Positions 1 to 64,000 are shown, numbered from the stretch's first letter. The stretch is 64,000 nucleotides of DNA from Nitrospirales bacterium (GCA_021604005.1 BQIV01000013.1:1-64000), one strand, 5' to 3'. The notes: generated by a model from the sequence alone, not told the origin. A program made the numbers and translations.

Positions 1-1
1 C

Positions 2-1213
2 GTAGGAATCCTTGTAAAGCTTTTTCCGAAAGCGGCGATTCACGGTTTGCTGGCTTCCATTGGAGTCATCATCATCGCAAAACAATTTCCTGTATTGATG
101 GGATTGAATCCACAGGGGGCTCCTCTAGAGTTACTCGCTGGTATCCCTTCCTTTGTTATGAACATGAACCCGAAAGTTGCGTTAATTGGAATGATGGGTC
201 TTACGATTGTGGTGGGTTATAGCTATATAAAAAATCCCAAATTGAAGGTCATTCCCGCACCCATGTTGATGTTAATGATCACTGTTCCAATAGCCATATT
301 TTTAGGAATTGGGGAGAAGGGGTCGTATACGTTCAATAATCAAATTTACGAACTCGGCGAAAAGTTTTTAGTCAATGTTCCAGGTAATTTGCTGCATGCC
401 ATAACTTTCCCGGATTTTTCAGGAATAACCACGGAGACTGGAATTAAGTATACGGTTCTTTTTGCGATCATTGGAAGTTTGGAGAGCATTCTCAGTGCCA
501 AGGCTATTGATGGGATCGATCCGTGGGGTCGAAAAACAAATCTGGATCGAGACTTGTTGGCCACCGGTACAGCGAACACCTTGTCGGCTTTCATTGGTGG
601 ATTGCCCATGATTTCTGAAATTGTTCGAAGTAAAGCCAACATTGATAATGGGGCAAGAACCCGGTTTGCTAATTTTTACCACGGAATGTTTTTACTGATA
701 TGTGTTGCATTGATTCCAGGGGTTATAAATCAAATTCCCCTCGCTGCCTTGGCAGCGTTATTGGTCATCACAGGATCTCGTCTGGCTTCTCCCAATGAGT
801 TTGTGTCTGTGTATCGTGAGGGAAAAGACCAGTTCATTATTTTTGTCTCTACCATATTGGGTGTACTCGCTACTGACCTTTTAAAAGGATTAGCGATTGG
901 AATTGGAGTCAGCATTGTCATGCATTTCATTCGTGGGGGGTCCATCTTCAGATTGAACGCCAAGATCATTCATGAACGGGATCAGTCTGTCACGATTTTT
1001 TTACGAGGTTCCATCATTTTCAGTTCATGGATTCCTCTAAGAAAACACCTTGATCGTTTTTTTCTGGAAGGGAAGCGTGTCACCGTGGATATGACAGAAA
1101 CGAAACTTGTGGACCGTAGGATCATGTCTAAGATTGACGAGTGGATAAGGAAATTCAGAGAAAACGGTCTTGAGTTGTCAGTGCGAGCCAGAATGACATC
1201 ACTCGATGAGTGA
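2..1213 (+). CDS. SulP-family anion transporter, C-terminal part
   Basis: This is the 3' part of an inner-membrane SulP (SLC26-type) transporter, a family that carries sulfate, bicarbonate or other inorganic anions. The reading frame is open from the window edge, so the true start lies upstream. Several hydrophobic segments fill the first 300 residues, including the conserved stretch around GGLPMISEIVRSKANIDNG, which is typical of the family. The last 100 residues, after the final membrane segment, look like a cytoplasmic STAS domain (from about ...SVTIFLRGSIIFSS). The substrate cannot be told from sequence. The gene converges on the sensor gene at 1337-2536, and no clear terminator was seen between them. 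The family call is secure; the partial state is due only to the window edge. Confidence 0.88.
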   Translation, partial: VGILVKLFPKAAIHGLLASIGVIIIAKQFPVLMGLNPQGAPLELLAGIPSFVMNMNPKVALIGMMGLTIVVGYSYIKNPKLKVIPAPMLMLMITVPIAIFLGIGEKGSYTFNNQIYELGEKFLVNVPGNLLHAITFPDFSGITTETGIKYTVLFAIIGSLESILSAKAIDGIDPWGRKTNLDRDLLATGTANTLSAFIGGLPMISEIVRSKANIDNGARTRFANFYHGMFLLICVALIPGVINQIPLAALAALLVITGSRLASPNEFVSVYREGKDQFIIFVSTILGVLATDLLKGLAIGIGVSIVMHFIRGGSIFRLNAKIIHERDQSVTIFLRGSIIFSSWIPLRKHLDRFFLEGKRVTVDMTETKLVDRRIMSKIDEWIRKFRENGLELSVRARMTSLDE

Positions 1214-1336
1214 TTCGAATATCGTAGCGTGTACGCGTGATAAAACCACCCTGGTGGGAGGGGAGTTTTGGGGAATTCCAACTGCAAAAGACATGATACC
1301 TTGCGCGCATGCGACCATTGAATTGTTCGCAACAAG

Positions 1337-2536
1337 TCAGTCTTTATCTTGTGATTTCTCTTTCTGCAATCGATCCAAAAGTTGATTGAAACTTTGGCTC
1401 AGGGTGCCCAATTCATTTCGGGAATGAACTGGGAGGCGTTTTCCCTTGTAATTTCCATGCGCAAGCTCATCTGCCAGTTTGCAAACATCCAGGATGGGTT
1501 CGCTGATTGAGCGAGTGATGTTTGCCCCCAACACGCCGCTGATCAGTGCCGCCGTAAAAAACAATGCCACTAAAAGTACAATTAAAAAATGCGTTCTGCT
1601 GGAAATCTCTTCAACATCATTTTCCAGCAATTGCTCCTGAACCGCAGTCATTTCATTCAAGAGTTCCTTGATTCGAAATGCTAAAGGGGCAGCCTCAGTT
1701 TTCGTCAAATAATTAGCCCGGTTCCAATCTTCTCCTGACCGAATGCGGATAATTTCTTTCAGTAAAGGATCGAACTGATTGAGTTCATCTTGCAGGGATT
1801 TAAAATTCTTCAACTGCTCTTTACTGAAGTTGTGTTCATTTTCCTGTAATGCTTCCATAGACGCAGCACTTTTTCCCCAGTTTTCCAAAGATTCCTTTTT
1901 AAATTCTTGTTTGCCAGATAACAAAAACTCGTCGGCTCTTTCCAAAGCCAGACTGGTTGTCGTCTCTATAGTAGCGAGAATTTCTACCAGTTGCTGATTT
2001 TGGGGAGTAATTTTGCTTTTCACATTCTGCTTGATCATTTTATCAACGGTTGCCACGATGGCTTTTTCCAAAGGTTCCGCTTGATCGAAAAGAATTTTTT
2101 GTGCAGGAGAATTTTCCGGGGTTCGTGCGATATCTTCGATCTTCTGTTGGGTCTTCTTAAAATCATCGATTTCTTTTTCGATAGTTTTTAACCGGGCCTT
2201 ATTTTCCGGATCTGTCCAGTGGGGAGCAAGCTGATGCATCTGCTTCAGGGATGGGTTGATGAGTTCTGCCCAGGCAAGGGCTCGTTCTGTCTGGTATTTT
2301 GGATCTCCCAGGAGAATCCACCCACGCAGCGAAGCCAGGGAGTGGTTGATACCATTTAACATCATAAGACTGGCATGAGCCGTGGGAGTTCGAAGGTCGA
2401 CAACCCTCTTCGTGATTATCTCCATAGTTTTTACTTGCTGAATGGTGAGCAATACCACACCCATTAAAATAAGTGTGGTAACCCCGAACCCCAAGCCCAC
2501 TTGCTTCCCTATCGTCATATCCCTAAAATTAAACAT
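1337..2536 (-). CDS. MCP-like membrane sensor ending after HAMP, no output domain
   Basis: The 399-residue protein has a transmembrane segment at about 12-30, a long helical periplasmic region (31-315) resembling the ligand-binding bundles of methyl-accepting chemotaxis proteins, a second membrane segment at 316-338 and a HAMP domain at about 339-392. It stops seven residues later. No methyl-accepting, kinase, cyclase or GGDEF domain follows. The next gene downstream is convergent, so no output domain lies just past the stop in another frame. The ATG at 2536 is preceded by a G-rich ribosome binding site. The protein could work as a stand-alone sensor that dimerises with full-length receptors, or it could be a 3'-truncated receptor gene. 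Chemoreceptor-like architecture is clear; the function is unknown. Confidence 0.75.
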   Translation of the reverse strand: MFNFRDMTIGKQVGLGFGVTTLILMGVVLLTIQQVKTMEIITKRVVDLRTPTAHASLMMLNGINHSLASLRGWILLGDPKYQTERALAWAELINPSLKQMHQLAPHWTDPENKARLKTIEKEIDDFKKTQQKIEDIARTPENSPAQKILFDQAEPLEKAIVATVDKMIKQNVKSKITPQNQQLVEILATIETTTSLALERADEFLLSGKQEFKKESLENWGKSAASMEALQENEHNFSKEQLKNFKSLQDELNQFDPLLKEIIRIRSGEDWNRANYLTKTEAAPLAFRIKELLNEMTAVQEQLLENDVEEISSRTHFLIVLLVALFFTAALISGVLGANITRSISEPILDVCKLADELAHGNYKGKRLPVHSRNELGTLSQSFNQLLDRLQKEKSQDKD

Positions 2537-2762
2537 CTCAACCCCCGAATCTAACTTTTCATCAACTCCCGCGCTGTAGCGAGGAGGAAGAATGTATCAA
2601 ATTGTCTCGTTATTATCATAGCAAAACGTAAAGTCTGTACTATAGTAATAGTTTGAGTTTCTCCCGATCCATTTGCAAGGCATTGAAAAAACGGTGCCTA
2701 CCTTCTCTCTGTCTAGTCATTCATCGTTTAACCATTCTAAACATTATTCGAAATTTCGAAAA

Positions 2763-3168
2763 ATGAAAGTCAGTGATCCATACATGAAAATCGTGGAATG
2801 GTCGGAGGAAGATCAGTGTTACATCGGAACCCGTCCAGGACTCATGCTTGGCGGGATCCACAGCAAAGACGAGGCCAAACGTGTATAAAGAGCTTTGCCA
2901 AGCGGTGGAAGAGTGGATAGATATTTATGAGAAGGATACAGAGCCTCTACCAGCAGCCACGACCGGGAAAAACTACTCAGGAAAATTTGTCGTCAGAGAT
3001 GGCAAGGAGCTACATAAGTCGTTGGCCATAGACGCGCTCCGTCGAGGAAAAAGTCTAAACTCCTATTGTGTAAATTTACTCAAGGAGGAAAGCCCCCTCT
3101 ACAGAATACACAAGTGCAAGCCACGTATTTCGGAGCAAAACCGCAACCCCACTTCGTCCAGAAAGTAG
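2763..3168 (+). pseudogene. HicB-family antitoxin-like gene, frameshifted
   Basis: The first part (2763-2888) reads as the HicB beta strand region with the typical stretch VEWSEEDQCYIGTRPG and LGGIHSKDEAK. It then hits a stop. The next frame continues without loss of similarity as VYKELCQAVEEWIDIYEKD and on to the Arc/CopG-like C-terminus ending HKSLAIDALRRGKSLNSYCV. One extra C at about 2880 (AAA-C-GTGTAT) explains the break. No HicA toxin gene is visible on either side. The last 24 residues after NLLKEES do not resemble the family and may be read-through. The gene is probably a relic of a DNA-binding HicB-type regulator, unless the inserted base is a sequencing error. Confidence 0.72.
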
Positions 3169-3817
3169 TCATCCAACTTTCAGCCAAAATAATTACTCCA
3201 CAAAAGGTTAGGTCCCTTAACAAGAAAGGTTCCTGACACCTTATTGCCTACACCCTGTTTATGTGAGAATGTCCAGATATGGAAACTTTAAATAAGATAG
3301 TTTCAGAAGAACCCTAGCATTCATTATGCCCTGGCCCGTCATGTGGAATGGCGCTACCCTCCTGATCACATATGCCATAATGCCGTAGATCTAGAGGTTA
3401 AAGAGTACTTCTCAACAGGTCTTTCACGCATTCTGTTTTTTACTCGAGTGGTTAAAGTATTAAAACTAGATTTGATCCTTATGTTTATAAAACTAGTCTT
3501 GCCCCCTAGTTTAGTAGGACGAGAACGCATAGAGCCGTTTCAATGAACTTACAAGGGATCGTCGTCGATAAGTCATAAATTACGCACTTTTTCAGGATGT
3601 TATTTTGATGTTGATAAAGGAAGAACCTAAAAAGAAGGCTAGAAATTCACTGTTTGTTGGATTCGTTACGTGATGAGATTTCTCCCCTTTTCTCATGAGA
3701 TAGAAGTTAAGTCGTGGCTATAGGTCTAGAGACTTTCAGACGTAGAATCAGATAGATAGTACTCCAAAGAAAACACCAGCATCGTACTTAATTCATGAGA
3801 CTCGGCCGGTACTACTA
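3169..3817. other. Intergenic stretch without recognisable gene
   Basis: About 650 bases lie between the HicB relic and the convergent phosphoesterase gene. The stretch is visibly AT-richer than its neighbours. A 67-codon plus-strand frame at 3343-3546 has no family resemblance and no ribosome binding site. I see nothing else here except the short inverted repeat at 3226-3242. Confidence 0.5.
3226..3242. repeat. Short inverted repeat AAGGT-N7-ACCTT
   Basis: The 17-bp sequence AAGGTTCCTGACACCTT forms a five-base stem around TCCTGAC. Sequences of this form recur near REP-associated tyrosine transposases (RAYT) in many bacteria, so it may be a stray copy. Only one copy was noticed in this window. 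Confidence 0.3.
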
Positions 3818-5395
3818 TTAGCAGCCTCGTCCCACGCTAGGGCAACGACTATCACAGACATCTACCACTTGCCCTACTGACTTTTCCTCCATGTACCAGG
3901 CTTGAAGACTCTGATTCAGGCCTCCAGTCGGAGATTCTGTGATACTAACAAAAGTATAGCATGCTGGAAGCTCTTCCAGCTGCAGCATTCGTAATCCCTT
4001 GCCCAACGAAGACAGTTTTTTCGAGCGCGCGATTGCACGGAATTTTTCGTCGTCGATAATGCGCTGGAATGCGCCATCGTTGAGCACGCTCACCTTGACG
4101 CGACTACTGATCTCTACAGGCCATTCTTTTTCAAATGCGTGAGTGTGGCCGTAAACAAAGACTCGCATATTGGGAAGATCTTCCCATCGACCCTTGACAT
4201 ACGGTCCCACAACTCGCTCCCTGGACCAGAGCAGTTTCTCGACTGCCGATCCTAGCTTTTTGCTTGTGGTCGTCGGACATTGTGGTTTTGCCTTGCGGAC
4301 TGCGATCTGGTCACACAGTGCCAACACCGCGTTATCAGGGAGCTTTTGTCGGTCCTGTGCAAGCCCTCTAAGAGCTTGTTCCAGGTTCGTCTTGTCGGAA
4401 ACTGAGAGCATCGCTGCCAGAGGATCATCTTTAGCAAACGCCCCAGCAAATAATGCTGAGCCTAGGTCTCGTGCTTTATTAGTATCCCATTTTGGTAAAT
4501 CGTTATTGTCTGTCTCCCCCAAGAATGCAATCTTCTGTCTCACCGATGTCTCAAGTAGGTTGAACTTCACGAAGCGAAAGAAGTCAAAGACGGTCGCAAA
4601 TACGCCACGGTCACCCATTCTATATTTCGTACCGGCTGACAGAGGACTCAAATTGTCGATAAGCGGGTAAGATTCCTCCTCGTCGTTAAAGATTTTCTGT
4701 ACGAACTGTTCCCCCCACGGACGCTCGAGGTATGTCACTCCGTTGACCTGTTTCGAGACTGTCGGCCATTCTTCGTAACGATTCGGATCCCATCCAATCT
4801 GGTGGCCGTGCTCAGCTACAACCCGCCCCTTCTCCGACTTCCAGGTGCCATCTTTGACTCGGTTGATGCAACTTGTGTCCGATTCAAGAGAGTCAGCTAC
4901 CATCGCCCAGATGTTGTCAAGGACCAATGCCGCATCATGATTACCCGGAATTACATGCACACAGTTTGTCCTGTTTGTCCCTTTTCGGGAGAATGCAGCC
5001 AAAGCTGCCAATTCTCGGGAATGTGCTTTGAGGACAGCCCCCGCTATAACAGTCATCTCTTCAAGACTGCAGCCATAATCCCCGTTCGGCCCCTTACAGG
5101 TAACTCCCGTAGGGGGTTGCCAAAGCTCCAGGAAGTCACCTACGATTACAAGATCCACTGCAGCATTGCCAGGTTGTGAAATGTGTTTGAGAAATCCCTC
5201 AAATGCTACAGGCCAGCGAAAGTCCTCCGTCTTATACCAGGATCCGTTTGCATCTTTTCCCAACCCCATGTGAAGATCGCTGATAAAGACTATCGTGCGA
5301 GGCGAAGCTGAATTTACGCCTTCGACAGCGAAGAGGAAAATGATGCAGAGAATTATCTGGCCAGTTCTTCTGAAAAATGTTGCTGTTAGAGTCAT
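3818..5395 (-). CDS. Exported calcineurin-like metallophosphoesterase
   Basis: The protein has a signal peptide (residues 1 to about 30) followed by a calcineurin-fold metallophosphoesterase. The metal-ligand motifs are in order: SDLH (D40, H42), GDFLELW (D87), GNHD (N152, H153), a GH pair within AEHGHQ, and GHTH near the C-terminus. The GDFLELW form recalls LpxH-type and other phosphodiester hydrolases, but the protein is about twice that size, so the substrate is not predicted. The ATG at 5395 was chosen over the longer frame because it has a GAGGAG site upstream and directly precedes the signal peptide. It starts only ten bases after the stop of the CHAT gene, so the two are co-transcribed. 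It is the last gene of the three-gene exported operon. The periplasmic or extracellular location is inferred from the signal peptide. Confidence 0.85.
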   Translation of the reverse strand: MTLTATFFRRTGQIILCIIFLFAVEGVNSASPRTIVFISDLHMGLGKDANGSWYKTEDFRWPVAFEGFLKHISQPGNAAVDLVIVGDFLELWQPPTGVTCKGPNGDYGCSLEEMTVIAGAVLKAHSRELAALAAFSRKGTNRTNCVHVIPGNHDAALVLDNIWAMVADSLESDTSCINRVKDGTWKSEKGRVVAEHGHQIGWDPNRYEEWPTVSKQVNGVTYLERPWGEQFVQKIFNDEEESYPLIDNLSPLSAGTKYRMGDRGVFATVFDFFRFVKFNLLETSVRQKIAFLGETDNNDLPKWDTNKARDLGSALFAGAFAKDDPLAAMLSVSDKTNLEQALRGLAQDRQKLPDNAVLALCDQIAVRKAKPQCPTTTSKKLGSAVEKLLWSRERVVGPYVKGRWEDLPNMRVFVYGHTHAFEKEWPVEISSRVKVSVLNDGAFQRIIDDEKFRAIARSKKLSSLGKGLRMLQLEELPACYTFVSITESPTGGLNQSLQAWYMEEKSVGQVVDVCDSRCPSVGRGC

Positions 5396-5405
5396 TCTGT
5401 TCTCC

Positions 5406-7880
5406 TCATGGACTAGCACACAGGCGTAAATTCGGATTTCCGACGAAAATAAGCTCCAATCCCATGTCGCCAACTGAGCCTTTTACCTTCAAATCAGTGT
5501 GATTCTTCATAGCTGTAGCCGTCGCCGATATTGCTTGGTTAAAAAGGTTAAGTAATGCGTAATCCTTACCCTGAGCGAGAGCTTTATTCACTAGCCGAGT
5601 AAATTCAATAGCAAAGGCCTTACCGTAGTTTGCATCAAGGGAGAAAGGAGAGAGAATCGCAGCATCAAGGCCAAAGCTGTTGAGCTTCTCATATAGGAGT
5701 CGGTCGACACGATTCACACCAGCTGATTCGCACATTACAAGTAATGCGGCAGTTGCTTCACCATACTCCCTGGTAAGCTCGTTGACCTGGAGTTCGTAAT
5801 CGTTCTTATTATAGTAAAGCCGACCGGCATTGTGATGCGAAACGACCACAAGTCCTTCCTGCTGAGCCTTTTGATCTTGATTTGTCAGGTAGTCTCTAAG
5901 CTTTTCAAACGACTCGCCAAGCCAGTTCTTTTGCTGCTTGATTTCGTCGGGTAATTTCACCACAGCGCCATCAAGTTTGTCTGATATTGCAACTGACCAC
6001 TTGTTTAAACAACCAGATTCACCGTAATCTTCTTTTGGAAGTGGGAGTATTACCTGGAGAGGTTTACGAAGGAATCCCCCAGAACCAGGTGCGGAAAGAA
6101 GACTGAACGGTAGGAATACGATGTCCCCACGGCGATCCGTGAATCGCACCAGAAAAGAGGGTGGGGTCGCCGATCCATCTACGAACGCTTTCAATGCTAC
6201 CTTTGCAGCACGAGCCTTTTTCTGCTCAGCTGGGTCTTTAGCTGAGAAGAGCGCGTTGGCTAATGTCGTTCCTACCCTACCATACGCATGTTTGGTGCCA
6301 TTGATGGTAAGCTCGCGGGCTTTTTCGATCCTCCCTTCGAGATTTCGTTTGTCTGCCAAATATTCAGTCAGTGGAGGATAGATTTCCCATGAGAAGGGTG
6401 CGTCGCTGACCCCATAGAGAAATGCAGCAGCAACTTTTCCCGAATCTAGGGAGAATTGCTCGAACACATGAAGCGCAGCGTCCACCAGCGGTGCGTCACC
6501 ATGCGTCAACAGATTGTGTAGTCCAGCGGTAAGCACTGTGGTGATCTCGTTCGAGGAGCACTTTTTCTGGCTATCTGGTGAACTGATGACCTCAAGTGAG
6601 TGCACGAGGTGATCAAGGGGACGAACCCCTGATTTATCTGTGATCGAAATAGCAATGGCTCCGCAACCAACCGCCCGCGGGTCAAGGGAGATCTCAATTG
6701 TTGTTGCAGCAGCTATGGCCGAAAGCTGAACAGGGTTTCGCGCACCCATAAGATTCGGTTGTGGTGTGCTCGGATCAAGCTTGGTCAAATCTAGTACGAT
6801 ATGGTGCGTTTGCTGGTTAGCGATCTCGACCGCATGGCCAATCACCTCAGTGCGAACAGTGAATTCACGCGTAGTAATCCCTTGGCGCATTAATACATTT
6901 ACCATTTCGCTGAGCGTCGGATCTGGTGGTGCATGACCAATAGGTAATCCTTGGAGTATCTTTTCATAGATGTATAGGGACGCGTCGACCTGCAACGTAT
7001 ATTCGGTTTCGACTCCGTTTTCCTCGAGAAGTAGGGCAGCAAGAGGTGTGCGATTTGGATCTCCAGTGCGATATGTCCAGCTGTTCCAGGTCCAGGTCGG
7101 AGTCCTCCCGTCTTGTTCGCCGCCACTCTGCAAGGGAATCCAGCCCCTGAACTCTTTCTGACTAGGGAGAGGCGGTGGATTGCCTTCAATTTCGTACTCC
7201 AAATATTCGCTCCGTCGGGGAAAACCACCGCATTGGTTTGGGTCCAAAGCCACGCAAAATCGGGTTGAGATAACTTGGGCAACCTCGCGTTCAACGTCTG
7301 GGGCTCGAAATACGATTGCAAGAGGTGCTTCCCCGAGACGGTCCTTGACCCCGATTTTGAAAACATGCCGTTCAATGACCCATACAGGCTTGTCGTTTAA
7401 TTGGAGGAGGGTAAAAGGGTTGGACACGACATCTATTTTCTCGATAAGGTCAAACTGGTTGAGCTGTCCACGCATGTCCGGAGAACTAACGAAATCAGCA
7501 CGATACTTATGTAGGAAGAAATGCGGTCTCTCGGTTGCGTTGTACATCTCATCTGTGACAACTACAACTTGCAATATCTGGCCCGGCTCTACCTCTCGCA
7601 TCGGAAGACTAAGCACACCAGCTGGATGAGATATAGAATCGCCGTAGGCTATCGCGCTGATGTCCATCACAAACCGGTAGTTAGTGTTTGGCATAAGATG
7701 CGGAACAGGTTCGAATGATGGCCTTGAAGAGCCTTCGTAAAGCTCGAACCACAGGTTGACAAAGAGATCTTGGCTAGAGCCGGCAGGGACTTCAACCGAT
7801 TTCAACTGGGCATAAATCGCTCGTGGTCCAAATAAAACAAAAAGCAGTGCGGTAATAAACACCATGACCTGCTTAAGCAT
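5406..7880 (-). CDS. Exported CHAT-domain (caspase-like) protein
   Basis: The 824-residue protein begins with a signal peptide ending near AIYAQ (about residue 25). It has a beta-rich N-terminal half without recognised domains and a C-terminal CHAT domain of about 240 residues. The CHAT features visible are the strand FLPFSLLS, the catalytic-histidine strand LVVVSHHNAG (H682/H683), the catalytic-cysteine strand LLVMCESAG (C717) and the closing strand LELIFVGNP. The His-Cys spacing of about 35 residues fits the family. CHAT proteins are clan CD cysteine peptidases and usually cytoplasmic; an exported one is unusual. The gene lies 25 bases downstream of the metallopeptidase and ten bases upstream of the phosphoesterase. 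Peptidase activity is inferred from the His/Cys pair. Confidence 0.75.
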   Translation of the reverse strand: MLKQVMVFITALLFVLFGPRAIYAQLKSVEVPAGSSQDLFVNLWFELYEGSSRPSFEPVPHLMPNTNYRFVMDISAIAYGDSISHPAGVLSLPMREVEPGQILQVVVVTDEMYNATERPHFFLHKYRADFVSSPDMRGQLNQFDLIEKIDVVSNPFTLLQLNDKPVWVIERHVFKIGVKDRLGEAPLAIVFRAPDVEREVAQVISTRFCVALDPNQCGGFPRRSEYLEYEIEGNPPPLPSQKEFRGWIPLQSGGEQDGRTPTWTWNSWTYRTGDPNRTPLAALLLEENGVETEYTLQVDASLYIYEKILQGLPIGHAPPDPTLSEMVNVLMRQGITTREFTVRTEVIGHAVEIANQQTHHIVLDLTKLDPSTPQPNLMGARNPVQLSAIAAATTIEISLDPRAVGCGAIAISITDKSGVRPLDHLVHSLEVISSPDSQKKCSSNEITTVLTAGLHNLLTHGDAPLVDAALHVFEQFSLDSGKVAAAFLYGVSDAPFSWEIYPPLTEYLADKRNLEGRIEKARELTINGTKHAYGRVGTTLANALFSAKDPAEQKKARAAKVALKAFVDGSATPPSFLVRFTDRRGDIVFLPFSLLSAPGSGGFLRKPLQVILPLPKEDYGESGCLNKWSVAISDKLDGAVVKLPDEIKQQKNWLGESFEKLRDYLTNQDQKAQQEGLVVVSHHNAGRLYYNKNDYELQVNELTREYGEATAALLVMCESAGVNRVDRLLYEKLNSFGLDAAILSPFSLDANYGKAFAIEFTRLVNKALAQGKDYALLNLFNQAISATATAMKNHTDLKVKGSVGDMGLELIFVGNPNLRLCASP

Positions 7881-7905
7881 TTGTCTTCACCCTATTCGAC
7901 TTAGT

Positions 7906-9780
7906 TTATGGAGCATCGCCACGTTTAACACCGAGGTCGACCAACATTCGAGACAGGACTTTATTGTATTGCTTACTGAGTAAGTCTATATAACTACGCC
8001 AGTCTTTTCGCTCAAGGAACTGGAGTGCCCCCAGCTTGTTCGCTGGAGACTGTAGTTCACGGATGTAGGTGTTCAGCTTTAATCGACTCTCTTCAGTCAG
8101 CCAAGTACCTTTGTGTTTGGTGTGTCGGTAATATTCGTACTTGAGGCGACTCCGGTTGAAAACCAGGAAATATTCTGGATGTTCCAGTGGCATTTCAGAA
8201 ACCTCCTTATAGAGGTTCACTGCCAATTCAATGTTCCCCAGTTGCTCGGCAGCGTCTGCTAGCCGGGATTTCAGTCGACTAGGTGCTTCCCCAAAGCGTT
8301 CCGGCTCTGCGACTTTGTTCGCTATCGCGTAATATTCAGAGGCAATGTGGTAGTTCCCGATTCTCCAGTACAGGTCGCCAAGATATAGCGAACTTGTGGG
8401 GTTCCCCGGCATATATGCCGCGCTCTCAACAGCTTTTTGCCACGCGATAGCGAACCCCATTGCGTTGAGGCAATATGTAGTTTCCTTCTTTGCTTTTAGG
8501 AAAAGATGCCTGGCATTTGGGTTAGACCACCAGCGGTTCGCCAGCCTTTCTAACCATGCCCTATATTGAATGTCGACCTCGGTCGCCTCTTTTTCTACCA
8601 TATCTAATCGTTCTTCTTCGCTGAGACTGGATAAAACTCGATTCCAGGCATGCAAGGTCTCGCGGTTAGCTCTGGTCAGAAACCAATAGATACTGTGCGC
8701 AATAGCATAGCGGTATGAGAGTTCGGTGCTTTCTACACCATAGAATCTTCCTGGCTGCATTGATAGAATTTCGGTCAGAGAGAACTCTGGCCTATAGTGA
8801 ACGTACTCGTGAGCCCTATGAATCTCTCCTACCGTGAAGTAGTCACCACGCCAGAATTCTGAGGCACTGCCTATACATTTCATATATTTCTCGTTATCGA
8901 AGGAAGGATGGCGAGATATCCCAAATAGCATTTTCGACAGCTTCACAATCTCACCCCGCATAAAAGCATTATGCTGGGCGTAGAGCGCTGAAGCTTCACT
9001 CAAAAGAGGAAATTTATAAATGCGGGAGGGTGTTCGTTGTTGAATTGCATGAAAGAGTTCGTGTCCGAGATCTCGAATGACCAGTCGAGCGACATAAGAC
9101 TCAAGCCTTCCTACATTTTCGGTCGTTGTTCGACCCGTCCACTTTGCTTGATAAGCGGCTTCACGGAACATCGACTTGTTAACATAGACTCCCACTTCTG
9201 CCCGTAATGGATCCCAATAGGCGACGGCACTAGAATGGCCGATTCGACGAAGATAGGCCTGCCAGACTTTCGAGTCCGATACCACACGAATCGAGATTTT
9301 CCCAGCAGTGAGGGTTTTCTTTGGTAATAGCGGAGTCCCATCCGCCAAACCCGGCGACGATGAAATACCGTAGTAAATCCTTCCGAGGAAATGGTAGGTC
9401 GCGGCGTAGAGATATGGAACGATGTGGCCCCAGCCCGTCTGTTCAAGCACCAGACTGAAATACTCGACGGTGGCTTCCGAACCTGAGGCCATGTATTTCA
9501 ATAACGCTGGATCTGATTTTGAGTACGATTGGAACTCCGGGATTACAACATCCAGGTCCGTTTTGAAGATGAGCTTGACGTTTGCTACTTCGGGGATGGG
9601 CAGTTCGTAGGGCCCATAGCTTTGGAATAGAGCCTCTTCCAATTGAGTACTCGTCTCTGTAGTTTGAGCGTAGCCTCCCTCCATGTTTAAAACTAAAACT
9701 AGCATCGTCGAAATACTTACCAACCAACCTGTAGGTTTATTATTCCGGCTAAGCAAGCGAAAATCATTTTTTTTGAGCAT
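7906..9780 (-). CDS. Exported gluzincin-type metallopeptidase with helical-repeat C-terminus
   Basis: From the chosen start the protein has a signal peptide of about 38 residues ending GGYA-QTT. It then has a globular region with HELFH at about 240-244 and a candidate third zinc ligand, Glu in LLSEAS at about 262, eighteen residues on. This spacing fits gluzincins. After the catalytic region comes a helical stretch (about 455-560) with TPR-like repeats, for example around SLYLGDLYWRIGNYHIASEYY. A longer frame opens at 9906, but its extra 42 residues place basic sequence before the signal peptide, and an AGAAG site precedes 9780, so the shorter form is preferred. It is the first gene of the operon with the CHAT protein and the phosphoesterase. 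The peptidase family cannot be named more precisely by eye. Confidence 0.72.
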   Translation of the reverse strand: MLKKNDFRLLSRNNKPTGWLVSISTMLVLVLNMEGGYAQTTETSTQLEEALFQSYGPYELPIPEVANVKLIFKTDLDVVIPEFQSYSKSDPALLKYMASGSEATVEYFSLVLEQTGWGHIVPYLYAATYHFLGRIYYGISSSPGLADGTPLLPKKTLTAGKISIRVVSDSKVWQAYLRRIGHSSAVAYWDPLRAEVGVYVNKSMFREAAYQAKWTGRTTTENVGRLESYVARLVIRDLGHELFHAIQQRTPSRIYKFPLLSEASALYAQHNAFMRGEIVKLSKMLFGISRHPSFDNEKYMKCIGSASEFWRGDYFTVGEIHRAHEYVHYRPEFSLTEILSMQPGRFYGVESTELSYRYAIAHSIYWFLTRANRETLHAWNRVLSSLSEEERLDMVEKEATEVDIQYRAWLERLANRWWSNPNARHLFLKAKKETTYCLNAMGFAIAWQKAVESAAYMPGNPTSSLYLGDLYWRIGNYHIASEYYAIANKVAEPERFGEAPSRLKSRLADAAEQLGNIELAVNLYKEVSEMPLEHPEYFLVFNRSRLKYEYYRHTKHKGTWLTEESRLKLNTYIRELQSPANKLGALQFLERKDWRSYIDLLSKQYNKVLSRMLVDLGVKRGDAP

Positions 9781-10223
9781 AGCTGCCATCTTCTGCACGC
9801 GGAGACGATTGTTCCTTAATACTGAATCATAAAAATTATAGAAAGCTACGGAAAATATTATTTGATGAGCTTTTGGCTCGTTTCTCATAACTGCCAATAA
9901 CGCCATCGAACTGTTCCATCTTTAGCAGGACTTATTGTAAAGTTTTCGGCTTATTTGTCAAAAAGAAAGCGAGGAGGGAGAAATAGGAGAATAGGGGATG
10001 CGAAGATGACATTCGAGACCTACTGATGTAGATCAATAGGTGGACTTGACCACAATAGTTCGGCACGCCTAGTCAAATCTCTGCCTGAACTCATGCACCT
10101 CATTTATGCCTGTATTACAAGTGGCCTAGACTACGAACGCTCAACGGTCTATGGGCTCATGATATTCCAATATTCAACTCAATCACTTGGCATTCGAACG
10201 TCAGAATTACAGGTGTTCTAGGT

Positions 10224-10312
10224 GGCCACGATTGTTCCTTATCAGCAAGCAAACCAATAGGCAATCTACATAGAATCTACTTTTGCTCACAATGTGTCAA
10301 TTATAAGTGGCC
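10224..10312. repeat. 89-bp direct repeat, copy 1
   Basis: The copy begins GGCCACGATTGTTCC and ends AATTATAAGTGGCC. It matches 10511-10599 over its whole length with a handful of substitutions and no gaps. Its ends are inverted (GGCCAC and GTGGCC). The offset between copies is 287 bases, about three periods of the larger array. Confidence 0.85.
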
Positions 10313-10510
10313 TTGGTGAGTACGATAGTTGACCGCTTGATAGGTCAGCTCATAAGCAATTTTCGATGGAATTCGAGACCTACTGATATAGAGATTACAG
10401 ATGGCGAAACTGGAAACAATGGCTACGGTTGTTTTTGGTCTTCAAACTAACTGACAGACAGCCTTTTATGAGGTCAGGCCCACAATGACATATTGATTAT
10501 AGGTATCAAT

Positions 10511-10599
10511 GGCCACGATTGTTCCTTGTCCGCAAGCCAACCAATAGGCAATCTACATAGAACCTACTTTTGCTCACAATGTGTCAATTATAAGTGGCC
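10511..10599. repeat. 89-bp direct repeat, copy 2
   Basis: This is the partner of the copy at 10224-10312, with the same GGCCAC/GTGGCC ends. It abuts the 3' end of the zinc-ribbon gene at 10601. Confidence 0.85.
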
Positions 10600-10600
10600 A

Positions 10601-11002
10601 TTACCACTTGGCTTCGGCGGGGGGCCATTCGAGTTCCGCTTGACGGCCGCAATAATAGCAGGAAATCTGGTATCGCGCTTGACGTCGTGGATTGGGAAGG
10701 GAATGGAAATGAACGGGAGCCTGATCATGCGGGCACACTGGTTCAAGGTGTAGAAGATGTTCTTCTGTGATCTCAATTAATGCGGCTTCATCCCAAGGAG
10801 GATCCACTTGCAACTCCCCAGTGATCTCTTCTTTCCAATTGCATTGAGCACAGTGAAAACTGAACGTTTTCACACGATCATCGCGATGCGTACGATCAAC
10901 AACCGTAACAGCACCTTTGCACTCCGGAGTCCGGCATGTGACGGAGGCTTTATGTAAGGCTTGAATGAATGCTAATGGTGCGTTCATCACATTCATAGTC
11001 AT
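10601..11002 (-). CDS. Small protein with two zinc-ribbon-like Cys clusters
   Basis: The 133-residue soluble protein has cysteine pairs at C23/C28 and C51/C54, and a second set at C90 with H92 and C115/C118. This pattern suits two zinc ribbons. The first lies on either side of a basic stretch, THRDDR. I do not recognise a named family. The ATG at 11002 has a GAAAGGGG site upstream and starts nine bases after the stop of the 6-phosphogluconolactonase gene, so the two are probably co-transcribed. The 3' end touches the 93-bp repeat array. A DNA- or RNA-binding role is possible but not shown. Confidence 0.75.
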   Translation of the reverse strand: MTMNVMNAPLAFIQALHKASVTCRTPECKGAVTVVDRTHRDDRVKTFSFHCAQCNWKEEITGELQVDPPWDEAALIEITEEHLLHLEPVCPHDQAPVHFHSLPNPRRQARYQISCYYCGRQAELEWPPAEAKW

Positions 11003-11011
11003 GTACCCCTT

Positions 11012-11782
11012 TCATTGGGTTTGGAATGTCGTCTTTTCCAAGAGGCTCGCGGCCTGTTCATCGATGAGCCAGAGTACCCGACCTGACAGCGGGCGAATGA
11101 TCTGAGAAGGATACTGATCTGGATCTGGAGGCCCTTCTAGTACAACATGAAGGGCATTCGCTTTCTCCCTCCCACTTACCAGAAACATGACGTGGCGCGC
11201 CTGATTCAGGACGACGGGAGTCAAGGTCACACGATGGGTTTGAAATTTTTCAACCCAAGGAGCGGCGACCCACCGTGAAGACTCATGCACGGCCTCTGTC
11301 CCGGGAAACAACGAGGCGGTATGACCATCTGGCCCCATGCCCAAAAGAATCAGATCAAAAACCGGCACATCCCCTGATGACAGGGGAAACTCCTGCCGTA
11401 ATATATTCTCATAGGCTTCCGCAGCATCTGAGGCTTTGGGCAATTCCCCTTGCATGCGGTGAATGTGCTCAGGAATCACTGGAACGTAAGACAGTAAGGC
11501 CTCCTGCGCCATTCGATAATTGCTATCCTGATGGTCGGGCGAAACATGACGTTCATCGCCCCAATAGACGTGGATCGCACTCCAGTCGACCATCGATCGA
11601 TAGGGATCCTGTGCTAAGAGTTCATAAAGGCCCTTGGGGGTTGAACCTCCTGCCAATGCCACCGTCATCTGACCAGATCGTGCAATAGCCTTCTCAGCTA
11701 TTTCGCAGAATTCCTTGGCAGCAGTCGAGAAGAGTTGTTGAGAGTAGGAGACCTTGCGAATGAGACGCGTCACCCGACACAC
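11012..11782 (-). CDS. pgl: 6-phosphogluconolactonase
   Basis: The enzyme hydrolyses 6-phosphogluconolactone in the oxidative pentose phosphate pathway. The 256-residue length and the motifs ALAGGSTPKGLYELL near the N-terminus, VYWGDERHVSPDHQDSNYRM in the middle and LLGMGPDGHTASLFPG fit the DevB/SOL family closely. The start is uncertain by about ten residues; the first ATG-like codons have no strong ribosome binding site. A decayed transaldolase fragment of the same pathway lies 0.8 kb upstream on the other strand, which suggests this locus once held more of the pathway. Confidence 0.93.
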   Translation of the reverse strand: MCRVTRLIRKVSYSQQLFSTAAKEFCEIAEKAIARSGQMTVALAGGSTPKGLYELLAQDPYRSMVDWSAIHVYWGDERHVSPDHQDSNYRMAQEALLSYVPVIPEHIHRMQGELPKASDAAEAYENILRQEFPLSSGDVPVFDLILLGMGPDGHTASLFPGTEAVHESSRWVAAPWVEKFQTHRVTLTPVVLNQARHVMFLVSGREKANALHVVLEGPPDPDQYPSQIIRPLSGRVLWLIDEQAASLLEKTTFQTQ

Positions 11783-11890
11783 CCGGCAGGTTCATAGGCC
11801 ATACGTCGTCGATATACTGGTTTGACTAGCCACGTTCGAGCACTACAACCGAAGGCATTGGCCATCCTGATGTGTATCATCACGAGTTCT

Positions 11891-12232
11891 TTAACAATCC
11901 GTGTAATCATACGAATCCAACTTCTCGTCTTTGTCAAAATCTAACGTTATTTCACACGAGTTCGGGGAGAAATTAAAAAATGGGAAATGTTTTTCTCCAC
12001 CAGCCATCCGGTGATACACCCATGTTTCTCCACCAAAAAACCGTTGAGATTTTCCGGTTGGAGTTCCCCATTTTTCTTCAAACCAGGCTTTATCCTTCCC
12101 TTCAAACTCGGCAGGGTTTAATGAGGCCTCAAGATACGGGTTCCCTCCACACGCGGATACCATCAAACCCACCAAGATCACACTCACCAATCGTCCAATC
12201 ACATCACACCCCCATATCACCCGTCTTGTCAT
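11891..12232 (-). CDS. Small lipoprotein
   Basis: The protein starts with a basic N-terminus and a hydrophobic signal ending in the lipobox LMVSAC followed by GG, so it is an envelope lipoprotein. The mature part of about 90 residues contains WFEEKWGTPTGKS and TWVYHRM, which resembles the short SmpA/OmlA-like fold, but the match is weak. The start at 12232 has an AAGAGA site about ten bases upstream; an ATG at 12244 and a TTG at 12271 are less likely. It is a single gene with gaps on both sides. Confidence 0.68.
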   Translation of the reverse strand: MTRRVIWGCDVIGRLVSVILVGLMVSACGGNPYLEASLNPAEFEGKDKAWFEEKWGTPTGKSQRFFGGETWVYHRMAGGEKHFPFFNFSPNSCEITLDFDKDEKLDSYDYTDC

Positions 12233-12316
12233 GATACAACGCATATCTCTTGTGTTCGTTTCACCTGACAATTGAGGAATTGATTGCCAGACACGATAGA
12301 TACAATCTTAGTGAAA

Positions 12317-12420
12317 CTCCCCGCCCAAAGGGCGGGGCTTCTTCAAAACCTAAAAATACTATTGCTTTTGTTTGCCCAGGGCTGCCATTCATCCCCGTGC
12401 AAAGCATGGGGCTTTCCTGG
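12317..12420. mobile_element. Orphan IS200/IS605-like end hairpins
   Basis: Two GC-rich hairpins lie within about 100 bases: CCCCGCCC-AAA-GGGCGGGG followed by CTTCTTC, and CCCCGTGC-AAA-GCATGGGG followed by CTTTCC. Hairpins of this form commonly mark ends of IS200/IS605-type elements that carry TnpB. No tnpA or tnpB frame is present here, so this would be a solo end, a non-autonomous derivative or an unrelated terminator pair. The call rests on hairpin form only. Confidence 0.4.
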
Positions 12421-12556
12421 CAGGTTTAGTAAAATTCTAGCCCCTGTAGGGAGATTCGTCAAACACAGACTAACTGAATGACACTCTCCGAATTGTGTAG
12501 ACAACCATCGCCTACTTACATTGACCATCGCCAGTCACGTCAACACAAAAGGATAC

Positions 12557-12724
12557 ACGAAGCAAATTTATCTCGATACAGGCAACATCAAAGCCATTCG
12601 CAAAACCGCGAGCCTTGGCGTTATTAACGACATCACCACGAACCCCTCATGAGTCTCAAAAGAAGGATGGGACTGTAAAGATCTCCTGCTGGAAGTCTGT
12701 GGCGTCGTCGACGGTCCGATTGGG
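12557..12724 (+). pseudogene. tal: Transaldolase N-terminal fragment
   Basis: Read in one plus-strand frame, this stretch gives IYLDTGNIKAIRKTASLG, then VINDITTNPS, an in-frame TGA, and VSKEGWDCKDLLLEVCG with VVDGPIG. It matches the first 55 residues of the short transaldolase/fructose-6-phosphate aldolase family, including the TTNPS motif. The TGA sits where the family has leucine. The start codon is replaced by ACG and similarity ends abruptly at about 12724, so about three quarters of the gene is missing. It is a clear relic. Its nearness to pgl fits a former pentose phosphate gene group. Confidence 0.8.
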
Positions 12725-12811
12725 ACGAACAAAATATACTCAAGACGTCTTAAGCAGAGAACGGGTTACATGTGAAGAAACGCCTCTTCTTACTCTGCAT
12801 CGTTTCAGGCC

Positions 12812-13513
12812 TTAGGCTTTCGCATTACGTCTTAATTTTAGTACAGAACGCGCGTGTTGAAACACGTTATAAAACATTGGGCGTGTGAGCTTTCCCGTGA
12901 AGGTATTCTGTTGACTCGGGTGATATGACCCCAGCAACGTCACATGCCATGGAAGGACATATGAGACTCCATGACCAAATTTAGGCTTCGGTGATGGAAC
13001 CACAAGGCCTAACTCCTGACATGTTTTGAGGTATTCATCAAAAGCTATTTTTCCAAGAGCGACGACCACGTGTACGCCTTTTAATACACGCAATTCCTCT
13101 TTAAGATACGGTCGACAGGCATCAAACTCCTCTCGAAGAGGTTTGTTTGCCGGTGGAGCGCAACGTACCGCCGCGGCAATATAACAATCCTTTAATTTCA
13201 TTCCGTCCTTCGCGTGAGTGGAATCAGGTTGGTTCGCAAAACCAAATTGATAGAGTGCATCATACAACCAATCGCCACTTCGATCACCAGTGAACACTCG
13301 TCCCGTTCGATTTCCCCCATGCGCTGCTGGGGCCAGTCCAATCACGAAAAGCTCGGCTGCTTGATCACCAAACCCCGGTATAGGCCGGCCCCAATATTCC
13401 CAGTCCCGAAATCGTTTAACTTTGACTTTCGCAATTTCACGACGGTACTTCGTCAAGCGCGGACATAACGTGCAATCAGACACCGTTTGATGTAAAACCT
13501 TGAGAGATGACAT
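12812..13513 (-). CDS. Type-5 uracil-DNA glycosylase (UdgB-like)
   Basis: This iron-sulfur uracil-DNA glycosylase removes uracil and other deaminated bases from DNA. The N-terminal CTLCPRL supplies two of the four cluster cysteines, with others at AVRCAPP and EFDACRPYL. The motif GLAPAAHGGNRTGRVFTGD is that of family 5, with Ala rather than the Glu or Asn found in other families. The C-terminal SYHPSQQNTFTGKLT is the HPS motif. The start at 13513 is chosen by fit to the family N-terminus; a GTG at 13543 is possible. The gene is divergent from glycerate kinase with 58 bases between them, so promoters probably share that space. Confidence 0.9.
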   Translation of the reverse strand: MSSLKVLHQTVSDCTLCPRLTKYRREIAKVKVKRFRDWEYWGRPIPGFGDQAAELFVIGLAPAAHGGNRTGRVFTGDRSGDWLYDALYQFGFANQPDSTHAKDGMKLKDCYIAAAVRCAPPANKPLREEFDACRPYLKEELRVLKGVHVVVALGKIAFDEYLKTCQELGLVVPSPKPKFGHGVSYVLPWHVTLLGSYHPSQQNTFTGKLTRPMFYNVFQHARSVLKLRRNAKA

Positions 13514-13571
13514 AGCGATGATGGTACCATAGGAGCCCGGCACACTCCCATCCCGGCAAACTCATGTATCC

Positions 13572-14909
13572 ATGACCATTGACTTTCCTCATCGACACAC
13601 TAAGTCCATTCTCAAACAACTCATCCGGGCTGGCCTGGCAGCAGCAGATCCTGGCAGAGGCATTCACAACCATTGCATGAGACAAGGGGAGACCTTATGG
13701 GTCCAACAACGACGGTATGACCTGACACGATATAATCGGATTGTCTGCATCGGAGCTGGGAAAGCCTCGGTTCGCATGGTCAAGGCGTTGAGACAACTTC
13801 TTGCCCAGCGGCTGGCAAGTGGAATCATTGTCGTGAAAGATCTCCCCCAACGGCCAATGCAACATATCGAGACATTCCAAGCCGGCCATCCGACTCCAGA
13901 CTCAAGAAGCACCCGCGCAGCCAGGGCACTCCAACAATTGCTGCAATCTCTGACTGCTCAAGATTTACTCATTGCGCTGATTTCAGGGGGTGCCTCAAGT
14001 CTTGTGGCGGATCCGGCTGAAGGGCTGACGCTCAAGGACAAACAACGTACCACACAATTGCTTCTCCGAAGCGGCGCGACTATTCAGGAAATGAATATCG
14101 TACGGAAACATTTGTCGGCAATCAAAGGCGGGCAACTCATAGCCTCCACTTCGGCTACGGTGATTAGTCTTATTCTCTCTGACGTTCTCGGAGATAACCT
14201 CGACACCATTGGTTCAGGGTTGACCGCCGCGGATTCAAGCACTTTTCTTCAGGCTGGTCATATCCTAGAACACTATGGTCTGTGGAAACGTGTATCGTCC
14301 ACCGTCACGCGTCATATTGAACGGGGCATCGATGGCATTGTTCAGGAAACGCTCAAACCGGAAGATCGACGATTGAAACGGATTCAGAATGTTCTGATTG
14401 GGAATAATCACCTGGCGACACGCGAAGTTGCCAGGCAGGCAAAACTCTTAGGGCTTCGCCCTGTAATTCAAACGAACACCTTGCAAGGTGAGGCCAGAAA
14501 AGCTGGAATCGTCATCGCCTCTCTTGCTACACGTATTCATCGGAATGAACATCCAATTCGCCGTCCTGCCTGCATGATCTGGGGAGGAGAACCGACTGTA
14601 ACCCTCACGGGCAAGGGCAAAGGCGGTCGAGCTCAAGAATGTGCCCTATCTGCCGCTATTGGCATGGCTGGACTCCCCAACATGGTTATGGCAGGGTTGG
14701 GCACAGATGGCTCTGACGGTCCCACGGATGCGGCCGGAGCGGTGGTAGACGGACAGACTGTCATGAGAGCTAGGACACGCGGCCTTCCTGCCGGCAAGTT
14801 CCTGAAATCCCATAACAGTTATTCGTTCTTTCAACAAGCCGGTGGGCATATCAAAACCGGGCCCACCGGGACCAACGTCAACGATATGTATTTCTTACTT
14901 GCACTCTAA
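13572..14909 (+). CDS. Glycerate 2-kinase, MOFRL family
   Basis: The 445-residue length, the N-terminal GAGKASVRMVKAL motif, LIALISGGASSLV, and the C-terminal MOFRL-region motifs GGEPTVTLTGKGKGGRAQE and GLGTDGSDGPTDAAGA identify a class II glycerate kinase (often annotated GckA or TtuD). It converts D-glycerate to 2-phosphoglycerate and links glyoxylate, serine or photorespiratory-type salvage to glycolysis. Serine-pathway genes serA and serC lie elsewhere in the window. It is followed after 57 bases by the MazG-like gene on the same strand. Confidence 0.92.
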   Translation: MTIDFPHRHTKSILKQLIRAGLAAADPGRGIHNHCMRQGETLWVQQRRYDLTRYNRIVCIGAGKASVRMVKALRQLLAQRLASGIIVVKDLPQRPMQHIETFQAGHPTPDSRSTRAARALQQLLQSLTAQDLLIALISGGASSLVADPAEGLTLKDKQRTTQLLLRSGATIQEMNIVRKHLSAIKGGQLIASTSATVISLILSDVLGDNLDTIGSGLTAADSSTFLQAGHILEHYGLWKRVSSTVTRHIERGIDGIVQETLKPEDRRLKRIQNVLIGNNHLATREVARQAKLLGLRPVIQTNTLQGEARKAGIVIASLATRIHRNEHPIRRPACMIWGGEPTVTLTGKGKGGRAQECALSAAIGMAGLPNMVMAGLGTDGSDGPTDAAGAVVDGQTVMRARTRGLPAGKFLKSHNSYSFFQQAGGHIKTGPTGTNVNDMYFLLAL

Positions 14910-14966
14910 CTGTTTTATGAATTTCCCTCATTTGTCAGGAGGGACAAAAGGGAGGTAGAGAGAATA

Positions 14967-15353
14967 GTGAACGACGCCCAACAAATGGTCTTAGAATTTC
15001 ATCAACAATTTGACATCCATGTGGCACAGACTCCCACAGTACCCGATGACCCAACGCAAAAGCTTCGCGCTCATCTTATTCAAGAAGAATTCGACGAACT
15101 CCAAGAAGCTATGAAAGCCAAAGACCTTCCGAATATCGCAAAGGAACTCGCCGACCTTCTCTATGTGGTGTACGGCACTGCAGTCTCGTGCGGCATTGAT
15201 ATGGGACCTGTTTTTCAGGAAGTGCATCGCTCGAATATGAGCAAAGTAGGGGGACATAAACGAGAAGATGGGAAATGGGTCAAACCTCCAACCTATTCGC
15301 CAGCGGATATCTCACCCATTCTTGCTGTGCAGCAAACTCGACTATTCAAATGA
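14967..15353 (+). CDS. MazG-like NTP pyrophosphohydrolase
   Basis: The 128-residue all-alpha protein carries EEFDELQEA and, about 17 residues on, ELADLLYVVYG. These form the ExxE...ExxD magnesium-binding pattern of the MazG/dUTPase/HisE superfamily. Such proteins hydrolyse NTPs or dNTPs to monophosphates as house-cleaning enzymes. The start is a GTG at 14967 behind a strong GGGAGG site. A nearly identical but 5'-truncated copy lies at 17519-17800 on the same strand. Substrate specificity cannot be read from the sequence. Confidence 0.87.
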   Translation: MNDAQQMVLEFHQQFDIHVAQTPTVPDDPTQKLRAHLIQEEFDELQEAMKAKDLPNIAKELADLLYVVYGTAVSCGIDMGPVFQEVHRSNMSKVGGHKREDGKWVKPPTYSPADISPILAVQQTRLFK

Positions 15354-15375
15354 GAGAGAATCGATAGCGAAGTCT

Positions 15376-15945
15376 TCACTCGACGGCATCACGTTTCTGC
15401 ATACGCGTGATCAATTCGCGCACTTCGGGAGGAGCAGCGTCCAGAAGTTCATCATCCGAACGATACGGTTCCTCATCGATAAAATTAGGAGGGGCCTCTT
15501 CTTCTTCGAAAGCCCGGCTCGTGTCTGATCCTTCCGGCACATTCGGGTCAACCTGCCGAGGCACCGCAAGTGCTCCTATCTCTTCAATGCCTGTTCGATG
15601 TGAGACGATCATCAACGTTCGTACGGCGCCGGAGACAGGATCCTTGCTCAACCCAAAATTCCATCCATTCAAGAGACGTTCGATTCCCTGCTCAAGAGGC
15701 ATATCCTCAAAAGTATCGGAAATCATGGAATTGACATACTTCGTTGTGTCGACCACATCGATGCGAATGCCCGTTTGCCTGGCAATCTGATCCATGACTG
15801 CTACGAGAGACGCATCGGTAAGATGAGCCGTGAGGGTTCGTTCATTGACGATCACATCCGCATGGACAGCAATGGAAAAACCAAACAGCATCGCGAGTAG
15901 TATCCATACTGAGATCGCCCTCTTCATAGTTCTGACAGCCTTCAT
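15376..15945 (-). CDS. Exported protein with secretin/TonB short N-terminal (STN) domain
   Basis: A signal peptide ends near VHADV (about residue 29). Residues 35-95 fit the STN fold seen at the start of secretins and FecA-type receptors, with LTDASLVAVMDQIARQTGIRI and FEDMPLEQGIERLL. The rest is acidic and low in complexity (EEEEAPPNFIDEEP) and has no secretin channel domain, so the STN domain stands alone. It may bind a partner at a secretion or pilus machine, but no such genes adjoin. The start could also be the ATG at 15927. The next gene upstream, 16021-16548, is on the same strand with a 75-base gap. Confidence 0.72.
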   Translation of the reverse strand: MKAVRTMKRAISVWILLAMLFGFSIAVHADVIVNERTLTAHLTDASLVAVMDQIARQTGIRIDVVDTTKYVNSMISDTFEDMPLEQGIERLLNGWNFGLSKDPVSGAVRTLMIVSHRTGIEEIGALAVPRQVDPNVPEGSDTSRAFEEEEAPPNFIDEEPYRSDDELLDAAPPEVRELITRMQKRDAVE

Positions 15946-16020
15946 CAAACAGGATTCCATACATTGACAACAACCTCTCGCCAGCAATCATGCCGACAAG
16001 AGGTTGTAAGCCTGGTCTTT

Positions 16021-16548
16021 TTAATCATTGGATTCATACGCCGAATAGGACACGACTTGAAACGCAGGAACACCAGCCAGTCTACTCGGTAAGTTACAAG
16101 ACACGCCGTAGATGCCTCCACCATCCGTGTAGCTGATGCCATCGATGAATACATCGCTATTTCCACCAAAGAATTCATCGCTGTTGGCTGAATTACTGGT
16201 GACATAGTCACCATCCAGACCTCGAACATAAGCCGTACAAGAAATCGTCCTGGCATCACTTTGATCTTTCACGTCGACAATCACATAACTCAACTTTCCA
16301 CCCGACAGGGTATACGGAATCGGACATTTCACTGTCGATGTTTGAGCCATACTATTGTTGTACACACCCTGCGTCGTGTAACGGACATTGTCCGCAGCGG
16401 TAGAATTATACGGTTGGCACATCGTCCCAGGATAGGTGGTCGTCTTCGTCTCGGCATTGGCTGCCCCACTCCCAACTATACTCACGATCATTAATACACC
16501 CATCATGGTAACGGCCCATTTTGCCATTGACTCATACGTCGTATCCAT
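16021..16548 (-). CDS. Exported protein of unknown function
   Basis: The 175-residue protein has a hydrophobic signal sequence (about residues 9-33, ending SGAANAE). A mature part rich in Ser, Thr, Tyr, Asn and Gly follows, with four cysteines that could form two disulfides. The beta-rich, polar composition suggests a periplasmic or surface protein. I recognise no family. The ATG at 16548 has an AAAGGGG site upstream. It may be co-transcribed with the STN-domain gene that follows. Confidence 0.7.
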   Translation of the reverse strand: MDTTYESMAKWAVTMMGVLMIVSIVGSGAANAETKTTTYPGTMCQPYNSTAADNVRYTTQGVYNNSMAQTSTVKCPIPYTLSGGKLSYVIVDVKDQSDARTISCTAYVRGLDGDYVTSNSANSDEFFGGNSDVFIDGISYTDGGGIYGVSCNLPSRLAGVPAFQVVSYSAYESND

Positions 16549-17214
16549 AACTCGCCCCTTTCATTTCCATCTATCTTTATTAAAGATAAATGGTAAGATT
16601 GTTGTTTGAAAAATTTCATCAAGCAGATCTGCCTTTTTTGTATGCAAAATATCCATCAAGCACAAACCATACCCATGCAGGCAGCCGACTCATGAGATCG
16701 ATGATTTTCTTTGATGGTGAAAAGAGTTACGGTTATGACGTGAAGATGGAGAAAGCATATTATCCAACATGTTCTTATAGCCAATTGAATCGATACAGAT
16801 ACCGCACGTATCTCGAAAGATACTCATGCTGAATCTTTTCTCCCCTGTGGGTAAGCAGATAGAGGAGATATGGGGGGGAGGGAGATAATATTGGCGAGCA
16901 CAATAGTCGGAAGGCCATACCAACAACGTCAACACCTCTGACACACACCTGAAAAACCAAACGAGCACAGGCGTATCTGAATGGACTTTACGTGTATCGA
17001 AATATGCAATAGCATCAGCAATCTTATAGAGCACACGTACCATTCTCACCCAGAAAATGTCGCATGAGACATTGTTAACTGTTTGAGTTTTTTCTTTTTT
17101 CAGAATTCTTCGCAATCCATTTACGACAAGATTCTCAAGTGGCAGCGCTGTTGCATCTTCAATCATGAGAGTCTCAACACCATGCCTACGCAATAGAGCA
17201 TAAGGAGTTTATCT
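16549..17214. other. Intergenic stretch, nothing identified
   Basis: The 666-base stretch contains long open frames on the minus strand (for example 16690-17193), but they lack family resemblance, show irregular codon use and have no convincing ribosome binding site. The last 20 bases hold the AAGGAG site of the small gene at 17215. Otherwise I see nothing. Confidence 0.45.
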
Positions 17215-17427
17215 ATGGATACCCCAATCGCATCTTCAGAAATCATTGTTCATCTCAATAATCCTGATGAGAAAATACAGCGACCTCAAACATCCACCAC
17301 GTTAGAACAGAGACTTTCCTCTGACAGCGACGCGAGCGCGATTCTTCGAAAAAGAAGGCTCCGCCGTGGTCGGGCCATTGCTGCAACAGCAGCTTCCACA
17401 GCCGTGAGAGTTTCCGGGAAAGTGTAG
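17215..17427 (+). CDS. Small basic protein, hypothetical
   Basis: The 70-codon frame has a good start: AAGGAG lies seven bases before the ATG. The product has an acidic-neutral first half and a strongly basic stretch, RKRRLRRGRAIAA, near the end, followed by a small-residue tail. No family is recognised. It sits between two copies of a MazG-like sequence and may belong to the same rearranged segment. It could bind nucleic acid or membrane, or be a chance frame behind a good Shine-Dalgarno. Confidence 0.42.
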   Translation: MDTPIASSEIIVHLNNPDEKIQRPQTSTTLEQRLSSDSDASAILRKRRLRRGRAIAATAASTAVRVSGKV

Positions 17428-17518
17428 AGCGTCGCCAAGCGATAAACGCTTAATATTCATGTGGACACCCCTACAAAGCAAAGTTTCTACGAGGTACTCT
17501 TGAAACTAGAACAGAAGA

Positions 17519-17800
17519 GTGAGGAAGAAGGATAGCAAAGAGGAATTCGACGAACTCCAAGAAGCCATGAAAACCAAAGACCTTCCGAATATCGCGAAGG
17601 AACTTGCCGACCTTTTATATGTGGTGTACGGCACTGCGGTCTCGTGCGGAATTGATATGGAACCTGTTTTTCAGGAAGTGCATCGCTCGAATATGAGCAA
17701 AATAGGAGGACATAAACGAGAAGATGGGAAATGGGTCAAACCGCCAACCTACTCGCCAGCGGATATCTCACCCATTCTTACAGCACAGAACATTCGCTAG
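17519..17800 (+). pseudogene. 5'-truncated second copy of the MazG-like gene
   Basis: From about 17537 the DNA matches 15082-15341 almost base for base, and the encoded EEFDELQEAMK...SPADISPIL differs from the first copy at only a few residues. The first 38 residues of the full gene, containing helix 1, are missing. They are replaced by a few unrelated codons from a GTG at 17519. The metal-binding ExxE and ExxD residues remain, but without helix 1 the dimeric four-helix fold is unlikely to form. It is probably a duplication remnant; a short expressed product cannot be excluded. Confidence 0.75.
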
Positions 17801-17844
17801 AAGCGAATGTTGCGTCAGGCCTCGGACACACAGGGTTGGCTGTA

Positions 17845-19293
17845 TTACACATGTATATCTTTGCTAGCGGGATACAATTCACAAAGAACCGTGCGGGTCA
17901 CCGATTCAAATAGCATGGCAATATTCCGGGTTCGTTCGTTGAGATCATGAGATTCGCACTCACGGTCCGACTCCCACATTTGCTGCAATGCGGCCTGCTC
18001 ACCTTCATAGACTTTTCGTATAGCCTCTTGCCAAATGATTGGACTCTCTTGGTCAGTTTGAAAATGCCCGCGGCCCCGGCCAAAGTGGGCCACGGCCATA
18101 TAACGTAAAAGAAGATCTTGGGTGAGTGCGTGCAGAAACTCCGGCACCCATCGAATAGTCAAGATCTCGCCTATTTCAACGTCTTTCCCCCAAGCTGCCA
18201 AACCTAATGCACCAAGAAATGCACCAGTTAACGCGAAGAGCCCCAATGACATTCCACCCGTAGCCGCATCAATAGCTGCACCGGCGGCGGTGCCGGCAGC
18301 GGCCCCTCCGAAACCTCCCAACGCCGCACGCCCTAACGCCTCCTCCATAACGGAAGACTCTATGGGAACGGTGAAATCATGTAATTGCGATTGAATTTTA
18401 ATGGCCGCTTCCCCCTCCAATCCATGCCACTCGATGAGGTCACGCATCGCCACACGAATGTCATCTTCAAGCCGTTGACACAATTCCTGCGCTGCGTGTT
18501 TGATTTTCACTTTTCTGAGTTGGCCTGTCTCACTCACGACCTTCCCATCGCACATCGCACGCACGAACACTTGGGCTAACCGGTCCATCGATTTTTTAAA
18601 GACTGCCGTATTTTGAGACTTCCAACTTTCCGTCAAACGCCCCATCGTCTCTTGAGCCCCAGCGGGGAGTAAGCTTCGAACATGTTCCAACAACATGCCT
18701 TCAAGCACCCAACATCGTGAAAAACTATCAAGACTTACCACGCCTTGCACGACGGCATACGCCTTCAGCGAATCATGCCAGTCACGTTCACACGCTTCTC
18801 GTTCCTGCATTCCATTCTCGGAACCGACTTGATTTAGAACCACCAACACAGGCTTCTGTAGCCAATCAAGGAGTTCCATTTCCGGCTTCATATACCCGCT
18901 AGCCAGACTTGGATTCTCTACCGCATTGACAAGATAGAGCACCACATCGGCTTCATCCCGCACATTCTTCAAGGCTTGCTGACTGCACCATAAGGGACGA
19001 TCTTTGAAACGGTCCCATACGTGTGCAACCATCCAGCCGATTGGATGTTCTTGCCGCTGCAATAACTTTAACAGTTGAACCGAATTACCAAAACCCGGCG
19101 TATCCCAAATATTCAATCGCGCGCCATCATGCGTCTTCAACCATGTGAATTTCTCATTCTGATCGGTCACGTGCGCTTGGTCTAAGACTTTCCCTACATC
19201 ACGTCGCAACAGTGTCCTGACCAATGTGGTTTTCCCAATATTGGTGTGAGAGATAATGGAGAGTGTAATGTCCGATGAGACAGCCTGACTCAC
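17845..19293 (-). CDS. DUF3482-type GTPase
   Basis: The N-terminal third is an Era/YihA-like G domain: SHTNIGKTTLVRTLL (P-loop, residues 15-23, with Ser in place of the usual first Gly), DTPGFG as G3, and NQVG where G4 normally reads NKxD. The middle is helical. A Gly/Ala-rich hydrophobic segment around AALGGFGGAAAGTAAGA could insert in the membrane. This layout is that of the DUF3482 family, which regularly follows a DUF2868 membrane protein, as here. The GTG at 19293 overlaps the upstream stop by four bases (GTGA) and has an AAGAGG site, so it is preferred to the GTG at 19320. The cellular role is unknown. Confidence 0.82.
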   Translation of the reverse strand: MSQAVSSDITLSIISHTNIGKTTLVRTLLRRDVGKVLDQAHVTDQNEKFTWLKTHDGARLNIWDTPGFGNSVQLLKLLQRQEHPIGWMVAHVWDRFKDRPLWCSQQALKNVRDEADVVLYLVNAVENPSLASGYMKPEMELLDWLQKPVLVVLNQVGSENGMQEREACERDWHDSLKAYAVVQGVVSLDSFSRCWVLEGMLLEHVRSLLPAGAQETMGRLTESWKSQNTAVFKKSMDRLAQVFVRAMCDGKVVSETGQLRKVKIKHAAQELCQRLEDDIRVAMRDLIEWHGLEGEAAIKIQSQLHDFTVPIESSVMEEALGRAALGGFGGAAAGTAAGAAIDAATGGMSLGLFALTGAFLGALGLAAWGKDVEIGEILTIRWVPEFLHALTQDLLLRYMAVAHFGRGRGHFQTDQESPIIWQEAIRKVYEGEQAALQQMWESDRECESHDLNERTRNIAMLFESVTRTVLCELYPASKDIHV

Positions 19294-20786
19294 AGAGCCT
19301 CTTGAGCATGCACAGGCCACAATGCCTCGGTAGCCTGCTTGAGGAAATCATCATTGTCCATTGTAAAAGTAACGAACAAGGGGATGATGCCATATATATT
19401 CATAAACCGTTGCCAGGATTCCATTCGTTCCTGTTGACGCTGCTTCACGATTCCCTGTTGATATGTTCCAGTCAACACCACACTCAATAGTGATCCCCCA
19501 GCAGGCCAGTCTTGAACGTGAGCTTGAATATGTTGAAGAAATGCACCATGAACTTCTTGTTCAGGTGTCGTTGTGATATCAAACACGATGAGCGCCCGCA
19601 AGGGAATACCATGTGCCACATCCAGACGGTACTCCACCTCTCCATAGGGAAGAGCAGGTCGTGTCTGTATGGAAGAATTATTCCCAAATAGTTGCAAACA
19701 CCATCCTTCTAGACGTTCGGCAAAAGCATGATCAAGTCGGCACTGATATGGCAAGACTTCAACCCATATTCCATTGCCTCGATATGGAGCCAGCATGCGT
19801 TGAAAGTATGGTTCGTCTAGCGGAAGCGCTAACGATTCCAATTGCTTCTTCGCCTTGTGCTTTGCAATAAGAGCGAGAACAATCCGGGGCATCACAATAA
19901 CGAGCAGACACGTGACCGCCCACAAATGAATCCATACGGCAGCATTTGCATTACCAGGCGCCCTCAACGCCGCCAACAATTGAACAGAAGGCATATCGAC
20001 GCCTAGTATGAGCGATGCTGGGAACAATATGCTGCTGAGTATCCCATGAACCTGTTCGGTTTCAAGAAAGGTACTCTCCCAAGTCGCACGATATTCAAAG
20101 ACAAACCCACGAAGATACATCCCAAGCACAACTCCCACTGCCAGGACTGCCGCAGCCCCATGCAGCAGAGACACCCCCTGCAGACGAACGGATTGTCCGA
20201 CGAGCGAACTCCATAATCTAAAAAACTTCCGCAACACCGCCATGGTCCATTGCGTCTCTTCTGGATGTTTTCGTTGAATGACACGCAGGTTCAATTGTGA
20301 AATTGCTAATCCCGCTTTGGCCATCCAATGAACACCTCCTTCGGCTCGAGCATGCGGTCCGACTCGGGACACAACCCACTGTATGCCCAACCACGCATAT
20401 AACCCCATATTCCAAAGTAACAAAGCTAGCAACGGAAAATGAAGAAGATTGATATGTCCCTCCGGTCCGATAGGATCGCTAAGAACCCCTCCAAGCATGG
20501 CCAGGACACCAACCAACACAAACGGAAGCTGTCGCTGCGTCACATCCCGTGCGAGGCCGAACACAGCATGTCGGCTTTCCAGTGTAGCCGAGAGACGTTC
20601 CGCACGATCACAGACAAACCGTTCTTCCGGGAAACTGGATGCCGCAGGTGCCTCGGCAACCTTAAGTCCTTCACGAGCAAGTTGTTCGGCACGCTGCCGG
20701 TCATGAAGCGAAAGAAAATGTCCGGCAGCATCTTCCTCTTCACAACTCCAAGTGATGATAATTTTTGAAAGACTTTCAGCGTTCAT
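19290..20786 (-). CDS. DUF2868 membrane protein
   Basis: The 498-residue protein has a cytoplasmic N-terminus, a membrane pair at about 85-135 (PFVLVGVLAMLGGVL and LLHFPLLALLLWNMGLYAW) and another pair at about 210-290. A large cytoplasmic C-terminal part ends with VPLFVTFTMDNDDF-like sequence. It matches DUF2868 proteins, which occur as partners of DUF3482 GTPases. The stop overlaps the GTPase start, so translation is coupled. The two probably form one membrane complex; the function is not established. Confidence 0.8.
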   Translation of the reverse strand: MNAESLSKIIITWSCEEEDAAGHFLSLHDRQRAEQLAREGLKVAEAPAASSFPEERFVCDRAERLSATLESRHAVFGLARDVTQRQLPFVLVGVLAMLGGVLSDPIGPEGHINLLHFPLLALLLWNMGLYAWLGIQWVVSRVGPHARAEGGVHWMAKAGLAISQLNLRVIQRKHPEETQWTMAVLRKFFRLWSSLVGQSVRLQGVSLLHGAAAVLAVGVVLGMYLRGFVFEYRATWESTFLETEQVHGILSSILFPASLILGVDMPSVQLLAALRAPGNANAAVWIHLWAVTCLLVIVMPRIVLALIAKHKAKKQLESLALPLDEPYFQRMLAPYRGNGIWVEVLPYQCRLDHAFAERLEGWCLQLFGNNSSIQTRPALPYGEVEYRLDVAHGIPLRALIVFDITTTPEQEVHGAFLQHIQAHVQDWPAGGSLLSVVLTGTYQQGIVKQRQQERMESWQRFMNIYGIIPLFVTFTMDNDDFLKQATEALWPVHAQEAL

Positions 20787-20822
20787 ATATGACTAGAGGC
20801 AGGTAGACGTTTTGAGTAAATC

Positions 20823-20862
20823 GTGAGAGTGTAGCAGGTTATTCCGATTGCTGGAATCTCAC
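20823..20862. other. Hairpin upstream of the DUF2868 gene
   Basis: GTGAGA at 20823-20828 pairs with TCTCAC at 20857-20862, and AGCA/TGCT pair inside it. It lies about 40 bases upstream of the DUF2868 start and could act in the leader or as the end of transcripts coming from 21.3 kb. Confidence 0.35.
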
Positions 20863-21025
20863 AGTTGTATCAACACACAACGGCAACCACGGTCTTCCCA
20901 TGTTCATCAAGCTTCTGTTTCACAACATCATTGAGAGGAGCTACCGGGTCGGTGGAACGGCAATGTAACAAATTGAAAGGCTGATGAGCATGCAGGCAAA
21001 CGGTGTGAGGAGGTTGCAGTCACGT

Positions 21026-21056
21026 GGGGCACATTCCCATCATAGAGGAATGCCCC
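21026..21056 (-). terminator. Hairpin just after the 21069 gene
   Basis: GGGG-CA-CATTCC pairs with GGAATG-CCCC around a nine-base loop, about a dozen bases downstream of the stop of the minus-strand gene at 21069-21329. There is no clear U-tract, so it may protect the 3' end rather than terminate by itself. Confidence 0.45.
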
Positions 21057-21068
21057 CACAAAAATCAT

Positions 21069-21329
21069 CTATTGAATTTTTGTCTTGGCTCGAGATCGAG
21101 ACTTTCTTTCTACGGTAGCCGTCATCTGATTCATGTTGTGCGATTGCGAGGCCAATTCACTCAAGATTGCACTCGGTCTATTCGCGATAGCTCCGGATAT
21201 GCCTTGATACACCTTTCGCGCCGCTTCCGACCATTTGGGATTAAAGGGAGCACCCCGAAAGGCCGCTTCTGCAGCTTTTTTTTCGTCATGAGTGAGTGGG
21301 CGTACTGATTGCTTTGTCGATGCGAACAT
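21069..21329 (-). CDS. Small conserved-looking protein, unknown
   Basis: The 86-residue product is soluble and basic. It contains EKKAAEAAFRGAPFNPKWS, a stretch that looks like a real fold rather than a shadow frame. The ATG at 21329 has an AAGGAG site with good spacing. It lies 16 bases downstream of a short zinc-ribbon gene on the same strand, so they are co-transcribed. A similar co-occurrence of small zinc-ribbon and basic proteins is known to me from Nitrospira-type genomes, but I cannot name the family. Confidence 0.68.
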   Translation of the reverse strand: MFASTKQSVRPLTHDEKKAAEAAFRGAPFNPKWSEAARKVYQGISGAIANRPSAILSELASQSHNMNQMTATVERKSRSRAKTKIQ

Positions 21330-21345
21330 TGTGCGTCTCCTTTTC

Positions 21346-21492
21346 TTAATGAACTAAAGGCCTGGGTTCCTTTTCCGCTTGCACCCGTCGACCACAATTT
21401 AAACATGCGTAGTAAAATATTTTGAGCCCAACTTCAAGGTCGACCGCCCGTTCGATGACCATCGACCCCTGGCATTTATCACATGTTTTCAT
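21346..21492 (-). CDS. Short zinc-ribbon protein (48 residues)
   Basis: The frame reads MKTCDKCQGSMVIER, then ends FYYACLNCGRRVQAEKE and a few more residues. It has two CxxC pairs (C4/C7 and, about 25 residues on, CLNC), a treble-clef or zinc-ribbon spacing. The ATG at 21492 has GAGGAC seven bases upstream. It is too short for usual gene finders but has clear coding character and an operon partner at 21069. The protein at 63719 has the same CPRCQG...CVNCGH pattern. It may bind RNA or partner proteins; the function is unknown. Confidence 0.72.
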   Translation of the reverse strand: MKTCDKCQGSMVIERAVDLEVGLKIFYYACLNCGRRVQAEKEPRPLVH

Positions 21493-22063
21493 ATTGTCCT
21501 CACTCTCCTATGTTACGATTTGTGCGTTCCTAGGCTAACTGAGCAAAGGGCATGCCCATTTCGTTTTTCGTCATAGAACTGACACAATGCACACGAATAC
21601 CTAGCACTTACAAGTAAAAAAACGCGTGAGGTTTTTTTTGAGGCGAGGAAGAACGGTGAAACGAAATGAATTTGTAAATCTACCTGACGACCCTCAAACA
21701 GCGCATAGGACATCGCTTAAAAATGCTCTTAATTTCGGAGAGTTAGCCAGGTACAGGCCGTGTCAGGTCACCTTACTGACAACATATGCCGTGTCGTCGC
21801 GCCTTAATCACCCACCAAACGCAACCATCCGAGGAAACGGACGACACGCACGGCAAAGCAACAGTGACTGGCCTCTTATACGAATACGCGAGAAGTAGCC
21901 TGAAGATAATACATGCAAGACTTCGTAGGTCACACAGCCAGTCGACAAAGGACAAAGCTCGTGACGAAATAAAAATGGGCAGCCTCCAGATCCACAACGT
22001 ATTGTGTTACGAGCCAGGAAGCTGCCCATTTCGACAGACAATGAAAGGAGCGGGTCGGAGGTG
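21493..22063. other. Intergenic stretch with one long-loop inverted repeat
   Basis: AAATGGGCAGC at 21973-21983 pairs with GCTGCCCATTT at 22021-22031, downstream of the bactofilin gene on the minus strand. Eleven perfect pairs with a 37-base loop could serve as its terminator. I see no gene in the rest; the long plus-strand frame from 21786 runs antisense into the bactofilin gene and is a shadow. Confidence 0.5.
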
Positions 22064-22714
22064 TTACTTCAACGTCGTACCGGATTCAGGTTTCGTTGAA
22101 GAGCCGTTTGTTGAATTTTTATCGGTAGCCGTCTCTGTTCCTGTAGATTCGGAGGAGCTGGCTGAGGTTTCTGAACCTTTTTGCTTTTTTCCGCCGTTGC
22201 TAAAGGTGTGGCCGCTATTGCCACTGGGTTTTTGATACGGAGCTGGCTCCTTATACTTCATCATTGACTGGTCACTGGAACCACTATTGCCAGAATTCAT
22301 GGAAATATCCCCATTGAATACGACACCAATTTCCATCGATAATTCAGGAGTCTTCAGCGATCCATCCATGATAGCGGTAGAAAGAAGTTGCACCTGTTTA
22401 TTGGCTACAATGTCACCATTGACTTTCCCTTTACTAATCACTGATCCGGCATTGACTTTGGCACTGATGACTGCCTGCTCACCAATTAATAAGGTCCCAT
22501 TCGTATGAATTTGCCCATCCATATTGCCATCGATCTGCACACTGCCTTCGTAATAAATTTCTCCTTTAAATTCCACTCCAGGACCAATAAAGGCGACCAC
22601 CTCACCTTTTCCATCTACCGGCTGAGTCGGAACCTGAAATGTCTTCTGTGATTCTAAGGTTCCGTAACTCGTGACAGATTGTGTCGGCGCATCTAATTCA
22701 CTAACGGTTGACAT
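22064..22714 (-). CDS. Bactofilin-type polymer-forming protein
   Basis: The central 110 residues are a right-handed beta-helix of the bactofilin (DUF583) family: GPGVEFKGEIYYEGSVQIDG, GQIHTNGTLLIGE, AVISAKVNAGSVISKG and VNGDIVANKQVQLL. Proline/Gln-rich and Ser/Thr/Gly-rich disordered tails flank the core, as usual. Bactofilins self-assemble without nucleotides under the inner membrane and organise cell-wall enzymes or polar structures. No peptidase partner lies beside it. The ATG at 22714 has a clear GGAGGAGA-type site. Confidence 0.9.
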   Translation of the reverse strand: MSTVSELDAPTQSVTSYGTLESQKTFQVPTQPVDGKGEVVAFIGPGVEFKGEIYYEGSVQIDGNMDGQIHTNGTLLIGEQAVISAKVNAGSVISKGKVNGDIVANKQVQLLSTAIMDGSLKTPELSMEIGVVFNGDISMNSGNSGSSDQSMMKYKEPAPYQKPSGNSGHTFSNGGKKQKGSETSASSSESTGTETATDKNSTNGSSTKPESGTTLK

Positions 22715-23032
22715 AAACTCTCCTCCTAAGGTTCATGAGGATACCGGCTGTATGCCGTGACCCTACTATGGGTGTGTAAAAACGCTTTCGTGTTTCCTGT
22801 CCATAGTGTAATTCTATCGGCAATTCATCCAAGCGGCTTTAACATCAATTTTGATGGGTTCAGTCTTTCACCGTTTAACTCCAAACATTGAACCTATGCA
22901 CATTTTTTTCAACATGATGAATGTTCTTTTTCTCATAGAATACTCTCCCGCAATCCAGCTTATATATACCTACCGACACAACTGATCGCGACATTCAGAT
23001 AGCAATCCACAGGGAAGTACGAAAAAGAAAAC
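22715..23032. other. Upstream region of the bactofilin gene
   Basis: The 318-base region between bactofilin and tRNA-Thr holds no gene I can support. It should contain the bactofilin promoter on the minus strand; no sigma-70 boxes were convincing enough to place. Confidence 0.4.
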
Positions 23033-23107
<75 letters not shown>

Positions 23108-23416
23108 CCTGGCTCGTTGACAAGTCAAGGAGAGAAGGGCAAATATGATTGCTGGGAAATCCTTAGACTATTAAAGGATTGTTGGACAACCGTAGGCATT
23201 TTATACCGTTCTTGGGGGAGAGGCGTCAACTTTCTCCAAACACCTTTTCCAATACCCTTTCCTGTTGCTAGAGCCGTTTCACATAACGTCCGATGTCTGA
23301 GATAAAAGGTGACGCTGTGGACTCGCGATAGTCATTGACAAGCATTGCCTAATATCCTAAGTTGAGAACACGAGTATTCTGTATTGTCCGTCATCTAAGT
23401 GATAGGAGTAGCCTTC
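23108..23416. other. Intergenic region, nothing identified
   Basis: This 309-base spacer sits between tRNA-Thr and the DUF2914 gene, which diverge from it. It must hold promoters for both. The AGGAG at 23404-23408 is the ribosome binding site of the DUF2914 gene. No other structure was seen. Confidence 0.4.
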
Positions 23417-23875
23417 GTGCGTCTTCTTGTCTCGTTATTGATTCTTGGAACCAGTATCATCTATAGCGGGCATGCGTGGGCCGATTTTGAAGTTCTTGAT
23501 GTTTCGTTAACCAGCTCTATCCGGAATCGAGAACCGTCTGGTCCGGTGTTACCAGCGGCACATTGTGAAAAGGATAAAAATGGGCAATCCGACCTCCCAG
23601 TCGTCAACTCTTCCGTCCGGCCAAAAATCTTCTTTTGGACACGGATTGCCGCGTCTTCAGAGGGGGTCATTCGCCACACATGGCATCAACACTTGGAAGA
23701 TGGCTGGGAGACGATAGCCGAAGTCAACTTGCCAATTACTCCATCACCTGGATATCGAATGTGGAGCTCAAAAGCCTTGCACAGAGGCAATCCAATTGGA
23801 GATTGGATGATTGTTGTTGCACCGTCTCATGATCCTGAGCGTGTCCTCTGCATCACAAGATTCAGTGTAAAATAG
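23417..23875 (+). CDS. Exported DUF2914-domain protein
   Basis: A signal peptide (about 1-23, ending HAWA-DF) precedes a mature domain. It contains IFFWTRIAAS, HTWHQHLEDGWETIAEVNL, RMWSSKAL and GDWMIVV, the pattern of DUF2914, a beta-sandwich found in envelope proteins of delta- and gamma-type bacteria and Nitrospira. The function is unknown. The GTG at 23417 lies eight bases after AGGAG, which makes it better than the upstream GTG at 23399, which lies before that site. Confidence 0.8.
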   Translation: MRLLVSLLILGTSIIYSGHAWADFEVLDVSLTSSIRNREPSGPVLPAAHCEKDKNGQSDLPVVNSSVRPKIFFWTRIAASSEGVIRHTWHQHLEDGWETIAEVNLPITPSPGYRMWSSKALHRGNPIGDWMIVVAPSHDPERVLCITRFSVK

Positions 23876-23997
23876 TGATGAGTACGTGCTTGCGATGAGC
23901 AGCTATCTCTCTACGCCCCCAGACCATCCCACCTTTTCTTACATTGCGACGGATACTCGATCAACACACTGGCTCCCATAAGGGACAGGACTTCCAC

Positions 23998-24909
23998 ATG
24001 CTCAATGCATTTCCCACACCTTCAGCACATACTCCCTCAAAAATACCAGCTCACAAGCCATCCACCTTTTCGGCTTATGCTCGGCTGATTCGACTCCGTA
24101 ATCAAAGTGGAACCTTGTTACTGGTTCTTCCATCGCTTTGGGCTTTGATCTTAGCATCGGAAGGAAGTCCGGATCTTATACTCATAGCCATCTTTATACT
24201 TGGGGCATTTTTCATGCGAAGTGCCGGCGTCATTTTCAATGACCTTGCGGACCGATCGATTGACCAAAAAGTTGAACGCACCAAACACCGCCCATTAGCC
24301 AGTGGAGCACTCACTCTTGTTCAAGCAAAAGGCTTGGCATCACTCATCATATTGTTGGCCTGTGTCTTGGTGTGGCATTTAAATCTATTGACCATCGCAT
24401 TGAGTCCTATTGCCCTGCTCCTCGCCGCCATCTACCCCTACGCCAAACGATTTATTCACATCCCACAATTCATCTTAGGTGTCGCCTTTGGCTGGGGAAG
24501 CGTGATGGCATGGGCAGCCGTACGCAATAATCTTGATGTCACGGCGTGGCTACTCTTTGCCTCAACAATATGTTGGGCGATTGCCTACGACACCATCTAT
24601 GCGTTACAGGACAAAGAAGATGACCTGAAAATCGGAGTCAAGTCATCAGCCATACTCTTTGGATCCTATGTGTGGGCTGGAGTCGGAACGTTTTCAGCGC
24701 TGACAATTGTGTTTCTCGGAATGGCAGGATGGACGATGGCGCTAGGGCAGGCTTTTTATGCGGGACTTGCTGGAATAAGCGTATTTTTAAGCTATCAATC
24801 CTTTATGCTTACCCAAAAACACCCTACACACGTGTACTTTTCCATGTTTAAACAACACGTGTGGGTCGGAACTGCGATACTCATAGTGTTCTGGATTGGT
24901 TTTGCCTAA
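23998..24909 (+). CDS. UbiA-family prenyltransferase (4-hydroxybenzoate type)
   Basis: The integral membrane protein of about 300 residues has nine or so hydrophobic helices and the two Asp-rich motifs of UbiA enzymes: NDLADRSID in the first half and YALQDKEDD in the second. It transfers a polyprenyl chain to an aromatic acceptor. The close resemblance to UbiA proper (GVIFNDLADRSIDQKVERTKHRPL) suggests 4-hydroxybenzoate or a similar ring. In an organism of this type it may act in quinone synthesis or another prenylated lipid. The ATG at 23998 has AGGAC upstream; the frame extends further but without a better start. It converges with the respiratory operon three bases later. Confidence 0.85.
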   Translation: MLNAFPTPSAHTPSKIPAHKPSTFSAYARLIRLRNQSGTLLLVLPSLWALILASEGSPDLILIAIFILGAFFMRSAGVIFNDLADRSIDQKVERTKHRPLASGALTLVQAKGLASLIILLACVLVWHLNLLTIALSPIALLLAAIYPYAKRFIHIPQFILGVAFGWGSVMAWAAVRNNLDVTAWLLFASTICWAIAYDTIYALQDKEDDLKIGVKSSAILFGSYVWAGVGTFSALTIVFLGMAGWTMALGQAFYAGLAGISVFLSYQSFMLTQKHPTHVYFSMFKQHVWVGTAILIVFWIGFA

Positions 24910-24912
24910 GAT

Positions 24913-25962
24913 CTATTCTTCTGACACTACAGGGGCAATAGATTTATCAGGTTTTGGAGCTCGAAGTGTTTCGAGATAGGCCGTAACGGCTCTAGCATCC
25001 TGATCGGTAAATCCTAAGTTTGGCATTTTAGTATGTTTTTTTATACCTTGTGGATACATTAACCACTTGTACACCCATGTTGCGTTTAACCGGAACCCTG
25101 CTCTATCTAACACAGGCCCAACAAGGCCGCCCTCTCCCGCAATACTATGACAACTATTACATCCGTATTTATTGAAATACAGATGCTTGCCCGTTTCTTC
25201 TAATTGCACTCTCTCTTCATCTGACACCGTCAAGTCTGGACGCGCAACTGTCATTTTCGGACGTTTGGCAAATCGTTCAAACGCGAGCTTTGCTTCATTT
25301 TGTTTAATAGCAGCCTGTGTTGCAACTTCTTCTTCAGGTAGTTCAATTTCTTCAGCTTCAAAATCTTCATCACCAGCCGCTTCCGCAGCAGCCTCTGCAG
25401 CTTCCACTTCGGCATCCCGCTTGGCCTCTGCAGCTTCAAGTGCCTGCGTGGCTGCCTCAAGAGTTTGAGTTGCTGATTCAAGTTCGGACTCCAATTGCTG
25501 ACGCCGCCCCTCCACATCAAAGGTAAAGTCGCCACCATGAAGGGACCGTACATATCGAACAAGCATCCAGATTTCCATTTCTGACAATGTGTATTTAAAG
25601 GTTGGCATTGTTGCCACACCAAAGTAATCGATATCATCGATAACTGCTTGATCAGTTGTATCTTTCATATCGCGAGAAATCGCATTAAAGATGTCCTCAT
25701 CAGCGATCGAATCAGCCATGGATGAATCAGAAAGGTCTTTCGGTGGAGGAAATTCCATATTGGATAAACTATCCCAATTAAAGCCCTCGCCTTGTTTTCC
25801 TGACTCCCCATGACAATGCATGCAATAATGACGATAAATCTTTTTCCCTTTTGCCGTTTGTTCATCTTCAAATAAGGCACAGCCATTAGTCATGAACAAA
25901 AGACCCAAGCTGACCGCTAACGGCCATACCCACCGACGCCTGGACTGCTGCGAGAGATTCAT
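24913..25962 (-). CDS. Di-haem cytochrome c lipoprotein with coiled-coil linker
   Basis: The N-terminus has a signal with lipobox ending at C28 (FMTNGC), so the protein is membrane-tethered. Haem sites are CMHCH (47-51) and CNSCH (268-272), each in its own cytochrome c domain. Methionines in ATMPTF and TKMPNLG are candidate distal ligands. Between the domains is an Ala/Glu-rich coiled coil (about 150-230), which would hold the haems far apart. It is the last gene of the respiratory operon and overlaps the upstream haem b gene by four bases. It probably passes electrons from the complex to another partner. Confidence 0.88.
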   Translation of the reverse strand: MNLSQQSRRRWVWPLAVSLGLLFMTNGCALFEDEQTAKGKKIYRHYCMHCHGESGKQGEGFNWDSLSNMEFPPPKDLSDSSMADSIADEDIFNAISRDMKDTTDQAVIDDIDYFGVATMPTFKYTLSEMEIWMLVRYVRSLHGGDFTFDVEGRRQQLESELESATQTLEAATQALEAAEAKRDAEVEAAEAAAEAAGDEDFEAEEIELPEEEVATQAAIKQNEAKLAFERFAKRPKMTVARPDLTVSDEERVQLEETGKHLYFNKYGCNSCHSIAGEGGLVGPVLDRAGFRLNATWVYKWLMYPQGIKKHTKMPNLGFTDQDARAVTAYLETLRAPKPDKSIAPVVSEE

Positions 25963-26825
25963 ACGGCCTGTCCTTTACGAAGTTTTCTGACAAGGAAAAA
26001 TTCAAACGCTGCGGCAATCAACAGCCCTAATACTACATAGCCAAAAATAGAATTATCTGGTTCCGGCTCAGCACGGAACGACCACCACGAAGAAACAGCT
26101 TTTTGACTTCCCTTTTCCTTTACGCTGCCATCTACAAGCTTCCCATCCCAAAATGCGAAAGCTACACTTGTCCAAATCCCGGGATTAATTTGAATATCTT
26201 GTTCATCACCGGTTTCAAGCGGTCGAGAAAACACGACTTTCCATGTGCCATTTTCCCAAACCCCCTTTGCTGATACATCTTGTTGGGCTTGAGGTTTTAT
26301 GGTCTTGAAACCCTTGGCACTCATGTCGGTAGCCGTTCCGGTTTCGTTTTTCCAATACCAAATATTCACTGGTCCACCTTCGACCAAAAGCATTTCTTGT
26401 CCATGAGCAAAATGCGCTTTTTGGTCTCCCACCATAAACTCGAGGGCGGCGGCATCGGCATCATCCTGAGTTGGATCTTGATACTCCACCCGGATGGCAA
26501 TGTTCTGCCCATCATGCAACCCACGAACTTTCACTTTTTTGACTGTCGCTTCTTGCAGACGATCTGGCCAGTGTACCTGAGGGGATAAATTAAACTCCGA
26601 TTCGGCGACTGAATCCCATGCTGAGGATTGAGGATCGTCAATCGGCACAGCTCCTTCCGACAAATACACTCGAACCGAAACGCTGGCTGGCGCACCTTCC
26701 GGAGGTGGATCACTGGCATACACAGAACCTGCCAATGACACGGGAAGAACACACATCAGAGTGAGACATAATCCTGTGCGAAAACTTGTGAGCCAGTGTT
26801 TCATATTCTCGTACCTATCTACCAT
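25959..26825 (-). CDS. Membrane-anchored haem b protein, ethylbenzene dehydrogenase gamma-like (NxrC-type)
   Basis: A signal peptide ends near GSVYA. The periplasmic domain shows the pattern of haem-binding gamma subunits of type II DMSO-reductase enzymes: VHWPDRLQEATVKKVKVRGLH, IAIRVEYQDPTQDDADAAALEFM and WYWKNETG. A C-terminal helix (GYVVLGLLIAAAFEFF) anchors it. In Nitrospira such a protein is the gamma subunit of nitrite oxidoreductase, but no alpha or beta subunit is in this window. Here it is embedded in a quinol/cytochrome operon and may be a haem b relay of that complex. The start at 26825 follows AGGTGA; 26804 is an alternative. Confidence 0.75.
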   Translation of the reverse strand: MVDRYENMKHWLTSFRTGLCLTLMCVLPVSLAGSVYASDPPPEGAPASVSVRVYLSEGAVPIDDPQSSAWDSVAESEFNLSPQVHWPDRLQEATVKKVKVRGLHDGQNIAIRVEYQDPTQDDADAAALEFMVGDQKAHFAHGQEMLLVEGGPVNIWYWKNETGTATDMSAKGFKTIKPQAQQDVSAKGVWENGTWKVVFSRPLETGDEQDIQINPGIWTSVAFAFWDGKLVDGSVKEKGSQKAVSSWWSFRAEPEPDNSIFGYVVLGLLIAAAFEFFLVRKLRKGQAV

Positions 26826-26851
26826 CGGTTCACCTAACCCAATTGAATCTT

Positions 26852-27574
26852 TTATTCTTCTTCTTCCCATGTTCTCGGAGATTGGCCAGCTCCATCGTAT
26901 TCCCCAATAATCACTTTCCAAATTTTCTCATCGGTTAGTTCATGTTCCCACCGTGGCATAGCCGACTTCCAAGGCATTCCTTCAATTGGCAAACCAACGC
27001 CGCCCTTTTTTATTCGCCAGAACAAATATGATTCTTGTAATTGCGCAATAGTTCCTGGATCTGCAAAGTTTGCCGGTGGAGGATTGAACCCTGGAGCAGC
27101 CGTGCCTTTTCCATCGAAATTTGGACCATGACACGGCGAACAGTTGGCGGCATAGATGCCTTTCCCCTCTTGAATGTTTTGCTCATTCGCAGGATAGGGA
27201 TTTGCTAAACCGACAAATTCGCCCGGTGGCGCCGGATGAATGGTTCGATTCTCGGCAGGCGGCAAATCACTTGGCGCTAACTTCGTATAGGTTTGCCATC
27301 CGACAAGAAGAGGAAACACGATCAAGAGGAGCAATCTAGCCGATTTGGCCGGTCCATCGATTTCCCCAGATAAGAAACGATAAATTGGCCCCATAAAGGC
27401 TTCCAAGCCACCAGCACTCATCGTCTGGTAGATCATGGCGCCACTAAGCGTAATCGCCAAATACAAGTAGATGAGGCTTGCAGGCAATGGGGCCGTCACG
27501 AGCGGAAGAAGGAACGCCAAAAAGACATAGACTCCTACGAGAAGAATCGCTGTAGAAAAAAGAGGGCCTTTCAT
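26852..27574 (-). CDS. Membrane-bound mono-haem cytochrome c
   Basis: Three hydrophobic segments (about 5-28, 33-52, 79-96) precede a periplasmic domain with one haem site, CSPCH (145-149). A Met-rich stretch around IEGMPWKSAMPRWEHELTDEKIW supplies the distal ligand. The order of features is that of cytochrome c proteins tied to quinol-oxidising complexes. Its C-terminal region, TDEKIWKVI, resembles that of the lipoprotein cytochrome at 35905 (EDEIWKVI). It lies 26 bases before the haem b gene and 21 bases after the preceding cytochrome. Confidence 0.88.
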   Translation of the reverse strand: MKGPLFSTAILLVGVYVFLAFLLPLVTAPLPASLIYLYLAITLSGAMIYQTMSAGGLEAFMGPIYRFLSGEIDGPAKSARLLLLIVFPLLVGWQTYTKLAPSDLPPAENRTIHPAPPGEFVGLANPYPANEQNIQEGKGIYAANCSPCHGPNFDGKGTAAPGFNPPPANFADPGTIAQLQESYLFWRIKKGGVGLPIEGMPWKSAMPRWEHELTDEKIWKVIIGEYDGAGQSPRTWEEEE

Positions 27575-27595
27575 AACGCTACTCCTAATTAAGAA

Positions 27596-28249
27596 TTATT
27601 GGGAGCCTGTGGTCGTGGCTTGCGCAACGACAACGGAAGAACTCGCGTCGCCTGTTCCATGAATGGCAACTGTCTCTTCTTCCTGTTCTGACTGAGGGCT
27701 CATAATATCTTCGACTTTAATGCTAATCGGCTCTCCACTCATCTTTTGCAGAAATGCAATCACGGAGTATATCTCTGGTTTGCTTAGAGCAATTGGATTT
27801 TTGTTGATATACGGCATTTGTGCCGGATACTCTTCTGGTAATTGATCATGCCGAAAGTCCAAATAGATATACGCCTGTGGATCGGTCAGACTCTCATAAA
27901 TAAACTCTGGCGCAAGCTTCGCACCTATCCCGGCAAGGTCAGGACACCGAGCAGATTCACTGGGTCCAATTGAATGACAGAGCGCGCATTGGCCTTTACT
28001 GAAAAATATTTTTTGTCCAAGAGAGGCAAGATCATCAGGTGATTCCACGCTAGCAATATCAAACGATTCAATAGCAGGAGGAAGAGAAGCCATTTGAGGA
28101 ACACTCAGCGCCACAAGGCTAAATGATCCAAGCACAATTACCACAAATCCTATAACTCGAAGAAACTTCGATTTAATGAAAAGGAGGATACTGATACCCA
28201 GCCCTACAACAATCAATCCAATTAATTGTAGTAATGCAACTTCACTCAT
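27596..28249 (-). CDS. Membrane-bound mono-haem cytochrome c
   Basis: Two N-terminal membrane helices (about 5-23 and 30-50) are followed by a cytochrome c domain with CALCH (88-92) and AQMPYIN as likely methionine ligand region. The C-terminal tail of about 45 residues is Glu/Ser/Thr-rich and probably disordered. It is co-transcribed with the CydA-like gene 50 bases upstream. Confidence 0.86.
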   Translation of the reverse strand: MSEVALLQLIGLIVVGLGISILLFIKSKFLRVIGFVVIVLGSFSLVALSVPQMASLPPAIESFDIASVESPDDLASLGQKIFFSKGQCALCHSIGPSESARCPDLAGIGAKLAPEFIYESLTDPQAYIYLDFRHDQLPEEYPAQMPYINKNPIALSKPEIYSVIAFLQKMSGEPISIKVEDIMSPQSEQEEETVAIHGTGDASSSVVVAQATTTGSQ

Positions 28250-28299
28250 GGTGCCTCACTTTTCATTGTTACCTTCATGACATTTCAGAATTTTGGCTA

Positions 28300-30165
28300 T
28301 CAGGATGACAGTTCACCCTGTCTTGGAGATCCTCCGGCCATCGCTGGCGCAGCGCTTCCCAAAGGTGGGACCTTTGCTTCCTCTCCTCCCGCCGGAGGTT
28401 GATTCTTTGCTTTATCGCCTAACGTTGCGACCCAAAAGATAAAGGCAGCTAACAGACAAAAGACGAATGTATTCAGCGACATAAAGGCCGCCGCATATCC
28501 TAATGCCGGTGAATACGCATAATCGGATGTATCGCGCATCACGCCATAAATGTGCCAGTGGACGCGTGATGACGATCGTGCGTATCCCATCAAGGACATG
28601 AGCAAAATAACCATGACCGCATTTAAAACCAAGCTATACCCTGCTCGAACCGGCATCTGCCCCCACACCATTTCCGTCGTGGTCTTCGCACTTTTCATTA
28701 GGAGCGCCGTTAACGGCGTAAAGGTAACCATAATGAATATCACAATGAGCACTTGGGCCACTGAAAAATAGTTAATTCGTATAATGGCCGGGACAAAGTA
28801 TCCCCAGACACCAAGCACGATAACCGCAATGCCAGCAATGGCCAACAATACCCCCATAAGGGCTTTGGCAGCTTTTGCCCATCCCGCAGTTTCTACTTTC
28901 CCTGCGCGCCAATACATGATGAAACTCATAAATGTGACGAGAATCATCAAATTTGATACGGTCATTTTGGCCGACATGACTCCAAATACTCCAAGGAGTG
29001 GATGGTGAGTACCACCCATTTTTTGAGCTTCCGCTAAACTGGCAACAAGCGAATGAGGAGTCATCCAAACGGCAAGGCAGGCCAGCAGCACAACCAGCAT
29101 CGCCATAATTGGCTTTTTGTATTGACCTTCTGACCCAGGTATTCGATGTGCAATGCCTAACCAAAAGTAATAATTTGCTCCGAGGAACAACACCCCGATG
29201 AGCATAGCCTGCAGAATAAAGAGCCAGGCTAAGAACCCTCCCATCAGCGTAATGCCCATTTGCTGGTTATATTGATAGATTTCCCTCATCAACCAATAGC
29301 CAGCAAAAGGTAGAGGCAACATCCCGAATACACCGATGAAATTACCTACATACCCCATCCAGTCATAATGTTCTTTCTCTTCTCGTGTAACTGCAAGCAG
29401 ATACCTGACACCAGCATAGGCTCCGCAAATAAACCCGCCTAGTACCACATTCGCAATGAGTCTATGGATATTCACCGGCCACCAAGTAGGATTTTGCATG
29501 GCTGCCCATGCTCTCTCGATAGCCGTTCCATCGGCAACCACAACAGGACTTGCCTGAAAAGTCGCCCACGCATTCGGAACAATCATAATACCGATGGCAA
29601 ATAGATTCAGGAGAAAACCAAGGAAGATGTGCAGAAACTTTTTATTACCTTGCATCGCATCCCAACCGTACCAGTACATATAGAGGGTTGCGGTTTCTGC
29701 AATAAACAACAGGCAATACGCAATAAAGGACGGGAAAAATATATCGGTAAGATAGGCCATAAGTTTTGGATAGAGGCCTACCAGAAGGAATAACAGGATT
29801 CCACCAAAAAGCGCAGTCGTCGCGTAGGCTGAGGTTAAGAGTTTTGTAAACTCTTTAGCCAGCTTGTCATAGCGCTGCTCCTTAGTTTTCCACCCAACGA
29901 TTTCACACACCCAGGCAAAGATCGGCACGCCCAAAACAAAACCGGCAAGCAAAAGATGCTGTTGAGCAACAATCCAAATAATATTGCGGCTACCAATACC
30001 AGGCAGATCACGATACTCGACTGACATTGCCTGCGTTGCGGCATCTTGAGCCCAAGCGAGGATTGGAAATAGGAGAAGAACAAGTAATCCACCCCACTTG
30101 AGAAGAGATACCCCCGATATTGGAAAGGTTGAATTCCTGAGGATATGTAGAGGTCTTCCGTACAT
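28300..30165 (-). CDS. Large CydA-like (bd-type) membrane subunit, copy A
   Basis: The 621-residue protein resembles cytochrome bd oxidase subunit I but is over 100 residues longer. It has an N-terminal signal-like segment (AWAQDAA) and more helices than the usual nine. CydA-like marks are AQQHLLLAGFVLG, with the first haem-ligand histidine, NIHRLIANVVLGG, with the second, and WMTPHSLVAS. The paralogue at 34117 shares all three. It is not clear that it keeps all bd haem ligands; in Nitrospira such proteins are often called bd-like oxidases. No CydB gene adjoins. The ATG at 30165 follows GAGGAG. It may be a quinol- or cytochrome-reactive haem subunit of the operon's complex. Confidence 0.82.
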   Translation of the reverse strand: MYGRPLHILRNSTFPISGVSLLKWGGLLVLLLFPILAWAQDAATQAMSVEYRDLPGIGSRNIIWIVAQQHLLLAGFVLGVPIFAWVCEIVGWKTKEQRYDKLAKEFTKLLTSAYATTALFGGILLFLLVGLYPKLMAYLTDIFFPSFIAYCLLFIAETATLYMYWYGWDAMQGNKKFLHIFLGFLLNLFAIGIMIVPNAWATFQASPVVVADGTAIERAWAAMQNPTWWPVNIHRLIANVVLGGFICGAYAGVRYLLAVTREEKEHYDWMGYVGNFIGVFGMLPLPFAGYWLMREIYQYNQQMGITLMGGFLAWLFILQAMLIGVLFLGANYYFWLGIAHRIPGSEGQYKKPIMAMLVVLLACLAVWMTPHSLVASLAEAQKMGGTHHPLLGVFGVMSAKMTVSNLMILVTFMSFIMYWRAGKVETAGWAKAAKALMGVLLAIAGIAVIVLGVWGYFVPAIIRINYFSVAQVLIVIFIMVTFTPLTALLMKSAKTTTEMVWGQMPVRAGYSLVLNAVMVILLMSLMGYARSSSRVHWHIYGVMRDTSDYAYSPALGYAAAFMSLNTFVFCLLAAFIFWVATLGDKAKNQPPAGGEEAKVPPLGSAAPAMAGGSPRQGELSS

Positions 30166-30228
30166 GATTACTTTCTCCTCACCCACACGTTATAAAAAAC
30201 CATAAATACCCGGTCATTTTATACCCCG

Positions 30229-31104
30229 TCATTTAGGGGGAGATGGTGCTTTTCCCTCTGCTGTCTTTTCAGACTTCTTTTTTTCGTCAGGCTTCTCGCC
30301 GTTATCGTCTTGTTCTTTTTCCAACTCAATAATCGTTAACTCCGCTTTCTTGAGTATCTTCTCTGTATTCGATAAGACCTCTAGCGGCTTAACGGGCGGC
30401 TCTATCCTTACCACATTTGAATACTCATATTCATCATGCGGGTGAGGCGTTGTTTCTGGCAATAAACCCCAAAAAAGAAATACCAGGACAACCCCGGCAA
30501 ACGTAAATGACGTCAAGAGCAGCAATTGATCGGCAGGAATACGAATCATATCCCAGAAGTATACGATTTGTTCAAAATTCCCGTCTTTCGATGTTGAGGC
30601 ATTTACTTCTTTCTGTGCCAATGCGCCTAACCCGTAGAACCATCCAATGACAAGGAGGACTAACACCGCACTCGTCACACTCCCCCACATCACTAATTCA
30701 ATCGTAATCTGTTCGGCAACGGGAATCACCCATATGCTTTCCTTAATGGTTTCAACAATACTGGTTGTAATACTTTTGGAAACAGACTTCACAAACCCCA
30801 CGATAAAATACAGAAGGGGTAAATAAATGACACTGAACAACGCCCATTTCCACCACAACCTCAAGCCGAGTCCTGGCTTCGGATCAATACTGAGCCGCTC
30901 TAATAATACGGTTCTCGCACAAAGACCTAGCGCCCAAATATCAATAGGGATAGACAGAAGTAATAGGAATTCAAGCCCTAATCCCTTCCAGGGACGAAGT
31001 CCACCAGCAAGAAGCAGCAGACAGACAACCATCTTTATGGGAAAGCCTGTCCAGAAGGTAGGCCAAAAAACAAGAAGACCAAGCTTTGTATTAGGCATGT
31101 GCAA
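30229..31104 (-). CDS. Multi-span membrane protein, unknown
   Basis: The 291-residue protein has about five hydrophobic segments (near 10-35, 45-65, 85-110, 135-160, 190-215) and a highly charged Lys/Glu/Pro-rich C-terminal tail that is probably cytoplasmic. No haem or iron-sulfur motif is present. It lies between cytochrome b (80 bases upstream) and the CydA-like subunit (64 bases downstream), so it is probably an accessory or assembly subunit of the same complex. No family is recognised. Confidence 0.72.
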   Translation of the reverse strand: MHMPNTKLGLLVFWPTFWTGFPIKMVVCLLLLAGGLRPWKGLGLEFLLLLSIPIDIWALGLCARTVLLERLSIDPKPGLGLRLWWKWALFSVIYLPLLYFIVGFVKSVSKSITTSIVETIKESIWVIPVAEQITIELVMWGSVTSAVLVLLVIGWFYGLGALAQKEVNASTSKDGNFEQIVYFWDMIRIPADQLLLLTSFTFAGVVLVFLFWGLLPETTPHPHDEYEYSNVVRIEPPVKPLEVLSNTEKILKKAELTIIELEKEQDDNGEKPDEKKKSEKTAEGKAPSPPK

Positions 31105-31183
31105 TAACTACGCGTCTCGATTTAAAAAATTTCAAAAATGCCAAAACCACCAAATGTTCTACGCAACGATTCTTTCGTGCTGC

Positions 31184-32296
31184 CTAGTGAAGAAACTCTC
31201 TATTAATAATGGCAGATACCGTAAATATTAAAATGCCAAGCATGATAACGATCCAGCCAACTAGCGCAATAGGACGCTTAAAAATATCTCGCTGCGGATT
31301 TGTGTCGATAAATGGCAGTGCGGCGAGAAATGCCATAAATGCTCCAGGTATAGCGATAGCCCCAAGAAATTGGCCAAACTCTCCGCCAAACATTTTTAAA
31401 CGTAAAAGCTGGAACAGAAAAAGGAAATACCATTCAGGCTCTGGATGGTAATCTCCGGGGTCGGGGGTTGCCTGCTCTAGCAATGTGACCGGCTCAATAA
31501 ACGCCAAGCTACAGACAATAAGAAAGACCGTAGCCATTGCGACAATGTCCTTCCAAATTTGTCGAGGGAAAAAGTAATCGGTCTTCGCCTTGAGCTCTTC
31601 TGGCGTTCCCCTAAATGGACCAGCAGGACCGGCCTTGCGGAACAAGAAGATGTGGAGTCCAGCCAACCCCATCAATCCAGCCGGGAGCACCATCACATGA
31701 ATCACAAAAAACCGACTTAACGTCATTTGGCCAGGCGTCGGTCCACCCTTTAAAAAACGTGCCATAAAATCGCCGACTATAGGCGTTTTATCCATAATTT
31801 CCACACCGACGACAGTCGCCCAGTACGCGCGTTGGTCCCAGGGGAGCAAGTACCCGGTAAACCCAAAGGCCATCACGATACCAAAAAGCGCTAACCCCAC
31901 GAGCCATATAAGCTCTCGAGGTTTTTTATAGGCTCCCCATAAAAAGACCTGAGACATATGCGCAAAGACCATCACGACCATCGCCGATGATCCCCAAAAA
32001 TGGTAACTCAACAAAAACCATCCATACTCCACTTCATGGATAATATACTGCGTACTATCATAGGCATGGTCTGTACTCGGAACATAATAAAACATCAACA
32101 AAATACCCGTGACCACCTGGAGGATAAAGATAAAGAGAAGACAAGAGCCAAAGGCATACGCCCATCGTGACCCTCCGGGCACAGGCTCATTGAGCATTTT
32201 GGCCTGTAATGTCTTTAAGCCAACACGCTCGTCGACAAAGTCCACAACCTTCTCTAACGCATTAGGTTCGTTCGCGGTACGTTGCTGATTATTCAT
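31184..32296 (-). CDS. Cytochrome b, b6/subunit-IV fusion type
   Basis: The 370-residue protein is the haem b core of a bc-type complex. Haem ligands are H99/H113 and H200/H215. The second pair is 15 apart, the spacing of cytochrome b6 rather than mitochondrial cytochrome b, where it is 14. The C-terminal part carries the quinol-site motif PEWY (287-290) and three further helices, equivalent to subunit IV, so b6 and subunit IV are fused. It starts with a soluble N-terminal helix. The Rieske gene is 18 bases upstream. It oxidises quinol, or reduces quinone in reverse flow. Confidence 0.93.
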   Translation of the reverse strand: MNNQQRTANEPNALEKVVDFVDERVGLKTLQAKMLNEPVPGGSRWAYAFGSCLLFIFILQVVTGILLMFYYVPSTDHAYDSTQYIIHEVEYGWFLLSYHFWGSSAMVVMVFAHMSQVFLWGAYKKPRELIWLVGLALFGIVMAFGFTGYLLPWDQRAYWATVVGVEIMDKTPIVGDFMARFLKGGPTPGQMTLSRFFVIHVMVLPAGLMGLAGLHIFLFRKAGPAGPFRGTPEELKAKTDYFFPRQIWKDIVAMATVFLIVCSLAFIEPVTLLEQATPDPGDYHPEPEWYFLFLFQLLRLKMFGGEFGQFLGAIAIPGAFMAFLAALPFIDTNPQRDIFKRPIALVGWIVIMLGILIFTVSAIINREFLH

Positions 32297-32314
32297 GATG
32301 TTGTCGTAAGGGAA

Positions 32315-33259
32315 TTACAATAGTCTGATTTGATTTTTGACGCCGGCCTTATACTCAACGTCGATAATTTTAATTTCTCCACCAGCATTCACATCGAGCG
32401 GTAACACATCGAGTGCTCTTGGCGCCGGTCCATCTATCACTTTTCCAGCCTCATCATAGATACTCAGATGGCACGGACATAAAAAGACACCATCAGGATA
32501 GTTTTTCGTCCTTCTCCATTTATAGCCACACCCTAAGTGAGGACACTTTCCAGAAAATCCGATAAACGGTGAATTGGCTTTATTGACCCAAATGACATCA
32601 CCCTTATCATCATAAAACTTTCTATCCTCGCCTTCGTACACGGCTTTCTTTACTTCCTCTGTAGCCTTTACAACCCAAATATTTTTTTCAATCTGCTGCT
32701 CAGGCATAAAGGCTTCCTTAAACCCGCGATTAAACTTAAACTGATAGCCGATATTTTCCTTTGTCAGCTTTTTAGCACTCCCAACATTGAACCATGCATT
32801 ATCGTAGGGCTTATACATCGGTTTCATCAGGTACTTTAAGACTGGAAAGGCAAAGGGTAATGCAATCAGGGCTCCGATCGCATGCGTCATATTTGTAAAA
32901 AACGTTCGACGCGGGACATCACGCTCTAAACATGGAAGGGGAACGAGCACTTCCCCTGGATTCACATGAATATTATCTTCGAGATGTGCAATTTCTACTT
33001 CGTGAGTGGTCACATATTGGTCTCTATTCAAGATGGGAAACTGTCCAAACTCTGATGTCGAACAACGAAGAACAATTTCTTCTTCACTCAGGATTTCTTG
33101 AACGTCGCCGATTGGCACACAACGCTCCTGGCCCTGACTCTCAGACTCTTGGACAACAACATGGCTCACCTCATGAGAAATGGGGTCCATGATGACTTTT
33201 GAGATCTTTCCGACCTCACCGTCACTACTTCGCGCTTTTGCAGTTAACTTAGGTTGCAT
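32315..33259 (-). CDS. Rieske iron-sulfur protein with N-terminal PRC-barrel-like domain
   Basis: Residues 1-95 look like a PRC-barrel (SDGEVGKISKVIMDPISHEV and IGDVQEILSEEEIVL). Then comes RRTFF (117-121), a twin-arginine-like motif, and a membrane anchor (about 126-146). The Rieske domain follows, with CPHLGC (239-244) and CPCH (261-264): C239, H241, C261 and H264 bind the [2Fe-2S] cluster, and C244 and C263 form the disulfide. The Rieske part is standard, but an internal Tat-like signal behind a cytoplasmic domain is unusual. The PRC domain would stay on the cytoplasmic face. It is 18 bases before cytochrome b and 25 after the upstream cytochrome c. Confidence 0.92.
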   Translation of the reverse strand: MQPKLTAKARSSDGEVGKISKVIMDPISHEVSHVVVQESESQGQERCVPIGDVQEILSEEEIVLRCSTSEFGQFPILNRDQYVTTHEVEIAHLEDNIHVNPGEVLVPLPCLERDVPRRTFFTNMTHAIGALIALPFAFPVLKYLMKPMYKPYDNAWFNVGSAKKLTKENIGYQFKFNRGFKEAFMPEQQIEKNIWVVKATEEVKKAVYEGEDRKFYDDKGDVIWVNKANSPFIGFSGKCPHLGCGYKWRRTKNYPDGVFLCPCHLSIYDEAGKVIDGPAPRALDVLPLDVNAGGEIKIIDVEYKAGVKNQIRLL

Positions 33260-33284
33260 AACACCAAATGCCTACAATCAAGGT

Positions 33285-34091
33285 TTAATTCATCTTAATG
33301 GGTTTTGGAGTTTCCACCGATGTATTTTTTAATGTTGCAAGATAGGCAACAAGGGCATCGATTTCTTCATCGAACATCAGATCTTTGTATTTATCGGGCA
33401 TTTTGCCTTTTTTATACTGCTTATCAAAACCTTCTGCCATCCAACTTTTGGGGTCAAGTATTTTTTCTTTAAGCTGTTCTGGTGTCATCAGACTTCCAAT
33501 GTTATCCATCACCGGTCCACGTTTTTTACCACCTTCACCACCTAATTTATGGCAGTTATAGCACTCTTGCAGTTCCCATTGCTCTTTCCCGAGAGCCACA
33601 ATATCGCCTCCAGCACCTGAAGCTGCAGGGACAACCTCTTCAACGACTTCAATATTCCCACCACCCAATGAGTTCAATTTTTTATCGATCGCTATCGCCC
33701 GCTCATCAAGCGCCTTTGCACGTGCAATGAGCTCATCGGCTTTTCCTTTTTGCGTTCTAGCTTTTCGTGCCTTAAGCAACTTATCGATTTTACCTTTTTC
33801 AACTTCCGGGTCATATTGAGGTAGGCCACTCGCCCCAGCCGTGAATATGACGGAGAGTACGATATAAAATACCACCAATCCAATTGCAGCCTTCGGGCCT
33901 TCAAGACGATTCATCGTTGGGGCATCGAGTAAGATGAACACGAGAGCACCCAACATGGCATACGAAAAGAACATCACTTGAAACACAAACGGGAAACCAG
34001 TCAACTTGGCAACCACAACTAAAATAACGCCAATGATGATCCCAATAATTCCCTTTTTCATGATGCTACCGACTAGACCTTGCTGAGCCAT
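33285..34091 (-). CDS. Membrane-bound mono-haem cytochrome c with helical linker
   Basis: Three N-terminal membrane helices (about 12-30, 36-56, 68-88) precede a Lys/Ala/Glu-rich helical linker (about 95-145). A C-terminal cytochrome c domain carries CYNCH (177-181) and a likely Met ligand in KGKMPDKYKD. The layout matches the other operon cytochromes and the fusion-type cytochrome c subunits of bc complexes in anaerobes. It lies just downstream of the second CydA-like gene. Confidence 0.88.
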   Translation of the reverse strand: MAQQGLVGSIMKKGIIGIIIGVILVVVAKLTGFPFVFQVMFFSYAMLGALVFILLDAPTMNRLEGPKAAIGLVVFYIVLSVIFTAGASGLPQYDPEVEKGKIDKLLKARKARTQKGKADELIARAKALDERAIAIDKKLNSLGGGNIEVVEEVVPAASGAGGDIVALGKEQWELQECYNCHKLGGEGGKKRGPVMDNIGSLMTPEQLKEKILDPKSWMAEGFDKQYKKGKMPDKYKDLMFDEEIDALVAYLATLKNTSVETPKPIKMN

Positions 34092-34116
34092 TCTCTTCTC
34101 CCTTATGTCCCTGAGA

Positions 34117-35829
34117 TTACTTCGCCCCTTCTGGAACAGGAACTCCCTGTGCTTCAGGAGCCTTATCTTTTGTGATGCGCAAAGTCACCATGATGGCAAA
34201 ACTCACGACGGTAAAGAACACGACCGTGCATCCAGTGATCCACCACGCTGAATACGCCAGAGTCGGGGTAAATGCTTCGGCTGTAAAATCTGGAACCAGG
34301 TTGTACACATGAAAGTACTTTCGAGTCAACGACCGAACCGTTCCCATGAGACCCATTGTCCAAATAGCACTGAATGCTAAGAAAATGAGTACAAATTGGG
34401 AAGCAAAGTCGATTTTGCCCCATGATATACTTCCGACTCGAATCCCACGATTGTAGAGAATATAGTTAACAATGGTCAGATAGACTAAGGTAAATGCCGC
34501 GGCATTTTTCGCCGGCATTAAGGCAAGCTCCTGAGCCCACTCTGGCAATTCCAGGTCGTGCGTAGCCGCCCCTTGCGTCGCAACAAACCCATGCGGCGTC
34601 ATCCAAATCGCATCAGCCACAACAATCATTAAAAATCCAACCTTAATCATGGTAAATGCCGACACTGTAAATTTCAGCCCAGGCAACTTACTGAGTACCG
34701 GAGGCAAGATCACGAGCGCCGCGAGATAAATCAAAGACTGCCATTCTGGCGGTGGAAACATTTTCCATGCGAGTCCCATTACCGCAGGCATCACAATAAC
34801 GGCAATCATCACCAATCCGGAAATGCGCACCTGCTCGACACCCTGGATTCGCTTCATACTAAGCCAAATGTAATAATTGCTGGCAAGGAATATGAGACCA
34901 ATCATCGCGCCTTGCATTTCAAAGAACATCGACAATTGATCGGCCATCATGTAGGGACAGATCGACGCATCATAGTCACAAAGCTCATAGGCCAACAAAT
35001 AGCCCATGAATGGGAGCAGGAGGAGAGCGCCAACCCCGATAAGATTCCCGATAAAGCCCATCCAATCATAATACGCACGCTCTTCATCAGTTCTGGAACG
35101 CATATACATATAGGCCGCGATAAGCCCGGCGATAAACCCACCAAATGTGACATTACCCACAAGCCTATGCAGATTCAGTGGCATCCAACTGTAGTTGGCC
35201 ACCTTGTCCCATAAACCAGCCGTCTGCACAAACTCGACAAGCGACATACCTTCTGCCGCCTTTGCCGGTGTATTCATAAATGCTGTCGGCCCGTCAATCA
35301 CAAACAGGGTAAGAGTACCAACTAAATTCAGTAAGACGCCCAAAGCAATGTGCCTTGCCTTCTTACTCCCCTTCATTGAATCCCACGAATAGAAATAGGT
35401 GTACAGGATGATCGTCTCGGCAATAAAGAGAAGAGGGTATATAACCGCAAACACCAAGAAGAAGTGCTTAATCAACCACGTCGTAAAGTCAGGATACGTC
35501 CCCAGCAATACAAAAATAAAAAGGCCACCGGTAAGGGCCGTCATGCTGTAAAGGATGACGGTGACCTTCGTGACCTCTTTCGCCAGGCGATCATACTTCG
35601 GATCATTGTTCTTATATCCTAGCCATTCGGACACAACTGCGAAGATTGGTGCCCCGAGAATGAATGCGGCAAACAAAATATGCAGCTGAGCGACAACCCA
35701 TACCCCAGTTCGATTACCCGCATACGGAAAATCAACAACCGGCGCGTCTGGCATTTGTCCATACGCAGACGACGCTCCCGCCACAACAAGGCCTGCCAAC
35801 ATTAATAAGCTTCGACTCAGTATCTTCAA
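34117..35829 (-). CDS. Large CydA-like (bd-type) membrane subunit, copy B
   Basis: This is the 570-residue paralogue of the protein at 28300. It has a cleavable-looking signal (SSAYGQ) and the shared marks AQLHILFAAFILG, NLHRLVGNVTFGG, YDWMGFIGNLIGV and WMTPHGFVAT. The two are about equally diverged from CydA. A Cys-containing loop, ELCDYDASICPYMM, is present only here. The presence of two different copies flanking the Rieske/cytochrome b pair suggests a hetero-oligomeric membrane module rather than a stand-alone oxidase. The gene follows the lipoprotein cytochrome after 75 bases. Confidence 0.83.
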   Translation of the reverse strand: MKILSRSLLMLAGLVVAGASSAYGQMPDAPVVDFPYAGNRTGVWVVAQLHILFAAFILGAPIFAVVSEWLGYKNNDPKYDRLAKEVTKVTVILYSMTALTGGLFIFVLLGTYPDFTTWLIKHFFLVFAVIYPLLFIAETIILYTYFYSWDSMKGSKKARHIALGVLLNLVGTLTLFVIDGPTAFMNTPAKAAEGMSLVEFVQTAGLWDKVANYSWMPLNLHRLVGNVTFGGFIAGLIAAYMYMRSRTDEERAYYDWMGFIGNLIGVGALLLLPFMGYLLAYELCDYDASICPYMMADQLSMFFEMQGAMIGLIFLASNYYIWLSMKRIQGVEQVRISGLVMIAVIVMPAVMGLAWKMFPPPEWQSLIYLAALVILPPVLSKLPGLKFTVSAFTMIKVGFLMIVVADAIWMTPHGFVATQGAATHDLELPEWAQELALMPAKNAAAFTLVYLTIVNYILYNRGIRVGSISWGKIDFASQFVLIFLAFSAIWTMGLMGTVRSLTRKYFHVYNLVPDFTAEAFTPTLAYSAWWITGCTVVFFTVVSFAIMVTLRITKDKAPEAQGVPVPEGAK

Positions 35830-35904
35830 GGGTTTTCGCCCTCCTTCATGATCATGACCTAGAGCACCTTGGATCGTTCAGCGATTTTGAAAATAATTGA
35901 GGTC

Positions 35905-36393
35905 CTAATTAATCGGAACCCAAGCCTTTTTCTCTGCATCATATTTTTGACCCTTCAAGCCAAAAGTCGACTCAAAGGCAATGACTTTCCAGATTTCATC
36001 CTCAGAAAGCTTACTCTTCCAGGATTTCATTTTTGTGCCTTTTACACCCTCGGATACACGCCAGAACCATTGCGAATCCGAATACAGTTTCATATGTTCG
36101 GTTTGTCTGAAGTCACGGGCTCCCGCCTTGACCGGCTTCCCGTTCTTGCCATGACAACTCGCACAATTCACATCAATGTTTTGCTGCCCGGTATAAATAG
36201 CCTTTCCTTCAGCGATGACGTCTTCGTTCCCCCAGTAATCTGCAGGCATGTGTTTATCTGCATACTCTGGCGGAGCTGGAGGAGGAGGCTTTGGAGGTCC
36301 ATCAGATCCTCCACCGCATGCTGTGAGGGTTAACCCAGCAACGGATAGACCGACCACCAATAAGACGTTTCTAACACTGTGACTCTGCTTCAT
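35905..36393 (-). CDS. Mono-haem cytochrome c lipoprotein
   Basis: The first gene of the respiratory operon encodes a lipoprotein: the lipobox cysteine is C26 (LTLTAC) and it is followed by a Gly/Pro-rich spacer (PPKPPPPAPP). The cytochrome c domain carries CASCH (77-81), and TKMKSWKSKLSEDEIW supplies the probable Met ligand. The ATG at 36393 has GGGGG nearby upstream, and a longer frame to 36432 adds only unrelated residues. It probably docks electrons on the periplasmic face. Confidence 0.87.
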   Translation of the reverse strand: MKQSHSVRNVLLVVGLSVAGLTLTACGGGSDGPPKPPPPAPPEYADKHMPADYWGNEDVIAEGKAIYTGQQNIDVNCASCHGKNGKPVKAGARDFRQTEHMKLYSDSQWFWRVSEGVKGTKMKSWKSKLSEDEIWKVIAFESTFGLKGQKYDAEKKAWVPIN

Positions 36394-37277
36394 ATAACCC
36401 CCTAGTTGAACGTTGTAAGGTACGATTCTCATAACTTCGGCCTACCACCTATAACTTTCCATGATTTGCTCGTAAAAAAGCGCTTTCCCCTGCCATACAG
36501 CCAGAAACAAAAGCGCTACTCATATCAAGTTTTTCAGTAACTCGATGAATGTGTCTTTTATTACACCTGGGCATGCATGTCATCAGCGTCTTACATGAGT
36601 GGCACTGCAAGAGTTTCTCAAAATCCACGCACTCCACTCACTTCCATTCCAGTAACGGCCTCCTCAGTAGATATCCTTTCTTTTAGTAAGTGAGGAATAG
36701 ACGCAATATTCGCTCTTCATGATTTTGTCTAGAAAAATAAAATTAGATCAAATCAAACAATCACACATGGACAAATAACATGAGAACCTAGGTCCATACT
36801 CACTACGTCCTGAACTTGCCATACCGAACATTTATCGTACACTATGAAAAACATGAATGCCTTCACCTGAACACATCAGCTTGTAACACATTCATAAGCC
36901 CGACCGATACTCTTTTACCACGAACATCTCTGCACTTAAGGACTATTCCTTTCTAACCAAAGAATGAATCGTTCAACCGGGAAATGGTTGGATTCGGTAT
37001 AGTCAAAAAGGTCCGTGGTTTCTAGCATAGACAAGAGGTAATCGTCAATGATGACAGGACAATGTTTCTTAGAATACCGGCATTTTCGTCATTCTCCGTC
37101 AATGACAATTTTATGTGTGATGAGGTCAAGACGAACAGTTGCAGAATGAGGCACACGCAAAGATAAAGCAACAGGAGCAACCACATGCATCACTGTACAA
37201 TAAAAGACTTTACGACAGGCGAGAAAAGGACAACACGGAAAACACAGGCGGAAGGAATGCGTGACGAGCGAGGAACG
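36394..37277. other. Promoter region of the respiratory operon, and an interrupted frame
   Basis: This 884-base gap should contain the promoter of the cytochrome operon at its left end. On the minus strand, one frame is open from the stop at 37278 down to 36936 except for a single TGA at 37089-37091. It has protein-like sequence on both sides, for example RVPHSATVRLDLITHKIVID before and PVERFILWLERNSP at the end. I cannot name it; it may be a decayed small gene. Nothing else is recognised. Confidence 0.4.
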
Positions 37278-37628
37278 TTAGGTTTTCTTCTGAGATAGTT
37301 TCTCCATCTTGTTGACCCAGTCATCCCATGATTTCCCAAAGGCCGTATCTTCTCCGGAAAATGTCAGAACAGCAAGGTCGTCATATTGAATACTCTGCAC
37401 ACAAGACTGCCCTTTAGGAAAAACTTTGAAGGTTGGAGAGGACGACTGCGAATCTCGATCAAAGACATACCCCTCGATTAACTCACCAGACAGCAGTTCA
37501 ATGGTCACATCGCCTCGATAATCAAAGGCCAAATCGATGACGCGCTGACGTTCAGCACAGTCTGTGAATTGAAACCGTTGCCCCTCAAGACTTTTTTCAG
37601 AAGACGGCGAGTGTTCGTGCGTATCCAT
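37278..37628 (-). CDS. Small soluble protein, unknown
   Basis: The 116-residue acidic protein contains VIDLAFDYRGDVTIELLSGELIEGYVFDRD, which looks like a small beta-barrel (SH3- or Sm-like) core, and two cysteines. I recognise no named family. It follows hpnH by 39 bases on the same strand and may be co-transcribed with it. The ATG at 37628 is the only reasonable start. The link to hopanoid metabolism is by position only. Confidence 0.68.
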   Translation of the reverse strand: MDTHEHSPSSEKSLEGQRFQFTDCAERQRVIDLAFDYRGDVTIELLSGELIEGYVFDRDSQSSSPTFKVFPKGQSCVQSIQYDDLAVLTFSGEDTAFGKSWDDWVNKMEKLSQKKT

Positions 37629-37667
37629 ATCTACTCAAGAGAGAGAACTCATCCCATACAGGAAAAC

Positions 37668-38687
37668 TCATGAAGTCGCATGAGGAAATAACGTGGACCT
37701 GACTGTCCCGACAAATCCGGACCACGTGTTAAAGGTATCTTTTACAGCCGAAGCTTCATACCCGCAATGCACCATACAATCCTGGCATTTCTCATTTCGT
37801 CCAGTTCCATAACGCTCCCACGACGTCTCTTCCATTAACTCACGAAATGATGATGCATAGCCATCCTGGATTAAATAACAGGGTTTTTGCCATCCAAAAA
37901 TATTATAGGTGGGATTACCCCATGGCGTGCAGTCATACTCACGCTTCCCCATCAAAAACTCTAAGAAAAGCGGAGATTGATTAAACTCCCAACCTCGCTT
38001 TCGCTCACTCAGCAGTTGTGTAAACAGCGAATGCGTCCGCTCACGCTTCAGAAAACTATTTTGATCAGGAGCCTTGTCGTAGCTGTAACCTGGAGAGATC
38101 ATCATCCCCTCAACACCGAGCCCCATCATTTCGTCGAAAAACTGGCGGACTCGAGAAGGGTTCGCATCGTTAAATAATGTGGTGTTGGTCGTGACGCGAA
38201 AGCCCCGCTGAAGAGCGGCCCGAATCGCCTTCACGGCCACATCATACACTCCCTCTCGACATACCGCATGATCATGCTCATCCTTAAGGCCATCCATATG
38301 AATGCTAAATGTCAGATACTTCGAAGGCGTGTACTCCGACAGCTTCCGCTCAAGAAGAATGGCGTTGGTACATAAGTAGACATATTTTTTCCGCTCAACC
38401 AAGCCCTGAACGATGCGCGCCATTTCTGGATGAATCAACGGTTCTCCCCCGGGAATGCTAATAACCGGAGCACCGCAATCGTCTGCAGCGGCCCAACATT
38501 GCTCTGGAGTCAACCGCCGATCAAGGACGTGGTCCGGATATTGGATTTTCCCACATCCGGCGCACTCAAGATTGCAGCGAAAAAGAGGCTCCAACATCAG
38601 CACAAGTGGATATCGCTCAACCCGCTTGACCTTCTGCGTGATCACGTACTTTGCAACGGTATACATCTGAGAAACTGGTACGGCCAT
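37668..38687 (-). CDS. hpnH: Hopanoid biosynthesis radical SAM protein HpnH
   Basis: The enzyme adds the 5'-deoxyadenosyl radical product to diploptene, forming adenosylhopane, the first step of extended hopanoid side chains. The radical SAM cluster motif is CNLECAGC (C38, C42, C45, CX3CX2C). It is followed by ISIPGGEPLIHPEM, and the C-terminal cysteines in EKCQDCMVHCGYE suit the SPASM-like tail of HpnH. The start at 38687 has better spacing from GGAG than the ATG at 38690. The products of shc and hpnG nearby act just before and after it. Confidence 0.93.
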   Translation of the reverse strand: MAVPVSQMYTVAKYVITQKVKRVERYPLVLMLEPLFRCNLECAGCGKIQYPDHVLDRRLTPEQCWAAADDCGAPVISIPGGEPLIHPEMARIVQGLVERKKYVYLCTNAILLERKLSEYTPSKYLTFSIHMDGLKDEHDHAVCREGVYDVAVKAIRAALQRGFRVTTNTTLFNDANPSRVRQFFDEMMGLGVEGMMISPGYSYDKAPDQNSFLKRERTHSLFTQLLSERKRGWEFNQSPLFLEFLMGKREYDCTPWGNPTYNIFGWQKPCYLIQDGYASSFRELMEETSWERYGTGRNEKCQDCMVHCGYEASAVKDTFNTWSGFVGTVRSTLFPHATS

Positions 38688-38775
38688 CATGCACTCCTTA
38701 TTCGATACAACGAATTAGCTATACTCATAGTATATTAGACTTTTGTAATTTGAAAAGATTGCAGAGAGAATAATG

Positions 38776-38851
38776 TGGAGGCGCCGAGCGGGTTCGAACC
38801 GCTGAATCGCAGTTTTGCAGACTGCTCCCTTAGCCACTTGGGTACGGCGCC
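38776..38851 (-). tRNA. tRNA-Cys (anticodon GCA)
   Basis: The minus strand gives acceptor GGCGCCG with CGGCGCC, anticodon stem GCAGT/ACTGC around CTGCAAA (anticodon GCA), T-stem AGCGG/CCGCT with loop TTCGAAC, discriminator T and an encoded CCA at 38776-38778. The cloverleaf is complete. It lies between hpnH and ispG. Confidence 0.96.
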
Positions 38852-38919
38852 CGAAGGTACATTATAGAGACTATCAGTCAATGAAGACAAGAATGAGAGA
38901 GACGTGTAACTGCAAAGCA

Positions 38920-40125
38920 TTACGAACGCGCAGGCAAGACAGGAATTTCTTTTCGTCCAATCATTTTTTCTTCGTCATCTGAATTGTTGAAAGAAGGAGA
39001 CTGAGAGGATTGAAAGGCTGGAAGGGCTACATCTGATTGACCAGTACTCGCCAACTCCGCTTCTTTTTCCTGAGCCATCACTTCAACTTCTTGAATCAAC
39101 ACATCGATCAATTCTTCTGACGGAACCTTGCGAACCAGCTTCCCTTTTTTAAACAAAATACCAGAACCTTGCCCACCGGCAATCCCAATGTCGGCTTCCT
39201 TCCCCTCTCCAATGCCATTGACCACACAACCAAGCACAGAGACAGTCAAAGGCGTCTTGACATGACCAAGCCGGTTCTCCAATTCATTTGCCATACGTAC
39301 AACATCGATTTCCACACGACCACATGTGGGACAGGCGATGACATTCACGCCTCGGTGCCGCAACTCTAAGGACTTTAAAATTTCAAAACCCACCTTCACT
39401 TCTTCCACTGGATCAGCGGCAAGCGACACTCGCATCGTGTCACCGATGCCTTGCGATAGGAGCCACCCTAAACCCATGGAAGACTTAATCGCACCGGTCA
39501 TCGCGGTCCCTGCTTCAGTAATACCGATATGCAAGGGATAATTGGATTGCTGCGCAAACAACCAGTAGGCATCGATCGCCATATGCACATCTGAGGCTTT
39601 GAGCGACACTTTCATGTTGGTAAAACCAACATCCTCTAATGCATGCACGGCATTTAACGCTGATTCCGCCAAGGCTTCAGCCGTGGGATATCCATATTTT
39701 TCAAGAAGCGGCTTTTCAAGCGACCCACCGTTGACGCCAACCCGCAAGGGTATGCCATTGTCATTGACGGCCTTGATCACTTCTTCCGTCTTCCACCAGG
39801 GACCGATGTTCCCAGGGTTGATGCGAACACAATCAACAACCTCTGCCGCTTTGAGCGCAAGACGATGGTCAAAATGGATATCAGCAATAAGTGGGACGGT
39901 CATGTGTGGTTTAATTTTAGGCAACGCTGCAACCGCATCCTGATCTGGTACGGCAACTCGAATCAGCTCGCACCCTGCTTGCTCAAGTTGCTGAATCTGC
40001 TCAAGCGTAGCTTTCACATCGCTAGGATGGGGAATAGTCATAGACTGAACGGAAATAGGCGCATCTCCGCCAATTTTGACATTCCCAACCTGTATTTGCC
40101 TGGTTTTTCTACGAGTGATATACAC
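38920..40125 (-). CDS. ispG: 4-hydroxy-3-methylbut-2-enyl diphosphate synthase
   Basis: IspG (GcpE) makes HMBDP from methylerythritol cyclodiphosphate with a [4Fe-4S] cluster in the MEP isoprenoid pathway. The N-terminal VGNVKIGGDAPISVQSMT, the middle PLIADIHFDHRLAL and RINPGNIG, and the cluster motifs ACPTCGR and SVLGCVVNGIGEGKEAD are diagnostic. The C-terminal 35 residues beyond the core are extra and polar. The start is a GTG at 40125. dxs lies 14 bases upstream, so the two MEP enzymes are co-transcribed, feeding the squalene/hopanoid genes nearby. Confidence 0.95.
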   Translation of the reverse strand: MYITRRKTRQIQVGNVKIGGDAPISVQSMTIPHPSDVKATLEQIQQLEQAGCELIRVAVPDQDAVAALPKIKPHMTVPLIADIHFDHRLALKAAEVVDCVRINPGNIGPWWKTEEVIKAVNDNGIPLRVGVNGGSLEKPLLEKYGYPTAEALAESALNAVHALEDVGFTNMKVSLKASDVHMAIDAYWLFAQQSNYPLHIGITEAGTAMTGAIKSSMGLGWLLSQGIGDTMRVSLAADPVEEVKVGFEILKSLELRHRGVNVIACPTCGRVEIDVVRMANELENRLGHVKTPLTVSVLGCVVNGIGEGKEADIGIAGGQGSGILFKKGKLVRKVPSEELIDVLIQEVEVMAQEKEAELASTGQSDVALPAFQSSQSPSFNNSDDEEKMIGRKEIPVLPARS

Positions 40126-40139
40126 GAACGTTTTCCAGA

Positions 40140-42035
40140 CTAGTCCATCACCGCGTGGAGAGGCACTCGTGCGAGCAAGGCTTTGGCTTGGTCATAAATG
40201 CCATTCGCCGTTAATCCATACTTTTCTCGCAAGAGGTCCTGAGGACCCTGTTCAATGTAGATATCCGGCAGGGCTAACACTTTGGTTGGAATGTGCCAGA
40301 GACCTTGATCAGACAACGACTCTAGCACGGCTGACCCAAACCCACCCATCTGACACCCTTCTTCCATGGTCAGCAAGCATTTCACTTTTTGGGCGACCGT
40401 TCCGATTAACTCGTTATCGAGAGGCTTGACGAATCGTGCATTCACCACTGCTACGGAAATACCTTCCTGCGCCAATCGTTCTGCCGCTTCCATCGCATGA
40501 TGCACTAACACGCCAACTGCAACTAATGCTACGTCGTCACCATCCCTAAGTAACTCACCTTGCCCAAGCGGCAAGGGCTCGGGAGTTGCATCCATCGGCA
40601 CGCCAAGACTGGCTCCTCGTGGATATCGAACAGAAACCGGACATTCATAATGAATGGAGCTTTTCACCATATGCTGCAATTCGTTCTCATCTTTGGGGGC
40701 CATCACCACCATATTGGGCACATGCCGTAAAAAAGCAAAATCAAAGGCACCATGATGCGTTGTGCCATCTTCCGCAACTAATCCTCCACGATCAATACAC
40801 AATGTCACGGGGAGATTTTGCGTCGCCACATCATGTACAACTTGATCGTAGGCCCGTTGCAGAAATGTTGAATACATACAAATGACCGGACGCATGCCTT
40901 GAGCAGCTAAGCCGGCCGCAAAGGTCACGGCATGCTGCTCCGCAATTCCGACATCATAGATTCGATCTGGAAAAGCCTTTTCAAACGCGGCCAGACCGGT
41001 GCCTTCACACATCGCCGCCGTAATCGCGACAATCCGCTTATCGTCCTCGGCCATATCGACCAAGGTTTTTACGGCCACGGCACTATAGGATGGCCTCGTG
41101 GCTTTTTTCGTCGGCTCCCCGGTTTTTGCATCGAACGGCGAACAGGCATGAAACCAAACCGGGTTTTTCATGGCCGGCTCAAAACCCAAGCCCTTTTTGG
41201 TAATGACATGAAGAAGCGTCGGCCCTTTTAATTTGAGCACATTGTCCAACGTCGTCAATAAATGCTCAAAGTTGTGTCCGTCAATCGGCCCAACATAACG
41301 AAAGCCTAATTCCTCAAAGAGCAGACCTGGCAGTAAAAACCCTTTGGCCAGTTCTTCCGCCCGGATCGCCATCTTTTTGACTGGTTCACCAATCTGAGGA
41401 ATGGTTTCGAGAAGCTGCGAGGTTTCTTCACGTAATCGCGTATAGAATTCACCGGTAAACGTTCGATTGAGGTACGCCGAAATTGCCCCAACGTTTCGTG
41501 AAATAGACATCTGATTATCATTGAGGATGACGACTAAGTTTTTCTTGAGATCGCCTGCATGCTGCAACCCCTCCAAGGTCATGCCTGCCGTCAAAGCTCC
41601 ATCGCCCACGACACAAACCGTCCGATGCGGAAGTCCCATTTGTTCGTGCGCTTCGGAATAGCCAACGGCCGCCGATACGCCCGTGCCCGCATGTCCGGCG
41701 TTAAACGCGTCATACTCGCTTTCTTCACGTTTACAAAACCCACTCATTCCGCCAAATTGGCGTAATGTATGAAATTGCTCTCGCCGACCCGTGAGAAGTT
41801 TGTGCGCATACGCTTGATTACTGGTGTCCCACACAATTTTATCGTTCGGGGTGTCGAGCAAATAATGTAACGCGACCGTGAGTTCCACCACACCTAAATT
41901 CGACGCTAAATGCCCACCGACATTCGAGAGAACAGAAATGATCAAACTCCGGATTTCCTGACACAATTCAGGAAATTCTTCGGGCGATAATTTTTTAAGA
42001 TCTGCAGGACTCTCAATCCGTTGTAGTATCGACAT
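40140..42035 (-). CDS. dxs: 1-deoxy-D-xylulose-5-phosphate synthase
   Basis: The thiamine diphosphate enzyme joins pyruvate and glyceraldehyde 3-phosphate at the entry of the MEP pathway. The 631-residue length, the N-terminal SNVGGHLASNLGVVELTVALHY, the TPP motif GDGALTAGM...NDNQMSIS and the transketolase pyrimidine-binding stretch VGIAEQHAVTFAAGLA all fit. The ATG at 42035 begins the conserved leader LQRIESPADLKKLSPEEF. ispG follows after 14 bases. Confidence 0.96.
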   Translation of the reverse strand: MSILQRIESPADLKKLSPEEFPELCQEIRSLIISVLSNVGGHLASNLGVVELTVALHYLLDTPNDKIVWDTSNQAYAHKLLTGRREQFHTLRQFGGMSGFCKREESEYDAFNAGHAGTGVSAAVGYSEAHEQMGLPHRTVCVVGDGALTAGMTLEGLQHAGDLKKNLVVILNDNQMSISRNVGAISAYLNRTFTGEFYTRLREETSQLLETIPQIGEPVKKMAIRAEELAKGFLLPGLLFEELGFRYVGPIDGHNFEHLLTTLDNVLKLKGPTLLHVITKKGLGFEPAMKNPVWFHACSPFDAKTGEPTKKATRPSYSAVAVKTLVDMAEDDKRIVAITAAMCEGTGLAAFEKAFPDRIYDVGIAEQHAVTFAAGLAAQGMRPVICMYSTFLQRAYDQVVHDVATQNLPVTLCIDRGGLVAEDGTTHHGAFDFAFLRHVPNMVVMAPKDENELQHMVKSSIHYECPVSVRYPRGASLGVPMDATPEPLPLGQGELLRDGDDVALVAVGVLVHHAMEAAERLAQEGISVAVVNARFVKPLDNELIGTVAQKVKCLLTMEEGCQMGGFGSAVLESLSDQGLWHIPTKVLALPDIYIEQGPQDLLREKYGLTANGIYDQAKALLARVPLHAVMD

Positions 42036-42189
42036 AGCTATAACCTTTCGCTGATCATATTGAATTGGTCGCCAGGGCAGGACAATGCGTAAGAACCGAC
42101 AAGACTACGTAGTTTTCATTATTCTTGTCATTTTCCCATAGACAGGGAAACAAGTCAAGAAATCTTGTTGCCAACAATGAAGTCATATG

Positions 42190-43020
42190 CTAAGGCAATT
42201 CGGTAGTATGCGGTACATGCTCCGCAATCTGCCGCAAGATCTTTTCGGCTTCAGGTTTATATCGCAACGCCCAACTCCAATCCTGTTCGGAAGGGTGACG
42301 CTGAACAATCTTCCGCAGCTCTTTCGTCGCCGCAGCCACATTCTTTCTTTTGACATATAATTTCGCAAGATCAAGCCGGGCATGCACATCATGTCTGTCT
42401 GCCAACACCGCTTTTTTCAGGTAGTCCAGTGCGGCATCTTCATCTCCCCCTAAAAACCATGGCAATTCATCCAACATCCGGCCAAGCATATGCAACGCCG
42501 GCGCATGATCAGGCTGCAACTCCACAGCTCTCTTCGCATGGAATGTTAATTCGTCCACCACGAGTGCAGACGCCATGCGGCCTTTGAGTTGCGTGGCACT
42601 GCCGAGATTTGCGGCATACAAAAAGTGCGCATCGGCAAGCGACTCATCGTGCGTAAGAGCCTGCTTCGCCAAACGGGCACCGGCTTCATGAATGGCGATT
42701 CGCTGCGTAGTGCCTTCATCACTGAGGTCACCTAATTGCAAATACAGTCCGGCAAGCTGGCTCAAGACATGCGGCTCATTGGGCCTTGCTTGCATGACGG
42801 CTTCTAATTGCTGAATATCTTCCTGTATCGTCTGAATGTGCTCAGCTTTCTTCAGGTGAGCCCAGACTGGGCTGATTGCGGCACAGACACACGCAAAGAC
42901 AACGCAGCCAACGACTTGCCGAGCAGGCATCCATTTCAAAAAAACAGAATCCCCTACACTGGCAGGCTGTCCCCTCGTTCCCACACGTTCCTCGCGATTG
43001 CGTAAAAACATTCTTGTCAT
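42190..43020 (-). CDS. Membrane-anchored TPR protein
   Basis: A single N-terminal membrane segment (ARQVVGCVVFACVCAAISPVWA) leads to a periplasmic domain of three to four TPR units. Examples are the blocks from EPHVLSQLAGLYLQLGDL, VELQPDHAPALHMLGRM and KAVLADRHDVHARLDLAKLY. The start at 43020 is chosen because the upstream frame would run deep into the preceding barrel gene; the two stay 19 bases apart. The neighbours are an Omp85-fold barrel and MlaC-type protein, so an envelope lipid or assembly role is likely but not proven. Confidence 0.78.
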   Translation of the reverse strand: MTRMFLRNREERVGTRGQPASVGDSVFLKWMPARQVVGCVVFACVCAAISPVWAHLKKAEHIQTIQEDIQQLEAVMQARPNEPHVLSQLAGLYLQLGDLSDEGTTQRIAIHEAGARLAKQALTHDESLADAHFLYAANLGSATQLKGRMASALVVDELTFHAKRAVELQPDHAPALHMLGRMLDELPWFLGGDEDAALDYLKKAVLADRHDVHARLDLAKLYVKRKNVAAATKELRKIVQRHPSEQDWSWALRYKPEAEKILRQIAEHVPHTTELP

Positions 43021-43039
43021 TGTGAACGTCTCACACCAG

Positions 43040-44248
43040 CTAGAACGGATAATCCAAGCCCGCAAAGACTGCCCCTCCTTCTTTACTGTATGCCCAATCA
43101 ACGCGCCCAACCACATTTGGACGGACGATGCCACGGAACCCAACTCCCGGCGTCACCTCATATTCATTAAATTGGCGAAATGTAAAGTCATTATACGTCC
43201 GCCCCATATCAACAAAGGGCGCCACCTCAAATTCTACGTTCACATTAAAAAATCGAACACCAAGGACGTGAATTCGCTCCTCAACATTCAGCGACACCAA
43301 ATGCCGGTCCACAAAACGATCCTCACCAAACCCACGCAAGTTGTGTTGCCCGCCGAGGGAACTTCGTTCATAAAAAGGAATTCCATCGCCAAAGCTCAAC
43401 TGAACGTTCCCGCGAACAACCAAGATCATTCGCTTTGATGGGCTAGGGAATAATGCCCGCACATCGAGGCCATACCGAAAATAGACAAAATCGTTCAGAC
43501 TCTGCCGTTGAAAGTTATGACTGGCCTCGGCATAGGCTTCCGCGCGTGTTCCAACCGTTGGCGTAACGAGATTATCCCGCGTGTCGTATTGAAAGACTAA
43601 ACGATTGGCCAAGATGGCCGTTCGTTCAATTCCCGTAAGTCCAGCGAAACGATCGCCTGTAAATGGCCGAGCTCGCACCCCCCCGGGCTGCACTTCCACA
43701 TCACGATACCGCTGCCCGATCATCAACCGCGTCACATCGTTCAGATGAACTCCAAAACTCCATTGCACACCAATCTCCCGGCTCGTGTAGTTGGATTCGT
43801 TACTTTCCGGTGTCGTCTGCCCAATCCCGTAGAACCGTTTCGTGGCGTTTTTAAAAAACTCGGCACCCACATCCAGAAAAAACAACCCTTGGATAAAGCC
43901 GGGATCTTGGTAACGAATTTTCAGCTTTCGCTCAATCTCCTCGGTATAGGACCCCACAAACTCCATTTGGCGGCCGGCAGACCAGTACCGGTAATAGTTC
44001 ATCGTCCCCCGGACACCCAAAAAGGAATTATGAATCACCATGGGCGCCATGAGCGAGACAAGGTTTCCCTCGTCATCGGAGTCTAGGACAGGAACGATCA
44101 GACCAAAATCCTGACCATCGTTCTTCGAGGTAGAAATAGCCGGAACGGCGAAGATAGACTGGCCGGCCGAGACAAGGGACGAACTCACGCCGAAGAAAAC
44201 GCCTAACGCAAAAAGAAAGACACGCAGGAACCAACGGCAATGAGGCAT
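43040..44248 (-). CDS. Outer-membrane Omp85/surface antigen barrel without POTRA domains
   Basis: A signal peptide of about 28 residues is followed by a 16-strand type beta-barrel of the bacterial surface antigen (BamA C-terminal) family. The conserved motif GGQHNLRGFGEDRF (lid-lock region) is present, and the protein ends in an aromatic residue, the C-terminal outer-membrane signature. No POTRA repeats fit in the 400 residues, so it is a barrel-only member. It lies between an HpnM/MlaC gene and the TPR gene within the hopanoid cluster. It may help move lipid to or from the outer membrane, an inference from context. Confidence 0.85.
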   Translation of the reverse strand: MPHCRWFLRVFLFALGVFFGVSSSLVSAGQSIFAVPAISTSKNDGQDFGLIVPVLDSDDEGNLVSLMAPMVIHNSFLGVRGTMNYYRYWSAGRQMEFVGSYTEEIERKLKIRYQDPGFIQGLFFLDVGAEFFKNATKRFYGIGQTTPESNESNYTSREIGVQWSFGVHLNDVTRLMIGQRYRDVEVQPGGVRARPFTGDRFAGLTGIERTAILANRLVFQYDTRDNLVTPTVGTRAEAYAEASHNFQRQSLNDFVYFRYGLDVRALFPSPSKRMILVVRGNVQLSFGDGIPFYERSSLGGQHNLRGFGEDRFVDRHLVSLNVEERIHVLGVRFFNVNVEFEVAPFVDMGRTYNDFTFRQFNEYEVTPGVGFRGIVRPNVVGRVDWAYSKEGGAVFAGLDYPF

Positions 44249-44262
44249 GAAACAAAACCCAA

Positions 44263-44889
44263 TCAGGGCTGGGTCGCCTGATCGGCTTTCGTCCGCAGTT
44301 TTGTCATAAGACCTTCAAACGAGGAGGTTTTGAGGATACGTGCGAATTGTCCACGATAATTTTTCATCAAGCTCACCCCGTCGATGATCACATCATAGAC
44401 TCGCCACTCATGATTTTTTTTGAGTAAGCGGTAGTCGATGGGAACTCGAGACTTCGGGGAAATGACCTTCGTCTGCACTTCAGCAAAATTTCCTTTGTTT
44501 CGCTCTTTCAGATACTCGACTTTTTCTCCAGAGTAGGAATCCACATTACCCGCATAGGACTGTGTCAGAAATCGTTGAAAAAGCGCCACGAACTCTTTTT
44601 GTTGCTGAGGACTGAGGTCTTTCCATTCCCGTGAGATCGTCCGTTTCCCCATTTCCTCGTAATCAAACCGTTGCCCAATCACGTCAATCAACCGTGTCAG
44701 ACGCTCGGGCTTTTTGGCCTCGCTCTGCAGTTCCTTCTGTTGCAGCACGCCAAGCACTTTATCAATCGTCCCTTTGATCGCCTCGGTTGCAGACCCAGAA
44801 TCCGCAGCATACCCAACCGAAAACATTCCAATCACACACCCCAAAAACAGACTGAGCACGGTTACACGCAACCCACAGATTGATTTCAT
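44263..44889 (-). CDS. hpnM: MlaC/Ttg2D-type periplasmic lipid-binding protein (HpnM-like)
   Basis: A signal peptide ends near VGYAADS. The mature domain matches MlaC-family proteins with RFDYEEMGKRTISREWKDLSPQQQKEF, FLTQSYAGNVDSYSGE and YDVIIDGVSLMKNYR. MlaC carries phospholipid across the periplasm; in hopanoid clusters the homologue is called HpnM. The start at 44889 has GGAG seven bases upstream; earlier ATGs up to 44946 lack as good a site. It lies 14 bases upstream of the barrel gene. Confidence 0.87.
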   Translation of the reverse strand: MKSICGLRVTVLSLFLGCVIGMFSVGYAADSGSATEAIKGTIDKVLGVLQQKELQSEAKKPERLTRLIDVIGQRFDYEEMGKRTISREWKDLSPQQQKEFVALFQRFLTQSYAGNVDSYSGEKVEYLKERNKGNFAEVQTKVISPKSRVPIDYRLLKKNHEWRVYDVIIDGVSLMKNYRGQFARILKTSSFEGLMTKLRTKADQATQP

Positions 44890-45177
44890 TCGATACTCCA
44901 TTGCACGCCGTTTCATAAACCGTTCTTCTTCTGCTCCATACACCACAATACCATAACGCCCACGATGTAGTCTTTGAAGTCTGTTAAATGTTACGCAAGG
45001 TCTATTTTGCGGTTCTTTCCAATATTACTGCAAGGTCACAGTATCCTCACGTACGACTAGACGAATTTCGTTGGAGACGTCTCACAGCTCTCCTTCAATA
45101 TTACCATGAGTGAAGATTGATGCAATGAACAGGTTTCACCATGATGCGTTCACGTGTGGAGAAACACAGGTCCGGCA

Positions 45178-45972
45178 TCATGAGGCGTGTTCCATCTCAT
45201 CGAAAAAAATCTTAAAAAACATGGTGAGGCGTCGAGAAGCCACCGCCACCTGTCGTTGAAATTGAACGATATGGAATAAGGATGCAGGATTCCGCAAAAT
45301 CGCACCGACGCCTTTCACCCAGTCGCGTGGATGAAGAAACAGATTGAAATCTATTGGCAGATCTTCATCCCACAAATCCGATATAGTCCGGACTACAATA
45401 AATGGAATATGGTGCGAACGCGCAACAGACCCTAATGAGGCGCTTTCCATGTCAAGGGCCACCGCATGCGTGTGGTCAGCCACAATCTTTTTTTCCGTAC
45501 TCGTTCCTATTATGCGTGAAAGGGAGACGATGTGACCGCACTGACTCCCTTGATCAATGGAACGGGAAACCTGGAAGGCCCGGCTCCGAAATATGTCATC
45601 GCACAGAATCGGGTAGTACTCCCTACTCTTCGAAATTTCCGAGGCTTCCCCTAGCTGAACCTCATCGCCAACCACAAGTGTGCCAACAGCGCAAGGAACC
45701 AACGCGCCGGCAAACCCCGAAGACACCACTAAATCCCAGGATGCATGGCCGAGTGCAGCTAGCGAGACATGCGCGGCTTTCTGAAGACCAATCCCCGATT
45801 GCCACACGGACACATGCGCCTTCCCCCGTCGCCCGATCGCGCATCGCACGCCAGCCATGGTCGTCGTGCGTTCCACCGTGAACGCTTCCACGACAGCCTG
45901 AAATTCCCAACGAGTCGCAGTGAAGATGGCAATGTTAACGTGAGGAACCTCGGAAGAGACGAATGGTCTCAC
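45178..45972 (-). CDS. hpnG: Hopanoid-associated nucleoside phosphorylase HpnG
   Basis: HpnG removes adenine from adenosylhopane to give ribosylhopane. The fold is that of PNP/UDP phosphorylases: IAIFTATRWEFQAV at the N-terminus, VSSGFAGAL as phosphate-binding loop, and ALDMESASLGSVARSHHIPFIVVRTISD, with the MES motif. The start is a GTG at 45972; the core begins a dozen residues later, so the exact start is uncertain. It lies 15 bases after shc and 5.4 kb from hpnH. Confidence 0.88.
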   Translation of the reverse strand: MRPFVSSEVPHVNIAIFTATRWEFQAVVEAFTVERTTTMAGVRCAIGRRGKAHVSVWQSGIGLQKAAHVSLAALGHASWDLVVSSGFAGALVPCAVGTLVVGDEVQLGEASEISKSREYYPILCDDIFRSRAFQVSRSIDQGSQCGHIVSLSRIIGTSTEKKIVADHTHAVALDMESASLGSVARSHHIPFIVVRTISDLWDEDLPIDFNLFLHPRDWVKGVGAILRNPASLFHIVQFQRQVAVASRRLTMFFKIFFDEMEHAS

Positions 45973-45987
45973 TGATCGACTGACCGC

Positions 45988-48168
45988 TTAGAGGTTTTTG
46001 GGTTGATGTCGTCGGGCTGCCTGAGTGGCGATGCGTAATTCATCAGCTCGTGACTGACCGTTCATCTTGATATTTCGGTACATCGCTAACGCCCACAGCG
46101 GGAAGTATTTAAAATACCCATGATAGCGGAGATAAAACACGCGGGGAAAACCGGTTCCTGTGTGAAAAGGCTCGTCCCATACCCCATCTTGACGTTGATG
46201 GCGCAGCAAGTAATTCACCCCGCGTACCACACTAATGGAATCTGAAGCACCCGCCGCCAACAAAGCCATTAGCGCCCACGCGGTTTGCGACGCGGTACTC
46301 TCACCCTGCCCAGCCGTGGCAGTATCAGCATAGGATTCACATGACTCGCCCCACCCGCCATCGTGATTCTGGACGGTTTCGAGCCAGACTACCGCCTTTT
46401 GAATCCATGGAGATGACATATCAATATCCATCGCTCGCAACCCTGAGAGTACGCACCATGTCCCATAGACATAATTCACCCCCCAACGGCCATACCAACT
46501 TCCATTGGCTTCCTGCTCACGTTGCAAGAACTCTAAAGCCGGCTCAACTGCCGGATGGGTACGGTCATATCCCAACGTTCCTAACATTTCGAGACACCGT
46601 CCTGTGAGATCAGCGGTACTCGGATCGAGCAATGCTTCATGATCGGCAAATGGAATTTTATTGAAGATGAGCCGATTATTGTCTTTATCGTAGGCCCCCC
46701 ACCCTCCATCGGACCCTTGCATAGCTAGGGCCCATTCGCAACCCGATCGAATAGCATCATCGCGATCAGCCGGCAATTCGGTCTCAAGTTTTGCTAAGGC
46801 AATGACCACAGCCGCTGTGTCATCCACATCTGGATACCAATCATTTTCACCCTGAAAGTACCATCCGCCTGGACGAGCGTTTGGAGATGAAATAATCCAG
46901 TCTCCCACTCTGTCGGTTTGGCGAGACCGTAACCAGGAGGCGGCTCGCAGCAATGACGGATGATCAGGTTTCAACCCACGTTCAACGAGCATATCTACGG
47001 TCAAAGCGGTATCCCAAACCGGTGACACGCAGGGCTGAAGGTGCAACGTGCCCTTTTGGCTTCCCCTATCGCGAGACGGCGCATAGACTTCAAGCGCTTC
47101 GATTTCTTGTAATGCTTTGACAATCTGAGGATGATCGGCAGAATAGCCTAAGGCCTGTAAGGCCACAATCGAATTGGCCATAGCGGGATAGATGGCCCCC
47201 AACCCTCCCTCTCCCTGCATATGCTCCAACATCCAGGTTTCAGCCTTTTTGACTGCACGCTTCCGCAGCGATTGCATGGGATACATCTCATAGAGTTTCA
47301 AAACTGCATCAATCCAGACAAAAAAGTTTCGCCAACTCAACAAGACTCCATCTTTCTTAAACGGCGAAACCTGCGAATAATCAACCTGACTCGACGGCTG
47401 AACAAACAGTTCGTCAATTCCTTGGTCTTGTGAAATATGACAAAGAGGTCGTTTCGCAAAAATGATGAGAAGCGGAATGATCACGACACGCGACCAATAC
47501 GACACCGCATACAGATTAAAGTACAACCACTGAGGCGCCAACATAATTTCAGCCGGCATGCTTGGCACACCTCTCCACGGATACTGACCAAATAATGCTA
47601 ACGTAATCTTGGTAAACACATTGGCCTCAACCACGCCCCCTCGTTCCAAAATCAACTCGCGCGCCTTCTTCATAAAGGGTTCATCAGGCGACACGCCACA
47701 GAGCTTTAAGGCGAAATAGGCTTTGACCGATGCACTGAGATCTGATGGACCCCCTACATGAATCGGCCATCCGCCCTCGTCCAATTGCATATCGATGAGA
47801 TATTGCATCGCCTTTCGTTCCCGCTCAGGGTCAACGCGATCCATAAACCGTCTTAGCATCAGGTATTCAGACGTCAGCGTCGTATCGGCTTCAAGTTCGG
47901 CAACCCAGTACCCGACCTCTTTATTCTGGTGCGAGAGAAACCAGGATTCCCCTCGCAATAACGCCTCTTCAATGGATTCAGCATGACCTAAGGTTGCGGA
48001 AGACCCCCGGCTCGATGGCGACGGAACTGCCGGAACGGGATTGGGATTATGAGAAACGAGTTTCAGATCCGGAGTGTGGCGTGTAGCGGTACGTGACTGA
48101 AAGGCTGGCTGGACATTCGACAACAAACTGTCGGAAAGGCGCACCAACAGTTGCTTAAGAATCCTCAT
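45988..48168 (-). CDS. shc: Squalene-hopene cyclase
   Basis: The 726-residue terpene cyclase turns squalene into hopene. The catalytic DVDDTA is at 447-452. Several QW repeats are visible, such as MQGSDGGWGAYD, QNHDGGWGE and HQRQDGVWDEP. An internal hydrophobic stretch around VVIIPLLIIFA is the membrane-channel part of monotopic cyclases. The first 60 residues are poorly conserved. Together with hpnG, hpnH and hpnM it shows that the organism makes extended hopanoids. Confidence 0.96.
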   Translation of the reverse strand: MRILKQLLVRLSDSLLSNVQPAFQSRTATRHTPDLKLVSHNPNPVPAVPSPSSRGSSATLGHAESIEEALLRGESWFLSHQNKEVGYWVAELEADTTLTSEYLMLRRFMDRVDPERERKAMQYLIDMQLDEGGWPIHVGGPSDLSASVKAYFALKLCGVSPDEPFMKKARELILERGGVVEANVFTKITLALFGQYPWRGVPSMPAEIMLAPQWLYFNLYAVSYWSRVVIIPLLIIFAKRPLCHISQDQGIDELFVQPSSQVDYSQVSPFKKDGVLLSWRNFFVWIDAVLKLYEMYPMQSLRKRAVKKAETWMLEHMQGEGGLGAIYPAMANSIVALQALGYSADHPQIVKALQEIEALEVYAPSRDRGSQKGTLHLQPCVSPVWDTALTVDMLVERGLKPDHPSLLRAASWLRSRQTDRVGDWIISSPNARPGGWYFQGENDWYPDVDDTAAVVIALAKLETELPADRDDAIRSGCEWALAMQGSDGGWGAYDKDNNRLIFNKIPFADHEALLDPSTADLTGRCLEMLGTLGYDRTHPAVEPALEFLQREQEANGSWYGRWGVNYVYGTWCVLSGLRAMDIDMSSPWIQKAVVWLETVQNHDGGWGESCESYADTATAGQGESTASQTAWALMALLAAGASDSISVVRGVNYLLRHQRQDGVWDEPFHTGTGFPRVFYLRYHGYFKYFPLWALAMYRNIKMNGQSRADELRIATQAARRHQPKNL

Positions 48169-48396
48169 AACTTATTTGCAAACGTCTGGTAAATGAAGTA
48201 CCACTGAAGAGAATGCCTGAGCATTCATTGGGATATGCCCACAATGCCCTTCATGCTACTAGAGGGCTGTTGCTTATAGCAAAACACCTAGACACTGTCA
48301 ACGCTTGACGACTGACGTGAACGGCCAGTTCGCTTAGAGAAAGAAACGGAAAGGAACAGGGAACGACACTCTCACGATCATCATCCATGCACTCGT

Positions 48397-49701
48397 TTAC
48401 GAGAGCAGGATAATTCGATCTCGATGTTGTTGAACATGCCTCGTACCGTTACGTGTATCAAATACAACAGATGCCTGCTTGACTATCATGTCATAGTCAA
48501 AGGCCGAATGGGCCGTTAAAATAAGGGCGCACGAACTTCCGGCAACGAGCTCTGGAGTGAGGTCTTGTGATTTATACTGACGATCTGCCACGGAAATGCT
48601 GGGAGCAAAGGGGTCCGAATAAACCAACGTCGCATTTTCACGCTGCAACAGTTCCATGACCTTGGTCGCCGGCGATTCACGTTCATCGCTAATGTCGGCC
48701 TTATAGGTAACCCCCAATACGAGCACCTGGGCTCCATTCAAACATTGTCCGCGCTGATTCAGTACCCGCTGCAATTTGCTAACAACGTAATAGGGCATAT
48801 TTTCATTGATTTCGCCAGCCAATTCGATAAAGCGGGTATGAATATCATACTCCTTTGATTTCCACGCCAAGTAATATGGATCCAACGGGATACAATGCCC
48901 ACCAACACCAGGCCCAGGGTAAAACGGCATAAACCCAAAGTTTTTGGTCGCCGCCGCGTCGATCACTTCATACACATTGATGTTCATTCGATCGCACAGT
49001 AACGTCAACTCATTCACGAGCGCGATATTCACCGAGCGAAACACATTCTCGAACACCTTGGCCATTTCAGCCACCCGCGGAGAACTCAGTGGGAATATTT
49101 TCACGATCGACTGCTCGTAGAAGGCCTTCGCCACTTCACGACACCCTTCTGTCACACCGCCAACAAGCTTAAAGGTATTATGGGTTTTAAAGTCCTCATT
49201 GCCAGGATCAACGCGCTCGGGAGAAAAGGCGACAAACAAATCCTTGCCAACCGTCAACCCCTGTTCTTCTAATCGCGGAAGAATGACTTCTTCTGTCGTA
49301 CCAGGATACGTGGTACTCTCCAACACGACCAAAAGATCCGGATGCGCATACCGTGCCAGGTGCTCTGTTACCTTCAAAATTGCCGTGATATCCGGTTCTT
49401 TATTTTTGGTGAGCGGAGTCGGCACACAAATCAGAACAACATCGCAATCATGTAACTTCGAAAAATCTGTGGTAGCCACAAGTTTTTTACTTTGCACGAC
49501 ATCACGAAGTTCCGCATCATCCACATCACCGATGTAATTATTCCCTTGATTAACCAAATCTACTTTTGCAGCAACTGAATCGATTCCAACAACAGAAAAT
49601 CCCGTTTTCGCCTGAAGGACGGCAAGAGGAAGTCCGACATAACCGAGACCAATAACGCCAACTTTGGCTGAACGATCTTTAATTCTTTCTAACATCTTCA
49701 T
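48397..49701 (-). CDS. Nucleotide-sugar 6-dehydrogenase (UDP-GlcNAc/ManNAc type)
   Basis: The protein oxidises a UDP-hexosamine to the uronic acid. The N-terminal Rossmann motif VGVIGLGYVGLPLA, the central ESTTYPGTTEEV and FSPERVDPGNE, and the catalytic cysteine in GPGVGGHCIPLDPYYLAW place it in the WecC/WbpA/TviB group. The 434-residue length is typical. It probably feeds surface polysaccharide synthesis, but no glycosyltransferases adjoin. The ATG at 49701 has AGGAGG upstream. Confidence 0.92.
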   Translation of the reverse strand: MKMLERIKDRSAKVGVIGLGYVGLPLAVLQAKTGFSVVGIDSVAAKVDLVNQGNNYIGDVDDAELRDVVQSKKLVATTDFSKLHDCDVVLICVPTPLTKNKEPDITAILKVTEHLARYAHPDLLVVLESTTYPGTTEEVILPRLEEQGLTVGKDLFVAFSPERVDPGNEDFKTHNTFKLVGGVTEGCREVAKAFYEQSIVKIFPLSSPRVAEMAKVFENVFRSVNIALVNELTLLCDRMNINVYEVIDAAATKNFGFMPFYPGPGVGGHCIPLDPYYLAWKSKEYDIHTRFIELAGEINENMPYYVVSKLQRVLNQRGQCLNGAQVLVLGVTYKADISDERESPATKVMELLQRENATLVYSDPFAPSISVADRQYKSQDLTPELVAGSSCALILTAHSAFDYDMIVKQASVVFDTRNGTRHVQQHRDRIILLS

Positions 49702-49973
49702 CTCTCACTCCTCCTTGAGCACCTTCAGATTGCGACAACAGACATACATGTTTTCCATCGGGCAGGTAGATTGGAAACTTTATAGCGAAACCACATAACC
49801 TCCAAGCGGTAACCGTGGTTACGATCATTGCTTATCTCTGGGAGAGAGCCGAGAATAGGCTGCCGCGTACAACTTGTTCTCTCCAAAGATATAGGTGAGA
49901 GGGAGCCAAGACCGGGAAGAACACATGTCGTACAGATGGAAGTGTATTGAATAAGGTGGAGAGCCCGCACTTC

Positions 49974-50420
49974 CTACGATGACACATCATTGGTCACATT
50001 TGTTAACACTTTATCTTGATCAATAGCCCACACATCACAGGTGGTATCTCCATCAATATTGCCGATAGCGACAGCCACAAAACTATTTGCCGTCGCTTGA
50101 TCCAAGGTCGATGCCGTACAACCGGGTGGAAGCGTCCCGAGGCTGGACTTTCCTATTTCGTAATAATACCGTTGGGATGAACCACTCACCGCAAACCCTA
50201 TCGCATTAAAATCGTCGATATACCCATTATTTTCTGCAAAATAGGCAATTTGGCCTGTATGAATGGCCACCAAATTATTTTTGGCCTCCGTCTGTTTGGC
50301 CTTTGCCTGATACGTCATGAATTTAGGTATGGCAATTGTGGCAAGTATACCGATAATCGCCACAACAATCATGAGCTCTGTTAAACTGAACCCGCGTTTA
50401 TTGCGTACGTGTTTTCTCAT
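49974..50420 (-). CDS. Type IV pilin (PilA-like)
   Basis: The product has a short basic leader ending in Gly, then [20 protein letters not shown]. This is the class III pre-pilin cleavage site with Glu at +5 and a hydrophobic helix. The mature protein is 138 residues, and two cysteines near the C-terminus (PPGC and TTCD) form the likely D-region disulfide. The ATG at 50420 follows GGAGA; the longer frame to 50477 adds unrelated residues. It is the only pilus gene here. No sigma-54 box of the usual pilA type was found in the 350 bases upstream. Confidence 0.93.
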
Positions 50421-50773
50421 GTGTATGTCTCCTGCAAATAAAACAACTCGGTTGCGGTCTGTCACGTGAATGGCCATTTATTCAGCCATGACACAACTAT
50501 CGCTATTGTGCAAGAAGCTCCATCTTTTGTCTATGCTTCCCGCCTTGTATGCCGTCCATGTGGAATACAAGCCACAAGCGGACACGTTGCCTTTTCCGTC
50601 ATTCTCTTTGTCGGTCGACCCGCAGAAAAGCCTAAGGACCCGCTTGTGATGTGATACACGATATGTACGAGATCACCCCGCGTACTCACAATAGTCCAAA
50701 TGAGGGGCATAGGTTTCGGCCCACACAATACAACGATGGCTCTCTGCCACGCGTCATTGTCGCATTCACATGT
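50421..50773. other. Upstream region of the pilin gene
   Basis: The 353 bases between the pilin start and the TPR lipoprotein stop hold no gene. The region presumably carries the pilin promoter. I looked for TGGCAC-N5-TTGC on the minus strand and did not find it. Confidence 0.4.
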
Positions 50774-52600
50774 TTACGGAGTAAGAGAATGTTCAGAAGC
50801 GCTATGACTGACTTTGGGAAGGTCCGATTGAAGTGTGTCTTGTGATATCGGCTCACCAAACCCTTGGTCGCGAAACCGTTTGATCAACCGTTCATTAGAC
50901 GAATCAAGTTCAATCGAACGTGTCCAAGCTTGTTGAGCTTTCTCCAACTCATCCCGGTGAAGGTAAATTTCTCCAAGATGCTCAAAAATGACGGGATCAT
51001 TGGTGATTAACGACAACGCCTGATGAATGGTCGCCAATGCCTCTTCACTTCGCCCGACTTTGAATAACGCCCAACCGAGACTATCGATATAATACCCATT
51101 ATTAGGCTTTAATTCGACCGCACGTTGAGTGAGCTTGAGGGCTTGCTCGATCTGCACTCCCCGGTCCGCATAGCTATACCCAAGGTAATTGAGGGCATCG
51201 GCATGCTCCGGCTCTAATTGTAATGCGCGTTGCATAGACTGGACAACATCATCAAACCGATCCAATTTGTCATAGGCCGTTCCCAAATTGAAGTACAAAT
51301 CGGCATTCGTTGGATCTTGCTCTATACCCTCTTCAAACTCTCTGGCTCCAGCCGTAAAGTCTTCTTGCTGAAGGTACGTGAGGCCCAACAATAAATACGG
51401 CTCCGACCGCTTGGGGTGGATCTGCTTGGCTTGCTCTAAATATGAGACGGCATCCGGATACTGTTTTTGGCGATAGGCCAAAAATCCAAGATGCACTAAA
51501 CTGTCATAATATCGTGGATTGATCTTGAGATTGGCTTGATAGGTCTGTATCGCCTGTTGAAAATTATTCTGCTCTTCATACATCAGCCCCAGATAGTCTC
51601 GCACCCGAAGCTCATGAGGCCTGGCCTGCAAAATCGCAACGAGCTCATCAATCGCCTGTTGATAGTTACCCATTTCCCCATAGATCAACGCCGCACGAAC
51701 TTTGACATTCAAGTCGTCTGGATGATCGTCTGAAATCCGCGATAAGTGTTGCAACGCTTTGTCGTACGAATGAGCGCTCAGAAACAACTTCACAAGTTGC
51801 AAGCGAAATTCCTTATCGTGTGGATTAACCTCTTGCAGATACCGTTCGTACACACCGGCGGCTTTTTCCTGGTTCTTTTGATCCTCATACAAACCAGCTA
51901 AACTCTGGTATGCCCGGCGAAAATCAGTACGTAACGCAATAGCCTTTTCAAAATGCCGCTTGGCCGCTTCGACGGCACCTGACTCATTGCTCGTAATGCC
52001 AAGATAGTAATGGGCTGCCGAAGAACGTGGAACGTGGGTCACGGCGGTTTCAAAGACCGCCTGAGCTTCCGCCGTCCGTTTCAGTCCCAAAAGCAGCATG
52101 CCTTTCGAGACATAGCCTTGATCGTCCTTCGGTGAGTCAGCTATCACGCGATCGAAGATGGACAGGGCTTTCGTTGAGTGACCGGTTCCCGCATATATCC
52201 GCGCCAACTGCATCAAATGCGAAACATCGTCAACCGCCGACAACCGGATATCATCGGCCACTTCAACGGCCAATGACATCTCACTATTCGAAAAATGCAA
52301 CGTGGCAATGCGTAATTTTAAAAATGCCGAACCGGGATCAATTCGCAATCCCCGTTGATATTCCGCTATAGCCTCTGTTGAATTATTGGCCAACTCAGCC
52401 ATATACCCGCGAAGAAAGTGATAGTATGCTTGCGGATGTACATGCGCAGCCACAGGCTTGGGAGGGGGGGGAAGTGCTGGAGTTCCCTGCGGAGCGGTAC
52501 CACACGAGAGAATCAACAAAGGCGTCGCAAGGAACACGAGAGAAAGCCGTGCCCTGCAAGACGTTGTATGGTTCCAGTATTGACGACCAAATGTATCCAT
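50774..52600 (-). CDS. Large TPR lipoprotein
   Basis: The lipobox cysteine is C33 (LLILSCG) and is followed by a Pro/Ala-rich linker. The rest is about 14 TPR units, with the recognisable AYYHFLRGYMAEL, AAHYYLGITSNESG, SLVHLGFLAYRQKQ, AEPYLLLGLTY-like and ADALNYLGYSYADRG blocks. Long arrays of this type act as envelope scaffolds, for example in pilus, secretion or polysaccharide machines. Its neighbours are pilA and dnaB, neither of which proves a role. The ATG at 52600 has no strong ribosome binding site but directly starts the signal peptide. Confidence 0.85.
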   Translation of the reverse strand: MDTFGRQYWNHTTSCRARLSLVFLATPLLILSCGTAPQGTPALPPPPKPVAAHVHPQAYYHFLRGYMAELANNSTEAIAEYQRGLRIDPGSAFLKLRIATLHFSNSEMSLAVEVADDIRLSAVDDVSHLMQLARIYAGTGHSTKALSIFDRVIADSPKDDQGYVSKGMLLLGLKRTAEAQAVFETAVTHVPRSSAAHYYLGITSNESGAVEAAKRHFEKAIALRTDFRRAYQSLAGLYEDQKNQEKAAGVYERYLQEVNPHDKEFRLQLVKLFLSAHSYDKALQHLSRISDDHPDDLNVKVRAALIYGEMGNYQQAIDELVAILQARPHELRVRDYLGLMYEEQNNFQQAIQTYQANLKINPRYYDSLVHLGFLAYRQKQYPDAVSYLEQAKQIHPKRSEPYLLLGLTYLQQEDFTAGAREFEEGIEQDPTNADLYFNLGTAYDKLDRFDDVVQSMQRALQLEPEHADALNYLGYSYADRGVQIEQALKLTQRAVELKPNNGYYIDSLGWALFKVGRSEEALATIHQALSLITNDPVIFEHLGEIYLHRDELEKAQQAWTRSIELDSSNERLIKRFRDQGFGEPISQDTLQSDLPKVSHSASEHSLTP

Positions 52601-52674
52601 CTAGATCACGAACAATAATGTTATCCGTATTCTAACATGATCGGCACAGAGAGGGGATCACACAACCAAAAAAT

Positions 52675-54024
52675 TCACGCATGGCTCCCCTCATGACTCT
52701 CGTGATGCTCTTCAAGGTCTCGAAACGCCGCGTATTGATCATGAAAGTGAAGGCGAGGCTCACCAATAGGACCATTCCGATGCTTACGAACAAGAATTTG
52801 CGCCACGCCCTTTTCTTCCGTGTCGGGGTCATAGACTTCGTCTCGATAAATGAACATGACCACATCGGCATCCTGTTCAATCGCCCCGGATTCCCGAAGA
52901 TCAGCGAGTACGGGGCGTTTATCAGTCCGATTTTCAACGGCACGACTTAACTGTGATAACGCAATAATCGGAATATCAAGCTCTTTGGCCAGCCCCTTTA
53001 GTGCACGCGAAATATCGGAAATTTCCTGTTGCCGCGACTCGGAATCACGCCGGCCTTCCATGAGCTGTAAATAATCAATGATTAACAAGTCAAGTCCATG
53101 TTCCGCCTTCAGGCGACGGGCCTTGCCTCGCATCTGCTGCACGGAAAGATTCCCGGAATCATCGATGTAAATTTTGGCCTCCTCCAATCGAGTCGCCGCA
53201 TTCGTCAATGCCTTCCAATCATGGCTGGATAATTGACCGGTTCGTAGCGCATGCGAATCGAGCAACGCCTGAGAACTCAACATCCGCAGCACAAGTTGAG
53301 CTTTTGACATTTCCAAGCTAAAAATTCCAACCACGGCATTGCCTTTGATCGATGCATTTTCAGCAATACCCAAGGCCAGACTCGTTTTCCCCATGCTTGG
53401 CCGGCCGGCAATAATAATAAGATCCGAAGCCTGTAACCCTGCCGTGAGATCATCAAGTCTGGCATATCCCGTTGGAACGCCCGTGATACGTTCCTTACGG
53501 CTGTAGAGACGATCAACAATTTCTACACTTTCCTTAATAATATCACTGACCGGCAGAAACGAACGTCCTAATTTCCCTTGCGCTAAACGAAAGACTTCAC
53601 GCTCCGCAAAGTCTAATAATTCGTCAGTAGGACTCGTGCCTTCGTACCCTCGAGTCGCCACGTCCGTGGCCGTGCGAATGAGTCCACGCAGCATGGATTT
53701 ATCATGAACGATCTTACTATGGTATCGGATGTTTGCGGCACTGGCTACCATGTGGACGAGCTCAGCAACATACGATGCCCCCCCAACATTCTCTAATTCG
53801 CCGATGCTTTTCAGGTGTTCGGTTAACGTAATTTGATCAACCGGCTCATTCTGCTCCGACAGCGTCATCATGGCTTGGTAGAGGGTGCGGTGGGCTGAAC
53901 GGTAAAAGTCTTCTTCCGACACAATCTCAATAGCGCGGTTCAAGGCAGCGTTATCCAGTAAAATCGCGCCAAGCACGGATTGTTCCGCCTCCAGATTCTG
54001 TGGAGGCAATCGAAGATCGGTCAT
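52675..54024 (-). CDS. dnaB: Replicative DNA helicase
   Basis: DnaB unwinds the replication fork. The N-terminal domain (LPPQNLEAEQSVLGAILLD) and the RecA-like ATPase with Walker A GRPSMGKTSLAL, Walker B LLIIDYLQLM and the arginine-rich end (QLSRAVENRTDKRPVLADLRESG) are complete. The start at 54024 follows the hisZ stop by one base (TGAAATG), suggesting coupled translation. An ATG at 54039 within hisZ is possible. The dnaB-hisZ-serA-serC order is unusual for a replication gene but spacing is tight. Confidence 0.95.
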   Translation of the reverse strand: MTDLRLPPQNLEAEQSVLGAILLDNAALNRAIEIVSEEDFYRSAHRTLYQAMMTLSEQNEPVDQITLTEHLKSIGELENVGGASYVAELVHMVASAANIRYHSKIVHDKSMLRGLIRTATDVATRGYEGTSPTDELLDFAEREVFRLAQGKLGRSFLPVSDIIKESVEIVDRLYSRKERITGVPTGYARLDDLTAGLQASDLIIIAGRPSMGKTSLALGIAENASIKGNAVVGIFSLEMSKAQLVLRMLSSQALLDSHALRTGQLSSHDWKALTNAATRLEEAKIYIDDSGNLSVQQMRGKARRLKAEHGLDLLIIDYLQLMEGRRDSESRQQEISDISRALKGLAKELDIPIIALSQLSRAVENRTDKRPVLADLRESGAIEQDADVVMFIYRDEVYDPDTEEKGVAQILVRKHRNGPIGEPRLHFHDQYAAFRDLEEHHESHEGSHA

Positions 54025-54025
54025 T

Positions 54026-55351
54026 TCAGACACTGACATGAGGCGGTCCATTCAATATGTCTGGCAATTCATGACACTCAACCGTCGACAGGCGAGGCTG
54101 CTTCTGTTGAGGCGTGCATTTCATCAACATGACCGACTGAGGAGGGACACGTGGAGCACCGAAAATAATGGCGGTGACTGTCCCCATTTTCTTAGCGCGA
54201 TCGCGGGCATGGTCGATCAGAGCTGTCTTGCCAACGACCACCGCTTCTTGAATGACCTGTAACCCTTCGCCACGTAATCGCTGCGCTAACTTACAGGCTG
54301 CGCCAAACTGCGTAAGAGGCGCCAACAACAAAATCGGCACGCCCTGCGATCCAGCCTGGAATCCGACGGGATCTAAACTCGCAAACACGCGATCCATATC
54401 AAGCGCGAATCCTGTCGAGGGTAAGTCCCGTCCAAATCGACCCAATAAATGATTATACCGGCCTCCCCCTCCGACCTTAGAACCAAGGGAGGAGGTAAAG
54501 ACATCGAATACCACGCCGTCATAATAATCAAACCCTTGAGACTCGCCAAGATCTACCAACATATGATCCTTCAGACCGGCAAGATCAAGCAATTGATACA
54601 CCTTCGCCAAACGCTCAAGCGGTCGCGTTAACGCCACATCTTTTCCAGCGACCGACCTCCCCCATTCCAGCACCTCATCCTGCCCACAACGCCCAGCGGC
54701 ATCTAAAATGACCGTCGTTTTCTTGCGAGGCACGCGTTCCTGGCCTAAGATATTCTCTAGTGCGGGAAGATCCTTATGAGCCGCCGCGGATTCCGCTTGA
54801 CGTTGGCCAGGCTCTGATAAACCCGATCTGGTTAACAAGGCATGATAAAATCCGACATGCCCAAGCGAGACCTTAAAGTCTGGAAGCCCCACAACCTTCA
54901 ATAACTCAATCAGCGACATCAGCACTTCAGCATCGGCATTCGCATCGTCCATCCCGATCAATTCAACGCCAACCTGAAAAATCTCCCTCTCCCGCCCGGC
55001 ATGTTCAGCCTCATAGCGAAAGACGGTCGTGCGATACGACAAGCGTAACGGTAACCCTGCACCCCCCATGCCCATCGCCACGATTCGTGCAATTTGTGCG
55101 GTGATGTCCGGACGGAGCACAAGGATTCGACCGGTGGTCCAATCGGCAAATTTATAACATTTTTCTAAAACCTCCGGAGCAAGGCCGACAGACAGAACGT
55201 CTAGAAATTCAAACGTTGGAAGGATAATCTCACGATACCCCCATCGCGAGAGTCGCGTAATAAGCTGACTTTCTAATGTGCGGACGCGGCGCGCGGTATC
55301 CGGCCCAAACGTAGCCGTTCCGATTGGGATGAGCGAGCGCGCCGGTTTCAT
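54026..55351 (-). CDS. hisZ: ATP phosphoribosyltransferase regulatory subunit
   Basis: HisZ is a histidyl-tRNA-synthetase-like protein that activates the short form of HisG. Class II motifs are visible: LRPDITAQIARI (motif 2 region start), RLSYRTTVFRYE, REREIFQVGVELIG, and FDYYDGVVFDVF with GGGGRYNHLLG. A C-terminal anticodon-binding-like domain (VPILLLAPLTQFGAACKLA) is kept, which many HisZ proteins lack. That leaves some chance that it is a divergent HisRS. No hisG lies beside it. Confidence 0.87.
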   Translation of the reverse strand: MKPARSLIPIGTATFGPDTARRVRTLESQLITRLSRWGYREIILPTFEFLDVLSVGLAPEVLEKCYKFADWTTGRILVLRPDITAQIARIVAMGMGGAGLPLRLSYRTTVFRYEAEHAGREREIFQVGVELIGMDDANADAEVLMSLIELLKVVGLPDFKVSLGHVGFYHALLTRSGLSEPGQRQAESAAAHKDLPALENILGQERVPRKKTTVILDAAGRCGQDEVLEWGRSVAGKDVALTRPLERLAKVYQLLDLAGLKDHMLVDLGESQGFDYYDGVVFDVFTSSLGSKVGGGGRYNHLLGRFGRDLPSTGFALDMDRVFASLDPVGFQAGSQGVPILLLAPLTQFGAACKLAQRLRGEGLQVIQEAVVVGKTALIDHARDRAKKMGTVTAIIFGAPRVPPQSVMLMKCTPQQKQPRLSTVECHELPDILNGPPHVSV

Positions 55352-55419
55352 AGACAGGTAAAGAAAAAATCGACTCGTGGTTATCGTTTGGGCCCAGGAA
55401 AGGAATGGACCTGACTCGC

Positions 55420-57015
55420 CTAGTGACCTTTGGAGAGATCGACAAGCCGCGCAGAGAGGATCCCGTCCTCTCGCTTCACAACATCTAACACCTCTACTGG
55501 AGGAGGCGCATCTAACCCGAGGATCAGCAATGCTTGCCCACCTTGCTGTTCAGCACGAGAACATTGCATTTGCGCGATATTCACCGAATGTTCCCCAAGG
55601 ATTCGTCCGACGGTCCCAATGACACCAGGACGATCAACATTGTCGATCAAAATCATTTGCCCATCGCAAATCACTTCGACCTGGAATTGGTTGATTTCGA
55701 CAATGCGAGGTTCTTGCCGGTGAAAGAGTGTGCCGGCAAGATGGTAACTCTTTTGCCCTGTATCGACTTTGATACGAATAAGACTGGTGAAATCTCCGGC
55801 GTCACTACTCTTGACCTCTTTTACTTCGACACCACGTTCTTTCGCGACAACCGGAGCATTGACAAAGTTAATGACATCTTCCAGGATTGGCGACAGCAAG
55901 CCTTTGAGCACAGCCGTCGTCAGTGGAGCCACCGATAGCCCAGCCACTTCACCAAAATATTCAACGGTAACAGATTTGATTCCACCTTCAATCAGCTGAG
56001 CCTGGAAATGCCCCATGCGCTCAGCCAACGTTAAATACGGTTGAAGCTGAGGAAGCACCTCCGGCGATACCGACGGAACATTGACCGCACCACGGGCCAG
56101 CCCACGTTTGAAGTAATCCACAAACTGTTCGGCAATGCCAATCGCCACATTTTCTTGTGCTTCTTCAGTCGAGGCCCCGATGTGGGGTGTGCAGATAAAA
56201 TTGTCGAGCGTCAGCAAGGGATGATCGGCCTTGATCGGCTCTTCTTCAAATACGTCAAACGCGGCCGCATAGACCTTCCCGGCTTTCAACGCCTCATATA
56301 AATCCTGCTCATTGATAATGCCGCCTCTTGCACAGTTTACGATCATCACACCGTCTTTCATGTCCTTGATCGTCGTGGCATTGACCAGCCCCTTCGTTTC
56401 ATTCGTCAACGGCGTGTGTACAGAGATGACGTCGGCCCGTTGAAACAATTCGGCTAACTCAACAACTTCAATCCCCATTTGTTGGGCACGATCTTTTGCC
56501 AAATACGGGTCATACCCGATCACGTTCATGAAATGCCCTTGGGCTAATTTTGTCACATGGGAGCCGATTTGCCCGAGCCCAACCAGCCCCATGGTCTTGT
56601 TATACAATTCCACGCCCATGAACTTACTTTTTTCCCATTTCCCCGCTTTCATGGAAGTCGTTGCTTGAGGGATCTTCCGGCTCATCGACACGACCATCGC
56701 CATAGTATGTTCGGCCGTCGTGATCGTATTCCCGCCAGGGGTATTCATCACAACAATCCCGCGTCGAGTGGCCGCTTCACTATCGACATTATCCAGTCCC
56801 GTTCCGGCACGACCAATGATCCGCAGACGTCCACCCGCTTCAATCACCTCTTTTGTTACCTTAGTGGCAGACCGGACGATCAGTCCTTCATAGTCCTTGA
56901 TTTCCTCGAGTAACTCTTCTTTCGACAGCTTCGTTTTCACTCCGACGGTAAACCCGGCACGTTCCAACACTTCCACTCCACGAGCAGACAATTTATCGCT
57001 GACTAAAATATTCAT
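55420..57015 (-). CDS. serA: D-3-phosphoglycerate dehydrogenase
   Basis: SerA opens serine synthesis by oxidising 3-phosphoglycerate. The NAD-binding motif VGLGQIGSHVTKLA, the catalytic LVNCARGGIINEQDLYEAL with Arg, and FCTPHIGASTEEAQENVA with His fit the D-2-hydroxyacid dehydrogenase fold. After the catalytic domains follow an allosteric substrate-binding domain and a C-terminal ACT domain (DNVDRPGVIGTVGRILGEHSVNIAQMQ), the 530-residue long form, which is usually serine-sensitive. The ATG at 57015 has AAGAGA upstream; the frame extends to 57090 without reason. serC lies 37 bases upstream. Confidence 0.96.
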   Translation of the reverse strand: MNILVSDKLSARGVEVLERAGFTVGVKTKLSKEELLEEIKDYEGLIVRSATKVTKEVIEAGGRLRIIGRAGTGLDNVDSEAATRRGIVVMNTPGGNTITTAEHTMAMVVSMSRKIPQATTSMKAGKWEKSKFMGVELYNKTMGLVGLGQIGSHVTKLAQGHFMNVIGYDPYLAKDRAQQMGIEVVELAELFQRADVISVHTPLTNETKGLVNATTIKDMKDGVMIVNCARGGIINEQDLYEALKAGKVYAAAFDVFEEEPIKADHPLLTLDNFICTPHIGASTEEAQENVAIGIAEQFVDYFKRGLARGAVNVPSVSPEVLPQLQPYLTLAERMGHFQAQLIEGGIKSVTVEYFGEVAGLSVAPLTTAVLKGLLSPILEDVINFVNAPVVAKERGVEVKEVKSSDAGDFTSLIRIKVDTGQKSYHLAGTLFHRQEPRIVEINQFQVEVICDGQMILIDNVDRPGVIGTVGRILGEHSVNIAQMQCSRAEQQGGQALLILGLDAPPPVEVLDVVKREDGILSARLVDLSKGH

Positions 57016-57052
57016 AGGTATCTCTTCTTTCCTTTTGACTAGGAGTAGCGTA

Positions 57053-58135
57053 CTAGGCTTTACGTTTTTCAAAATCAGCCATGTAGGCAATCAACGCATC
57101 AACTCCAGCTTCAGGCATGGCATTATAAATACTGGCTCGCATCCCGCCAACGGAACGATGCCCTTTCAGCGTGGTTAATCCCGCTTCTGTGGCGCCGGCG
57201 AGAAACGCTTTATCTAACTCGGCATCGGCCAACACAAAGGGAACATTCATCCATGAACGAGCAGACTTCTCAACTGGATTACTATAAAAACTTGACCCAT
57301 CAATAGCGGCATACAGCTTTTGGGCTTTACGTTCGTTGACTTGCCCTATCGCACGCAGACCTCCCTGCTCTTTAAGCCATTTAAACACTAACCCTGCTAC
57401 ATACACGGCGTAGGTCGGCGGCGTATTCAACATCGAGTCCGCTTCGGCTTGCTGGGCATAATCATAGACGCTTGGTGTGATCGGTAGCACCTGTCCAATC
57501 AAATCATCACGAACAAGCACTAACGTGACGCCGGCAGGCCCAATATTTTTCTGAGCACCGGCATATATGATTCCAAAACGACTCACATCGATAGGACGGG
57601 AGAGGATTGTAGAGGAAAAATCAGCCACAAGCGGCACGTCGCCGACATCCGGAATCCAATGGAATTCCACCCCACCAATCGTTTCATTTGGCGTATAATG
57701 CACGTAGGCCGCTTCGGGATCTAATTTCCAGGATTCAAAAGCCGGAATACTCGAAAAGTTATCGCCTTGAGAGGACGCGGCAACATTTACGTCGCAATAC
57801 TTTTTGGCTTCGCTAATAGCTTTTTTCCCCCATGCCCCAGTCCAGATGTAATCGGCCTTGGATTTTCCTCGTAAAAGATTCATGGGGATGGTCGCAAACT
57901 GTGTGCTGGCGCCACCTTGTAAAAATAAGACTTTATAGTTGGCTGGCACACCAAGGAGATCACGAACATCCTGTTCGGCGTCAGCCGCGACTGAAACAAA
58001 TTCCTTGCCTCGATGACTCATTTCCATAATCGAGGCTCCGGCATTATGCCAATTGGGTAACTCCGCTTGCGCTTGCTGAAGAACGGGCTCTGGCAACATA
58101 GCCGGACCGGCACTAAAATTATACACTCGCGACAT
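57053..58135 (-). CDS. serC: Phosphoserine aminotransferase
   Basis: SerC converts 3-phosphohydroxypyruvate to phosphoserine with PLP. The 360-residue length and the motifs [41 protein letters not shown], and [15 protein letters not shown] with the PLP lysine are those of the family. It heads the serC-serA-hisZ-dnaB run. The ATG at 58135 starts the conserved N-terminus. Confidence 0.97.
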
Positions 58136-58448
58136 GTATGACTCCTCTTACACGAATAGTAACGGCAGACGGTTTAATAAATACGTTTCAATGACCTCAT
58201 ACGCACACCCATAACGTTCGATTTCGTCACATCTTCACAAAACACACATCGACGCTACGCTTGAATAAAACTTACCAGAGGAGAGCACCCTCCTGCGACG
58301 AAACGTTTCCTGGAAAAAGAGGCTACGCTAGCATAGGGTCCCAGGCCAGTCAAGAAGCATATCCGAGAACTTGTCTTGCAGCAGACAATAGCCTAAAATG
58401 CGCCTGCTTCCAATGACTTTTGACGAATACATGCATGTGAGGCGATAG
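58136..58448. other. Divergent promoter region between serC and a small gene
   Basis: The 313 bases separate serC (minus) from the gene at 58449 (plus). Promoters for both should lie here. I could not place boxes with confidence and saw no hairpin or riboswitch-like structure. Confidence 0.4.
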
Positions 58449-58718
58449 ATGAATGGACTGCGTTTTGAGCGTAAAGGTGAAGGGGATTACTATAAACTTA
58501 TTTTGCACATCGGAGACTGTTATGTGCCGGTGAGTGACGACATTATTGAAGTACTTACCCAACAGGCCTCCGCACCTGCGGATCAGTTTTTATCAGTCTT
58601 GCTTGACAAGGTAGGCTATTCATCCTATCTCAAAGAACAGATTCAGACTGAACTGGCCAAGGGTGGAAATACCAGCGCACAAATCAACGCACTTCAACAA
58701 GCGTTGGCGTCAGCCTAG
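58449..58718 (+). CDS. Small soluble protein, unknown
   Basis: The 89-residue protein begins MNGLRFERKGEGDYYKLILHIGDCYVPV in sense and ends with a helical Gln/Ala-rich stretch. The first half looks like a beta hairpin domain and the second like a helix pair. It has coding character and an AGGCG site eight bases before the ATG. I recognise no family. It is divergent from serC and convergent with a TPR gene. Confidence 0.65.
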   Translation: MNGLRFERKGEGDYYKLILHIGDCYVPVSDDIIEVLTQQASAPADQFLSVLLDKVGYSSYLKEQIQTELAKGGNTSAQINALQQALASA

Positions 58719-58794
58719 ACAACCTGCGACCAGTGTCGATTCAGTAACAATTGGGGCATTTTGAGGCTAATCGCCGTCATACTGATCGTGGGTC

Positions 58795-59817
58795 CTACCC
58801 TCTTCCCCTCCCAATTCGATCGATAAAGTTTAAAATACGTGACTTGCGGTCTGGGTCTTTTTCTAAGTCCAAGGCACGGCAATAATGCGAAGAAGCAATC
58901 TCTTCCTTTCCCTTCGTGTCGTACACCTGTCCCACACCAAATGTGGCACTGGCATCATTCGGATTGGTCTGCAACGCTTTACTAAAATAATCTAACGCAG
59001 CATCAGGACTGCCTTTCTCGAAGAGATACCATCCAATAGCTGTTGCGGCAGGAGAAAAATCGGGAGCATGTTTCAGGGCTTCCTCATAGGCACGTTGCGC
59101 TAAATCCTTGCGGCCCTTCGTCTCATACATTCCGCCAAGTGCAAAATGGACTTCCGGATCATTCGGCACAAGCTCCAACGCTTTTTTGTACTCAATAATA
59201 GCGGGTTCGATTTTCCCTTGCTCCGCTAAGGCACATGCTAAATTAGTATGGGCCACGGCATCATCAGGACGTAATTTTAAAATTTCTCGATATTGTGGAA
59301 TGGCCATTTCCAATTGTCCCTGTTCTTGATAGACAACGCCGAGATTCAAACGTGCGGCGATATAACTAGGATCCTGCTTCACCGCTTCACGATACGATTT
59401 AATCGCCAGATCTTTCCGCTCCTTGAGCAGAAAAATCTGGGCCAGAAAAAAATGGGGGTACGGAGAGGTTGGATCCAATTGAATCGCCTTCTCATAACAG
59501 GCAACCGATTCTTCGGATTTTGCCGACTGTCCGAGAAATAAGCCTGTGACTAATTGCACGTGGCTATTGTCGGGGGAATGCTCCTGTATCGTCTCCACCC
59601 ACTTTTTCACCGAAGCGATATCTTCAGGCTCTTCCAAGGCTTGACTATGCACGTGCCAGGCCTTGGCAAAATTGCCTTGAATCAAGCTCGCAATATTAAT
59701 GGCAAAAAATGCACGAGGGCTAGAATCCGGCCCCTCTGCCCATTCAGCCGCTTCGCTAGAGACCTTCGACCAATCTCCCTTGAGTATCGCGTCAACTATG
59801 ACTTCTTCATGCTTCAT
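58795..59817 (-). CDS. Soluble TPR protein
   Basis: The 340-residue protein lacks a signal peptide and is almost wholly TPR: about seven 34-residue units from residue 60 to 320. Examples are YPHFFLAQIFLLKERKD, IAARLNLGVVYQEQGQLE, AVAHTNLACALAEQGKIE and PEVHFALGGMYETKGRKD. TPR arrays mediate protein-protein contact in the cytoplasm. The client is unknown. It follows the thyX gene by about 150 bases on the same strand. Confidence 0.85.
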   Translation of the reverse strand: MKHEEVIVDAILKGDWSKVSSEAAEWAEGPDSSPRAFFAINIASLIQGNFAKAWHVHSQALEEPEDIASVKKWVETIQEHSPDNSHVQLVTGLFLGQSAKSEESVACYEKAIQLDPTSPYPHFFLAQIFLLKERKDLAIKSYREAVKQDPSYIAARLNLGVVYQEQGQLEMAIPQYREILKLRPDDAVAHTNLACALAEQGKIEPAIIEYKKALELVPNDPEVHFALGGMYETKGRKDLAQRAYEEALKHAPDFSPAATAIGWYLFEKGSPDAALDYFSKALQTNPNDASATFGVGQVYDTKGKEEIASSHYCRALDLEKDPDRKSRILNFIDRIGRGRG

Positions 59818-59964
59818 TAATACAGATCTTTCTTAACGGCTCTGAACTCAAACCCATCAGAGCGTATCTCGTAAAATCCAGAAGAGCCCTTTCACACCAT
59901 AGGTGAAATACATGCGATGAGCCAAAATCATGTCGTCGACAGGGCTTTTTCAACACGTTCAACG

Positions 59965-61455
59965 TTACCGCGTCAGGGAATCCTCGATATCCGGCGGGGT
60001 GGCTTGAATCAGGCTGCCGAGATAGGAATATCGTTCCACCATTTTTTCTTTCATCAACCACGCAATAGTTCGATACGACCAATGCCCCTTCACCCCCGAC
60101 CGCAATTGCGACATATATTCCGCCTCGGCATAGTCCATCTTAAAAAGGCAGCGCACCCTGAAACCAAAAGGAATGGCATATAACGCCCCTTCCTGACTGG
60201 TAGTGCGAAGTTGTTCAATGTCGTGTCGCACGGCATCCATGGCCTGGCTATACATTGTCTCTAGCCCTGCTTCTATGAGCACCGGCGGCACATCATATCC
60301 ATGCATCGTCGTAAAGTTTTGCTGAATCTGTTGGCAACGACGATGACGGTGCATATCCCGCCATCCTCCGATATCCATAAGAATGTCAAAAATAAAGGCA
60401 TAGCCTGAACGAAACTCTTTAATCAATTCATCATGCAGACCACGCGATTGGAGCGCCACGGCAACAAAGTCATATTTTTGCTCTTCAGACCATTGCTGGA
60501 CCAATTCCAACAGACAGCGATATGGGGCATGGGCTACGCGATACAGCAACGTCGTCACCAATTCGTCTAACGGCTCGTGCGGCTCAATCAAATCCACAGG
60601 ATGGCTTCGTCCCGCCCATCCTTCCGGACGGTCCAACCCGGCATTCTGTAAAATCCGTTTTCCGACTCGCGAGAGATCACGATAGACGTCTGATTGGTAG
60701 GAACTGGGCACCGCATAACGAGCCAGCGTTGGCGCTAACGGCTCCTCCTTACTCACATCTGTCTTCTCAAGTTCTGCCCATATCGAAGACGGCCGTTTGG
60801 CGCACGCCTCCTTCAAGTCTTCTCCGATAGACTTCAGTTCAGGCAGTTGTGCCGACAAGAGCCGCGAAATTTGCTTCTCCAACGTTCGAATGCTCACAAC
60901 CTGTCCGACATTGGTCTTCGCAGCCAACGGAAGTAAGTAACGCGTGACATCGAACGCCCGTGCGGCAATCGTCCGGCGATACTGCGCCTCAGACATTGAC
61001 TCTGGCCTCGGATCACGTTCCGAGAGAAATTGCTGAATAGGACCGGTTAATTCTCGATAGACGGTAAAGAGACTGTTGAGAATTCCGTTATACGTGCCTT
61101 CCGTTTCCGGATCTTGTATGGAGGCGGGCAAAAAACATCCACTGGCTTCAAAGTTTTGATAGCGACTCGATTTGGCTTGACCGTCCCACAAGGGTTCATC
61201 TTCAATCCGAATGGCCGCGAGCTCCGAAATGTTTTCAAAACAAATGGTGACATGACCTAAGTCTGCAATCGAACCATGACCATACGCAAAATAGAATTGC
61301 TCCCAGAATTTTTCCGACGAATGAGAATGTACCCATGCCAGGCTCTCTTCAATAGAATCTGGAGATCGGCTGTAACGCGCCAGTGCATAGGCAGATTTTT
61401 CCGGCGGCATCGGTGCCAGCGCGATCACTCGCTGCGCTTTCTTGTCAGAACTCAT
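59965..61455 (-). CDS. Tandem-domain ThyX-like (FAD-dependent thymidylate synthase) protein
   Basis: The 496-residue protein is about twice the ThyX length and has two ThyX-like halves. The first keeps AYGHGSIADLGHVTICFENIS and SSRYQNF (about 58-102), but the usual RHRxxS is replaced by EDEPLWDGQAK. The second has HRHRR at 369-373 but not the following Ser, and ends with PFGFRVRCLF...YMSQLRSGVKGHWSYR, like the ThyX C-terminus. The halves may complement each other, as in a covalent dimer. It could make dTMP, or be a relative with another job. Its start ATG overlaps the upstream stop (ATGA). Confidence 0.8.
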   Translation of the reverse strand: MSSDKKAQRVIALAPMPPEKSAYALARYSRSPDSIEESLAWVHSHSSEKFWEQFYFAYGHGSIADLGHVTICFENISELAAIRIEDEPLWDGQAKSSRYQNFEASGCFLPASIQDPETEGTYNGILNSLFTVYRELTGPIQQFLSERDPRPESMSEAQYRRTIAARAFDVTRYLLPLAAKTNVGQVVSIRTLEKQISRLLSAQLPELKSIGEDLKEACAKRPSSIWAELEKTDVSKEEPLAPTLARYAVPSSYQSDVYRDLSRVGKRILQNAGLDRPEGWAGRSHPVDLIEPHEPLDELVTTLLYRVAHAPYRCLLELVQQWSEEQKYDFVAVALQSRGLHDELIKEFRSGYAFIFDILMDIGGWRDMHRHRRCQQIQQNFTTMHGYDVPPVLIEAGLETMYSQAMDAVRHDIEQLRTTSQEGALYAIPFGFRVRCLFKMDYAEAEYMSQLRSGVKGHWSYRTIAWLMKEKMVERYSYLGSLIQATPPDIEDSLTR

Positions 61456-61715
61456 AGAACCTCGTATGGTATAAGAAACGCGTGAATATCGGGGTTTTCA
61501 CGAAGTCTTTGAATATAATGAGGTGGCTCACAGTAAGCAAGCCTCTCATGATGGGATCGACCGTACCCATAATGCCTAATGTTGACGATCGTAAGGGAAA
61601 ACCCTTGAAACCCTGAAGAGCACTGGGTACACTCCCCGCTGGCTACTTGGGCACCTGTTATCTCACTCGGAGCAGGATCATCGCTCTCCATCAAAGGATG
61701 TGACTCACCAGCCAT
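61452..61715 (-). CDS. Small Cys/His protein translationally coupled to the ThyX-like gene
   Basis: The 87-codon frame ends in TGA that overlaps the ATG of the ThyX-like gene by the classic ATGA, which supports a real gene. The product has a CTQC pair (in GECTQCSSGFQGFS), another cysteine in AYCEPPHY and a His-rich middle (RHYGYGRSHHERL). No family is recognised. A weak GAGTGG site precedes the ATG at 61715. Metal binding is possible. It may act together with the ThyX-like protein. Confidence 0.55.
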   Translation of the reverse strand: MAGESHPLMESDDPAPSEITGAQVASGECTQCSSGFQGFSLTIVNIRHYGYGRSHHERLAYCEPPHYIQRLRENPDIHAFLIPYEVL

Positions 61716-61845
61716 TGCCCACTCGATTATCGTGCATAAGGCTATGACCTTGCCGCTTGGGATGCATTATTCCTTTTAACGTCAATGAAGCTTTTTGAGC
61801 GGACTATTTTTTTCTCAATGTACCTATAGATAAGTTTGGAACAGT

Positions 61846-63213
61846 ATGGCAGTACCTCTTCCAGAACAGTCCATGCATGGCCAGTGGTCCTCACGCTGGA
61901 CTTTTATCTTAGCCGCAACCGGGGCCGCCGTCGGTCTCGGCAACATTTGGAAGTTCCCATACCTGACAGGCGAAAACGGCGGAAGCGCATTCGTCTTAGT
62001 CTATATCGTGTGCGTGGCTGCGCTGGGGATTCCGTTGATGATGTCTGAGATCCTTCTTGGCCGGCGAGGTCGATCTACCCCTATCAACTCCATGTGCGTA
62101 CTCTCCGCAGAAACCAAAACCAGTCAATGGTGGCAAATCATCGGCTGGTCCGGCACCGTCGCCGGCATGTTGATTTTGTCATACTACAGCGTGATTGGCG
62201 GGTGGACATTGGCGTATATCTTTAAATCGGGCATGGGCACATTTAGCGGAGCCTCTGGAGAAATAGCCGCTTCCACCTTTTCAGAATTTGTGGGAAGTCC
62301 CGGTACTCTGTTCCTGTGGCACACCATCTTTATGGTCATCACGATGAGCATTGTGGCGGGAGGCGTTCAGGGTGGACTGGAAAAAGCCGTGCAGTATCTT
62401 ATGCCCACGCTATTTTTCTTGCTCCTTGTGATGGTGGGCTACAGCATGACGACGGGATTTTTCGGAAAAGGCTTAGCCTTCCTGTTCACTCCTGATTTCA
62501 GCAAACTCTCAGGGGCCAGCATGCTCACCGCCATGGGGCAAGCCTTCTTTAGTCTCAGCCTTGGCATGGGCACGATTATGATTTATGGATCATACGTGCC
62601 GAAGGGTACGTCTATCGCCAGCACCTCCGTAGCCATCGCACTAGCAGACACGGGCGTGGCCCTCCTCGCAGGAATGGCGATTTTCCCGATCGTGTTTGCC
62701 AACGGCATGGAGCCCGGATCGGGGCCAGGTTTGATTTTCCAAACGCTTCCCGTCGCCTTCGGGAACATGACCGGAGGCATCGCATTTGGTTCGTTATTTT
62801 TCATACTGTTGCTTGTCGCAGCATGGACATCGTCGATTTCGCTCATCGAACCGCTCGTCACATGGCTAATCGAAACCTATGGCATGTCACGAATCACCGC
62901 ATCCCTCTGCTCTGGCCTCGCCACATGGCTTCTCGGGCTAGGGACAGTATTCTCCTTTAATATATGGAAGGAGGTTACACTCTTCGATCTGAACTTCTTC
63001 GAACTCCTCGACTTTCTCACCTCTAATATCATGCTCCCACTAGGCGGCATACTCATCGCCGTCTTCGCTGGTTGGCTCATGAAGGTCGAACTCACCAAAT
63101 CTGAGTTGAATATCCAAAATCCCACTGCCTATCTCATCTGGCAAACCCTCGTGCGCTACATCGCCCCTGTTGCGGTGTTTATCGTTCTGCTCAAATCTGT
63201 CGGCATTCTGTAG
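61846..63213 (+). CDS. Sodium:neurotransmitter symporter (NSS/SNF) family transporter
   Basis: The 455-residue inner-membrane protein has about 11 helices. The first helix motif WTFILAATGAAVGLGNIWKFPYLTGENGGSAF is the unwound Na+/substrate site of LeuT-type carriers, and the following EILLGRRGR and the helix-6 stretch FFSLSLGMGTIMIYGSYVPK are also conserved. It imports an amino acid or related compound with sodium. The length is shorter than LeuT and close to the MhsT/Tyt1 group. The gene is divergent from the small gene at 61452 with 130 bases between. Confidence 0.92.
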   Translation: MAVPLPEQSMHGQWSSRWTFILAATGAAVGLGNIWKFPYLTGENGGSAFVLVYIVCVAALGIPLMMSEILLGRRGRSTPINSMCVLSAETKTSQWWQIIGWSGTVAGMLILSYYSVIGGWTLAYIFKSGMGTFSGASGEIAASTFSEFVGSPGTLFLWHTIFMVITMSIVAGGVQGGLEKAVQYLMPTLFFLLLVMVGYSMTTGFFGKGLAFLFTPDFSKLSGASMLTAMGQAFFSLSLGMGTIMIYGSYVPKGTSIASTSVAIALADTGVALLAGMAIFPIVFANGMEPGSGPGLIFQTLPVAFGNMTGGIAFGSLFFILLLVAAWTSSISLIEPLVTWLIETYGMSRITASLCSGLATWLLGLGTVFSFNIWKEVTLFDLNFFELLDFLTSNIMLPLGGILIAVFAGWLMKVELTKSELNIQNPTAYLIWQTLVRYIAPVAVFIVLLKSVGIL

Positions 63214-63718
63214 AGACGTAGTTCGTCGTTTAACCTTCGTATCTCGTGACCTGCAGAGAAAGTACCTTCGCATTGTCAGGGAAAAGGCTAGGATGAGAGT
63301 GAAAATACTGGAAATCTGAAAACGACCAACGAGAAAAATCCAGAATCTATTTTTTCTCCTGCACGAGCAAGGCTCTTTCAGACGCTTCCCAAACTCAACT
63401 TCTTCATTTTTTACCAACCTCTACAGAGACTCTCACCTATTCAAATCAGACAAACCCATTGTTATCTCATCCTGTACAGTGCGTATCTAAATAGATAATC
63501 AATGAAACGTGTAAGAACTTTAAATCTCATTTCAATCTTTAGAATCTCGTTGAATAACATTCAAAATACACACTCCCTTTAAGCTCACATTTATCTCTCA
63601 AAGTCTCTGCAACGCCCATAGCTCCCCGTCCGCGACAATGGCATTGCCCTTGCTTCTCCCTACAGTCATGAAGGGATACACATTGTTCTTTAAACAATGA
63701 AAAAGAAAGGGATAGACC
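63214..63718. other. Intergenic stretch, nothing identified
   Basis: The 505 bases are AT-richer than the flanking genes. A minus-strand frame at 63539-63880 runs antisense into the zinc-ribbon gene and has no support. The last 20 bases contain the AAAGGGAT ribosome binding site for 63719. No hairpin terminator was seen after the transporter. Confidence 0.45.
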
Positions 63719-63982
63719 ATGCAAACGAATTTGACCAGCCACAACGGAGTGACAGAGCAAAACAAGGAAACCCCACATTGCCCTCGCTGCCAAGGGCTCT
63801 TGGTAAAAACCGACTATATGGATATGCTCCAAGGTGGGTATCTCTGGGGATCGGGACAACGATGCGTGAACTGTGGCCATCTAATGGACCCCAAAATCCT
63901 GTTAAACCAGTTCCTCCAGCAAGTGGGTCCCAAAAACCCACCGACCAGGAAGCGACAACGAAACGATTTCATTGCCGCCTAA
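63719..63982 (+). CDS. Zinc-ribbon protein
   Basis: The 87-residue protein has CPRCQG near the middle and CVNCGH about 27 residues on, a four-cysteine zinc ribbon, then a basic C-terminal tail (PPTRKRQRND). It resembles the 48-residue protein at 21346-21492, which has the same CxxCQG...C.NCG spacing. Proteins of this form are frequent in Nitrospira-like genomes. The function is unknown; nucleic acid binding is a reasonable guess. The ATG at 63719 has an AAAGGGAT site upstream. Confidence 0.78.
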   Translation: MQTNLTSHNGVTEQNKETPHCPRCQGLLVKTDYMDMLQGGYLWGSGQRCVNCGHLMDPKILLNQFLQQVGPKNPPTRKRQRNDFIAA

Positions 63983-64000
63983 CAGGGAAGCCGTCCCTAA

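Follow-up and report, generated by a model that had tools for sequence, protein, structure and literature searches.

To our knowledge, CHAT and caspase-like peptidases have been studied almost entirely as intracellular effectors. The described systems closest to the locus presented here are Csx29, the TPR-CHAT protein of the type III-E CRISPR Craspase, the clan CD peptidases separase and gingipain, the latter being exported, the LpxH-type UDP-2,3-diacylglucosamine diphosphatase, and the STAND- and caspase-centred conflict systems. In published work, caspase-like and calcineurin domains are listed as effectors of such conflict systems, and nSTAND1, patatin and TPR-CHAT-type partners count among the effectors and switches of systems directed against invaders (PMC7159879, PMC8195603).

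The locus lies in a stretch of 64,000 nucleotides from a Nitrospirales bacterium (BQIV01000013.1:1-64000, assembly GCA_021604005.1; hereafter the window), whose genome is 4.7 Mb. Three genes occupy the minus strand at 3818-9780 and encode, in transcription order, a putative gluzincin-type metallopeptidase (P0003, 624 aa, 7906-9780), a protein with a predicted CHAT/separase fold (P0002, 824 aa, 5406-7880) and a calcineurin-like phosphoesterase (P0001, 525 aa, 3818-5395). P0002 shares the predicted CHAT fold (Z 15-18) and a His-Cys dyad with Csx29, but has no Pfam CHAT or TPR match, is predicted to be exported and has a phosphoesterase partner, and the Cas7-11 effector is absent from the operon by reading. 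Its best structural matches are separase and gingipain (Z 18.8 and ~13.9), from which it differs by an identity of ~8-13% and by its N-terminal region; we know of no separase or gingipain operon that includes a phosphoesterase. P0001 has the metallophosphoesterase core in common with LpxH, with weak profile matches, but scores far below the NCBIfam equivalog cut-off (11.6 vs 134 bits), is probably exported, is about twice as long and contains conserved Cys residues. The likeness to STAND- and caspase-centred conflict systems lies in cytoplasmic relatives, which pair CHAT and phosphoesterase with nSTAND1 or patatin. Neither a CHAT-phosphoesterase pair nor an exported version of it was found in the passages of PMC7159879 and PMC8195603 that were searched. 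The EACC1-caspase system is also a two-gene, membrane-associated system with a caspase-superfamily member, but its partner gene differs and it lacks the phosphoesterase core (PMC7159879). No description of the pair was found in family libraries or in a literature search with subscription journals and preprints mostly outside its scope. The parts are of known kinds; the pairing and the exported form appear to be new. The pair would seem to be an as yet undescribed form of bacterial caspase-type signalling system, located in the envelope.

The three-gene locus and its variable site

The genes are separated by 25 and then 10 bases, as the first-pass annotation had claimed, and a sequence scan revealed no terminator-like site in either gap. 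Upstream of the metallopeptidase gene, a sigma-70-like promoter match (TTGACA-16-TACAAT, 9961-9934, minus strand) agrees with 11 of 12 consensus bases; it is a consensus match only, and promoter-type matches across the region were, for the scan as a whole, not above shuffled background. Each of the three proteins has a hydrophobic segment at its N-terminus, which residue shuffles reached in 4 (metallopeptidase), 0 (CHAT protein) and 0 (phosphoesterase) of 300 cases, consistent with the signal peptide that had been predicted on each. The proposal of joint production and export is upheld for the CHAT protein and the phosphoesterase; the adjacency of their genes is kept across phyla, and both are probably carried on one transcript.

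P0003 contains the zinc-binding motif HELFH (residues 240-244; codons 9049-9063, minus strand) and, 18 residues after it, E262 within LLSEASALY (position by eye). The HExxH motif and downstream Glu expected of the first protein are hence present as H240-E-L-F-H244 and E262, and the context of the latter presumably resembles that of gluzincins of the peptidase-MA type. The peptidase part, also as a separate query, has no Pfam peptidase match, and its single-sequence fold model (pLDDT ~33 over this part) was too poor for a fold search; the C-terminal TPR-like region matches TPR_12 with an E-value of 2.2e-5, below the Pfam cut-off. By its HExxH...E motif only, P0003 is classed as a putative metallopeptidase. 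No full-length relative was found in 236 genomes of the order, in which the matches were TPR-only or spurious, including one that reads by eye as a restriction-system methylase (L033).

The stretch 3629-9926 is replaced by other DNA in the sister genome G468, the nearest among the genomes of the genus that were searched, while its flanks (3543-3628 and 9927-10013) are homologous to G468 by blastn. There, 2.4 kb separates the flanks, with a VapBC-like pair between them and a HigBA-like pair nearby (toxin-antitoxin genes at L064 6850-9617; all names by eye). Because the site is filled with other DNA in G468, the trio is regarded as cargo in a variable site. Cargo of plasmids or phages was rejected as an explanation: the phosphoesterase was not found in plasmids, phages or viral contigs, the CHAT protein was not found in plasmids, and the gluzincin was not found in plasmids or viral contigs.

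Two sets of repeats lie beside the operon, a 90-base direct repeat (96% identical, 10223-10312 and 10510-10599, between the operon and the next gene) and a 28-base repeat (10005-10032 and 10365-10392), possibly the remnant of a small mobile element. On the other side, 2763-3168 reads by eye as a HicB-like antitoxin, seemingly split by a frameshift; HicA was not seen. PADLOC matched none of the window proteins to a catalogued anti-phage defence component, and recognised defence genes do not surround the locus.

Predicted fold and catalytic residues of the pair

P0002 consists of a hydrophobic signal segment, a beta-rich region (~255-470) and a helical and CHAT region (~480-820). It has no match in Pfam, NCBIfam or PADLOC; the Pfam CHAT model PF12770 gives no match for P0002 and one among nine relatives (E 0.029), and the beta-rich N-terminal region, queried separately, has no Pfam match either. 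A fold model built from the nine relatives, with a mean pLDDT of only 55.8, retrieved the Craspase TPR-CHAT protein (E 5e-8) and also separase from the PDB by Foldseek, and VIA-align gave Z-scores of 18.8 for separase, 18.0 for the Craspase TPR-CHAT protein and ~13.9 for gingipain R. The CHAT fold that the first-pass annotation proposed to look for in the middle protein is thus recovered in the model, and P0002 is predicted to adopt the caspase-hemoglobinase (separase/CHAT) fold of clan CD.

His682 (codon 5835-5837, minus strand) and Cys717 (codon 5730-5732, minus strand) are invariant in alignments of the 15 proteins compared, ten exported and five cytoplasmic, and would supply the catalytic His and Cys that follow consecutive strands in clan CD. 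The earlier assignment had left open whether His682 or His683 acts with Cys717. Since residue 683 is Gln in four of the five Bradyrhizobium relatives from a genome-collection scan, the catalytic His is taken to be 682; the invariance of His682 and Cys717 bears out the rest of that assignment. P0002 as the sole query of the genome collection found nothing, because the CHAT protein diverges too fast; an alignment of the phosphoesterase succeeded instead.

A Pfam CHAT search of the source genome found only two other CHAT genes and not P0002. Both are canonical TPR-CHAT genes, on contigs C4 and C32 (L001 and L002). The former lies near a hemagglutinin-like fragment and the latter adjoins a CHASE2-cyclase-like gene (both by eye). 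The L002 protein has a signal-peptide-like start, weak by shuffles (38 of 300), and the earlier statement that CHAT peptidases are known as cytoplasmic effectors needs to be softened to that extent.

By its match to Pfam PF00149 (Metallophos; E 1.6e-8, 35.6 bits vs a cut-off of 21.5), P0001 is classed with certainty as a calcineurin-like phosphoesterase. Its residues D40, H42, D87, N152, H153, H196, H417 and H419 are invariant in an alignment of eight exported phosphoesterases, so that the full DxH/GDF/GNHD/GHTH set of metal ligands is confirmed; a long insert precedes the GHTH motif. The nearest solved chain by profile is LpxH, a weak match (E 0.77), and P0001 may be described as weakly and distantly LpxH-like. 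At three Nitrospirota loci (L009, L010 and L011), a related phosphoesterase adjoins a lipase-like gene, accompanied in two of them by an MlaD-like gene (by eye), which hints at a lipid substrate.

Conservation, export and neighbours of the pair

The phosphoesterase was searched, as a single sequence and with alignments, in 396 genomes of the phylum, 236 of the order, 118 of Bradyrhizobium and 274 and 308 of two proteobacterial classes, in addition to one scan of a genome collection with a phosphoesterase alignment. Close relatives were found at ten loci, namely the present one, G181 (a same-order relative recorded as Nitrospira sp. CR1.2), G477, five in Bradyrhizobium from the scan, G597 and a Rhodocyclaceae genome. 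At all ten, a CHAT gene of the same family lies directly upstream of the phosphoesterase gene, often overlapping it or less than 20 bases away. A CHAT gene also adjoins related cytoplasmic phosphoesterases at five of five loci (G169, a second locus of Bradyrhizobium OK095, G525, G582 and G573). No CHAT gene was seen beside more distant phosphoesterases of haloarchaea, Minicystis, Deltaproteobacteria and Desulfobacterales in the stretches examined, nor in a Nitrospirota branch (G002, G012 and G021) within short stretches of 2.4-3.7 kb; hence, the association is limited to two near branches. The pair is rare and patchy, being present in 2 of the 396 genomes of the phylum and in one of five genomes of its own genus.

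The first-pass annotation had treated all three genes as one set and asked whether their homologues are adjacent or scattered elsewhere. The answer is divided: the CHAT and phosphoesterase genes are adjacent across phyla, and the three genes stand together at none of the other loci found. The trio was rejected as a conserved unit because a relative of the gluzincin is absent beside every other pair; the metallopeptidase stands outside the conserved set, in a place whose occupant varies.

In trees of the phosphoesterase and of the CHAT protein, exported and cytoplasmic sequences form two sets whose separation is fully supported, and the groupings within them match between the trees, although long branches meet at the split in both and call for caution. 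Pairwise distances of the two proteins across the ten exported pairs are strongly correlated (r 0.98, p 0.0002), also after thinning of the near-identical Bradyrhizobium sequences (r 0.87, p 0.004). Nitrospirota members do not group in either tree; in that of the CHAT protein G477 joins the Rhodocyclaceae pair, and in that of the phosphoesterase it branches outside the other eight. The scattering of the Nitrospirota members in both trees agrees with the two genes having been transferred together.

A hydrophobic signal or membrane segment is present on all CHAT proteins of the ten exported pairs. Their phosphoesterases also have a hydrophobic segment, weaker in G477, the N-terminus of which reads as a lipoprotein signal, and such a signal or membrane segment is found on none of the cytoplasmic set. 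A location of both proteins outside the cytoplasm, or anchored to the membrane, is therefore a well-supported prediction. Independent support comes from two Cys residues of the phosphoesterase (Cys361 and Cys373) and two of the CHAT protein (Cys624 and Cys821), all of which occur in 10 of 10 exported members and are absent from the cytoplasmic set, as expected if these residues form disulfides outside the cytoplasm, which they may do.

The third gene differs from locus to locus. The gluzincin-TPR gene of the window, 25 bases from the CHAT gene, is replaced by a caspase gene 8 bases downstream of the pair in G477, a TPR-CHAT gene 6 bases upstream in G597 and an L,D-transpeptidase (YkuD) gene 42 bases upstream in G181; all four proteins start with a hydrophobic segment. 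The pairs of Bradyrhizobium S69 and Rhodocyclaceae have no same-strand neighbour. Two explanations of the metallopeptidase bear on this pattern. The first is that it is an unrelated passenger in a site whose cargo comes and goes, which would agree with the VapBC- and HigBA-like genes of the sister genome and with the lack of a gluzincin relative elsewhere. This is somewhat unlikely, given that the gene shares the strand of the pair, is separated from it by so few bases and encodes a protein that is also predicted to be exported, and that a tightly spaced exported peptidase occupies the third position at two other loci. The second, originally suggested for the operon, is a cascade of the metallopeptidase, CHAT protein and phosphoesterase acting on a surface or competing-cell target. 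The close spacing of three exported genes and the caspase and TPR-CHAT neighbours speak in its favour; the gluzincin is however found only here, the pair stands alone in Bradyrhizobium S69 and Rhodocyclaceae and there is no sign of delivery into other cells, which leaves the competing-cell target without support and the cascade itself improbable.

The cytoplasmic relatives have neighbours of other kinds. In G169, of the same order, a three-gene set (L013 8565-14610) encodes TPR-CHAT, CHAT and phosphoesterase proteins; a patatin domain is fused to the cytoplasmic CHAT protein in OK095 and G525, and the pair adjoins an nSTAND1 NTPase in G582 and, by eye, an nSTAND1-like protein with a patatin-like region in G573. 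For the cytoplasmic relatives, PADLOC returned only weak NTPase-type matches. Gene sets of phosphoesterase, CHAT and nSTAND1 NTPase were observed in Bradyrhizobium at L052 6180-11199, with a patatin-like region (by eye), and at L050 3768-8154.

Proposed function and its main rival

We tentatively propose, as a reading that is plausible if somewhat short of probable, that the locus encodes an effector module of the envelope which moves horizontally and has a CHAT-phosphoesterase core, and in which proteolysis probably controls the phosphoesterase. The beta-rich N-terminal region would keep the CHAT protein in check until an envelope disturbance or a neighbouring exported enzyme triggers it, upon which it would cleave or release its partner phosphoesterase. 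The latter would then hydrolyse an envelope phosphate ester, for which a phospholipid or a lipid intermediate linked to a nucleotide or phosphate is the probable candidate. The occupant of the third position, here the TPR-bearing metallopeptidase, would be an accessory open to exchange, whose probable part is to provide the trigger or to make a second cut. The cytoplasmic sister modules have the same pair beside an nSTAND1 NTPase, a patatin phospholipase or a TPR-CHAT protein, components typical of conflict systems in bacteria. The lipid substrate is suggested by the weak LpxH resemblance and by the patatin and lipase neighbours; cleavage by the CHAT protein, the phosphoesterase or third protein as its partner and a response to attack or damage are likewise conjectural.

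The main rival to a role in conflict is an ordinary envelope-maintenance or nutrient set, devoted to periplasmic phosphate scavenging or lipid-precursor turnover, in which the CHAT protein would mature or regulate the phosphoesterase constitutively and have no part in defence or death. Such a role would suit the LpxH-like motifs, the MlaD-like and lipase neighbours, noted by eye, of the distant Nitrospirota phosphoesterase branch, and the pairs of at least two Bradyrhizobium (Y36 and S69), which apparently occupy the same chromosomal place beside housekeeping genes. It is nevertheless fairly unlikely in view of the patchy occurrence of the pair, the conflict-type partners kept by its cytoplasmic relatives and the toxin-antitoxin genes that fill the site in the sister genome. 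The effector module is read in terms of conflict because published work treats the partners of the cytoplasmic branch as effectors and switches of systems that counter invaders. A broader possibility, which we regard as doubtful, is that CHAT-phosphoesterase pairs form an undescribed family of conflict modules, divided into two branches. The cytoplasmic one would be triggered by nSTAND1 or TPR sensors; the other would conduct caspase-type signalling outside the cytoplasm and guard the envelope against attack, for instance by phage entry, predation or toxins.

Because neither the pair nor its CHAT protein is picked up by profile libraries, more cases have probably been overlooked. The STAND, patatin and TPR partners of the cytoplasmic sister modules suggest how the pair is triggered, and a two-gene unit is small enough for direct testing. 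If a conserved, mobile pair does place a CHAT protein, along with a phosphoesterase dedicated to it, beyond the inner membrane, signalling of this kind would gain a new compartment.
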